Positions 1 to 46,503 of a stretch of DNA of 46,503 nt are shown one piece after another. The stretch lies in contig CALLBC010000103.1 in NCBI GenBank assembly GCA_938001965.1, positions 1 to 46,503 of the forward strand. The letters are read 5' to 3'. The translations under genes were made by a program, and so were the position numbers. Every line of letters begins with the position of its first letter. Position 1 is the first letter of the stretch. The notes beneath the pieces are model-generated. The model was not told the origin of the DNA and searched no databases. It saw only the letters and a program-made list of their open reading frames with translations. The DNA comes from an uncultured Bdellovibrionales bacterium (GTDB lineage: Bacteria > Bdellovibrionota > Bdellovibrionia > Bdellovibrionales > UBA1609).

Positions 1-152
1 GCGAAGCTTACGTTAGGGCGATATACACAAAGAAAAAATTTGTAACGAAATGTCCCAATTGGACGTTGCGGTGCCAATTTTTATCCTAGTAGTATCAAGT
101 TTAGCACGGGCTTAGATTTAGCCCGTAGTAAGCGAAGCTTAGGTTAGGGCGA
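1..152. repeat. Imperfect direct repeat pair: gcgaagcttacgttagggcga (1-21) and gcgaagcttaggttagggcga (132-152)
   Basis: 20 of 21 bases identical; a hairpin acgggct-tagatt-tagcccgt lies between the copies at about 107-126. Confidence 0.7.
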
Positions 153-161
153 AATTGAAGT

Positions 162-1505
162 TTATTTAGCTTTGCTAAATGCAAGCATAGTGAGGCCTAT
201 GACACTGGCTATTAGTGAGGCGGCTAAGATACCAAGTTTAGAGTATGTGCCTCCGAGAGGGTCTGTAAGAGCCAAATTACTGATAAATATTGCCATTGTG
301 AAGCCAATACCAGCTAGCATACCTGCACAAGTAATATGGTACCAAGTAACGCCTTGTGGTAGCGAAGAGATCTTTAGCTTTACTGCTAAAAACGAGAAGA
401 TCAATACGCCAATTGGCTTTCCAAGTACTAACCCAAGAATTACCCCTAAGCTTACAGGGTGACCAACAAATTCTGAGGCATTGAAATCACCAATATGGAC
501 ACCAGCGTTCACTAAAGCAAATAGAGGCATAATCACAAAGCCAACCCAGGTGTGTAGGGCATGGATGGTTCTGTCTAGTGGGCTCTCAGCTCCTTCAGCA
601 AATTTTTTAAGTTGTAAAAACTCGTGGTGGGCAGCAGAGCTAAGATCTTCAGATTTATCTGCAGCTAAATCAATTTTTTTATGTATGTCATCAAGAAGTG
701 GTGTGAGTGCACCGGGTAGTAATTTTTTATTAAAGATGGGTTCGGTGGGCACAAGAAAACCTAAAATCACACCAGCAATAGTTGCATGTATACCACTTTG
801 TAAAACTGCAAACCAAAAAATTAAACCTAAGATTATATAGATGATTACTTTTTCAATTCCTGAAAACATAAGTAAAACTATTAAACCGAGTGAAGCTCCA
901 GCCACAGCAAATGCAGAAGTTGATAGTTCCGAAGTGTAAAAGAAGGCAATCACTAATACTGCACCGAGGTCATCAACAATAGCTAAGGCTAATAAAAATA
1001 CTTTTAATGCAAAAGGAACCCTTTTGCTCATTAAAGATAAAATACCAACAGCAAAAGCAATATCAGTGGCCATTGGAATACCCCAACCACTAATATTTTC
1101 TGTTCCAAAATTAAAAAATACATAAATTAAAGCTGGCACTAACATTCCGCCAAGAGCGGCAAACATTGGTAAAGCTGCTTGCTTTGGTGTTGAGAGTTCA
1201 CCTTTTACAAGTTCTCGTTTGATTTCCATTCCAACAACAAAAAAGAAGATGGCCATTAAGGCATCGTTCACCCAATGTTGTAGGCCCATTTTAAGTTCAA
1301 AGTGGCCAAAGGTAACCCCAATTGGTGTATGGATAAAATGTTCGTAAGCCTCATGAAAACCAGAGTTCGCTAAAAATAAAGCAATAACAGTAACAATTAA
1401 AAGTAAAATTCCACTAGATGCTTCTAAGTGCATAAAGTGATCTATTGGGGACATTATTTTTTCAACGGCTTTAGCGGCGCCTTTTAAAACGGGTTTTCTT
1501 TTCAT
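162..1505 (-). CDS. nhaA: Na+/H+ antiporter NhaA
   Basis: Motifs GMEIKRELVKGEL, MATDIAFAVGILSL, ALAIVDDLGAVLVIA and AGIGFTMAIFISNLA are typical of NhaA. Confidence 0.97.
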   Translation of the reverse strand: MKRKPVLKGAAKAVEKIMSPIDHFMHLEASSGILLLIVTVIALFLANSGFHEAYEHFIHTPIGVTFGHFELKMGLQHWVNDALMAIFFFVVGMEIKRELVKGELSTPKQAALPMFAALGGMLVPALIYVFFNFGTENISGWGIPMATDIAFAVGILSLMSKRVPFALKVFLLALAIVDDLGAVLVIAFFYTSELSTSAFAVAGASLGLIVLLMFSGIEKVIIYIILGLIFWFAVLQSGIHATIAGVILGFLVPTEPIFNKKLLPGALTPLLDDIHKKIDLAADKSEDLSSAAHHEFLQLKKFAEGAESPLDRTIHALHTWVGFVIMPLFALVNAGVHIGDFNASEFVGHPVSLGVILGLVLGKPIGVLIFSFLAVKLKISSLPQGVTWYHITCAGMLAGIGFTMAIFISNLALTDPLGGTYSKLGILAASLIASVIGLTMLAFSKAK

Positions 1506-1693
1506 AAGTCTTTATCCTGTTGTAGTAAAATTACATTTATAAAAATAATATCAAAAAGAAGTGAGCTAAGTCATTGTTAATTAAGAAGATTTATTGCCTT
1601 ATCGTAAGTGATTATTAAAAAGGCTCTACTAAAGAGTTCTAGGAGCTCTACTTTGGTTTATAAATATCTAGCTATACCTAAGGCGAGGGGAGT

Positions 1694-2716
1694 TTACTTA
1701 AATTGTTGTAATATTTGGTCTAAATCACTTTGTTCGGGCTGAATATCTTTTTGTTTTAAATGAGCAAGGGGAGTTTTGCTATTCAGCTTTTCTGTGGTTA
1801 AGAAGTCTTGCGAATTTGGGTTGTGGTAAAGTAAGCCAGTAAGCACAGACTTATTACTTTGTGCATTTTTAATTTCATTCATAGCTAAACTATAATCTAA
1901 AGGGTCATAAGTTTTACCATCAATTTTTTTAAGTGAAATATATGAGCCATCGTGCATTTTTATTAAAGTGGTGTCACCTTCATCGTAGTCAGCAGTGATT
2001 TCAGCAGAAGCAGGAACAAAACCGAACTCTTGCAGAGCATGTTTGTTTTCTTTTACATAGTTAAAGCTTTTGGTTGAGCCTTCATGGTTGGCAAAAGTTA
2101 CACAGGGAGAAATTATATCTATAAAAGCAGTTCCTTTATGGTGAATGGCAGCTGAAAGTAATGGGACCAGTTGCTTGCGGTCACCAGAAAAGGCACGTGC
2201 CACAAAGCTACAGCCAGAGGTCATTGCCAAGGCACATAAGTCGATTGAGTCAAAAAAATTGGGCGCCCCAGACTTAATTGTACTTCCAAGATCAGCTGTG
2301 GCCGAGAACTGACCTTTTGTTAATCCATAAACTCCATTATTCTCCACAATGTATACCATTGGTAAATTTCGGCGAAGTAAATGCACAAACCCACCTAAGC
2401 CAATACTAGCGGAGTCTCCGTCACCAGAAATACCAATAATTTTTAAATCTTTATTAGCTAATTTAGCGCCCGTTGCCACAGGTGCCATGCGACCATGAAT
2501 GGCATTAAAACCATGGGCGCTATCAACAAAGTAATTAGTGGTTTTAGATGAGCAGCCAATACCAGAAATTTTAGTAATAAGATGGGGTGTAGTATCTGTA
2601 CCGTGTAGAGAGCTTATAAGGTGATTGGTAATGCTATCATGACCACAGCCCACACATAATGTGGATGGGCTTCCTTTGTAAGACTTTTTATCAAGACCTA
2701 ATTTATTTTCACTCAT
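1694..2716 (-). CDS. korB: 2-oxoacid:ferredoxin oxidoreductase, beta subunit (TPP-binding)
   Basis: CVGCGHDSI, GIGCSSKTTNYF, GISGDGDSASIGLGG and NNGVYGLTKGQFSAT; start overlaps the upstream alpha-subunit stop. Confidence 0.93.
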   Translation of the reverse strand: MSENKLGLDKKSYKGSPSTLCVGCGHDSITNHLISSLHGTDTTPHLITKISGIGCSSKTTNYFVDSAHGFNAIHGRMAPVATGAKLANKDLKIIGISGDGDSASIGLGGFVHLLRRNLPMVYIVENNGVYGLTKGQFSATADLGSTIKSGAPNFFDSIDLCALAMTSGCSFVARAFSGDRKQLVPLLSAAIHHKGTAFIDIISPCVTFANHEGSTKSFNYVKENKHALQEFGFVPASAEITADYDEGDTTLIKMHDGSYISLKKIDGKTYDPLDYSLAMNEIKNAQSNKSVLTGLLYHNPNSQDFLTTEKLNSKTPLAHLKQKDIQPEQSDLDQILQQFK

Positions 2717-4500
2717 GCTAGGCCTCCATTTAATTTTTCATAAACAGTATTAGCTAAGCCCTCCGCATCAATGGGCAAGCCATTAAAATGGGTAATAGAA
2801 CTTAACTTATCCCAAGTGCTAGGGTATTTACTTTGTAGTAATTTATGCATTTGACCATCACGATTTAAATCAACAACAAAAACTTTTTTTTGTTGATCAA
2901 TGAATTTTTTTACTTCATCCGAAAATGGAAAAGATTTAACTCTCATGTAGTTAATATTAAGTTTTTGATTAGTTTTTAAATGATCAATAGCCTCTAGGCA
3001 AGCCGGTTCACTAGAACCATAGCATAGTATAGCAGCGTCACCGCCATTATCATTAGATATTGGTTTTGGGAGCTGACTTCTGCTAGTATCAATTTTACTT
3101 TTTAAACGTTTTAAAAGAGCTTCAAACACTTCTGGGTTTTCTGAGTAAGCAGCATCAATATTATGGCCTGTGCCACGAGTAAAATACCCGGCTTTATCAT
3201 TGTTAGTGCCTGGTAAAGTGCGGTAGCAGACGCCATCATTATCAACATCTTCATAGCGATTAAAGCTTGTCATTTTATTAAGTTGTTCTGAATTAAGTAT
3301 TTTCCCTCTGTTCCAATTTTTAAATTCACATTTAAAAGTATCAGACATCCATTGGTTCATACCCAAATCAAGGTCACTCAAGACAATAACTAAAGTTTGA
3401 AATTGCTCACTAATATTTAAACTGACTTCACCCATTTCAAAGCATTCAAGTGGTGTTCCTGGAATTAAAACAATATGTTCCGTGTCTCCATGGGATAAGT
3501 TAACAGCGGTTGATAAATCACCTTGTAAGGTTCTTGTGGGTAAGCCTGTGGAAGGGCCAGCTCTTTGAACATCCCAAATAACAGATGGTATTTCTGCAAA
3601 GTAACTAAGGCCTGCTGCCTCAGCCATTAATGAAAGCCCTGGGCCTGAAGTGGGGGTGATTGAGCGTGCTCCACTCCAGCCCGCTCCTAAAACCATACTG
3701 ATGGCACTCAGCTCATCCTCGGCTTGAACAACAGAGTAATTTTTTTCACCATTTTCATTGGTCATTAGCTGGTTTGAGTACTTAATGAAGTTTTCAGCCA
3801 GGGAACTAGAAGGAGTGATGGGATACCAAGACATAAAATTACATCCACCATACACAAGCCCTAGTGCTCCACTAGTATTACCGTCAATTAAGATTTGACC
3901 TTCGGTTACTTTTTTATTTGTTTCGTAAAGCTCAACTTTGTAATCTAAATTTTCATTGGCATAATTAAACCCAAGCTCAATGGCTTTTAAGTTATTATCA
4001 ATAACATTTGGCTTACCTGAAAAAGTATCTTTAACCACTTGGCTTAAAATCTGACGATCTAAATTTAGAGAGTTACATAAAACACCGACATAAGTCATGT
4101 TAGTTAAATACTTAACCATATTTGGAGTTTTAGAAACCTGTCTTGCTAAGTCCTTAAAAGGTACGCCAATGAACTCATAATCAGAAGATAAGTCTCCAGT
4201 GGATATTTTTAAATTGGAATTATATAAAACTTTTGATCCTTTAGCTAAAAACTTAAGGTCTTGGCCAATAGTGGATGAGTTCATACTGACTAATAAATTA
4301 TTTTTTCTTTGGTAGGACGTATGCCCTTTTTTATTCACTCGAATTGAGTATGTGGTGGGAAGGCCAGCAATATTGGACGGAAATATATTTTTACCAGAAA
4401 CAGCATAGCCACTTCTAAATAGAGTTTTTAATAGAATATTATTGGCCGATTGACTGCCACTTCCATTTACTGTTGATATTGTAAAATTAAAATTATCCAA
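2713..4500 (-). CDS. korA: 2-oxoacid:ferredoxin oxidoreductase, alpha subunit (gamma-alpha fusion)
   Basis: N-terminal gamma domain (GSGSQSANNILLKTLFRSGYAVSG) and alpha domain (YGGCNFMSWYPITPSSSLAE, TPTSGPGLSLMAEA, QRAGPSTGLPTRTLQGDL). Confidence 0.93.
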   Translation of the reverse strand: MDNFNFTISTVNGSGSQSANNILLKTLFRSGYAVSGKNIFPSNIAGLPTTYSIRVNKKGHTSYQRKNNLLVSMNSSTIGQDLKFLAKGSKVLYNSNLKISTGDLSSDYEFIGVPFKDLARQVSKTPNMVKYLTNMTYVGVLCNSLNLDRQILSQVVKDTFSGKPNVIDNNLKAIELGFNYANENLDYKVELYETNKKVTEGQILIDGNTSGALGLVYGGCNFMSWYPITPSSSLAENFIKYSNQLMTNENGEKNYSVVQAEDELSAISMVLGAGWSGARSITPTSGPGLSLMAEAAGLSYFAEIPSVIWDVQRAGPSTGLPTRTLQGDLSTAVNLSHGDTEHIVLIPGTPLECFEMGEVSLNISEQFQTLVIVLSDLDLGMNQWMSDTFKCEFKNWNRGKILNSEQLNKMTSFNRYEDVDNDGVCYRTLPGTNNDKAGYFTRGTGHNIDAAYSENPEVFEALLKRLKSKIDTSRSQLPKPISNDNGGDAAILCYGSSEPACLEAIDHLKTNQKLNINYMRVKSFPFSDEVKKFIDQQKKVFVVDLNRDGQMHKLLQSKYPSTWDKLSSITHFNGLPIDAEGLANTVYEKLNGGLA

Positions 4501-4570
4501 AATATATCGCCTCTTATTAGGGCCCTATTATATAGCTATTTAAGTACTGATATTCAAGTCTTACCGTTGG

Positions 4571-4652
4571 CTATTCTCCCTTTAGAGAATAGTTTCTATG
4601 AAAATAGAATAAATGCTGTATTTTTTCGCTCAAATCAAAACCATTGGTTTTG
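4571..4652. other. Three consecutive small hairpins in the 5' region of the serine hydrolase gene
   Basis: CTATTCTC-ccttta-GAGAATAG (4571-4592), TTCTAT-gaaa-ATAGAA (4594-4609), TCAAAACCA-t-TGGTTTTGA (4635-4653). Confidence 0.55.
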
Positions 4653-4724
4653 AGCTGGTATGGCACTTGTAATGTACTAAGTGAAGAGGATGGATTAAGG
4701 CACTTAGAAATTAAAGGTTATGCG

Positions 4725-5669
4725 ATGTTGATCAGTAAATATTTAGATCTGGTAAATAAAATTCAAGCTAATGCTATAGCCTATAAGAGAAAATTACGCC
4801 TGGAAGTAAATGACCCCGGATATATTCTTCAATTAAGAAAAAATAACCAGCTGGTTCATGAGGACTGTTTTGGCGTTAAAGATCAAAAAACTAAAGCTCC
4901 TATTAACTCAAAAACAAATTTTTTGATGGCTTCTTTGGCAAAGCCTGTAGTGGCTAATATAATATTAGATAACCTAGATCACTTTCCTGAAAAGTATGTC
5001 AATGAGTACATTTATAGCCCCCATAATAAATTAACTTTGAGTGATTTAATAAGGCACAGGTCAGGTTTGTCAGATTATTTGTCATTCCTTAATAAAAAGA
5101 CAATTAATGAAATCAGCTTAGATGATTTAGTTAAATCAATTTTTCTACAAGATTTAAAATTTAATTGTGGCCAACAAAGTGAATATTCAAACTCTGGGTA
5201 TATAATTTTAACAAAAATTATAGAGACAGTATTTCAAGGTGATTATTGTCAGGTTGTAAAAGAAAAATATTTAGAAAAAAATATTGATTTTAATTTTTTA
5301 AATCAAAAAAGTTATGCATCAAATTATTATAAAAAAGGTGATGTATATAAAAAAATCCCCCATACACGATACATAACTGGATGGGGAGATGGGCTTTTGT
5401 ATGCAAACGCAAGTGAGTACACAAAGATATTTTCAGGCCCTTTAAAGTATAAACAGTTACTTCACCCTGGCCGAAGTTGCTGTGGTGAGTTTTACTATCA
5501 TATTGGTGGGGTTCCTGGAGTTGATACTTTGATAGGGTATTTAGCAGAAATGGATTTAGAGATTATTTTAATTTGTAACTCATCTAATGATAACTTGAGG
5601 TTATCTGATTTAATTTTAGATAGTATCGAGGGCAAAGATAATCAGCAATTAAGCGAAATACAAATATGA
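4725..5669 (+). CDS. Beta-lactamase-family serine hydrolase (class C / PBP-like)
   Basis: SxxK motif SLAK and YxN motif YSN (YSNSGYIIL). ORF opens at 4644 with TTG, but ATG 4725 preceded by aaagg is the more likely start. Confidence 0.8.
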   Translation: MLISKYLDLVNKIQANAIAYKRKLRLEVNDPGYILQLRKNNQLVHEDCFGVKDQKTKAPINSKTNFLMASLAKPVVANIILDNLDHFPEKYVNEYIYSPHNKLTLSDLIRHRSGLSDYLSFLNKKTINEISLDDLVKSIFLQDLKFNCGQQSEYSNSGYIILTKIIETVFQGDYCQVVKEKYLEKNIDFNFLNQKSYASNYYKKGDVYKKIPHTRYITGWGDGLLYANASEYTKIFSGPLKYKQLLHPGRSCCGEFYYHIGGVPGVDTLIGYLAEMDLEIILICNSSNDNLRLSDLILDSIEGKDNQQLSEIQI

Positions 5670-5670
5670 C

Positions 5671-6396
5671 TTATTTTTCTTTATAAGCATTAGGGTTAAT
5701 TGACATAACCCAAGCTTTATAATTTTTATCGATCTCTTCAATGTCTGCTGGTTGCTGAACAGGTCCTATGTGTAATTGCACCTGACCCATCTTAGGGAAG
5801 GAGCCTTTGGGCATTAGCTCTGAAGCACCTTTTAAGTACAAAAATAAAATAGGTGTGTCTGTGCGCTGTGAAAAAATACTAATACCTCTTTTGAAAGGCT
5901 TTATATACCCATCTTGAGAGCGCGTACCTTCAGGGTAAATGATCATCCATATTCTATCCAATGCTTTTAGTAATCTTAAAATAAGTTTAATGGATTCACT
6001 AGATTTTTCTTTGCGATCAATGGGTATGGCACCTAGGCAGTGCTTGGAAAAAAATGTAAATAAGGTATTTTGAAACCAATAGTCTTTTGCAGCACCAATA
6101 TATAAATCAAGCCAATATTTAAAAGGGATGGCTGCTGTAATAATAGTAGTGTCCATATGACTGGTGTGGTTACTAATCACTAGTAATTTGGGGTGCTCTT
6201 TATAGATTTTTCTAAAGTTTCCATGAACTTTTATTCGAACATAAAATTTAAATAATATAGCTTTAAGTATAAAGCCCCATAAACAGCGAAAGATCCAGCT
6301 TGTAAAATCAAAGTGTCTAGTAAATAAAGGGAGATGCTTTAGGTGAGCGGGTAGTTTTGTGAATTGATCGTTCTCGTAGTTCCATTTTTTTCTCAT
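5671..6396 (-). CDS. 1-acyl-sn-glycerol-3-phosphate acyltransferase (PlsC family)
   Basis: NHTSHMDT (HX4D) and YPEGTRSQDG motifs. Confidence 0.9.
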   Translation of the reverse strand: MRKKWNYENDQFTKLPAHLKHLPLFTRHFDFTSWIFRCLWGFILKAILFKFYVRIKVHGNFRKIYKEHPKLLVISNHTSHMDTTIITAAIPFKYWLDLYIGAAKDYWFQNTLFTFFSKHCLGAIPIDRKEKSSESIKLILRLLKALDRIWMIIYPEGTRSQDGYIKPFKRGISIFSQRTDTPILFLYLKGASELMPKGSFPKMGQVQLHIGPVQQPADIEEIDKNYKAWVMSINPNAYKEK

Positions 6397-6403
6397 AACA
6401 AAC

Positions 6404-7363
6404 CTAACCTAAGTGCTGTGAGAAAAAGCCAGTGTCTAAGGCGATGAACAAATAATAAATTATTGGAGCCACAAAAATTAGTTTATCAACTCGAGCAATA
6501 ATATCATCTTTGCCAATAATAAATACATTGCCGCTATCTTTTATTCCTAAATCCTTTCTAATCATAGTCATAACTAAGGAGCCAATCCTACCAAAAATTG
6601 AAACAACTACACCAGCAGACACCCAATAAATTTCAGTGCGGATTGGTAAGCTGCTTCTAAGAGCCCAAGCAACTAATAAAGTTAGGGCCATTGAAACAAT
6701 AAGTGCCTCTAGGCTTAGGCGAGGAGCCAGTTTTTTTAAAGGTTTATTTTTTCCCCACTCTAAGTTTACTAACTTATAAATACCGTCATTAAACTCAGAC
6801 AAAATAATTAAATAAAGAGCAATATAAATACCTTTTTCAAAGCCAACGATCATAGCGAAATGTATGAGTCCCCAGCCAAAAAACAGAAAGGACAGCAATG
6901 ATAACCCAATATATTGTATCATATGCTCATAATTATCTGTTAATATTGGTATCAAGCAGATAACGGATAAGAATATCATTGGCATAATATGCATTACCGA
7001 ATGGTCAAACCCTTTGTAGATAAAGTACCCTTGTAGAAAAATAAAGAAGTAGTTTGTTAATACAAATAAACTTCTGTGATAAATGCCAGACATTCTAAAA
7101 AATGTTTTAGAGCTGTAGATGGATACCAATATGATGGCCACTAGTGGAAATGGTGAAGGGGCTCCTGCCAGTAAAAATAAAAGTGGTGCAACAACAAGCC
7201 AGCTAATAAAGCTTGCTTTTAGACTTAAGTACTTATTGGGTTTAACCTTGCTAATGAAGTAAAAGAATATGTAAGCCACTGCCAAAAAACCACAGGCCAC
7301 AAGGGATGTTCTAATGAATAAAGGCTCTAGCCAAGTACTATTTCCGATCATGTGTTCTTCCAT
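6404..7363 (-). CDS. CDP-diglyceride synthase / phosphatidate cytidylyltransferase-like multi-TM protein
   Basis: Multi-TM; ...LSEFNDGIYKLVNLEWGKNKPLKKLAPRLSLEALIVSM... resembles the CdsA region; next to plsC. Confidence 0.7.
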   Translation of the reverse strand: MEEHMIGNSTWLEPLFIRTSLVACGFLAVAYIFFYFISKVKPNKYLSLKASFISWLVVAPLLFLLAGAPSPFPLVAIILVSIYSSKTFFRMSGIYHRSLFVLTNYFFIFLQGYFIYKGFDHSVMHIMPMIFLSVICLIPILTDNYEHMIQYIGLSLLSFLFFGWGLIHFAMIVGFEKGIYIALYLIILSEFNDGIYKLVNLEWGKNKPLKKLAPRLSLEALIVSMALTLLVAWALRSSLPIRTEIYWVSAGVVVSIFGRIGSLVMTMIRKDLGIKDSGNVFIIGKDDIIARVDKLIFVAPIIYYLFIALDTGFFSQHLG

Positions 7364-8673
7364 TTAATGTCGTGCTCTTTGATTTTTTTATATAAATTTG
7401 ATCTTGAAACTTGAAGTTTTTCGCACACAATATCTATATTTTTATGCAATTGTAGTTTTCGTTCGATAATTGATTTTTCAATATTAGCTAATTGATCTTG
7501 AAGTGAAAGATCTGACTCTGTACTTATATCCATTGGGTTTGATAGGATAACATAACTCTCCACATCTTCAGGGCGTATAATAGGCAGGGGGGAGAGGCTT
7601 ACAATCTTTTCGCATAAGCGTCTCAGTTCTCTAATGTTTCCCGACCAAGAGTGTTTTTTTAATAATTCAATGGACTCAGGCGCAATACTTTTAAATGGAG
7701 TAATATTTTTTAAAAAATGTTTAACTAAAGGCTCTATGTCTTCAATTCGATCACGAAGAGGTGGTAGTGTTATTTTTTTACCATTAATTCTCCATAGTAA
7801 ATCTTCGCGAAACTCTTCTTTCTTAACCATTTCTTCCAGGTTTTTATTAGTGGCAATAATAACACGTACATTAACTTTAATAGTTTCAGAAGAACCCACT
7901 CTTCTGATTTCTCCCTCTTGTAAGAAGCGTAGTAATTTCACTTGAGCTGAGATAGGTAAAGCTTCAATTTCATCAATAAATAAGTCGCCACCATCAGCCG
8001 CTTCAATGAGGCCCATTTTGTTATCGTTAGCTCCAGTAAATGAACCTTTAACATGTCCAAAAAACTCTGACTCAAATAAACTTTCAGGCACTTCAGCAAC
8101 ATTAATTACTATATAAGGTGTGGACTCTGTGGATCTCAGTAAGCGAGCGGTGATCTCCTTGCCAGTCCCAGTTTCTCCTTCAATTAAGATTGGACCTGGT
8201 TCATGTTTTAATTGCGCGATTTGTTTTGTTACTTTTAAAAAGATGGGGCTTTGACCAATCCAATCATTCTTATTACTCACAGAACTTCTTTGGCTGGTAG
8301 CTAGCAATAAAAAATAACTTTCAATTTGTTTTAACACAGAGGAAATATATTTTTGGCTCAATGGTTTAGCGATATAACGGGTGGCACCCGCGGCAAGGGC
8401 CAGTTCCATGGTTTTTTGATTAAGGTCACCAGAAATAGCTAAGACCTCAAGCTTTGGGTGTTTTTCTTTTAAATCTTTAATAAACTCTGATCCATCATGA
8501 ATATTTAAGTCATTAGAGAGATGCATATCAATAAATGCACAATGAAATATTTCGTCCATAGGGACAAGCTTAGGGTCATTATAGCAATGGGCAACCCAGC
8601 CTTCAGGTATCATTTCAGTAATCGTTGCTGTGATTAACTGATCATCATCCACAACTAGTAATTTTAAACTCAT
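7348..8673 (-). CDS. Sigma-54-dependent response regulator (REC-AAA+-Fis HTH)
   Basis: Walker A GETGTGKE, GSFTGA (variant of GAFTGA), DEIEALP, WSGNIRELRR and a C-terminal Fis-type HTH. Confidence 0.93.
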   Translation of the reverse strand: MSLKLLVVDDDQLITATITEMIPEGWVAHCYNDPKLVPMDEIFHCAFIDMHLSNDLNIHDGSEFIKDLKEKHPKLEVLAISGDLNQKTMELALAAGATRYIAKPLSQKYISSVLKQIESYFLLLATSQRSSVSNKNDWIGQSPIFLKVTKQIAQLKHEPGPILIEGETGTGKEITARLLRSTESTPYIVINVAEVPESLFESEFFGHVKGSFTGANDNKMGLIEAADGGDLFIDEIEALPISAQVKLLRFLQEGEIRRVGSSETIKVNVRVIIATNKNLEEMVKKEEFREDLLWRINGKKITLPPLRDRIEDIEPLVKHFLKNITPFKSIAPESIELLKKHSWSGNIRELRRLCEKIVSLSPLPIIRPEDVESYVILSNPMDISTESDLSLQDQLANIEKSIIERKLQLHKNIDIVCEKLQVSRSNLYKKIKEHDIKWKNT

Positions 8674-8815
8674 ATTTATAACCTAATGTTAAATCAATAA
8701 AGTAAAGCCAGAACTCTTAGTTTGTACTCAAAATATTATAAATTCAATACTTTAAAATAATTAATAAAAATATATATTTAGCTAGATCGTATATATTAAA
8801 TAAGGTAGGATTTTT

Positions 8816-8875
8816 ATGGATATTAACTCGCTATCAGGAGCTATTATTGGGGCCTCATCGAATATTATTACTTGA
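8816..8875 (+). CDS. Putative 19-codon leader ORF (MDINSLSGAIIGASSNIIT*) overlapping the serA start
   Basis: ATG with a good SD (aaggtagga); out of frame with serA, ends 29 nt inside the serA ORF; not in the supplied ORF track. Confidence 0.35.
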   Translation: MDINSLSGAIIGASSNIIT

Positions 8876-10052
8876 AGGTATTCATCAAATCGCAGTTGAG
8901 ACACTTGAAAAAGCTGGTTACGAAGTGCAACGTGAATTAACAGCATTTTCTAACAGTGAGCTCATTGATAAAATAAATGATTTTGACGCCATTGGTATAC
9001 GTTCAAAAACACATATATCTAAAGACGTTTTTGAAGCATGCACTAATGTTAAGGCTGTTGGTTGTTTTTGTATTGGAACTAATCAAGTTGATTTAGTTGC
9101 CGGTAATCAATTTGGTGTGCCTGTTTTTAATGCTCCTTATAGCAATACCAGAAGTGTAGCGGAGCTAGTTATATCCTTAATGGTAAGTCTTTCTCGTAAA
9201 ATTTTTGATAGAAGTAAAAAAGCCCATGAAGGAGTTTGGGATAAGTCTGCAGCTGGTTCTAATGAAGTTCGTGGAAAAACATTGGGAATTATTGGTTATG
9301 GGCATATTGGTACGCAACTAAGCATTTTAGCTGAATCAATGGGTTTAAATGTACAGTACTATGATGTGATTAAAAAATTACCTCTGGGTAATGCAAACTC
9401 TGTGGATGGTTTAAACGATCTTTTAGCAACAAGTGACTTTGTTAGTTTACATGTACCAGAGACAGACCAAACTAAAAATATGATTGGGGCAGAGCAAATA
9501 AGTAAAATGAAAGCCGGCAGTTATTTAATAAATGCAAGTCGAGGCTCTGTTGTTGATATACCAGCCCTGGCTGAAGCTATAAAAAGTAAACATTTAGCAG
9601 GAGCTGCAGTTGATGTTTACCCTAAAGAGCCTAAGAGCAATAAAGAGTCTTTTAGCAGTGAGTTGCAGGGCTTAGAAAATGTCATCCTCACTCCCCATAT
9701 TGGTGGAAGCACTGAAGAGGCGCAATATAATATTGGTATTGAGGTTGCCACAAGTTTTATTGGATATTTATCTAAAGGGCAAAGCGTTGGTGCCACAAAC
9801 TTTCCTAATATTGATGTTCCAGTTAATGACTCTGGACATCGTTTAGTAAATATTCACAGAAATGTACCTGGAGTGTTAGGTGAGATAAATGGGATTGTAT
9901 CTAAATATGGTGCAAATATTAATCGACAGTTTCTGTCTACAGATAATAGTGTTGGTTATTTAATTATAGATTTGGATGTTAAAGACTCACAGAGTTTAAA
10001 GTCTGATGTTGTTGCGCTACCAACATCCATACGCACAAGGTTACTGTCCTAG
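8847..10052 (+). CDS. serA: D-3-phosphoglycerate dehydrogenase
   Basis: GCFCIGTNQVDL, FNAPYSNTRSVAELVI, GIIGYGHIGTQL, INASRGSVVDIPAL, LTPHIGGSTEEAQ and a C-terminal ACT domain; TTG start with AGGAG upstream. Confidence 0.96.
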   Translation: MGPHRILLLEGIHQIAVETLEKAGYEVQRELTAFSNSELIDKINDFDAIGIRSKTHISKDVFEACTNVKAVGCFCIGTNQVDLVAGNQFGVPVFNAPYSNTRSVAELVISLMVSLSRKIFDRSKKAHEGVWDKSAAGSNEVRGKTLGIIGYGHIGTQLSILAESMGLNVQYYDVIKKLPLGNANSVDGLNDLLATSDFVSLHVPETDQTKNMIGAEQISKMKAGSYLINASRGSVVDIPALAEAIKSKHLAGAAVDVYPKEPKSNKESFSSELQGLENVILTPHIGGSTEEAQYNIGIEVATSFIGYLSKGQSVGATNFPNIDVPVNDSGHRLVNIHRNVPGVLGEINGIVSKYGANINRQFLSTDNSVGYLIIDLDVKDSQSLKSDVVALPTSIRTRLLS

Positions 10053-10546
10053 TGACATGAAAACCTATGTTTGGCTAATATAGATGCGCCATTATGAGAG
10101 TAGGCCCTTATTATTCCATTGTACTTATCAATAAAATTAATTTTTAATTGAGTATAATTAGGGTTCCCAGAATTGCAAACAAGGCTTTCGTGTTTAAACT
10201 TGCAGTTTGAATGCTCAGAGTTAAAAATAAATGGCTTAAGTTGCGTGTTATTATCTGTAATAAAATAGGCTTCAATTTCAACTTTATTATTAAAATTAAC
10301 AAGAGTAAATTTTTGCTCTTGAAGACTGTAATTTTGGTTTTGGATTAAAACGTCTTTAATAAAATCTAAGATCATTGCTGAATTATGATTACCCACAGAC
10401 CTGTTAACAGCTTTATGGTCTTTTTTAATTCCGTAGTCGCTAAGGCTTAAAATAAAACTTCCAATAGTGCATTCAGAGGTGAAGTTACTAGCAAAAGCGA
10501 AGCTTGGTAATAAAAGTAATATGCAAAGTAATGAGCGAATAAACAT
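10049..10546 (-). CDS. Hypothetical secreted protein
   Basis: Signal peptide MFIRSLLCILLLLPSFAFA; converges on serA with overlapping stop codons. Confidence 0.6.
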   Translation of the reverse strand: MFIRSLLCILLLLPSFAFASNFTSECTIGSFILSLSDYGIKKDHKAVNRSVGNHNSAMILDFIKDVLIQNQNYSLQEQKFTLVNFNNKVEIEAYFITDNNTQLKPFIFNSEHSNCKFKHESLVCNSGNPNYTQLKINFIDKYNGIIRAYSHNGASILAKHRFSCH

Positions 10547-10659
10547 AATGATCTCCGTTATAAAGTTATAGAATATCTATCACTTAGACTCTATTTCTAG
10601 AAGGAGAAATAAGAATTTTAAGTATTTTTCACAGGCATCATTGAAATTATTGTAAGCCG

Positions 10660-12039
10660 CTAAGGTATCAATTTTCCTGGGTTTAAAATGTTATTTGGGT
10701 CAAAAATACTTTTAATTTGCTTCATATAGTTAATTTCAGTTTGGCTACGAGTATGGTTTAAGTAGTTCTTTTTAACCAAACCTACTCCATGCTCTGCTGA
10801 AACACTTCCATTTAAGTCCTTAATCATGGCAAACATCTGAACATCAACTTCTTTGCATTTTCTCATAAAGTCTTCACTTGTCAGTTCGTCGGGCTTTAAA
10901 ATATTAACATGTAAGTTTCCGTCACCAATATGTCCAAACCAAGCCACTTCAAAACTTGGGTGTTTTTCAGAAATTAGTTTTGTCATTTTATTTAAAAACT
11001 CAGGCACTTTTGAAATATTAACAGAAATGTCATTTTTGTAAGGTTGTTTAGAAGAGGTGGCTTCAGTGATGTCTTCTCGTAATGCCCATAAATCTTTTGA
11101 TTGTTGTTCATTTTGGCTAATGACACCATCTACAATCCACCCTTTCTCCATGCAAGATTCAAAAACCTCCATGGCTGTATCCATTTGCCCATCAGTGTTT
11201 TCAAATTCAACTAATAAATAATAGGGAGCTTTTTCTTGAAGGGGAGATTTAACTCTCCCAGCGGCCTCAACATAACCTAAGCATACATCAGTGTATGATT
11301 CAAAAGCAGTTAGTACTAACTTGTCTCTAAAGGCTTGGTAAATATTCATAATGCCCTCGAGAGTTGGTGTGGCAAAGGTCATAACAAGTAAGTCTTTAGG
11401 GGGAGTTGTAACATTAAGTAATACCTCAGTGATCACTCCTAGCGTACCTTCACTTCCGATAAATAAATGCCTTAAGTCATAGCCAGTGGCATTTTTAACT
11501 AACCCGTTGTTAATTTTTAATACTTCACCTGTGCCCGTAACAACAGTTATTCCCGCCACCCAATTTCGAGTTAATCCATAGCGAATAACTTTTATTCCCC
11601 CCGCATTAGTGGCTAGGTTACCACCAATTTGACAGGATCCGCGAGCAGCAAAATCAACTGGATAGTAATAGCCCTTATCCTTGGCGTAGTTTTGGATATC
11701 CTCTAATATTGTGCCAGCTTCACATAGAATAGTTTGGTCAACAGAGTTAAACTCTTTAATTTTAGCCATTTTCTCAAGTGATAGAATGACTTCTCCATTT
11801 GTAGCTGTGGCACCAGCACTTAAGCCTGTCCTGCCACCGGAGGGTATAACTTCAATTTTGTTTTCATTGCAACATTTAATAATATTTTGAACATCAGTAG
11901 TGTTGCGCGGGAATAAGACTAAGCTTGCGTTGGGAGTAAAGTGCTTTGTCCAATCTTTACCATAGTTGTCTAGTGCATCTTGGGTGTCATTCATTTGGTC
12001 ATCATTAAGATGTTTAGAAAATAATTTTTTTAAATCCAC
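10660..12039 (-). CDS. FAD-linked oxidase (GlcD / D-lactate dehydrogenase family)
   Basis: VIPSGGRTGLSAGATATNGEVILSL, GNLATNAGGIKVIRYG, HIGDGNLHVNIL, SAEHGVGLVK, DPNNILNPGK. Confidence 0.93.
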   Translation of the reverse strand: MDLKKLFSKHLNDDQMNDTQDALDNYGKDWTKHFTPNASLVLFPRNTTDVQNIIKCCNENKIEVIPSGGRTGLSAGATATNGEVILSLEKMAKIKEFNSVDQTILCEAGTILEDIQNYAKDKGYYYPVDFAARGSCQIGGNLATNAGGIKVIRYGLTRNWVAGITVVTGTGEVLKINNGLVKNATGYDLRHLFIGSEGTLGVITEVLLNVTTPPKDLLVMTFATPTLEGIMNIYQAFRDKLVLTAFESYTDVCLGYVEAAGRVKSPLQEKAPYYLLVEFENTDGQMDTAMEVFESCMEKGWIVDGVISQNEQQSKDLWALREDITEATSSKQPYKNDISVNISKVPEFLNKMTKLISEKHPSFEVAWFGHIGDGNLHVNILKPDELTSEDFMRKCKEVDVQMFAMIKDLNGSVSAEHGVGLVKKNYLNHTRSQTEINYMKQIKSIFDPNNILNPGKLIP

Positions 12040-12062
12040 TGTATCTCCTGAGAAGGGAAGTT

Positions 12063-12449
12063 TTAGCTTTTTTTAATTCCAAGTGAGTATTTGCCGCCGC
12101 CACCAATCATTAAGACCACATACATTGCTAAATATAATAGAGCCATCTCTTTTTTTCCAAAAGGGTCATCTAAGTGGACAATGAAAGCGGCAACAAATAT
12201 TGTAATGGCAAGTGGTATAGCTGCCAGCCTTGTTTTAAATCCTATAACTAGTGCTCCAGCACAAATCACTTCAGAAAAAACAGCTAAAATTAAGGATGCT
12301 GTGGCTCCAACACCAATAGGGTCTGGAAACATTATTTCTCCGCCAGCAAAAAGTTTCATTAATTTTGGGATTCCATGAGTGAGCATAAATCCGCCAGCTA
12401 CAAGCCTTAAAATTAACAATGATAAATCGTGATTTTTTTTAAAAGGCAT
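12063..12449 (-). CDS. DoxX family membrane protein
   Basis: LRLVAGGFMLTHGIPKL and a four-TM layout typical of DoxX. Confidence 0.88.
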   Translation of the reverse strand: MPFKKNHDLSLLILRLVAGGFMLTHGIPKLMKLFAGGEIMFPDPIGVGATASLILAVFSEVICAGALVIGFKTRLAAIPLAITIFVAAFIVHLDDPFGKKEMALLYLAMYVVLMIGGGGKYSLGIKKS

Positions 12450-12574
12450 ATAGACCCCTCATTCAGAATTAAGAAAGTAATTAGTAACAATTATTATTGG
12501 ATATTGTATAGAAAAAAGCTACTGCTTTCTTAAGGATTCTGAATATGTATTTATAACACTGTAAGTCGGTGATT

Positions 12575-13723
12575 TTAATTAGCACCGGTAGCTCTGGCAG
12601 GAGCACTTTGAACATTGCTAGGTTGAGATCTGCCTGTTATCGGTTTGGCTCTGAAGCTGCGAAACTTTGAAAATGAAATTTGATTTGTAATATCAATATT
12701 GCCTTTTTTACTACGTTTTAGGGTATTAGGAACAAATTTACTATTTAAAACTTTTCCCTTACAAAGAGTTTCTGTTTTGTTAAAAATTTCAATAAATGGA
12801 ACTCTAACTTTAGTTTTATTATTAGAGGTTTCGCCATAGCGAATTTCAACAAAACTATCTAATGCAATATTTATGTCACTTTGTATTTTATCATCATTGA
12901 TGATCTCTCCATTTTGCATACTTATAAAAGTTGTAAAGTTACAGCCATTGACATTGTATTCAGTGTCAAATGAATCACTAGATTTATTTTTATTAGCCTT
13001 GTAAATTTGACGAGAAAATAAATCTAAATTCATTTGGCAAAACCTTGTGATATCAAGTTTATCGCTTTTTCCATACCAACAAGAATTTTTAAACCCTGCC
13101 ATTGTTGCCTCTACCTTGGTGTCATCAGCATCTTTATTAATTAGGTCGGAAGTATCAAAGTTTGGCTCTCCGTTAGGTCCATAATTTTTATCTGCGAGAT
13201 TATTTATAATTGGAGACCATGCATCTGCAGCAGAGAGTAAGTCATAGTCTATGTCGATAACGCGATATTCAACATTAGGTTTATAGATTTCCCTTAAACT
13301 AGTGCGAAGCTCTCTACCATCGATAGTGTAATTTGGGTCCATCCCTTCTACCCAGCCAATTGGTCCGTTAGAACCTCCTGGGTAACTCAATTGGGGTATA
13401 TTATATGAGCTATTGCTAGGGTAATCCATTACAGAGCTATAGCTACCACGAGATGGTGGTGTTGGAGTGGGAAAGCTATTAATGCTAATTTCTGGCATTG
13501 AACTGCCTGAGCCCAGAAAGGATCTTCCAAATGAGCCACCAGGTATTTCTACGAGTTGGGCACCATTTATAAACTGACCAATTTCAGCTATGATAACATC
13601 GCTGTCAACAAACTCAGTTTCAGGGTATTGGTAATTGGTTCTATTATTTTGTGCTGAGATATTTATGGAAATAAATATTATGAAAATAGTTAAAGAAATT
13701 ACTTTTAAACAATTAGGCAGCAA
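12575..13723 (-). CDS. Hypothetical secreted protein at the end of the phosphorelay operon
   Basis: N-terminal signal sequence ending NISAQ; no recognised domain; overlaps the HPt gene. Confidence 0.65.
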   Translation of the reverse strand: MLPNCLKVISLTIFIIFISINISAQNNRTNYQYPETEFVDSDVIIAEIGQFINGAQLVEIPGGSFGRSFLGSGSSMPEISINSFPTPTPPSRGSYSSVMDYPSNSSYNIPQLSYPGGSNGPIGWVEGMDPNYTIDGRELRTSLREIYKPNVEYRVIDIDYDLLSAADAWSPIINNLADKNYGPNGEPNFDTSDLINKDADDTKVEATMAGFKNSCWYGKSDKLDITRFCQMNLDLFSRQIYKANKNKSSDSFDTEYNVNGCNFTTFISMQNGEIINDDKIQSDINIALDSFVEIRYGETSNNKTKVRVPFIEIFNKTETLCKGKVLNSKFVPNTLKRSKKGNIDITNQISFSKFRSFRAKPITGRSQPSNVQSAPARATGAN

Positions 13724-14054
13724 CTTTTAAAACCTCACCATATAAAGAATCACTTTCAATTTTGAATTCAGATCCATTTTTACGGGCTGATTCAATTTTT
13801 TTTAAAAGTTCAATACTTAGTGGGATAATGTCTTTAATGTTATGATTATCTTTGCAAGCCTTTTCAAGCACTTGAGCTAATGTAGATAGCTCAGGTATTC
13901 CATAAGTTTTACCCGTCCCTTTTATCTTATGAAAAGCATCTTCCAGTGCCTCAATATCCATATTTTCATAATGGTTATTAATGGCTGTGATTTTTCCAGA
14001 TAAATTTTCGATATACTCCTTCTGGAGCTCCTTCATCATATCCTCAAAACTCAT
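13713..14054 (-). CDS. HPt (histidine phosphotransfer) domain protein
   Basis: DAFHKIKGTGKTYGIPEL matches the HxxKG HPt active-site motif. Confidence 0.85.
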   Translation of the reverse strand: MSFEDMMKELQKEYIENLSGKITAINNHYENMDIEALEDAFHKIKGTGKTYGIPELSTLAQVLEKACKDNHNIKDIIPLSIELLKKIESARKNGSEFKIESDSLYGEVLKVAA

Positions 14055-15400
14055 GATGCAATCCTTTGGCTTTCTTCTTTTTCAAGTTGGTAACGCCAGT
14101 CACGTAAAGTAAAGTAAAATGTGGCTCCTTCGTTTGGCTTAGATCGAACGTTAATTTCCCCATTATGCTCTTCAACAAGTGCTTTGGCGATTGCTAGCCC
14201 AAGGCCAGTTCCCTTTACTAAAGGGTTGTTAGGGCCAGTTGATTGTCTAAACTTTTGAAAAATAATTTCTTGGTCTTCTGGTGTAATTCCAATTCCTTGG
14301 TCAGAGACTAAAATATATAGTTGCTCTTGCGGATCAATTTCAATGTCGATTTTAACAGATTTACCTTTTGGATTGTATTTAATGGCATTAGATAGAAAGT
14401 TAGTCAGTACCTGTTGTATTCTATCTTTATCAGCAAATATATCTATAGCTGGTATACCACTAACTTCAATTGGAACATTGGCAGTATTGCATAAGCCATT
14501 CATACTAAATACGGTTTGTTCTAAAATTTCATTGAGTGAACACCAATTCTTTTTAAGTGGAAACTTACCAGCTTCAATTTTTGCTAAATCAAGTAAGTCA
14601 TTAATAAGGCGAATCAGGCGATCAGTTTCAACTTCTGCTATATTCATTAAGCTATTTGCTTTGTCATCGAGTTTACCACCCATGCCCATTTTTAAAAGGC
14701 TGAGTGAGCCCTTAATAGATGTGAGCGGAGTTCTGAGCTCGTGACTGGCAATACTTAAAAATTCAGACTTAGCTTTATCAAGTGATTTTAGCTCGTCCAT
14801 ATTTTTTAGTACTCGCTGTGCTAGTGAGTTAAAGGTGGCATGCAGATTACCAACCTCGTTAGTCTTAGGTACCGTAAACTCATAAGTGTATCGGTTATTT
14901 AAAAATTCAAGCATCCTTTTATATAAAACCTTAATAGGCTTAAATGTACTGCGAATTGTGTAGTAATAAATTAATAGTAAACTTAATATCCAGAGAGCAC
15001 CAAATATAGTTCCAAAATACCTAATTTGCTTTTCATGAAAAGATATCATTGTATTTAGCTGTGCGTGGTATTGCTTATCAATGGCTTTATAATCTTTAAT
15101 CTTTTTTCTTAATGTTTTTCTTTTTTTATCAGAATAAAATTGAATTACATCACTTAAAGCCGCTTTTAGCTCTTCGTTGGACATGTTCTTTCTTTGGTTT
15201 TGTAAATACTTAAAGTCTTTTTCATTAAAGAGCTTTACATTTAAACTCTCTATTTTATCGATGATTGCATAACCATTTGTGTAGTCAGCATGGAGTTGGA
15301 CATATTTTTGATAAGACTCAAAGCCTTTTGAAAAAATATAGCCTTGGCTACCAATAAAAAAGAGAACTAAAAAAGTTAATCTTAATTTTATTGAGCTCAA
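14051..15400 (-). CDS. Membrane sensor histidine kinase
   Basis: Two TM helices, SHELRTPLTSIKG, NLLSNAIKYNP-type N box (NFLSNAIKYNP), DQGIGI, GTGLGLAI. Confidence 0.95.
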   Translation of the reverse strand: MSSIKLRLTFLVLFFIGSQGYIFSKGFESYQKYVQLHADYTNGYAIIDKIESLNVKLFNEKDFKYLQNQRKNMSNEELKAALSDVIQFYSDKKRKTLRKKIKDYKAIDKQYHAQLNTMISFHEKQIRYFGTIFGALWILSLLLIYYYTIRSTFKPIKVLYKRMLEFLNNRYTYEFTVPKTNEVGNLHATFNSLAQRVLKNMDELKSLDKAKSEFLSIASHELRTPLTSIKGSLSLLKMGMGGKLDDKANSLMNIAEVETDRLIRLINDLLDLAKIEAGKFPLKKNWCSLNEILEQTVFSMNGLCNTANVPIEVSGIPAIDIFADKDRIQQVLTNFLSNAIKYNPKGKSVKIDIEIDPQEQLYILVSDQGIGITPEDQEIIFQKFRQSTGPNNPLVKGTGLGLAIAKALVEEHNGEINVRSKPNEGATFYFTLRDWRYQLEKEESQRIAS

Positions 15401-15774
15401 GCTGCACCTTCAATTTTTTTATTTAAAATATCACTGATTTGTTGATTTAAATTTGCTGGATCAAATGGCTTTTGGATATAACCTAAGCCCATGTTGTTAA
15501 ATGCTGTTATGTCATCAGCATGACATTTGGCACTTAAAAAGATAATGGGAATATTACTATCAGGTAGACTTTTGTACTCTTTACAGACAGTTAAGCCATT
15601 CATTATAGGCATCATTTGGTCCAGTATAATTAAGTCAAACCCACCTTCTTTGGCTTTATTTAAAGCATCTAAGCCATTATCAACATGTGTGACTTCATGG
15701 CCACCAAAATGCTCTAAGGCCATTATTGCAATTGTTGAGATATTTCCATCGTCTTCTGCAAGTAGTATTTTCAT
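15397..15774 (-). CDS. Single-domain response regulator (REC)
   Basis: AEDD, ILDQMMPIMNG, FLSAK and QKPFD. Confidence 0.93.
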   Translation of the reverse strand: MKILLAEDDGNISTIAIMALEHFGGHEVTHVDNGLDALNKAKEGGFDLIILDQMMPIMNGLTVCKEYKSLPDSNIPIIFLSAKCHADDITAFNNMGLGYIQKPFDPANLNQQISDILNKKIEGAA

Positions 15775-15775
15775 A

Positions 15776-16483
15776 CTAAGCCACCGCCTTATTCTGTGTG
15801 CTTTGTTTATAAATCCATGCTCTTAGTTTTTGTAAAACAGACTCTGAAGCACCAACAAAACCTAGGTGTAAAATCCACTCTTCTTTTTCATTTTGTTTGC
15901 AAGATAAAACTTTTAAGTGAGGAGCTCGAACTCCGAGTTCATTAAATAATGCAAACTCCAGCTCAATAATTTTACCCACCTCTTGTTCATGGTTAGTAGC
16001 AATACATAATCCCATTTCTGAAACAGTGATAACTCTAATTTTAGTTTTCAGGTAAGCTGGAGTTTCCATTTGTATTTTAACAAAATGGACTTCATTTTTT
16101 ATGCTTTCTTTATCTTGAAATAAGTTTTCAACCTTTTTAACAAATAACATTGGGTCAATGGGTTTGACGATATAGTCATTAACTCCCATCTCAATGGCTT
16201 TTTGGATGTCCTTTCTTTCGCGAACACCTGTTAGCATTGCAATGGTTAGGTGACTTAACTTTTTATTTTTTTTAATGCGTCTTAATAGTTCAAAACCATC
16301 CATTTCTGGCATATTGATATCACTGAGTAGACCGTCAATATCTACGGACTGTAGTATTTCTAAAGCCGTTCTTGCATTATCTGCTGTTAATACATCGTAT
16401 GAACTTTTTAAAAGTTTTTCAGCGAGATTTAAAATATCTTTGTCATCATCAACAATGAGGACTCTCAATTTATCTTTTTCCAC
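15776..16483 (-). CDS. Response regulator with C-terminal PilZ-like domain
   Basis: REC: VDDDKDIL, LLSDINMPEMDG, KPIDP. C-terminal ITVSEMGLCIA resembles the PilZ (D/N)xSxxG motif; the RxxxR motif is not evident. Confidence 0.8.
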   Translation of the reverse strand: MEKDKLRVLIVDDDKDILNLAEKLLKSSYDVLTADNARTALEILQSVDIDGLLSDINMPEMDGFELLRRIKKNKKLSHLTIAMLTGVRERKDIQKAIEMGVNDYIVKPIDPMLFVKKVENLFQDKESIKNEVHFVKIQMETPAYLKTKIRVITVSEMGLCIATNHEQEVGKIIELEFALFNELGVRAPHLKVLSCKQNEKEEWILHLGFVGASESVLQKLRAWIYKQSTQNKAVA

Positions 16484-16537
16484 AGAGGGCTTATCGGTAG
16501 AAAGGCCTTAGCATTAAAGAATATGAGAAGTTAATAT

Positions 16538-16705
16538 TCAGTTTTCAGATTTAAAAAATTTGTAAGCTGGACAAAAGCCCCAACTGCCAGTGAGTAAAAG
16601 GTATATACCCAAGTAAGCAAGGGTTGGGCCGCCACTAGCTGCCCAAAAGACTAGGCAGAAACCGAGTATTATTCTGATAAATTTATCAATGGGTATTAAC
16701 TGCAT
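16538..16705 (-). CDS. Small DUF2892 / YgaP-TM-like membrane protein (55 aa)
   Basis: Manual translation MQLIPIDKFIRIILGFCLVFWAASGGPTLAYLGIYLLLTGSWGFCPAYKFFKSEN*; TAATG overlap with the grxD stop; absent from the ORF track. Confidence 0.8.
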   Translation of the reverse strand: MQLIPIDKFIRIILGFCLVFWAASGGPTLAYLGIYLLLTGSWGFCPAYKFFKSEN

Positions 16706-17019
16706 TAGTCAGCAAGAAGTGTTTTAAGTTCACCTGATTCAAACATTTCCATCATTATGTCACTTCCACCAACTAACTTTTTATTAACATAAAGTTGTGG
16801 AATAGTTGGCCACTGACCGTAAACCTTAATGCCCTCGCGAATCTCATCGTCTTCTAATACATTTACAGAATCAAACTCTGCTCCAATTTCATTTAAAATG
16901 GCAATTGATCTTGCTGAAAACCCACACTGTGGAAAGCTAGGTGTTCCTTTCATAAATAAAACAATTTTATTATCAGTTAATGTTTTTTCAATTTTTTCAT
17001 GGGTTGGTGATGTAGTCAT
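16705..17019 (-). CDS. grxD: Monothiol glutaredoxin, Grx4 family
   Basis: FMKGTPSFPQCGFSARSI (CGFS), WPTIPQLYVNKKLVGGSDI. Confidence 0.96.
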   Translation of the reverse strand: MTTSPTHEKIEKTLTDNKIVLFMKGTPSFPQCGFSARSIAILNEIGAEFDSVNVLEDDEIREGIKVYGQWPTIPQLYVNKKLVGGSDIMMEMFESGELKTLLAD

Positions 17020-17036
17020 AATTAATAAATCCTTTT

Positions 17037-17261
17037 TTAAAATAATTTAATAGAGAGGGCATGAATTTCGCCACTTTTTAATTGTTCGTCAAATAAGCCC
17101 ATGATTGATTTGTGCTTTTCAATTCGTGAAAGGCTGGCATCAAAAGCGCTATTGTTCATACGCACTTCAAAATTGCTACCAGATCCAGTTACATCAACCA
17201 CGGCCAATTCAGCGTTAGGGTATTGTTTTTTTAGTGTATTTTCCATTTCAATATGTGTCAT
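17037..17261 (-). CDS. bolA: BolA family protein
   Basis: NSAFDASLSRIEKHKSIMGLFDEQLKSGEIHALSIKLF matches the BolA core; adjacent to the CGFS glutaredoxin. Confidence 0.92.
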   Translation of the reverse strand: MTHIEMENTLKKQYPNAELAVVDVTGSGSNFEVRMNNSAFDASLSRIEKHKSIMGLFDEQLKSGEIHALSIKLF

Positions 17262-17344
17262 ATGCCTATCAATAAAGCTGAAATTAAAAATTTGCTAGCT
17301 CAAATTCTCCTTTACAAAAAATAACGCTAAGCGTATAAGGTCAT

Positions 17345-17617
17345 ATGTATTACGAATCTTCAAGTCCAGAGCATAAGGCCAAAGAACGAGCAAAAGCGCG
17401 TAAATTAAGGCAGTCCACATGGTGGCAAAATCAGCTGTCAAAAGGCTTTTGTTATTACTGTGATCAGAGGTTTGAAAAGGACGTTTTGACCATGGACCAT
17501 AAGGTGCCAGTGGCTAGGGGCGGGGTTTCTAGCAAGTCTAATGTTGTTGTTGCCTGCAAAGAATGTAATACAAATAAAAAGCATTTAACCCCTGCTGAAA
17601 TGATTTTTAACTCATAA
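17345..17617 (+). CDS. Small HNH endonuclease-domain protein
   Basis: CYYC...LTMDHKVPVARGG...SNVVVACKECNTNK. Confidence 0.88.
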   Translation: MYYESSSPEHKAKERAKARKLRQSTWWQNQLSKGFCYYCDQRFEKDVLTMDHKVPVARGGVSSKSNVVVACKECNTNKKHLTPAEMIFNS

Positions 17618-17786
17618 ATATTACACTTTATTTTATTCTCTATATTCAATGAATCGCCTAAAAAATAGGAAGTCTGCACGTAGCGTTAAGACCAATTGTT
17701 AACTAAGGTTAAGATTTCACATTGCCTCATAAGGCTTGGCTCCTTAAACTGATTATTGTTCAGATTGAAAACAGGAGTGAATTAAG

Positions 17787-19637
17787 TTGGGTAAAATTAC
17801 GAAAAGTAGTACTGCGGAGTATTTTGCAAAAAATCTACAACAAGTAGGTTTCTCTTCCCCGTTAAAAGCTGTTTTAACAACATTAAAAGAGGCTGTGGAT
17901 AACTCACTGGATGCCTGTGAAGAAGCGGGCATAGCCCCTGAACTAAAGGTTTCAATTAAAAAAGTGGGCAAAGGGTCTGCTAGAAGTACAGATTTAATTC
18001 AAATCATTGTGGAAGACAACGGACCAGGTTTAGAGGAAAAAGATTTACCACAAGTTTTTGGTGAATATTTAGCCTCTTCAAAGTTTGGTCGAGGGCAGTG
18101 TTCTCGTGGGCAACAAGGTATTGGTATTTCTGCTGCAACCACTTGGGCGCAGTTAACTAATGCAACTGGTGTAAAAGTAACTAGTAAGACAAAAAGAATG
18201 CGTAAAGCCGTTAACGCCACTATTGATGTTGATATTAAGGGTAACAAAGGTTTACTTAAAAATAAAAAAACCATTGAATGGAAAAAAACGAATGGTCTAA
18301 GAGTTGATTTTAAGATTGATGGCCGTATCCAGTTAAATGGCGATGGTGGGATTTTAACTTATCTTGAAGGAACAACTTTAGTTAACCCCCATTTAACACT
18401 TGAATATGAATTATTAGATAATGAAAAAGTAAGAGTGGAGAGAGTATCTAACGATGTGCCAAAGGTTCCAGCTTCAACTTTACCTCATCCACATACAATG
18501 AAGCTGGGTGAATTTTTAACTCATGCTCATTTGTATGGTAATTTAACTTTAGCACAGTTTATGAAGAAAGCCTTTTCTCGTGTAACTGATGCAACTATTA
18601 AAGATTGTGTTCGCAATGGTATGCCAAAAAAATTGGCCACAATGCCAGTAAAAAAAATACCTGAAAAAGAATTTAAAACAATATTTCAAGCTATTCAAAG
18701 CACAGAGCTTGCCAATCCTTCAACTAAATCAGTTTTAACAGTTGGTGAAGAGGGCTTAGCCAAAAGTATTCACAGAATCGGTGAAGTAGACTTTTTTAGT
18801 GTTGTTACGAGAAAGCCTAAAATTTGCGATTTTAAGCCAACAGTGGTTGAGGTGGCTATTGCTAGATTCTTGGATAAAAAAGCAGCTGCCGAAGAGCAGT
18901 CTATTCAGTTATTAAGATTTGCAAACAGAGTTCCATTACAGTTTGATAAATCAGCCTGTGCAATTACGCGTGCGGTTGAGTCAGTGAATTGGCGCTCCTA
19001 TGGATTGGCTCAATCCAAACGTAGCTTGCCGCAAGGACCATATGTTTTTGCTATTAGTGTGACGTCACCATTTATTAAATTTAAAAATGCGTCCAAAGAA
19101 ACTATTGATGCGAGTGATGACTTAGTGGAAGAATTAAGACGAGCACTCATGCAAGCTGGTCAAAAGCTTTCCCGTCACATTAAGCGTGAAGATAAGGCTG
19201 CGGACCTAGAAAGAAAGCGTGCCCATATTGAAAAATTTGGACCTATTTTAGTTGAAGGTTTAGCTAAAATTGCCGGCGCTGGTAAGGACCGTAAAAATAA
19301 AGCCACAGAAGGCCTATTAAAGTTATTGGGCCGCGAAAGTAAAGCGGCTGAAAAAGACCTTAAAAATGCTGAAGACCGTTTATCATTATTAAAAGATAAA
19401 CAAGCAGCTAAGCTTGGCCGCATTAGAAAAAAAGAGGCGGAAACAGCAGAAGAGGTTGAAGGCACCGAGGAAGCTGCTCTTCCAGTGAAAAAAGCTAAGG
19501 CAAAAAAGAAATCAAAAGCCAAGAAAAAAACTAAAACAAAAAAGAAAGCAGCCAAAAAGAAAGCGGCTAAGAAAAAAACAAAAAAGAAAGCTGCAAAAAA
19601 GAAAACTAAAGCAAAGAAAAAGAAATCAAAACGATAA
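17787..19637 (+). CDS. top6B: DNA topoisomerase VI subunit B with a Lys/Ala-rich C-terminal tail
   Basis: GHKL ATPase motifs LKEAVDNSLDACEEAG, VEDNGPGL and GQQGIGISAATTW; Topo VI-B type stretch FANRVPLQFDKSACAITRAVESVNWRSYGL; TTG start with AGGAG upstream. Confidence 0.96.
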   Translation: MGKITKSSTAEYFAKNLQQVGFSSPLKAVLTTLKEAVDNSLDACEEAGIAPELKVSIKKVGKGSARSTDLIQIIVEDNGPGLEEKDLPQVFGEYLASSKFGRGQCSRGQQGIGISAATTWAQLTNATGVKVTSKTKRMRKAVNATIDVDIKGNKGLLKNKKTIEWKKTNGLRVDFKIDGRIQLNGDGGILTYLEGTTLVNPHLTLEYELLDNEKVRVERVSNDVPKVPASTLPHPHTMKLGEFLTHAHLYGNLTLAQFMKKAFSRVTDATIKDCVRNGMPKKLATMPVKKIPEKEFKTIFQAIQSTELANPSTKSVLTVGEEGLAKSIHRIGEVDFFSVVTRKPKICDFKPTVVEVAIARFLDKKAAAEEQSIQLLRFANRVPLQFDKSACAITRAVESVNWRSYGLAQSKRSLPQGPYVFAISVTSPFIKFKNASKETIDASDDLVEELRRALMQAGQKLSRHIKREDKAADLERKRAHIEKFGPILVEGLAKIAGAGKDRKNKATEGLLKLLGRESKAAEKDLKNAEDRLSLLKDKQAAKLGRIRKKEAETAEEVEGTEEAALPVKKAKAKKKSKAKKKTKTKKKAAKKKAAKKKTKKKAAKKKTKAKKKKSKR

Positions 19638-19705
19638 AATTTATTTAAACAAATAGTGCCTGAGAAAATAAATGCTAAGAGCAGAGCCTTGGGCTAAGGT
19701 AAAAC

Positions 19706-20869
19706 ATGCCAAAGATTAGAGTTAGAAAATTAGATAAAGACATTCCAAAAGCAGCCAAGGCATTATGTGATGAGATGTTGCAATCTCTTGAAAAAGGTCA
19801 GAGGCCTTCATTGCAAGCCATTAAATGTTCTCTTGATAATTCAATTTATAAAGCATCAAAAGGTTACTTTACTCCTGGTGATAAAAAAGTAACTACCGAG
19901 TTGAATGTATCTTCCGTGCAAAAATTATCACGAACAATATTTTTATTAGATATTATGCTTAATAATTTAAAAATGGGTATTGTGAATACGAAAAGGGAGC
20001 TTTACTATATCGCAAAAGGTGCCTCAAAAAATGAGCCCAATCTTAAACCACTTAACATTCAAGAGCAGTCTGAAACAGACTCTGTGATTAGTTACATCAC
20101 TGACTTATTGGAGGTTTACCGCGAGGAGCTTAATTGTCATGCTGGTGATAAAGGTGGGCAAACCTTTTCTAAAAATCTAATTGTAACAGAAACTTTAGTA
20201 GATGGTTCTAAAGCGGTAATGGATTTAAGCACAATGGGAACAGTGGCCTTTCAGCCGCCCAATAAACCCCATGTATTTAAGTTAAAAGCCAAGAAAAAGA
20301 AACTTGATTTTTGTTTAGTGATTGAGTCAGAGGGTACGGCTAATACTTTAGTGACGAATGGCTTTACAAAGCGTAATAACTGCATTGTTGTGGGTGCTGG
20401 TGGTGTGCCAACTAATGGTGTGCGTGGCTGGTGTAAAACTATTCAAGACCAGTTAAAAATCCCGATATACTTTTATGGCGATCTCGATGCCTATACCATT
20501 CAAAATATTTATAGAACTTTAAAAGCGGGCTCTGCAGCCAGCCTTATTAGAAATGCTGATTTTTCAGCGCCTGATGTAAAATTCTTAGGTGTATTACCTC
20601 ATGATATAAAAAAGTATAATCTAGATTGTTACCCTGTGTCTGAAAAGAATTCTAGTGATGCTAGAGCTTTAAAAAAGGCAAAGGACGCTTTAGAGAGAGA
20701 TCCATTTTTTTCTGATAAGAAAAATAAAAAGTTAGCTGATGTATTAAGATGGTTGATTAAGCAAAAAATACGTTGTGAGCAACAGGCTATTTTTGCTGTT
20801 GATCCAAAAGATCCACTAATGTCTGAAAAAATTATTTTAGATAAGATTAAAAGAAAAGATTTTATTTAA
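19706..20869 (+). CDS. top6A: DNA topoisomerase VI subunit A (Spo11-like)
   Basis: Catalytic Tyr region NTKRELYYIAKG; Toprim VIESEGTANTLV and YFYGDLDAYTIQNIYRTLKAGS; directly downstream of top6B. Confidence 0.95.
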   Translation: MPKIRVRKLDKDIPKAAKALCDEMLQSLEKGQRPSLQAIKCSLDNSIYKASKGYFTPGDKKVTTELNVSSVQKLSRTIFLLDIMLNNLKMGIVNTKRELYYIAKGASKNEPNLKPLNIQEQSETDSVISYITDLLEVYREELNCHAGDKGGQTFSKNLIVTETLVDGSKAVMDLSTMGTVAFQPPNKPHVFKLKAKKKKLDFCLVIESEGTANTLVTNGFTKRNNCIVVGAGGVPTNGVRGWCKTIQDQLKIPIYFYGDLDAYTIQNIYRTLKAGSAASLIRNADFSAPDVKFLGVLPHDIKKYNLDCYPVSEKNSSDARALKKAKDALERDPFFSDKKNKKLADVLRWLIKQKIRCEQQAIFAVDPKDPLMSEKIILDKIKRKDFI

Positions 20870-20874
20870 ATTTA

Positions 20875-21375
20875 GTGGATAATTTAAATTCGTTTTTAAA
20901 TAAAAAATATTTTTTATATTCGTTTCTGCTTGGCTATATGACTTTCTTCTTTCAGAACATATTCATTATGAATAGGGGGGCTTGGAGGTTAAGAGATGGC
21001 TTCCAAAGTATAGAGGAGGCAGCATTTCTTGTCGGTTATATTATCATCCCATTTGGAATTTCAGCTCTTATAACCTATTTTATATTCAGGAAAGTAAACT
21101 TTAAATTAAAAAGTAAAAGTAGTACAATTTTTAAGTCTTTAGTTATGAGTTTATTTTGTTCAATTATAACTTGCTCAATCTTTTCAGCTTATTTTGTATT
21201 GTCTCGAGATGGAATAACTTATTCAGATCATGAGAATTCATTTTTGGATATGCTATATTACTTTATAACTACTTTTGGAATTGGACTATTTTTCTCTTTA
21301 CTTGCTGTTTTAGTTACTGCCTTTACATACAGTTACTTAGTTATTAACAAGCAAAAAGCTCTAGCTTTTTGCTAG
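20875..21375 (+). CDS. Hypothetical multi-TM membrane protein
   Basis: About four hydrophobic segments; no recognised family. Confidence 0.55.
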   Translation: MDNLNSFLNKKYFLYSFLLGYMTFFFQNIFIMNRGAWRLRDGFQSIEEAAFLVGYIIIPFGISALITYFIFRKVNFKLKSKSSTIFKSLVMSLFCSIITCSIFSAYFVLSRDGITYSDHENSFLDMLYYFITTFGIGLFFSLLAVLVTAFTYSYLVINKQKALAFC

Positions 21376-21385
21376 AGCTTTTAAA
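21350..21385. terminator. Bidirectional intrinsic terminator between convergent genes
   Basis: AGCTCTAGC-ttttt-GCTAGAGCT with T/A tracts; alternative AGCAAAAAGCT-ct-AGCTTTTTGCT. Confidence 0.75.
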
Positions 21386-21390
21386 AAATA

Positions 21391-22005
21391 TTACTTACTT
21401 GTAACGTTAATTGCGATTCTTCTATTTTGTTTACGACCTTCTTCTGTGTCGTTAGTTGCAACAGCATGTGCTGATCCGTAACCTTCTGTAGTGATGCGTG
21501 AGCTATCAATGCCCATGGCCACAATAGCATTTTTAACAGCGTCGGCTCTTTTTTGAGATAAATTTAAGTTTCCTTCAGCGCTTCCTGTGTTATCTGTGTA
21601 ACCACCAATTTTTAATGTTACAGAGCCAAAAGCTTTTAAAATTTTCGCCATATTTGCAACTTGCTCACTAGATTCAGCTGATAAAGTTGAGCTGCCAGTG
21701 TTGAAAGTAATACGGTCAAAGTTAAACCATTTATCTTTTGAAATACCATCACTTCCACCAAGGAATTTAACTAAATTATTTTCAATACCATTACTTGGAA
21801 TATTTAACTCAGTTCCGTCAGGTAATTTAAAAGAAAAGAAATCACCAAGGCCAGCAATAGCACTTCCTGCAGTGTCCTTTACTTTATTTAGGCTATCTTG
21901 TCCCACAGCTTTCATATTTTCAGTGATGCTCATGTCATTGTTGCAAGCTTTAAAACCAAAAAAACCAGCTAAACAAGCTATAATTAATATAACTAAAATT
22001 TTCAT
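21391..22005 (-). CDS. OmpA-family (peptidoglycan-associated) protein
   Basis: ITFNTGSSTLSAESSEQVANMAKIL...IGGYTDNTGSAEGNLNLSQKRADAVKNAIVAMGID...GRKQNRRIAI. Confidence 0.92.
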   Translation of the reverse strand: MKILVILIIACLAGFFGFKACNNDMSITENMKAVGQDSLNKVKDTAGSAIAGLGDFFSFKLPDGTELNIPSNGIENNLVKFLGGSDGISKDKWFNFDRITFNTGSSTLSAESSEQVANMAKILKAFGSVTLKIGGYTDNTGSAEGNLNLSQKRADAVKNAIVAMGIDSSRITTEGYGSAHAVATNDTEEGRKQNRRIAINVTSK

Positions 22006-22236
22006 TATGTCTCCTTTGTTATGTTCGATGAAGTATTGAAAATAATAGTTATTGGGTCAAGCGAGCATGTAAATTAGTGTGTGAGTTTCGTTGAGTTGGA
22101 GCTGAGGGGGTGGCAAATAAAAAATATTTATAAATATTTAATTATTTTTAAGTAATTAAAATAAGGTTATTTATTAATTAAGATAAACAAATATTACTTT
22201 TTAACTGATGAGTTGAATTATTAGCAGACTATAAAG

Positions 22237-22770
22237 TTATAATATCCACGGAAAGCTAATTCCAAGTAAAATGGTTTTACTTTCAAAAGTATTGGCAAAC
22301 TCTTGGTTGGTCACTTCGTTAAAATCTAAGGTTTTGTGCATATATCCTAGGCGCATACTGATATTGGTTTTAATTCTGTAATAGAGCTCAGCTTTCCAGG
22401 CATCACCAGACCACTTTCTGGCGTCAGTGTTAGATCTAACCTTTGGGAAGTAAGATACATTTAAGCCCACTCGCTTTTTTATGTGGTAGCCTAAATAGGC
22501 GCCCATGTAATGAGGAGTTTCATCAAACTCAATTAGAGAATTTTCTTCTTCATAGGCGATGTCACCAGTTAAGTATTCAAGTCCAATCATAAAATGATTT
22601 TTATATAAACCCAAGCGGGTGCCAAATAAGTAGCCCTGCTGTTTATACTCTAAGTTAGTATTTTGTTCAGTGGATGTTCCCATTGCAAAATAGGCTAGTG
22701 GCTCAAAGTGTAGTGCCGCTGAAACATTTAACGAAAATAACAAGATTGGTAGTAAAATAATTTTTTTCAT
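22237..22770 (-). CDS. Predicted outer-membrane beta-barrel protein
   Basis: Signal peptide; alternating beta pattern (YLFGTRLGLYKNHFMIGLEYLTGD...MRLGYMHKTLDF) ending in SFPWIL. Confidence 0.65.
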   Translation of the reverse strand: MKKIILLPILLFSLNVSAALHFEPLAYFAMGTSTEQNTNLEYKQQGYLFGTRLGLYKNHFMIGLEYLTGDIAYEEENSLIEFDETPHYMGAYLGYHIKKRVGLNVSYFPKVRSNTDARKWSGDAWKAELYYRIKTNISMRLGYMHKTLDFNEVTNQEFANTFESKTILLGISFPWIL

Positions 22771-23025
22771 TGGAACCTTCCCTTTAAAAATACAACTAAG
22801 TTTATATTAATAAATAATATAGTTTTTGCCTAGCTGTGAATAAAGAAACGCAATCTGGTGGTTTTAAATTGAGGTTCTGCCCTAAGGTCCATAAGCGGTA
22901 AACTAGAATTTATATAAATCATATTGTTGTCTTATTTTGAGTTAATTTTTAATCATTAGCTAAAGATTATAACTATTAGTAGTCACTAGTCTTTAGTTTA
23001 TGTTGGTTGAGCCGATATTTATAAT

Positions 23026-24186
23026 ATGAAGAAGCTAATTCTAGCATTATTATCTGTGTCCATAGTCTTTGGTTGCAGCGGTGTTGGTGATACATCAGAG
23101 CCTAGTATTATTGATTATGAATCTTTGTATCCAGGTTTTTATGCAGAATTTAAAGGTAAAATTGATTTAGCTAACTTACCTAACTATGCTTGGCAAACAA
23201 AGCCTTCGTATATAGTAGAAGATAATACAACGACCAATAGTATTTCAAACTCAGGAGCTACATTAGGTAGAATTTTATTTTATGATGTAAATCTTTCGTC
23301 TAATAACACGGTTTCCTGTGCGAGCTGTCATCAGCAAGCCAATGCCTTTAGTGACATTACAGATGTTAGTGTGGGTGTTAATGGAAGCACAGGTAGGCAC
23401 TCTATGCGTTTAATTAATTCTCGATTTTCTGCTGAAGGAAAGTTCTTTTGGGATGAGCGAGCTGCAACGCTTGAAGCGCAAACCACTCAGCCTATTGAAG
23501 ATCATAATGAAATGGGGTTTAGTGGTACTAATGGAGATGGAAATTTTTCTGATTTGATTACAAAGTTGGAGGCGATCCCTTATTATACTGATGCCTTTAC
23601 TTTTGCTTTTGATAGTTCAGAAATAACTGAAGCAAAGATTCAACTAGCTCTTGCCCAGTTTATTAGAAGTATTCAATCTTTTGATTCAAAGTATGATGTT
23701 GGCCGTAATCAAGTAATTAATGATGGAGCCAGCTTTCCAAACTTTACAGCTGATGAAAATGCTGGAAAAACTTTATTTTTACAGCCACCAGCAATGGGTG
23801 GGGCAGGTTGTGCTGGTTGCCACAGGCCGCCCAGTTTTGATATTGATCCCAACTCTCTAAATAATGGAGTTATAGGTGTTTTTGGTGACGTGATTGATGA
23901 TTTAACAAATACAAGGTCGCCTTCATTAAGAGATGTGGTGAAAAGTGATGGGAGTTCAAATGGAAAGTTCATGCACGATGCCAGTCTGGCAACTCTAACA
24001 GATGTAGTAAATCATTATAATAATGGTATTTCACTAAATGCTAACTTAGACCCAAGGTTATCTCCTGGAGGTATTCCGCAAAACTTAGGCTTAACTGGTG
24101 CTCAGGTAGATCAAATAGTAGATTTTTTAGAAACATTAAGTGGTATAGCTGTGTACACTGACTCTCGTTGGTCCAATCCATTTTAA
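23026..24186 (+). CDS. Di-heme cytochrome c peroxidase family lipoprotein
   Basis: Lipobox-like VFGCSG; two CxxCH motifs (CASCHQ, CAGCHR); FFWDERAATLEAQTTQPI and LRDVVKSDGSSNGKFMHDASLATLTDVVNHYNNG. Confidence 0.93.
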   Translation: MKKLILALLSVSIVFGCSGVGDTSEPSIIDYESLYPGFYAEFKGKIDLANLPNYAWQTKPSYIVEDNTTTNSISNSGATLGRILFYDVNLSSNNTVSCASCHQQANAFSDITDVSVGVNGSTGRHSMRLINSRFSAEGKFFWDERAATLEAQTTQPIEDHNEMGFSGTNGDGNFSDLITKLEAIPYYTDAFTFAFDSSEITEAKIQLALAQFIRSIQSFDSKYDVGRNQVINDGASFPNFTADENAGKTLFLQPPAMGGAGCAGCHRPPSFDIDPNSLNNGVIGVFGDVIDDLTNTRSPSLRDVVKSDGSSNGKFMHDASLATLTDVVNHYNNGISLNANLDPRLSPGGIPQNLGLTGAQVDQIVDFLETLSGIAVYTDSRWSNPF

Positions 24187-24265
24187 TAGAAAGAGCAGGC
24201 TAGATATGAGTATTTTAAGTTTACACTTTATTTATGGATACTTAAAAAGTAGTTTGGCGTAAAAG

Positions 24266-24754
24266 CTACCTTCTAGTATAAATAAATGTCCTATGATTTC
24301 TGTACTTTCCTTGACTGTTATTGACGCTTGTAAGTTCAAAGTCCTTTATTATACTTGAAGTAATACTTAAGAGACCAAAACCAACAGGCATTTCATTTTG
24401 ACTATTATAACTTATTGATATATTTGAAATAAATTTTCCATCACAAGCAAGGTCGATATAATTATTAAGACCAGGCTTTATAAATCCTGGTCTTAATGTT
24501 TTGGCAAAGGCCGCGGCCCCTGCTTTTGTTTGATAGTTATCCATAATACGTTGATGGGTATTAAAAACACATATTTGTGCTGATTCAGGTATCAATGATG
24601 AAAGATGATCACTAAAATCTTTAAAACTAGTAGATGTGGTAATTTTATCATCTGGGTTATTAGACTCAGAACTTACCGTAGCAGGGACTCTATTATTTTG
24701 GCTAGCACAGGATATCATTAATAAACTTAAGGTAGTTAATAATACTTTAATCAT
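24266..24754 (-). CDS. Hypothetical lipoprotein
   Basis: Lipobox LLMISCASQ. Confidence 0.6.
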   Translation of the reverse strand: MIKVLLTTLSLLMISCASQNNRVPATVSSESNNPDDKITTSTSFKDFSDHLSSLIPESAQICVFNTHQRIMDNYQTKAGAAAFAKTLRPGFIKPGLNNYIDLACDGKFISNISISYNSQNEMPVGFGLLSITSSIIKDFELTSVNNSQGKYRNHRTFIYTRR

Positions 24755-24858
24755 AGCTTTTCCTTTGTTAAATGTATTTTAAGTTTATCTGAGAAAAAAA
24801 TATAATAATAGCTTTTTTTCATGGATTAGGCTTAGAGGCCAAAATATTTAGTTTATAT

Positions 24859-24888
24859 AAAAAAGCCCACACAACGTATGGGCTTTTA
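24859..24888 (-). terminator. Intrinsic terminator downstream of the aconitase gene
   Basis: aaaagccca-cacaacgta-tgggctttt, flanked by an A-tract (T-tract on the minus strand). Confidence 0.75.
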
Positions 24889-24908
24889 GAATTCAAAATT
24901 TATATAAT

Positions 24909-27173
24909 TTATTGTTGTCTTAATAAGTTTAATGCAGAGCCTGCTTTAAACCATTTGATTTGCTCTTCATTGAAGGTGTGTGCCACAGGAAACTCCTCTT
25001 TGCTTCCATCTTCGCGAGTTAATTCTATAGTTAAGTTTTGACCCGGTGAAAAGCTAGTTAAGCCCTTAATAGCTACACGGTCATTTTCTTGAACCTTGTC
25101 GTAGTCACTTGGGTTAACAAAAGTTAATCCTAAAACACCTTGTTTTTTTAAGTTTGTTTCATGAATTCTTGCAAAACTTTTTACTATTACAGCAGCAGCA
25201 CCTAAATGCCTTGGGCACATAGCTGCGTGCTCACGGCTACTTCCTTCACCGTAGTTGTCATCACCAAAAATAACCCAGTCTTGACCCTTTTCTTTATAAG
25301 CTCTTGCCACCTTATTGAACTCATCAACTTCGCCAGTAAAAACGTTTTTACCTTTCCCGCGAAGAGACTCATCAAAAGCATTAAAGGCACCTAATAGCAT
25401 ATTGTTAGAAATATTATCTAGGTGACCACGGTATTTAAGCCATGGACCTGCCGGGCTAATATGGTCTGTTGTACACTTTCCTAAAGCTTTACACAAAACG
25501 GGTAAGCCTTCCATGTCCTTACCATCCCAAGCTTTAAATGGAGTTAAAAGTTCTAGGCGTTCAGAATTTGGATTTACTTTAATTTCAACATTGCTACCTG
25601 CTGGTGCTTGGTAAGCCTCAGGGTCACCCACAAAACCTGCATTTGGTAACTCAGGAGCTTCAGGTAATGTTAAGCTAAACTTACTGCCATTACTTCCTTC
25701 AATTTGGTCTTGCTGTGGATCAAAATCAATTTTACCTGCAACACCTAAGGCCATTACAACTTCAGGGCTGGCGATAAAAGATAGTGTTTCAGGGTTAGCA
25801 TCATTTCTTCCACGGAAATTTCTGTTAAAGCTACTTACAATAGTATTTACATCACCTTTTTTAACGCCATCTCGTTTCCATTGGCCAATGCATGGGCCAC
25901 AAGCATTTGATAAAACAGTGGCACCAACATCATTTAAAGTTTTCATTTGTCCATCACGTTCAATTGTTTTTTTAATTTGCGATGAACCAGGAGAAACCAT
26001 AAATGGTTGTGACATTTTAACTCCGTTGGCAAGAGCTTGTTTAGCCACATGTGTGGCCCTACCAATATCTTCGTAGGAAGAGTTTGTACAAGAGCCAATA
26101 AGGGCGGCTGATAAGTCAGTTGGCCAGCCATTTTCTTTGGCAGCAGCTTTCATAGCGCTTAGTGGGCGCGCAGCATCTGGTGAGTGAGGGCCAACAATAT
26201 GTGGTTCAAGAGTGGATAAATCAATTTCAATAACTTCATCATAATACTGGCTAGGGTTATCTAAAACTTCTGGATCAGCTTTTAAAAGCTCACTGTTTTC
26301 GTCAGCTATTTTAGTTAGCTCAGATCTATCAGTTAAGTTTAAGAATGTTGCCATTTTAGCATCGTACGGAAACATTGAGCATGTGGCTCCAAGCTCAGCT
26401 CCCATATTAGTAATGGTCGCTTTACCAGTACAACTAATAGATTCACAACCTTCACCAAAGTACTCAATAATTTTATTAGTTCCACCTTTTACTGTCATAA
26501 TTCCTAATAGTTTTAAAATAACATCTTTAGGGGAAGTCCAGCCTTGTAATTTTCCAGTTAACTTTACACCAACGATTTTAGGATTTTTTACTTCCCAAGG
26601 AAGACCTGCCATTACATCAGAGGCATCAGCTCCACCAACACCACAAGCCACCATTCCAAGGCCACCAGCATTCGGGGTGTGTGAGTCAGTACCAATCATT
26701 AATCCACCAGGGAAAGCATAGTTTTCTAAAACCACTTGGTGGATAATACCGGCACCAGGTTTCCAGAAGCCAATTCCATAACGACTAGAAACAGTAGATA
26801 AGAAATCAAACACTTCATTGTTTTCAGCCATAGCCACTTTCATGTCTTCATCCATTCCCTCATAGGCACGGATTAAATGATCACAATGAACTGATGATGG
26901 AACGGCTGTTTGGTCTTTACCGGCCAACATAAATTGTAATAAAGCCATTTGAGCGGTGGCATCCTGCATAGCCACTCGGTCAGGGCGTAGTAATAAGAAG
27001 CTTTGGCCACGAGTAAGGTCTTGCTTTTCAGGGTCATCTAAATGACCAAATAAAACTTTTTCTGCAAAAGTTAGTGGGCGATTTAGTCTCTTTCTTACGA
27101 TTTCAAGTTTACGTCCTGTTGTGGAGTAAACATTTTTTAACATATCTGCGGTTGTATCTATATTGTTCGCCAT
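24909..27173 (-). CDS. Aconitate hydratase
   Basis: GTDSHTPNAGGLGM, IGSCTNSSYED, SNACGPCIGQW, GDDNYGEGSSREHAA; start reset to MANNIDTT at 27173 (aaggaaaaattATG) instead of 27266. Confidence 0.95.
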   Translation of the reverse strand: MANNIDTTADMLKNVYSTTGRKLEIVRKRLNRPLTFAEKVLFGHLDDPEKQDLTRGQSFLLLRPDRVAMQDATAQMALLQFMLAGKDQTAVPSSVHCDHLIRAYEGMDEDMKVAMAENNEVFDFLSTVSSRYGIGFWKPGAGIIHQVVLENYAFPGGLMIGTDSHTPNAGGLGMVACGVGGADASDVMAGLPWEVKNPKIVGVKLTGKLQGWTSPKDVILKLLGIMTVKGGTNKIIEYFGEGCESISCTGKATITNMGAELGATCSMFPYDAKMATFLNLTDRSELTKIADENSELLKADPEVLDNPSQYYDEVIEIDLSTLEPHIVGPHSPDAARPLSAMKAAAKENGWPTDLSAALIGSCTNSSYEDIGRATHVAKQALANGVKMSQPFMVSPGSSQIKKTIERDGQMKTLNDVGATVLSNACGPCIGQWKRDGVKKGDVNTIVSSFNRNFRGRNDANPETLSFIASPEVVMALGVAGKIDFDPQQDQIEGSNGSKFSLTLPEAPELPNAGFVGDPEAYQAPAGSNVEIKVNPNSERLELLTPFKAWDGKDMEGLPVLCKALGKCTTDHISPAGPWLKYRGHLDNISNNMLLGAFNAFDESLRGKGKNVFTGEVDEFNKVARAYKEKGQDWVIFGDDNYGEGSSREHAAMCPRHLGAAAVIVKSFARIHETNLKKQGVLGLTFVNPSDYDKVQENDRVAIKGLTSFSPGQNLTIELTREDGSKEEFPVAHTFNEEQIKWFKAGSALNLLRQQ

Positions 27174-27308
27174 AATTTTTCCTTTAAAATGTGTTTTGAA
27201 TACCAAATAGTACTCTTGAATATACGCGTCAATCAATTGATTTTCATTAAAGTTAAGGCTCACCACTGGCCCTAGGTAACTGGCCGATGATCAGTTTCAT
27301 AAATATGC

Positions 27309-28037
27309 TCATAAAGTCACCCCTTTTAGGAGGTAAACAGCTCCTATAGTAAATAAAATGACTTGGGAGTAATTACGAAATTGGGACTCTTTAATATTAT
27401 CCAAAATATACTTTCCTGATCCAGCCCCTAGGAGGCTTAATAGTATGGCTGTTCCAAGAAATACTCCTGAGGGATAGTTGCTTTCCTTGTTTTCAAAAAA
27501 GATATTGATGTAGAAGATAATTTTAATTAAGTGACTAGAAGTTTGAGTAATGGCCTTTGTAGCTATCACTTCATGTCTTTTTAAAGGTGAGCCTAAAAAG
27601 AATAAATCTAAAATAGGGCCTGAAGTTCCAGCAATAATTTTTAGTAGTGAAATAATAAAGCCACAAGCTAATGAGCTCCATTTGTTAATTATATTAAACT
27701 TAAGTTGCGAACGTAGTAAAAATGAAAAAAATGGCAATAAACCTAATAAAAGAAACATAACTCTTTTTGAAGGGGGAAAAATTAAAACCTGTAAAACTGA
27801 AAAACCAAGTAAGTTGCCAATAAAATAATAGGGGAGTACAGACCAATTAATATGTTTTTTATTTAATAGAGCTCGAAAGCCATTAGAGTGAAGTTGAATA
27901 ACTCCATGAACGACGATGGCAGTTTTAGCGGGAAGATACAAAGAAAGTGCTCCCATTAAAATCATACCACCCCCCATACCGAGAACTCCCGACAAAAGAC
28001 TTGTTGCAAATACGATTGTTAATAATTGAATAGCCAT
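27309..28037 (-). CDS. TauE/SafE family sulfite exporter-like permease
   Basis: SGVLGMGGGMILMGAL and AGTSGPILDLFFL motifs; multi-TM. Confidence 0.85.
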   Translation of the reverse strand: MAIQLLTIVFATSLLSGVLGMGGGMILMGALSLYLPAKTAIVVHGVIQLHSNGFRALLNKKHINWSVLPYYFIGNLLGFSVLQVLIFPPSKRVMFLLLGLLPFFSFLLRSQLKFNIINKWSSLACGFIISLLKIIAGTSGPILDLFFLGSPLKRHEVIATKAITQTSSHLIKIIFYINIFFENKESNYPSGVFLGTAILLSLLGAGSGKYILDNIKESQFRNYSQVILFTIGAVYLLKGVTL

Positions 28038-28113
28038 ATGAGTATTATCGATGACTTCAATATATGAATAAAGTGAATAGACAGAATATAATATATTCTA
28101 TATATTCAATAAT

Positions 28114-28920
28114 ATGATAGAAAATATAGAAACATTACTAGCCTTACATCAGCAGGGCACCATGCTTAAGGCTAGTTCAATGTTAAGAGTCTCTCAGTCA
28201 ACAGTTAGCAAGCGGATAACTAGCCTGGAACAATACTTTAGTAAGAAGTTAATATCAAAATCGGGTCGTAGAGTAGTCCTCACTCCTGAGGCCTTAAAAA
28301 TTGTGGATAAGCTTGGTGTTTTAATTGGAGAAATTAGAGAGTTAATCAATGAGGATATTAAGGAACAAAAATGTGTAGTTGGAGTTTCAGAGTCCATATT
28401 ATCTTCATGGGGTCCTAAATATATTATTCCTAAGTTTGAAAAATTAAACTTTGCGGTGGAGCTGCACTGTCATAGAAGCCCACTGGTTGTGGATAAGGTT
28501 GAAGCTGGAGAGTATGACTTGGGTATTTGCTCTGGTCGTATAACCACGTCAAGGTCATTAGTTTCAGATGTCATCCATCAAGAAGAGATGGTTTTGGTTT
28601 CTAAGGGAAGATTTGATAAAGCAAATATAATTAGTATTGAAAAAAGTTCCGCCACCTGGAAGTCAATATCATCAAAATTATTAAAGTTTAATTACGATAA
28701 AATTCAATACTTAGAGTCCTTTTTTTCAATAGGACAAGTAGCAAAGTCAACAAAATCAATAGGTTTAATACCAATTGGTGTGGCTCGAACCATGAATTTT
28801 AAGGCCACACAGATAAAATCATTCAAGCCAAAGATATATAGGCCTGTACAACTCATTTATAAAAAATCAAAGTTGGAACAGCTTAAGTATAATCATTTGG
28901 TGAATAGTTTTAGTGTTTAA
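28114..28920 (+). CDS. LysR-family transcriptional regulator, divergent from the TauE gene
   Basis: N-terminal wHTH LLALHQQGTMLKASSMLRVSQSTVSKRITSLEQYFSKKLISKSGRRVVLTPEA. Confidence 0.9.
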   Translation: MIENIETLLALHQQGTMLKASSMLRVSQSTVSKRITSLEQYFSKKLISKSGRRVVLTPEALKIVDKLGVLIGEIRELINEDIKEQKCVVGVSESILSSWGPKYIIPKFEKLNFAVELHCHRSPLVVDKVEAGEYDLGICSGRITTSRSLVSDVIHQEEMVLVSKGRFDKANIISIEKSSATWKSISSKLLKFNYDKIQYLESFFSIGQVAKSTKSIGLIPIGVARTMNFKATQIKSFKPKIYRPVQLIYKKSKLEQLKYNHLVNSFSV

Positions 28921-29317
28921 TAACTACTGTTTTAGACATTCGATCATGTAGTGCTTGTTTTCTTTTGTCATGGTTAATATCAAGATAAGCTAAGCCGGCT
29001 GAAAAACTACATATAAAATATCCGAAGTATCTCAGTACTAGCCTTCTAATTGGAGGGCGCTTTAGAGTTTGTGAGTCCACAACTTTTATTTTAAAGATCA
29101 TTTTGCCAATAGTTGCGCCAAAGATATACCAAAATAAGACTATAATCCATGGGAGAACAAACAAGACAAGACCATCAAGAATAAATGGAAATTGCACAAT
29201 ATATGGGTCTAAAGGTATAGATAGGAATGCTAGAGTTAGGGTGTTTAGTATAAAATCAAATAAAAAAGCAAAAAGTCTTACTTTGAATCCAGCATAATTT
29301 ACTTCAGTATGTTCCAT
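28910..29317 (-). CDS. RDD family membrane protein
   Basis: AGFKVRLFAFLFDFIL, GATIGKMIFKIKVVDSQ and HDRMSKTVVI. Confidence 0.9.
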   Translation of the reverse strand: MEHTEVNYAGFKVRLFAFLFDFILNTLTLAFLSIPLDPYIVQFPFILDGLVLFVLPWIIVLFWYIFGATIGKMIFKIKVVDSQTLKRPPIRRLVLRYFGYFICSFSAGLAYLDINHDKRKQALHDRMSKTVVIKH

Positions 29318-29320
29318 GCA

Positions 29321-29827
29321 CTATTGCTCGGTTTGTCTTTCAGCAATAACATTTTTAATTAGCCAAAAATCTTCAGTTTTAACTAAGTCTAGTGTTACTG
29401 AAAAGAGCTCCCTAAAACTATTGACCTTACTTTGCTCTGTGCCTTCAGAAACTAAAACTAAATCAACTTTTGCAGTATTCTCAACAATATCAAAGCTAGT
29501 TTCTGTAACATAAGTTTTGTGTTTAGCTAAGTATTTAGACCCAATAAAAATTCCAGCCTGGATATCTTCAAATGAATTTATATCAGCCAGTATTCTTTCA
29601 CCTTGAAATGCTTTAAGGATAATATCTTTTTTAGTGTGTTTTTTTATGTTTTGAATACGTGAATAGACGTCCATTTTTTTTAAAGGATTATCAAATTCAG
29701 CCTGCTTTTGAATATCATCAATAATTCCAATGATTACTTTTTCGTCATTGTTTTTAAAAATTTTAGAGTAGGAAAAATAACCAATTAAAATTATTATTAA
29801 ACCTATAAAAATATTTTTATTCGTCAT
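29321..29827 (-). CDS. Hypothetical membrane-anchored protein
   Basis: N-terminal TM helix; TRAP/NTF2-like fold possible but not established. Confidence 0.55.
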   Translation of the reverse strand: MTNKNIFIGLIIILIGYFSYSKIFKNNDEKVIIGIIDDIQKQAEFDNPLKKMDVYSRIQNIKKHTKKDIILKAFQGERILADINSFEDIQAGIFIGSKYLAKHKTYVTETSFDIVENTAKVDLVLVSEGTEQSKVNSFRELFSVTLDLVKTEDFWLIKNVIAERQTEQ

Positions 29828-29830
29828 GAA

Positions 29831-30364
29831 TCACTCATAATTAAAAAGGTATGTGGTAATTACTTGTTTATTTTGTATTTCATAAGTTTCTATGGTTGGC
29901 GACAGTAGCTTAAGCCGGTTTTCAATGGCCCATTCACTAGCCTTAGGGTAAACCACAAATGGTCCAATTGCTGGGGAGCCAGTAAATGTGGCTACAATAT
30001 ACTTTTTTGCTGGTAAGGTTCTTTGCTCAAAATCTAGAGGGAGTTTTGCTTTTGGGATGGCCTCTTTAATAATGCAACCGCCTTCACTTTTTAAACGATC
30101 TGCATCGGTCTCTTTAGGGTCATCTATATATAAGCCAAAGCTTGTGAAGCACTCAATATCATTTTTAGCAGTCCAGGTTTCAACTTGTTCAATCACAGGC
30201 GAGATTTTATGATAAGGACCAAAATGTTTTTTATATAAAATGTGTAGGGCAGGGCGGTCTTTTATTTCCACTTGTACATCTTTATAGGCACCAAGTTTAA
30301 AATAAAGTGAAATAGCAACTGTTGCTATTCCACCAAATAAGAATATAAAAAACCATTTTATCAT
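29831..30364 (-). CDS. Membrane-anchored GyrI-like (AraC effector-binding) domain protein, TEX264-like architecture
   Basis: N-terminal TM helix, then YHKISPVIEQVETWTAKN..CFTSFGLYIDDPKETDADRLKSEGGCII..TFTGSPAIGPFVVYPKASEWA. Confidence 0.7.
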   Translation of the reverse strand: MIKWFFIFLFGGIATVAISLYFKLGAYKDVQVEIKDRPALHILYKKHFGPYHKISPVIEQVETWTAKNDIECFTSFGLYIDDPKETDADRLKSEGGCIIKEAIPKAKLPLDFEQRTLPAKKYIVATFTGSPAIGPFVVYPKASEWAIENRLKLLSPTIETYEIQNKQVITTYLFNYE

Positions 30365-30367
30365 TAT

Positions 30368-30865
30368 TTAAATTTCTTCATCTTCCCAGAATTGGTCTTG
30401 CTCTATAATCATATTAGTGCCAGGTAGTATTTCCATCAGCTTAAGGTGTTTACGATGTCTTTTAAAGTCTTCAGTGATTATTCTTGCGCCAATTGTGCGG
30501 TCTGGAGCACCTGTTTCTAAATCACCACCAAAGTGAATAAATAATGAGTGCATAAACATTTTCATTTTGTAAGTTTGGAAAATGTGAGCCACAGTTTCAA
30601 ATTTTTCAGGAGTAACAGCAATGGAGAATTTATCAATATTTTTAAATTTAGAGTTCTTTCTAACCGAATCTGATTTGATAGCAGAAAAAATTGTCATGGC
30701 TGTATTGTCGTCATTACATTTTAACTCTCCATAACCAGTATATAAATAATTAGCATCGGTTGATTTTTCAAAATCAACTTTTACAGTGCATGTAGTAAGA
30801 TCACTCATTGCAAAAGTATTATAAGAAAATACAATAGAAACAAGTATTACGATTAATTTAAGCAT
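30368..30865 (-). CDS. Hypothetical exported protein
   Basis: Signal peptide MLKLIVILVSIVFSYNTFA; no recognised domain. Confidence 0.6.
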   Translation of the reverse strand: MLKLIVILVSIVFSYNTFAMSDLTTCTVKVDFEKSTDANYLYTGYGELKCNDDNTAMTIFSAIKSDSVRKNSKFKNIDKFSIAVTPEKFETVAHIFQTYKMKMFMHSLFIHFGGDLETGAPDRTIGARIITEDFKRHRKHLKLMEILPGTNMIIEQDQFWEDEEI

Positions 30866-31087
30866 GGTAATTCTCCATTAGTTTAAAGATTCTTAATAGC
30901 ACAAAGTTTAGCAAATACTAGTGTCATTGTAAATTTATAGCTTATAGAGGCTCTAGGGGTTATAAATAATACTGTTGCAACTAAGCAAAGATCTAAATTG
31001 TGAATTCTATAAGAGAGTTAAGGCCAGGAATAGAAAGATGTTGTTTGCAGCTGTAACCTACTGATTTTATTGTTTATTTATGTAACT

Positions 31088-31639
31088 TTAATTGATCCAC
31101 TTAATTGAACAGCCCATTGATGGCGTTTGTTCAAAATCAGGCTTAGTGCCAGTGAGTTGAGCCTCTAAGTGGAGTTTGAGATCTTCTCTTGTAACAGAGT
31201 TAGGGTCTCGCCATGAATTATCCAGCTGACCTCTGTAAAAGAGCTTGTCGCTTTGATCAAATGCAAAAATATCAGGCGTGCAAACAGCTCCAAAGGCTTT
31301 GGCCACCTCTTGAGTCTCGTCATAAAGGTAAGGAAATTCGTAATTCTTGTCATGCCAAGATTTTTTAATATTTTCAAAGGAGTCTTCAGGGTAGTCAGAG
31401 GCATCATTTGAACAAATGCCAACAAAAATAATATTTCGATCTTTTAGTTGTTTGTACAAACTAATAATACGTTCTTCAATGGCCTTTACATAAGGGCAGT
31501 GATTGCAAATAAAAAAGAAAACTTTAAGGTCGTATTTATGGAAATCAGTATTTGAATAGTTTTTACCAGAAACAGCTGGTAAGTTGAATTCGGGTAATTT
31601 GAAGTTGCTGTCTTGGCCAGGGCTGTACAATAGAGCCAT
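31088..31639 (-). CDS. Thioredoxin-family / redoxin protein
   Basis: FFICNHCPYVKAIEERI...GICSNDASDYPEDSFENIKKS...GAVCTPDIFAFD...YRGQLDNSWRDP. Confidence 0.9.
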   Translation of the reverse strand: MALLYSPGQDSNFKLPEFNLPAVSGKNYSNTDFHKYDLKVFFFICNHCPYVKAIEERIISLYKQLKDRNIIFVGICSNDASDYPEDSFENIKKSWHDKNYEFPYLYDETQEVAKAFGAVCTPDIFAFDQSDKLFYRGQLDNSWRDPNSVTREDLKLHLEAQLTGTKPDFEQTPSMGCSIKWIN

Positions 31640-32361
31640 TATAGGTCTCTCCAGGATATGGTCTCTTTTTCTGTGACTAAGTCACCTTGATCGGTAATCT
31701 CAATATAAATTTCTTTTTTAAATGGATTGGCATTAAGAGCTTCAAGGAGTTGATCTCTATTTTCCTCAGAGATTTTAATTTGTTCAGACTGTTCAATGGC
31801 AGAATCAAAATTAGCTTTTAGTTCATTTAAAAATGATAACCATTGCTCATTGGAGAATGACTTCTTATCACCCAGGAAGTCCAATAGATGAGAAGACGTC
31901 TGTATTTCTTCAGGGCTTGAAAATACATTAAACCCTAAGCCAACAAGTATAAAGGTTTCGTCTCCTTGGCTAATTGTTTCAATTAATAGCCCAGCTACTT
32001 TTTTATCATTTATAAAGCAATCGTTTGGAGCTTTAAGGCTCCATGCTAAGCTTGACCATGTGCTCTTACAGGCTTGTAATAAGGAGAGTCCCATTAGTGC
32101 CGGTAAAAAATGCTGTGGTGTTGTATTGCATTTATAGACCCAGGTGCTTAATAAGGAGTTGCGCTCACTTGGGTTTGTCCAAGTATTTTCACCGCGTCCT
32201 CTGCCCTTGGTCTGCCAATTAGTAACATATAACTTAAAGTCCTCAATAGTTTCAACTTCTTGTTTTGCAACATCATTTGTGCTTGTAGTCTCATCTTTGA
32301 ACCAATGGCGCAGTTGCTTTTCTCGGGCCCAAGTAATTGTTTGGTTAGAAATAGTTTGCAT
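31639..32361 (-). CDS. birA: Biotin-[acetyl-CoA-carboxylase] ligase, no N-terminal HTH
   Basis: TNWQTKGRGRGENTW, LKAPNDCFINDKKVAGLLIET, VGLGFNVF. Confidence 0.92.
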   Translation of the reverse strand: MQTISNQTITWAREKQLRHWFKDETTSTNDVAKQEVETIEDFKLYVTNWQTKGRGRGENTWTNPSERNSLLSTWVYKCNTTPQHFLPALMGLSLLQACKSTWSSLAWSLKAPNDCFINDKKVAGLLIETISQGDETFILVGLGFNVFSSPEEIQTSSHLLDFLGDKKSFSNEQWLSFLNELKANFDSAIEQSEQIKISEENRDQLLEALNANPFKKEIYIEITDQGDLVTEKETISWRDL

Positions 32362-33186
32362 TTAATTCTCCCACTGAAATAGTAAGCTGTAATCGGCATT
32401 GGGTGGGGAATGAGTTAATGCGCCAATACTAATAAAATCTACACCAACTTCGGCCACAGCTTTAACTCTGTCGATGGTCATATTGCCACTTGCCTCTGAT
32501 TGAATATTATCTGGAATAATTTTAACAGCAGCAGCCATGTCTTCATTGGACATATTATCTAACATTAGTCTTTGGATGTCGAACTGACATGCTCTTTTAA
32601 CTTCATCTAGGTCTTTAACTTCAATTTCTATAAAGCCAGTATTTTTCTCTATAGCGCATTCAATAGACTTTTCAAGGCTCCCAGCCATATAAATATGATT
32701 TTCTTTAATTAGTATTTTGTCAGACAAACTCATTCTATGGTTTGTTCCGCCTCCGTCGGCCACAGCCTTTTTTTCTAACTTTCGGAAGCCAGGTAAAGTT
32801 TTACGTGTATCTAAAATTTTACAATTAGTATGTTTAATCTCATTTACAAATTCGCGTGTAAAGGTGGCAATACCAGATAATCTTCCTAAAAAATTTAGAG
32901 CTATTCGTTCAGCCTTTAAGACTGGTATTAAGTTTCCAGAGATAGTGGCAACAGTTTGTTTGTTTAAGATTTCATCACCATCTTGAAAGAACCACTTTAG
33001 TTCTGCTTGTGGTGCGATTTTTTCCATTGTCATTTGAAAACAATCTTTGCCAGACAGTACAAGATCTTGCTTGGCAATAAGATGGGCAATTCCATTCTTA
33101 CTAGTTATGTTTAATGAGTCGGTAGTTACATCGCCATCGGGGATGTCTTCTTGAATAGCTAGATTTAATATTTGATAAAAGTTCAC
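32362..33186 (-). CDS. nadC: Nicotinate-nucleotide pyrophosphorylase (carboxylating)
   Basis: QEDIPDGDVTTDSL, NFLGRLSGIATFT, ILDTRKTLPGFRKLEKKAVADGGGTNHRMSLSD, EASGNMTIDRV. Confidence 0.97.
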   Translation of the reverse strand: MNFYQILNLAIQEDIPDGDVTTDSLNITSKNGIAHLIAKQDLVLSGKDCFQMTMEKIAPQAELKWFFQDGDEILNKQTVATISGNLIPVLKAERIALNFLGRLSGIATFTREFVNEIKHTNCKILDTRKTLPGFRKLEKKAVADGGGTNHRMSLSDKILIKENHIYMAGSLEKSIECAIEKNTGFIEIEVKDLDEVKRACQFDIQRLMLDNMSNEDMAAAVKIIPDNIQSEASGNMTIDRVKAVAEVGVDFISIGALTHSPPNADYSLLFQWEN

Positions 33187-33191
33187 GGAGA

Positions 33192-34214
33192 TTAGTAAGT
33201 TCCTATGTCGTTTTTTTGATTTGCCATTAGGCGTTTAATTTCTTTTTCAATAAGCTGAGTCGCCAATTCGGGTACAACTTTCCAAACGGCCTGTTCAATA
33301 ATGGTTTTAGCCTCAGTTCTAATAATTTCTCTAATTTCTTCTTCGCTTGGAGTGTAGCTAGAATGATCGAACTCACTAACACTGGTTGATACATTTTCAA
33401 GGGGGTGATCTGCAATAGAGTCATTATCAAGTTCAAGGGCAGGAGGAGTTGCATTAGTAAACTCTTGGTGAGATTCATTGATGCGTTGATTAACCACAGT
33501 ATCAATTTTAGTCTTAATCTCATCAAACGGAATATCTTCATCAGCGATATCAAGATCAGGTGATAAGCTGATCCCGGTACCAGTTGTTTCTGTGAGTGGT
33601 TTTTGTACCCAGCCTGGTTCAGTGTCATCTTCTTCTGAGATAAGTGAGTTATCAAGCTCACGTAATTCTTTAGCAGAATCAGTTTTAAGTTTTATATCTA
33701 AACTCACTTCTTCAAACTGATCTGTCACTTCGACAAGAGAGTCTTTAGGTAATTCCGGAGCAATTGATAGCTTTGGAGTTGAAGGTTTATCATTATTGAT
33801 ATTGGCATCAGGCATTTGTAAAAAACTAGAAAGCACTTGCTTACTAGTTTTAGGAACTAACTTATTAATGAGAGCGCGGAGAGTTTGTACATCAAAAGGT
33901 TTTTCAATTTGAGCATTAGCGCCAGAGGCTTGATATTTATCTTTGTCTAATGTTAAAAAACTACTCCACATTAAAACCACTGGAGTATTGGCAAACTCAG
34001 GTAAACTTTTTAAATCACCAGAAACATCATAGCCACTTTTTTTCTGCATGAGTATGTCAATAAAGATAATATCAGGATTATTTTGTTGAGCCACCGGTAA
34101 AACACCATCACCAGATTGTACAGCGATAACCTCAACAGCATGGTCTTGTAATGCCAATTGAAAAACTTTTTTAATGGTACTGCTTTCGTCAGCTAGGAGT
34201 ACTTTTAAAGACAT
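33192..34214 (-). CDS. REC-domain protein with long acidic linker and C-terminal amphipathic helix
   Basis: REC (LLADESSTIKKVFQLAL, IIFIDILMQKKSGYDV, QIEKPFDV); C-terminal EEIREIIRTEAKTIIEQAVWKVVPELATQLIEKEIKRLM. Confidence 0.85.
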   Translation of the reverse strand: MSLKVLLADESSTIKKVFQLALQDHAVEVIAVQSGDGVLPVAQQNNPDIIFIDILMQKKSGYDVSGDLKSLPEFANTPVVLMWSSFLTLDKDKYQASGANAQIEKPFDVQTLRALINKLVPKTSKQVLSSFLQMPDANINNDKPSTPKLSIAPELPKDSLVEVTDQFEEVSLDIKLKTDSAKELRELDNSLISEEDDTEPGWVQKPLTETTGTGISLSPDLDIADEDIPFDEIKTKIDTVVNQRINESHQEFTNATPPALELDNDSIADHPLENVSTSVSEFDHSSYTPSEEEIREIIRTEAKTIIEQAVWKVVPELATQLIEKEIKRLMANQKNDIGTY

Positions 34215-34245
34215 ATTTAAAGTTACAGCCAGCCATCTCGAACAG

Positions 34246-34650
34246 TCAACTAGTCTTTACAATTATATCTAACCACTTCTTAGGAGGTTCAATAAGTTTT
34301 CTCGTCACCATGTCAAATATGCCATATCTGATATCTGCTTTACATGCAGTTATGTCAGTTCCAGAAATAAGCATATGCTGCCTCAGTAGGCCAACCTTAC
34401 TCTTGAATTCAATAAACTTTGTGTGAACTTCAATATTTTGCCTGGCCGTGAGTTCTTTAAGGTAATCCACATTAATTGATAAAATAACAGGAGATTGTTG
34501 ATTTTTTTTAATGTCGGCTAGGGAATAACCATTATCAAAAAGCAATTGCCACCTTGCTTGTTCATAAATACGGACGTAGGTGGCGTTATTTACATGGCCA
34601 ACAAAGTCTAAATCTGTTTCTTGGATTGTGTATTTAAAAATGTGGCTCAT
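34246..34650 (-). CDS. Acyl-CoA thioesterase (4HBT hotdog fold)
   Basis: YTIQETDLDFVGHVNNATYVRIYEQARWQLL. Confidence 0.88.
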   Translation of the reverse strand: MSHIFKYTIQETDLDFVGHVNNATYVRIYEQARWQLLFDNGYSLADIKKNQQSPVILSINVDYLKELTARQNIEVHTKFIEFKSKVGLLRQHMLISGTDITACKADIRYGIFDMVTRKLIEPPKKWLDIIVKTS

Positions 34651-34850
34651 GGGTGGACCTTCTTAATTGTTCTGAACTTTGGTGGCCATCACTATATAAA
34701 TAAGTGCCCTAAATGACTATAAAATTATTTCTACAAAATTTTCTCCAAGTCTTAAAAATTCTAAATTTTCCTCTTGAACTCAAGTAGGCACTAGGAGGGG
34801 CTACTCTTTGGCTGTAGAGTTTACAAACAATTCATTTTTATTAGGAGCGT

Positions 34851-34856
34851 TATAAT
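34851..34856 (+). promoter_or_regulatory. Candidate -10 element (TATAAT) upstream of the repetitive secreted protein
   Basis: Exact TATAAT; no convincing -35 at canonical spacing. Confidence 0.3.
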
Positions 34857-34983
34857 CGCTATGATAAAACCCAGCTGTTCATTTAACTAATAAAACCCCT
34901 GTTTTAGGCCTCTTAGATATGGTGCGCCAGTGGCTTTACTAGTTGAATAAATGTTCAAATTTAACAACCTTAGGAGGGTTAAA

Positions 34984-36015
34984 ATGACTAAAACAACTAT
35001 AGTGGCTGTAATTGCTGCATTAGGTTTAAGTGTACCTGCTTCTGCTCACAACTTGTCAGCAATGAGTAAAAATGCTTCTACAAATGTATCTGGAGTTTTC
35101 GCTCCATCAATAAATGTTATTATGAAAGGTGTTAACAGCCTTTTAGACAGCACTGCAAGACAAGTAAGCCAAGACACAGTTGCTCTTTCTTACAACGCTA
35201 GCAAAACTGCTTATAACTCTACTGTAAAAGTATCTAGAGGTACTTGGACTCTTTCAACTAACACATCTGCAGCGATCGTTACTCCAATTTGGGAAGTAAG
35301 TAAAACTTCTGCTAAGTCTGCTCAAAACTCTACTAACTTAATCTTCAAAAAAGTTGTTGGTTTTTCTGCAAACACTTCTGAGGCTGCTGTTCAGTCTGGT
35401 AAGATGATTGCTGACGTTGCTTCTGAGTACGGTACTGCTTCTGCTGATGCTGCTAGCTTTGCTTGGAACTCTACTAAAAACGGTCTTTCATTAGCTGCAA
35501 ACTCTGCTAGAAAAGCTGTTGTTGTAACTGTTAACGGTTCAAAAGCTGTTGCTACTTGGACCTCTGCTCAAGTTGTAAAGGGTAGTACTGTTGCAAAAGT
35601 TTCTGGTAACAAAACTTCAAACTTAACTGCTATGGTTTCTGCTAAGTTTGTAAATGCTTTAAAGAGCACTGTTGCTGCTGGATCTGAAGTTGCTGAAACT
35701 TCTGCTGATTTATTAATCGATGCTGCTGGGTCTGTAAGTGGTCTTACTGTATCAATTGTTAAAGCTTCAGGACAAACTGCTAGTTCAGCTTACGCTGGTT
35801 CAAAAGCTGTTACTGGTGCAATGTGGCTTGTGGTTACTGCTGGATCTACTGATTCTTATGCTAAATTCTCAGAAGGAGAATTCTCTGCAGCTTCAGAAGT
35901 TTTATTAATGCTTCCTTTACAGTCTGTAAAAGGTGCTTCTGCAGTTAGTACTTCTACTAAAAAAGACGACGAATTAGGTGAGGGTGATATCCCTGATACT
36001 AAAAAAGGTAACTAA
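34984..36015 (+). CDS. Quasi-repetitive Ala/Ser/Thr/Asn-rich secreted protein
   Basis: SD aggaggg plus ATG 34984; signal peptide MTKTTIVAVIAALGLSVPASAHN; repeated NAS/NST/SA helices; codons strongly GCT/TCT/ACT/AAC biased. Confidence 0.8.
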   Translation: MTKTTIVAVIAALGLSVPASAHNLSAMSKNASTNVSGVFAPSINVIMKGVNSLLDSTARQVSQDTVALSYNASKTAYNSTVKVSRGTWTLSTNTSAAIVTPIWEVSKTSAKSAQNSTNLIFKKVVGFSANTSEAAVQSGKMIADVASEYGTASADAASFAWNSTKNGLSLAANSARKAVVVTVNGSKAVATWTSAQVVKGSTVAKVSGNKTSNLTAMVSAKFVNALKSTVAAGSEVAETSADLLIDAAGSVSGLTVSIVKASGQTASSAYAGSKAVTGAMWLVVTAGSTDSYAKFSEGEFSAASEVLLMLPLQSVKGASAVSTSTKKDDELGEGDIPDTKKGN

Positions 36016-36037
36016 TAACCTTTAAAGCAAAAAGTTC

Positions 36038-36067
36038 TGGGAGCCTGTAGCTCCTAGGCTTTTTTGT
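36038..36067 (+). terminator. Intrinsic terminator after the repetitive protein gene
   Basis: ggagc-ctgta-gctcc / agcct...aggct stem followed by TTTTTT. Confidence 0.65.
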
Positions 36068-36114
36068 TTTTTTAAATTTCTTAACTACCTACTAATTAAG
36101 AAATTTAAAAAAAC
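36066..36114. repeat. Perfect 19-bp inverted repeat (hairpin)
   Basis: gtttttttaaatttcttaa (36066-36084), 11-nt loop, ttaagaaatttaaaaaaac (36096-36114). Confidence 0.85.
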
Positions 36115-36152
36115 ATCAAAAAATAAATTAACTTTAACTTTTGGTGGTTTCC

Positions 36153-37625
36153 ATGTTTCAAAAAATATTCTTAGGCATTACTTTAATTTTAGCTCAAATT
36201 TCAATGGCATTTGCTAGTACATCTGTACCATACACATGTCCACAAATTAAAAGACATACTGATCAAGTGCAATGGAAGTGTCTAGAGCAAGCATCAGACA
36301 CATTGGTTTATAAAGCTCAAATGATGTCACAGTTGTTATTAGAGCAGATTGAAAAAATTGAAGCACAGCTTGGTGAGCCACAAGATGTATTTTTTATTGC
36401 CCGAGCTGGCTCATCCATGAATGGTTTTGATCAATTAAGGTCACATGATGAAAATGGAAATCGCATTAGTCTAGATGAAATATTTAATTATGGTGTTAGC
36501 AAGATGCCGAACAAGAGCTTAGATAAGTCTGCTTATGAGCTTTACCTGTCTAGGAATCCAGTAATTAGCCATGATTACCAAACGGCCATTAATCATTCTC
36601 GTGGCAGGATATCAAAAAAGTATATTGATAAAAAGCGCCCAAAACTTAAGTACTCCCATGGAGGAATTTTATTTAGAACACCAGAAGGCGTTTGGAATAT
36701 ATACCATGAGTTAATGCCTTGTAATGAAACTAGAAAAGCCTATTTATTTCAAGATTCAGCAATGTCTGGAACTTCTTCATTTTTTGTTGATAAGCCTCAT
36801 AAATACATTGGCTTAGTGATTCCATTAAATAAAGAAATTCAAAAAAGAATTATTAAAAATTTAAGTAATAAAGAAGAGTTTATGGCAAGAGGCCCAGTTT
36901 ATAGAGCCATGTCTAACCCCTGGCAAGCTGACACTTCAAATTCAAACTCATTCCCTTTAGAAATGATTGAGTACGCGAATATGCCAGAAAGACAATATAA
37001 AGATTTAAGTCTAATGTACAAGTTTGCCGCTAAAAAACGTGATCAATTTTTAGATAAAAGACGTCAAGAGCTTGGTGTTGATAGACTGTCTGTTGCCCAG
37101 ATGAAGCATATTGAAACTAAGGATGAAGAGTATAAAAAGGTTTGCCGTCCAGATTATGCCGTCAGAAAAGAGGTGGTTAGGAGCTATGCTCAAAATGGTT
37201 ATGAGCCAACAAAAATTGTTTTTGATACATCATTAAACTTTAAAAATGGTTTGAAAAATATGTTTAAAGATTTATTTGAGTCAGTAAAGGTTTCATTTAT
37301 ACCATTGGTTGGTGAGCATATTAGACCAAGTAAAGCCACTTATGCTGAGCATATCAAATTAGGTGTTGGAGAGGCAGTTTCTGTTTATTCAATTTGGCAG
37401 TACTTAGAGCGTCAAAAATTAATTCACCCAAATGCAGATTCAAGTTTATTTGAAATTCCTGAACTGGATTACAAGACAGCTAAAAGGATGGTGCCAGTTG
37501 TTGAAGGAAATATCTCTTTATTTGTTGATCCTGATAAGCAAGATGAGGAGTTTTCAAACTTTGACCGTGTTCTTGAAGAAATGAGAACAGGAAAGAGGTA
37601 CAGAGGTCAGAATAAACATAAGTAA
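36153..37625 (+). CDS. Exported DUF2145-like protein with C-terminal extension
   Basis: Signal peptide; YSHGGILFRTPEGVWNIYHELMPCNETRKAYLFQDSAMSGTSSFFVDKPHKYIGLVIPL resembles DUF2145. Confidence 0.7.
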   Translation: MFQKIFLGITLILAQISMAFASTSVPYTCPQIKRHTDQVQWKCLEQASDTLVYKAQMMSQLLLEQIEKIEAQLGEPQDVFFIARAGSSMNGFDQLRSHDENGNRISLDEIFNYGVSKMPNKSLDKSAYELYLSRNPVISHDYQTAINHSRGRISKKYIDKKRPKLKYSHGGILFRTPEGVWNIYHELMPCNETRKAYLFQDSAMSGTSSFFVDKPHKYIGLVIPLNKEIQKRIIKNLSNKEEFMARGPVYRAMSNPWQADTSNSNSFPLEMIEYANMPERQYKDLSLMYKFAAKKRDQFLDKRRQELGVDRLSVAQMKHIETKDEEYKKVCRPDYAVRKEVVRSYAQNGYEPTKIVFDTSLNFKNGLKNMFKDLFESVKVSFIPLVGEHIRPSKATYAEHIKLGVGEAVSVYSIWQYLERQKLIHPNADSSLFEIPELDYKTAKRMVPVVEGNISLFVDPDKQDEEFSNFDRVLEEMRTGKRYRGQNKHK

Positions 37626-37651
37626 AAGTATATTAAATTATAATTAACTTT

Positions 37652-37684
37652 AAAGGCCTACAATCACTGTAGGCCTTTTTTTAT
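37652..37684 (+). terminator. Intrinsic terminator
   Basis: aaaggcctaca-atcac-tgtaggccttt followed by T run. Confidence 0.85.
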
Positions 37685-37731
37685 CTGTAACATAATTGAC
37701 TATAGACAATGTATTTACTAATTATTAACTC

Positions 37732-38490
37732 ATGACAAAGCTATCAGTTTGTATCATATGCAAAAATGAAGAAGAAGTTATTGAGGCCTGTTTAAAATCA
37801 GTTTCATGGGCTGATGAAATAATTATTGTGGACTCTGGTAGTACAGACCAAACACTGGAAATAGCCAAAAAGTACACTGATAAAGTGTTTTTCAACAAAT
37901 GGCCGGGTTTTGGCCCGCAAAGACAAAAAGCAGAGGAGTTTGCAACCAACGAATGGCTTTTTGCCATTGATTGCGACGAAGTAGTGACTGATGAGCTTAA
38001 GCTGGAGATTCTAAGCCTACTTAAATCCAACTCTATGGATCCACAAAATGTATATTATATTAATCGATTAACAAAATTATTTGGTAAGTTCTTAAGGTTT
38101 GGAGAAATGCATCCGGATCGTATTGGTCGAATTTATAATAAAAACCACACAGGTTATGATGATATTTTAGTGCATGAAAAAGTAAAGGTGAAAAACTGTA
38201 AGATTATTCATTTAAAAGGTAAGTTACTGCACTTTTATAAAAGTACTTATGAGGATTATCAAAAAAAACTTTATAGGTATGCTCAAGATTCTGCTAATGA
38301 TAAGTTCCTTAAGGGAAAAAAATCTAACTATATTGATGCCATTTATAGAGCATTCCATGCCTTTGTAAAAAATTATATTTTTAAACTGGGTTTTTTAGAT
38401 GGAGTGCAAGGCTTTAAGATCGCTTGGTTTAGAGTAGTATATACCTTTGATAAATACGACTTATTAATTAAAAAATATAAAGCTAAGTAA
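37732..38490 (+). CDS. Family 2 glycosyltransferase (WaaE/KdtX-like)
   Basis: LSVCIICKNEEEVIEACLKSVSWADEIIIVDSGSTDQTLEIAKKY...NEWLFAIDCDEVVTDEL. Confidence 0.93.
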   Translation: MTKLSVCIICKNEEEVIEACLKSVSWADEIIIVDSGSTDQTLEIAKKYTDKVFFNKWPGFGPQRQKAEEFATNEWLFAIDCDEVVTDELKLEILSLLKSNSMDPQNVYYINRLTKLFGKFLRFGEMHPDRIGRIYNKNHTGYDDILVHEKVKVKNCKIIHLKGKLLHFYKSTYEDYQKKLYRYAQDSANDKFLKGKKSNYIDAIYRAFHAFVKNYIFKLGFLDGVQGFKIAWFRVVYTFDKYDLLIKKYKAK

Positions 38491-38544
38491 AAAAACCACA
38501 TTTGAAGGTATGGGTTTTAAATTTAACTTTTAATACTACTTTAT

Positions 38545-38625
38545 GTCACCCTGAGCGTAATTTGACGTCATCCTGAACGCATTGAAGGATCTAGCGCGAA
38601 GATCCTTCACTGCGTTCAGGATGAC
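38545..38625. repeat. Palindromic GTCATCCTGAACGCAxTGAAGGATC-type intergenic repeat plus degenerate half copy
   Basis: Arms gtcatcctgaacgcattgaaggatc (38567-38591) and gatccttcactgcgttcaggatgac (38601-38625), 24 of 25 complementary; partial gtcaccctgagcg at 38545-38557. Confidence 0.85.
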
Positions 38626-38666
38626 AGATCCAAAAACCTGGCCTATTCGAATTTTATACATTACAA

Positions 38667-39533
38667 CTACCTAAAAGACCTTACGAACTGAGAAATGTCC
38701 TTCCACATTTCTTCGCTTTGAAATACATCATTATGATCGTAGCCATCCATTGTAATAAACTCCACTTGTCGCTTGTTGCGGATGCTATTGTAAAGTTTAA
38801 CTCCTAATTTATGCGGAATAATTTCATCCTTGTCGCCATGAAGTATTAAGCCAGGTAGCTTATTGTACTCTAGAGCCTCAACAGAGTTGTAGTCGTTGGC
38901 TTCAAACCAATCTTTTGGTACTTGATCTTTTAAGCTACTAAAGTGATGATCAATTAAATCTTCAACTGTGCTCCAGGGACTTGTTAAGACAAAGCCACTT
39001 ATGGAGCTGCGATAGTTTTTTATAACTTGGCTGGCAACTCCTGTTCCAACTGAGCGTCCCCAAATAATAATTTTTGAGCGTTTAAATTTACTACGAGCAA
39101 ATGTAATAGCTTTGCCGGCACTAGCAGTTAAGCTACTTTTAGTGGGGAATCCAGTACTTTTTCCGTACGCAGGATAATCAATAACAACAACATTAGCATT
39201 TAGGTTTTTCAATGCTCCCAGGATTCCGCCTTGGTACAGGCCACCAATGTTAGCACCGTTACCATGTAAGTAGATCACAGTTGGTGAACTTTGACTTTTA
39301 TAATAATACCAACCATGAATTGATAAATCCTGTTCACCGTCATTGGTGGTTAGGGTTATGTCTTTATAACCAACTTGTGCTGTCTCAGGCACAGCTATTT
39401 TATTTGCGAATTTATAAGCATAGAGGTTATTATTTGCTATTTCCTCAAAACTTCCACCACAGGCGGTAAGTATAAAGCTTGTAACTATTACTGTAGCCAT
39501 TAAGAATTTTTGGCTCATAGGTTGCTTAATCAT
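38667..39533 (-). CDS. Alpha/beta hydrolase lipoprotein
   Basis: Lipobox ILTACG; YLHGNGANIGG, IWGRSVGTGVAS, LHGDKDEIIP; start at ATG 39533 after GGAGG. Confidence 0.9.
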   Translation of the reverse strand: MIKQPMSQKFLMATVIVTSFILTACGGSFEEIANNNLYAYKFANKIAVPETAQVGYKDITLTTNDGEQDLSIHGWYYYKSQSSPTVIYLHGNGANIGGLYQGGILGALKNLNANVVVIDYPAYGKSTGFPTKSSLTASAGKAITFARSKFKRSKIIIWGRSVGTGVASQVIKNYRSSISGFVLTSPWSTVEDLIDHHFSSLKDQVPKDWFEANDYNSVEALEYNKLPGLILHGDKDEIIPHKLGVKLYNSIRNKRQVEFITMDGYDHNDVFQSEEMWKDISQFVRSFR

Positions 39534-39824
39534 TATTCCTCCAAAAGTATTAAGCATTTATTAAAAACAATTTTGCACTGATAGTTTTGATCTATGCGAC
39601 CAACCAGGTTAATAGTTTTTAATAAAAACTTGATTCGTTTATATTTTCAGGGATAGCTGGATAAAGTTGTAGTCGTATTCTTCAATGCAATAAAGGGCTT
39701 TAAGGGCTTATCAATAGATTTGTTTTAATCAATGTTAAAAATTTTAGGTAGATATAAACAATTAATTTTATTTTGTTCACTTTTATTGATTTGGCTACAG
39801 CTAAACAATCAAATAAACTAAATT

Positions 39825-39905
39825 AAAGTCTTACTACTTAGGTCAAACCTAAATTTACTTCTAATAGGACCTAAGGTTTGTTTGACCTAGTAAAGGCAAA
39901 GACTT
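39825..39905 (+). promoter_or_regulatory. Imperfect long inverted repeat in the 5' leader of the LptF/G-type gene
   Basis: aaagtcttactacttaggtcaaac ... gtttgacctagtaaaggcaaagactt. Confidence 0.5.
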
Positions 39906-39916
39906 ATCGTAAGTGT

Positions 39917-41002
39917 ATGTTATCCATAATCGATAAATATATAGTAAGAATCTTTTTAACCTACTTTTTTTCAGGTCTTTTTATATTTATTGCTTTATTT
40001 TTTGTAACTGATTTCATAAGTAAATTCTCAAGGTATGATACCACCGTAAGCACATTATTTAAGTTTTATGGGTATTATCTCCCAGAGATTGTATACCAGA
40101 TGTTGCCAGTGGCGATTCTATTGGCTTCAATTTTAACAATATCCAGTTTAAGTAGAAATAATGAGCTGATCGCCTTTTTTTCTAGTGGCGTAAGTATTTA
40201 TCGAATTTGTACGCCCATGATAATTTTAGTTTGTTTATTTTGTGGTTTATCATTTTTTTTAGGTGATAAAGTGATCCCACATTTTGCTGAGCAAAAAGAA
40301 ATAATTAAAATTAAAGAAATTAAAAAGCGAGCCTATAAAATTAAAGAAATGACCGGTATTAAAAATAATGTTTGGTACCGTAGTGGTGATTTATTAGTAA
40401 ATCTAGAATCTATGGACTTATCTAGCAACATAGGTCTTGGGGTTTCCTTGTTTTACTTTAGTAACAAGTGGGAATTAAACAAAGTGATCAAGGCTCCTAA
40501 AGCAAAGCTTGGCAGCGGGTCCTGGGAGTTATTAGAAGTTACAGAAACGTTATTCTCAAGCGAAAGTAGTTTTCCAGTGAGGCATACTTATTTGTCTAAA
40601 GTTATTGAAATGAACAAAAAGTTATCAGACTTAAAGATACAAGATCTTGCTGTTGAGTCTATGAACCTAAAACAGTTAAAAAATTTCATCTCAAGAAATA
40701 AAAAAACGGGGTTAAATACCTCAAGCTATGAAGTTGATTACTACGCAAAGTTTAGTTTTTCAATTGCAGCCTTATTGCTTGTTTTAATGAGTATTCCCTT
40801 TGGAGTTAGTAAAAGGAGGTCTGGAGGAGGACTGGCTAGTATTGGTATCTGCTTAGGGATTGTGCTGGCATTTTGGCTATTCTATAGTTTTTCTCTAAAT
40901 CTAGGAAAAAGCGGTATTTTATTTCCAATGTTGGCGGCATGGCTTCCCAACTTAATTATTATCGTTTTAGCTGGGTTTATGCTAAGGCGAGTTAATACCT
41001 GA
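39917..41002 (+). CDS. LptF/LptG (YjgP/YjgQ) family LPS export permease
   Basis: IIDKYIVRIFLTYFFSGLFIFIALFFVTDFI...PVAILLASILTISSLSRNNELIAFFSSGVS...SIPFGVSKRRSGG. Confidence 0.92.
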   Translation: MLSIIDKYIVRIFLTYFFSGLFIFIALFFVTDFISKFSRYDTTVSTLFKFYGYYLPEIVYQMLPVAILLASILTISSLSRNNELIAFFSSGVSIYRICTPMIILVCLFCGLSFFLGDKVIPHFAEQKEIIKIKEIKKRAYKIKEMTGIKNNVWYRSGDLLVNLESMDLSSNIGLGVSLFYFSNKWELNKVIKAPKAKLGSGSWELLEVTETLFSSESSFPVRHTYLSKVIEMNKKLSDLKIQDLAVESMNLKQLKNFISRNKKTGLNTSSYEVDYYAKFSFSIAALLLVLMSIPFGVSKRRSGGGLASIGICLGIVLAFWLFYSFSLNLGKSGILFPMLAAWLPNLIIIVLAGFMLRRVNT

Positions 41003-41120
41003 TATTTAAATACTTAAAATTACTAAAGAAAAACCTCTTTGTATTTCTCCCGAATTCTAATAACAAAATCGTTTAATTATCCTTTGAATCTTGACCCTAA
41101 TCGTATTAGGTACACAGAAG

Positions 41121-41138
41121 AGGACTTTAAAAAGTCCT
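41121..41138 (+). promoter_or_regulatory. Hairpin upstream of def
   Basis: AGGACTT-taaa-AAGTCCT, perfect 7-bp stem. Confidence 0.4.
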
Positions 41139-41176
41139 ATTAAAAACAATACCTTACCAAATAATTGAGGGGAGTT

Positions 41177-41761
41177 ATGGCTTTACTTGAAGTATTAAAA
41201 TTTCCAGACCCAAGACTTAGAAAAGTATCACAACCTGTTGATAAAATAACTGATGAGTTAGTTCAGTTTTCAAATGATATGCTTGAAACCATGTATGACT
41301 TTAAGGGCATTGGTTTGGCTGCGCCACAAGTTGGGCGTCTTGATCGTTTACTGGTTATAGATACTCGTCAAAAAGGTGATGATGATAGATATAAACTGGA
41401 TGATATGACAGAGCTTGAGCAAAAAGTGGAACAGCCTTTAATTGTATTCAATCCTGAAATTACTTTTAAAGAGGGTAAAACAACTTATGATGAAGGATGT
41501 TTAAGTATACCAAGCTATTATGAAACTGTTGAGCGTTTTGAATTAATTGAGCTTGAAGGCCTAAACCAAAAAGGTGAAAAAATTAAATTTAAAACTGATG
41601 GCTTGTTATCTATATGCATACAGCATGAGATAGATCATTTAGATGGTAAATTATTTATTGATAGGCTGAGTGTGATTAAATCTGGACGAATAAAAAAACA
41701 AATTAAAAAACACGGATATCCAGAAAGAAAAACAGAACAAGAAAGTGAAAGTGAGCAATAA
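41177..41761 (+). CDS. def: Peptide deformylase
   Basis: GIGLAAPQVG, EGCLSIP, QHEIDHLDGKLFIDRLS; ATG 41177 after gagggg. Confidence 0.97.
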   Translation: MALLEVLKFPDPRLRKVSQPVDKITDELVQFSNDMLETMYDFKGIGLAAPQVGRLDRLLVIDTRQKGDDDRYKLDDMTELEQKVEQPLIVFNPEITFKEGKTTYDEGCLSIPSYYETVERFELIELEGLNQKGEKIKFKTDGLLSICIQHEIDHLDGKLFIDRLSVIKSGRIKKQIKKHGYPERKTEQESESEQ

Positions 41762-42703
41762 GTGAGTGTAGTAAGAGTCGCTTTTATGGGAACTCCAGAA
41801 TTTGCGGAGTATCATTTAAAACAATTGTATGCAGACCCACATTACCAAGTGGTGGGGGTGGTTTCGCAACCCGACAGAAAGCAAGGACGTAAATTAAAAT
41901 TAACACCAAGCCCTGTTAAGAAATTAGCTCTGGAGCATGAGACGCCAGTTATTACTCCTGACAAATTTAATAATACTGAAGTTTTTGATACTGTAGCTAG
42001 CTGGCGCCCGGAAGTGATTATTGTAGTTGCCTACGGACAAATTATTTCTTCTAAGTTTTTAAAAATGTTTGATCAAAGAGTTGTAAATGTACATGCTAGC
42101 TTATTACCGAGGTGGCGAGGGGCTGCACCTATTCAGCGCTCAATTATTGAAGGTGACATAGAGACTGGCGTTTGTTTGCAAGTCATGAAGAAAAAGCTAG
42201 ACGCCGGTGATGTTATTGGTGAGCGTAAAATATCTATTTCGGATGATATCAATGCAATTGAGCTACATGATAAGTTAAAAGTTTTAGGGGCCGATCTACT
42301 TTATGTTGAGCTGATGGATTACATCAGAGGAAACCTAACCCCAGTAAAACAAGATGAGCAATATATTACTTATGCTGAAAAGCTTTTGAAATCAGAATCA
42401 TTAATTGATTGGAAGCTTCCTGCTAAAAAAATTCATAATTTAATCAGAGGTATGCAGTTAGGCCCCGGAACTTATTCATTATTTCAAGGGTCTAAATTTA
42501 AAATCCACAAAACCACTGTTGTTAGTGTTGAGTCTGATGGTCCAGGCTATGTTATGGCTTCTGAGCCTAATGAACTATTAATTGGTTGTGGTGAAAATGC
42601 TTTAAAAATTTTAATGATACAACCAGAGTCAAGATCTCGAATGGAAACTTCAGAGTTTTTAAAAGGTCATCCAATTCAAAAAGGAGAAATATTCGGTGAG
42701 TAA
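41762..42703 (+). CDS. fmt: Methionyl-tRNA formyltransferase
   Basis: FMGTPEFAEYHL, SQPDRKQGRKLKLTPSPVK, NVHASLLPRWRGAAPIQRSIIEGD; GTG start. Confidence 0.97.
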   Translation: MSVVRVAFMGTPEFAEYHLKQLYADPHYQVVGVVSQPDRKQGRKLKLTPSPVKKLALEHETPVITPDKFNNTEVFDTVASWRPEVIIVVAYGQIISSKFLKMFDQRVVNVHASLLPRWRGAAPIQRSIIEGDIETGVCLQVMKKKLDAGDVIGERKISISDDINAIELHDKLKVLGADLLYVELMDYIRGNLTPVKQDEQYITYAEKLLKSESLIDWKLPAKKIHNLIRGMQLGPGTYSLFQGSKFKIHKTTVVSVESDGPGYVMASEPNELLIGCGENALKILMIQPESRSRMETSEFLKGHPIQKGEIFGE

Positions 42704-43346
42704 ACCATTTATTATTGCACCAAGTATCTTATCAGCCGATTTCTCTAAATTGGCTGAGGAAATAAAAGCAGTGGAAAAGGCGGGAGCTGATTGGATACAT
42801 GTGGATGTTATGGACGGTCATTTTGTTCCTAATTTAACAATAGGTGCACCAGTTGTTAATAGTATCCGCCCAATAACTAAAGCTCAGCTTGATGTGCATT
42901 TGATGATTGATTATCCAGAAAAATATTTAGATGATTTTTTAGCAGCCGGTGCAGACATAATTACAATTCATATTGAATCTACAACTAAAGCTGCTGAGTG
43001 CATACAATTAATTAAAGAGTCTGGAGCAAAAGCTGGAATCACATTAAAGCCAGGAACGGCATTGTCAGATATTAAAAAATATTTACCAAGTGTTGATCTT
43101 GTCCTTGTTATGACTGTGGAGCCAGGGTTTGGCGGTCAAAGCTTTATGGATGATCAGGTCGCAAAAATTGATGAATTAAAAAAACTACGTGAAGAAAATA
43201 ATTATAATTATTTAATTGAAGTAGATGGTGGTGTGAATGCTGCTACAGTTGCAAAGTGTAAAAATGCTGATGTGCTAGTGGCTGGAAGTTTTGTATTTAA
43301 AAATGATTACGCACAATCCATTAAAACTTTAAAAGAGGCTAAGTAA
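42696..43346 (+). CDS. rpe: Ribulose-phosphate 3-epimerase
   Basis: IAPSILSADFSKLAEEI, HVDVMDGHFVPNLTIG, VMTVEPGFGGQSF, EVDGGVN; GTG start overlapping fmt. Confidence 0.97.
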   Translation: MSKPFIIAPSILSADFSKLAEEIKAVEKAGADWIHVDVMDGHFVPNLTIGAPVVNSIRPITKAQLDVHLMIDYPEKYLDDFLAAGADIITIHIESTTKAAECIQLIKESGAKAGITLKPGTALSDIKKYLPSVDLVLVMTVEPGFGGQSFMDDQVAKIDELKKLREENNYNYLIEVDGGVNAATVAKCKNADVLVAGSFVFKNDYAQSIKTLKEAK

Positions 43347-43349
43347 TAA

Positions 43350-44885
43350 ATGAAAGTTTTTAAATTAACAGGACATGATGTAAAACTAGAAAATGTATGG
43401 TCGGTGGCTCATCGTAATAACAAAGTGGAGCTTTGTGATTCGGCCAGAAAAAAGATTGTTGAATCAAGAGACTATATTGAGGGAAGAATTAAAAATGGTG
43501 ACACCATGTATGGCGTCAATACGGGCTTTGGTTTGTTTAGTAATGTAAATATATCTCAAGAAGATATTGAAAAGTTACAGGTAAATCTAATACGCTCGCA
43601 CTCTGTGGGGGTCGGAGAGCCATTTACTCCTCAAGAAACTCGCGCCATTATGTACCTAAGAGCCAATGCCTTATCAAGAGGGCATAGCGGCTGTCGTGTT
43701 GATGTTATTGAAAAGATATTAGAGTTTTTAAATAATAATATTATTCCTGTAATTCCCAGCCAAGGAAGTGTTGGTGCCAGTGGCGACTTAGCGCCCTTAT
43801 CTCACTTAGCTTTAGCATTAATTGGAGAAGGCAGAGTTTGGCAAGATGGAAAAAAGGTTCCTGTTGCTGAAGTTTTAAAAGCTAAAAAAATTAAACCATT
43901 AGTTTTACAAGCTAAGGAAGGTTTATCATTAATAAATGGTTGTCAGGTAATGACAGCTATTGGCTTGCTTTACACTTATGAAGCTAGAAGGCTAGCATGG
44001 ATGGTGGATTTAGCTGGAGCTATGACCCTAGAGGCTATGCGAGGAACACGCTCTGCATTTGACCCTTTAATTGCAGCAACACGCCCCCATCCTGGCGAGG
44101 CTAAGACGGCTCGTAATATGTTAAAGCTTCTTGGCGAAACTTCTCAAATTGCTGAAAGTCATGCTGATTGCGGTAATGTTCAAGATGCTTACTCGCTTAG
44201 ATGTATTCCTGCCGTTCATGGAGCAGCAAAAGATACAGTGGTTTCCACTTTAAAAACTTTAGAAATCGAAGCCAACTCTAGTACAGACAACCCTTTAGTC
44301 TTTTCAAAGGAAGGTAAAATATTATCTTGTGGTAACTTTCACGGAGAACCAGTGGCTTTTTCATTAGACTACTTGTGCATAGCTATGAGTGCCATGGCTA
44401 GTATTTCGGAGTGTCGAATTGAAAAACTAATAAACCCGGCGATGAGTCAGCTTCCTGCCTTTTTAGCTCCTGATGGTGGTTTAAATAGCGGTATGATGAT
44501 TGTGCAAGTGGCTGCGGCCTCACTTGTGAGTGAAAATAAAATTTTATCACACCCTGCCTCCGTTGACAGTATCCCAACCTCTGCTGATAAAGAAGATCAT
44601 GTGAGTATGGGAACAATCGCTGCAAGAAAGTTAGGGAAAATTATTAAAAATGCAGAAAATATTGTTGCCATGGAAATACTATGCGCAATGCAGGCGCTGG
44701 GGTTCTTAAAGCCTTTAAAAGCTAGTGCTGCTGTGGCTGCTGTTTACGACTTGCTAGAGCCAATAGTTCCGTTTGCTAAAGTGGATAGAATTTTTTCAGA
44801 AGACATAGAGCTTGTTAAAAGTAAAATCAGAGATAATTCAATTGCATTAACAATTAAAAAATCAGTAGGAGACTTAGAATGGTAA
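43350..44885 (+). CDS. hutH: Histidine ammonia-lyase
   Basis: [26 protein letters not shown] (MIO-forming ASG), NSSTDNPLV. Confidence 0.97.
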
Positions 44886-46503
44886 GAACTATTCAACCAC
44901 CAACAGGTACGAAATTAAATTGTAAAGGTTGGCAGCAAGAGGCTGCATACAGAATGATTCAACATAATCTAAGCCCTGATGTTGCTGAGGAGCCAGAAGA
45001 GCTAATTGTTTATGGTGGGCGAGGTAAAGCGGCTAGAAATTGGGAATGTTTTGATAAAATTTTAAAAGCGCTTACTGAAATTGAAAACGATGAAACATTA
45101 CTTGTGCAGTCTGGTAAACCAATTGGTATTTTAAGAACTCATGAGGACGCTCCACGTGTTTTATTGGCTAACTCTAACCTGGTTCCTAATTGGGCGAACT
45201 GGGATGTGTTTGATGAGTTAGATAAAAAAGGTTTGATGATGTATGGCCAAATGACGGCTGGTTCTTGGATATACATTGGAACTCAAGGGATTATACAAGG
45301 AACTTATGAAACATTTGTTGAAGCCGGTCGTCAGCACTTTGGTGGTAGTTTAAAGGGGAGAACTATATTAACCGCTGGTTTAGGCGGAATGGGTGGTGCG
45401 CAACCACTGGCTGGTGTTTTTGCTGGTGCTGCTGTTTTAGCTGTTGATGTTGATCCTCATAGAATAAGCCGCCGTTTAGAAACGGGTTATGTCGATGAGC
45501 TCGCGGACACATTAGAAGAGGCCGTTAAAAAAGTGGAAGAGTATAAAGCTGCTGGAGTGGCTAAGTCCGTGGCTTACTGTGGAAATATGTCAGAAGTGAT
45601 TCATGAACTTATCAAGTTAGGTTTTAAACCTGATATTTTAACTGATCAAACTTCTGCTCATGACCCATTAAAGGGCTATATTCCAGAGGGCTATACTTTA
45701 GAAGCAGCAGAACAGTTGCGAAATAATGATCCACAAAAACATATGGAGCTTGCAAAGCAATCAATGGCTAAGCATGTAAAAGGCATGCTTGCAATGCAGT
45801 CTTCTGGCGCAATCACCTTTGACTATGGCAATAATATTCGGGCCATGGCTCAATCTGTTGGTGTGGAGGATGCATTTAACATTAAAGGCTTTGTTCCTGA
45901 GTATATTAGGCCTCTTTTTTGTCGTGGGAACGGTCCATTCAGATGGGTTGCTCTGTCTGGAGACCCAGAAGATATTAAAGTGACCGATGATGCAATAAGA
46001 GAGTTATTTCCGCATAAGAAAGACTTATTAAATTGGCTTGATATGGCACAAGAACGAATTCAATTTCAAGGTTTGCCATCAAGAATTTGTTGGTTAGAGT
46101 ATGGTGAAAGAGCACTTGCTGGTGCAAAATTTAATGAGCTAGTAAGGGATGGTAAAGTAAAAGCTCCAATAGTTATTGGTCGTGATCATTTAGACTGTGG
46201 CTCTGTGGCTTCTCCTAACCGTGAAACTGAGGCTATGAAAGATGGCTCTGATGCTGTTGCAGATTGGCCAATCTTAAATGCAATGGCAAATGTAGCTAGT
46301 GGTGCAACTTGGGTGAGTCTGCATCATGGAGGCGGAGTAGGAATGGGTTATAGCATTCATGCCGGCCAGGTGATTGTTGCTGATGGAACGGATGCTGCTG
46401 CTAAACGTTTAGAGCGTGTTCTTACCACTGACCCTGCAATGGGTTTGTTTCGACATATTGATGCAGGTTATGAGTCCTCAGTAAAAATGGCTAAAGAAAA
46501 GGG
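44879..46503 (+). CDS. hutU: Urocanate hydratase (truncated by window end)
   Basis: Manual translation: [55 protein letters not shown]...; ATG overlaps the hutH stop; 3' end outside the window. Confidence 0.95.

Follow-up and report, generated by a model that had tools for sequence, protein, structure and literature searches.

A topoisomerase VI gene pair in a Bdellovibrionales bacterium that most likely works in place of topoisomerase IV

Topoisomerase VI, an enzyme of the archaeal and plant type, is sparsely distributed among bacteria in general, and the presence of its two genes, top6B and top6A, on the chromosome of an uncultured member of the Bdellovibrionales raises the question of which cellular task the enzyme serves there and how it came to reside in this lineage. 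The gene pair is located in a stretch of 46,503 nucleotides (contig CALLBC010000103.1 of assembly GCA_938001965.1), here referred to as the window. An earlier note, made from the letters of this stretch, had described a complete top6B-top6A operon at positions 17787-20869, and the open reading frames, domains and functional residues are all present there (Table 1). Both reading frames are intact, lie on one strand and are separated by a gap of 68 bp. The sequence bears out both the existence of the gene pair and its naming as topoisomerase VI, an enzyme of a known kind from a known lineage.

Table 1. Coordinates of the topoisomerase VI genes, of selected functional elements and of one recurring neighbour in the window
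Feature	Position	Strand	Remarks
top6B (DNA topoisomerase VI subunit B; GHKL ATPase and transducer)	17787..19637	+	TTG start, 616 aa
top6A (DNA topoisomerase VI subunit A; winged helix and Toprim)	19706..20869	+	ATG start, 387 aa
Top6B Lys-rich C-terminal tail, residues 567-616	19485..19634	+	from sequence; varies among relatives
Catalytic Tyr101 codon, Top6A motif RELYY	20006..20008	+	opposite S. shibatae Y106; invariant in alignment
Top6A Toprim Glu207 codon	20324..20326	+	invariant in alignments
Top6A Toprim D259-L-D261 codons	20480..20488	+	invariant in alignments
Top6B ATPase N-box, E35 ... N39	17889..17903	+	from alignment
Top6B transducer Lys437 codon	19095..19097	+	opposite S. shibatae K427
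Small HNH endonuclease gene, 5' of top6B	17345..17617	+	recurring neighbour

The assignment of both proteins to topoisomerase VI is far beyond chance. Top6B possesses the Pfam domains HATPase_c and Topo-VIb_trans (PF09239, 3.4e-45) and exceeds the cut-offs of two NCBIfam models (TIGR01052 top6b, 392 bits versus 380.7; NF003218, 510 bits versus 274), while Top6A possesses the domains TP6A_N and TOP6A-Spo11_Toprim (PF21180, 7.2e-37) and has NF003335 (topoisomerase VI subunit A) as its top NCBIfam model, with an E-value of 4e-108 and a score of 362 bits that falls short of the cut-off of 424. Sequence searches of the PDB retrieved the Top6A protein of M. jannaschii (2e-28) and the Top6B protein of M. 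mazei (9e-77). When an AlphaFold model of Top6A (pLDDT 74, pTM 0.73) was compared with the PDB, the A subunit of topoisomerase VI ranked first (3.9e-18), followed by Spo11; the TM-scores are only about 0.5, and the domain arrangement of this model is therefore unreliable.

Alignments with archaeal structures and with relatives revealed that the hallmark motifs noted earlier are intact in both subunits, without loss of the catalytic tyrosine, the acidic Toprim residues or the ATP-binding residues. The winged-helix domain of Top6A carries its catalytic tyrosine behind an R-E/D pair, as is characteristic of topoisomerase VI (R97, E98, Y101), and the Toprim glutamate and DxD motif are found in the same subunit (E207, D259, D261); these functional residues are invariant or nearly so among the relatives. 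Top6B contains the glutamate and asparagine of the Bergerat ATPase N-box (E35, N39), the DxGxG motif (D77, G79, G81; DNGPG), the RGQQGIG loop and the ATP-sensing lysine of the transducer domain (K437), and its ATP-site residues and K437 do not vary across 18 aligned sequences. The window proteins share all compared catalytic and ATP-site residues, as well as the domain order, with the archaeal enzymes of M. jannaschii, M. mazei and S. shibatae, but the identity of the A subunits is only 24-30%, the clade of the window sits on a long stem branch, and Top6B has a basic low-complexity end with no M. mazei-like Ig-like C-terminal domain apparent from its sequence. In the genome of a sister species from the same genus (G110, 99% complete), Top6A (L090:5873-7036, minus strand) reads RGFFY in place of the conserved R-E/D-x-Y-Y motif; the catalytic tyrosine is retained and the acidic residue is gone.

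The Top6B protein of the window ends in a Lys-rich tail of 50 residues that is preceded by an acidic linker. Among the relatives, the length of this tail varies from none to more than 200 residues, and by the measure used it reaches a length of at least 25 residues and a Lys plus Arg share of at least 30% in 24 of 93 cases. The repetitive DNA encoding it may account for the fact that several assemblies break between top6B and top6A. Neither the RGFFY variant of Top6A nor the hypervariable Lys-rich tail of Top6B was found in the literature searched.

The description of topoisomerase VI as sparse in bacteria holds for bacteria generally; it does not hold for the order Bdellovibrionales, in which 133 of 141 genomes contain Top6A, genomes of only 1.2-1.5 Mb among them. 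A true loss of Top6A is unsupported for four of the eight remaining genomes (G135, G073, G042, G095), where Top6B lies beside a contig end. The completeness of three of the eight is between 64 and 76%, and a fifth genome beyond the four named (G033) lacks both subunits along with the aconitase gene that adjoins topoisomerase VI in a congener, which suggests an assembly gap and leaves a true loss of the enzyme unsupported there as well. In a GTDB scan, the named organisms among the best 80 of at least 505 confirmed relatives belong to the Bdellovibrionales or Bdellovibrionota and include B. bacteriovorus strain kdesi (68% identity in Top6A), a selection that says little about other phyla.

In each of the 66 loci examined, the genes for the B and A subunits are adjacent and share one strand; their recurring neighbours are an HNH gene, a glutaredoxin gene and an aconitase gene. 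The HNH gene is present upstream in 26 of the 63 loci with enough upstream sequence and is not always immediately adjacent. A BolA gene (PF01722) and that of a monothiol glutaredoxin lie next to each other (window positions 16705-17261, minus strand) and likewise recur near topoisomerase VI in the order, and a gene for a GyrI-like domain protein (PF06445; 29831-30364, minus strand) is found about 9 kb away, a similar-looking reading frame being present near topoisomerase VI at another locus (L205). The GC3 of the top6 pair (0.26-0.27) is similar to that of its neighbours. Searches for topoisomerase VI gave no match in a phage collection, three haloarchaeal megaplasmids only among plasmids, and a single 482-kb contig in a viral collection; a promoter scan of the locus remained at chance level. 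The near-universal presence in the order, the recurring flanks, the host-like GC3 and the lack of a phage match bear out the earlier view of a resident pair free of any mobile-element signature, and vertical inheritance within a divergent Bdellovibrionota clade is the best explanation for its presence in the window.

The earlier note had asked about a role of topoisomerase VI alongside gyrase and topoisomerase IV, and this premise was not borne out. Family searches of the host genome for the genes of both enzymes detected one GyrA-family gene (GyrA box QKRGGKG; tyrosine in the motif AAxRYTE) directly beside one GyrB-family gene (G000:C33), and no second PF00521 or PF00204 gene that would represent ParC or ParE. 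Since the assembly is 96.9% complete, a missed parC/parE pair is unlikely. No genome of the order yielded a second full-length GyrA/ParC gene in these searches, and the five double matches seem to be pieces of a single gene. With no topoisomerase IV detected, topoisomerase VI is probably the chromosome decatenase and most likely a substitute for topoisomerase IV, not its companion.

This situation is already known from B. bacteriovorus, which according to Allen and Maxwell (2024; PMC11302465) has gyrase and topoisomerase VI, lacks topoisomerase IV, and was proposed to employ topoisomerase VI as a substitute decatenase. The same authors mention an unpublished result in which M. mazei topoisomerase VI complements an E. 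coli parE(ts) mutant (PMC11302465). The enzyme of B. bacteriovorus (Bd2864 region) resembles that of the window in operon structure and type, and its genome (G011) likewise contains one GyrA-type gene; it belongs to a different family of the same order, and the Top6B tail of the window is longer and richer in lysine. A review lists Bd2864 as topoisomerase VI and Bd0005 as topoisomerase IV (PMC11318664). As a single GyrA-family gene was found in each Bdellovibrio genome, Bd0005 may in fact stand for gyrase. The main text of a Bdellovibrio Tn-seq paper does not mention topoisomerases (PMC6561027), and the literature searched yielded no study in which a bacterial topoisomerase VI had been tested biochemically or genetically.

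We consider it very probable that the window encodes a bona fide type IIB topoisomerase, with an expected A2B2 composition, that is vertically inherited and would perform the decatenation and the relaxation of positive supercoils otherwise attributed to topoisomerase IV. In such an enzyme, the Tyr101 residues of two A subunits would hold a double-strand break through which the other duplex is passed in an ATP-driven manner; topoisomerase VI would thus unlink the sister chromosomes, while gyrase would keep up negative supercoiling. The basic tail of Top6B might, as a guess, serve as a non-specific DNA tether.

Across the phylum, the two enzymes are divided among families. Among 172 genomes drawn from the phylum outside the order, 77 contain topoisomerase VI and 95 do not. 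A single GyrA-family gene is present in 71 of the 77, whereas at least two are present in 73 of the 95, and 70 of these 73 belong to one family (f17). This is the largest family without topoisomerase VI: 70 of its 76 genomes possess at least two GyrA-type genes, and none contains topoisomerase VI. Three f17 genomes were checked, and the additional copy in these is a short ParC-like protein of about 480 amino acids whose gene adjoins a ParE-like gene. An equivalent cellular role is proposed for topoisomerase IV of f17, but it is a type IIA enzyme with another A-subunit architecture and was not found in the order of the window. The association of topoisomerase VI with GyrA-type copy number is strong (Fisher p = 4e-23, 169 genomes outside the order), in a test that ignores the relatedness of these genomes. 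In most cases, families with topoisomerase VI carry just one GyrA-type gene, and topoisomerase VI regularly takes the place of topoisomerase IV across the phylum.

Additional GyrA matches were encountered in four genomes with topoisomerase VI. Two of these are split genes (G142, G184), and the other two, both from family f15 (G159, G166), contain an additional GyrA-type gene or fragment that is possibly contamination. The extra gene of G159 (L118:541-3378), which occurs together with topoisomerase VI, encodes a GyrA-type protein of 946 amino acids with a gyrase-type C-terminal propeller and an insertion that separates the two parts of its catalytic domain; this is possibly an insert or, again, contamination.

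The split between the two enzymes follows a few large clades and therefore reflects few independent events; the deep branches of the GyrA tree are weak and do not resolve the number of switches to topoisomerase VI or its gains and losses. In the Top6A tree, the window type forms one clade (100/100) with a long stem that comprises many families of the phylum, and its members are 62-83% identical to the protein of the window; the identity to archaeal enzymes is about 30%. Two families (f14, f18) form a separate Top6A group that is 54-59% identical to the M. jannaschii protein and only 30-33% identical to that of the window. Their archaeal-type topoisomerase VI (L063-L068, L087) resembles that of the window in the adjacency of the B and A genes (seen at L087, the locus examined) and in the single GyrA-type gene of the genomes, and it had no match in viral contigs. 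The tree sampled bacteria from this phylum alone and a small set of five archaeal sequences, of which three were segments taken over from HMMER alignments, so that it does not settle the origins of the two groups. Allen and Maxwell (2024) likewise concluded that the enzyme had passed from archaea to bacteria at least twice, and they had difficulty placing the Top6B protein of B. bacteriovorus (PMC11302465). A broader reading, which we offer tentatively and regard as possible though less than even in its chances, would hold that topoisomerase IV has been displaced at least twice in this phylum, once by the divergent bacterial-type enzyme and once by the archaeal-type enzyme of f14 and f18, with topoisomerase VI as the sole dedicated decatenase and a fast-evolving Lys-rich Top6B tail tethering DNA.

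Gyrase-only bacteria are known, for example the mycobacteria, and for bacteria without topoisomerase IV it has been proposed that gyrase takes on both decatenation and relaxation. Topoisomerase VI could be a catalytically competent but auxiliary enzyme in cells of this sort. Its particular task might then be, for example, the filamentous replication of multiple chromosome copies in predatory Bdellovibrio or the relief of transcription-induced supercoils. The small-genome families f13 and f21 (G143, G158 and others), with one GyrA and neither topoisomerase VI nor topoisomerase IV, speak for this explanation, as gyrase by itself is apparently enough for a bacterium to survive. Against it stand the near-universal retention of topoisomerase VI in the order, even in genomes of 1.2-1.5 Mb, and its reciprocal distribution with topoisomerase IV, and we judge the auxiliary role unlikely.

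Far less probable still is a Spo11-like or other DNA-cleaving machine acting in recombination or defence, perhaps together with the nearby HNH nuclease. The A subunit does resemble Spo11, defence-system models gave only a weak similarity to the Toprim of JetD (20 bits), and the HNH gene recurs upstream. A Spo11 protein would come without a complete, ATPase-competent Top6B partner, but each of the 66 loci also encodes a full Top6B whose ATPase and transducer are intact. Moreover, defence genes do not normally become fixed across an entire order, no further family of such genes was found beside topoisomerase VI, and the HNH gene is often absent. Least credible of all is a recent horizontal acquisition from archaea that is carried by chance, since the entry of archaeal-type enzymes into the phylum, documented by f14 and f18, is countered for the window type by its single clade (100/100), the identity of 62-83% to the window within it, its recurring neighbours and its host-like GC3.

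That Bdellovibrio has topoisomerase VI was already known; what is new here is how regularly the enzyme replaces topoisomerase IV across the phylum. Neither this phylum-level split nor the second type of topoisomerase VI was found in the literature searched, a limited library. In our view, the seemingly sporadic occurrence of topoisomerase VI in bacteria thereby becomes a clean case in which whole families use this enzyme where their relatives use topoisomerase IV. As Bdellovibrio can be cultured and is genetically tractable, a proposed function of topoisomerase VI as a bacterial decatenase can be put to a direct test.
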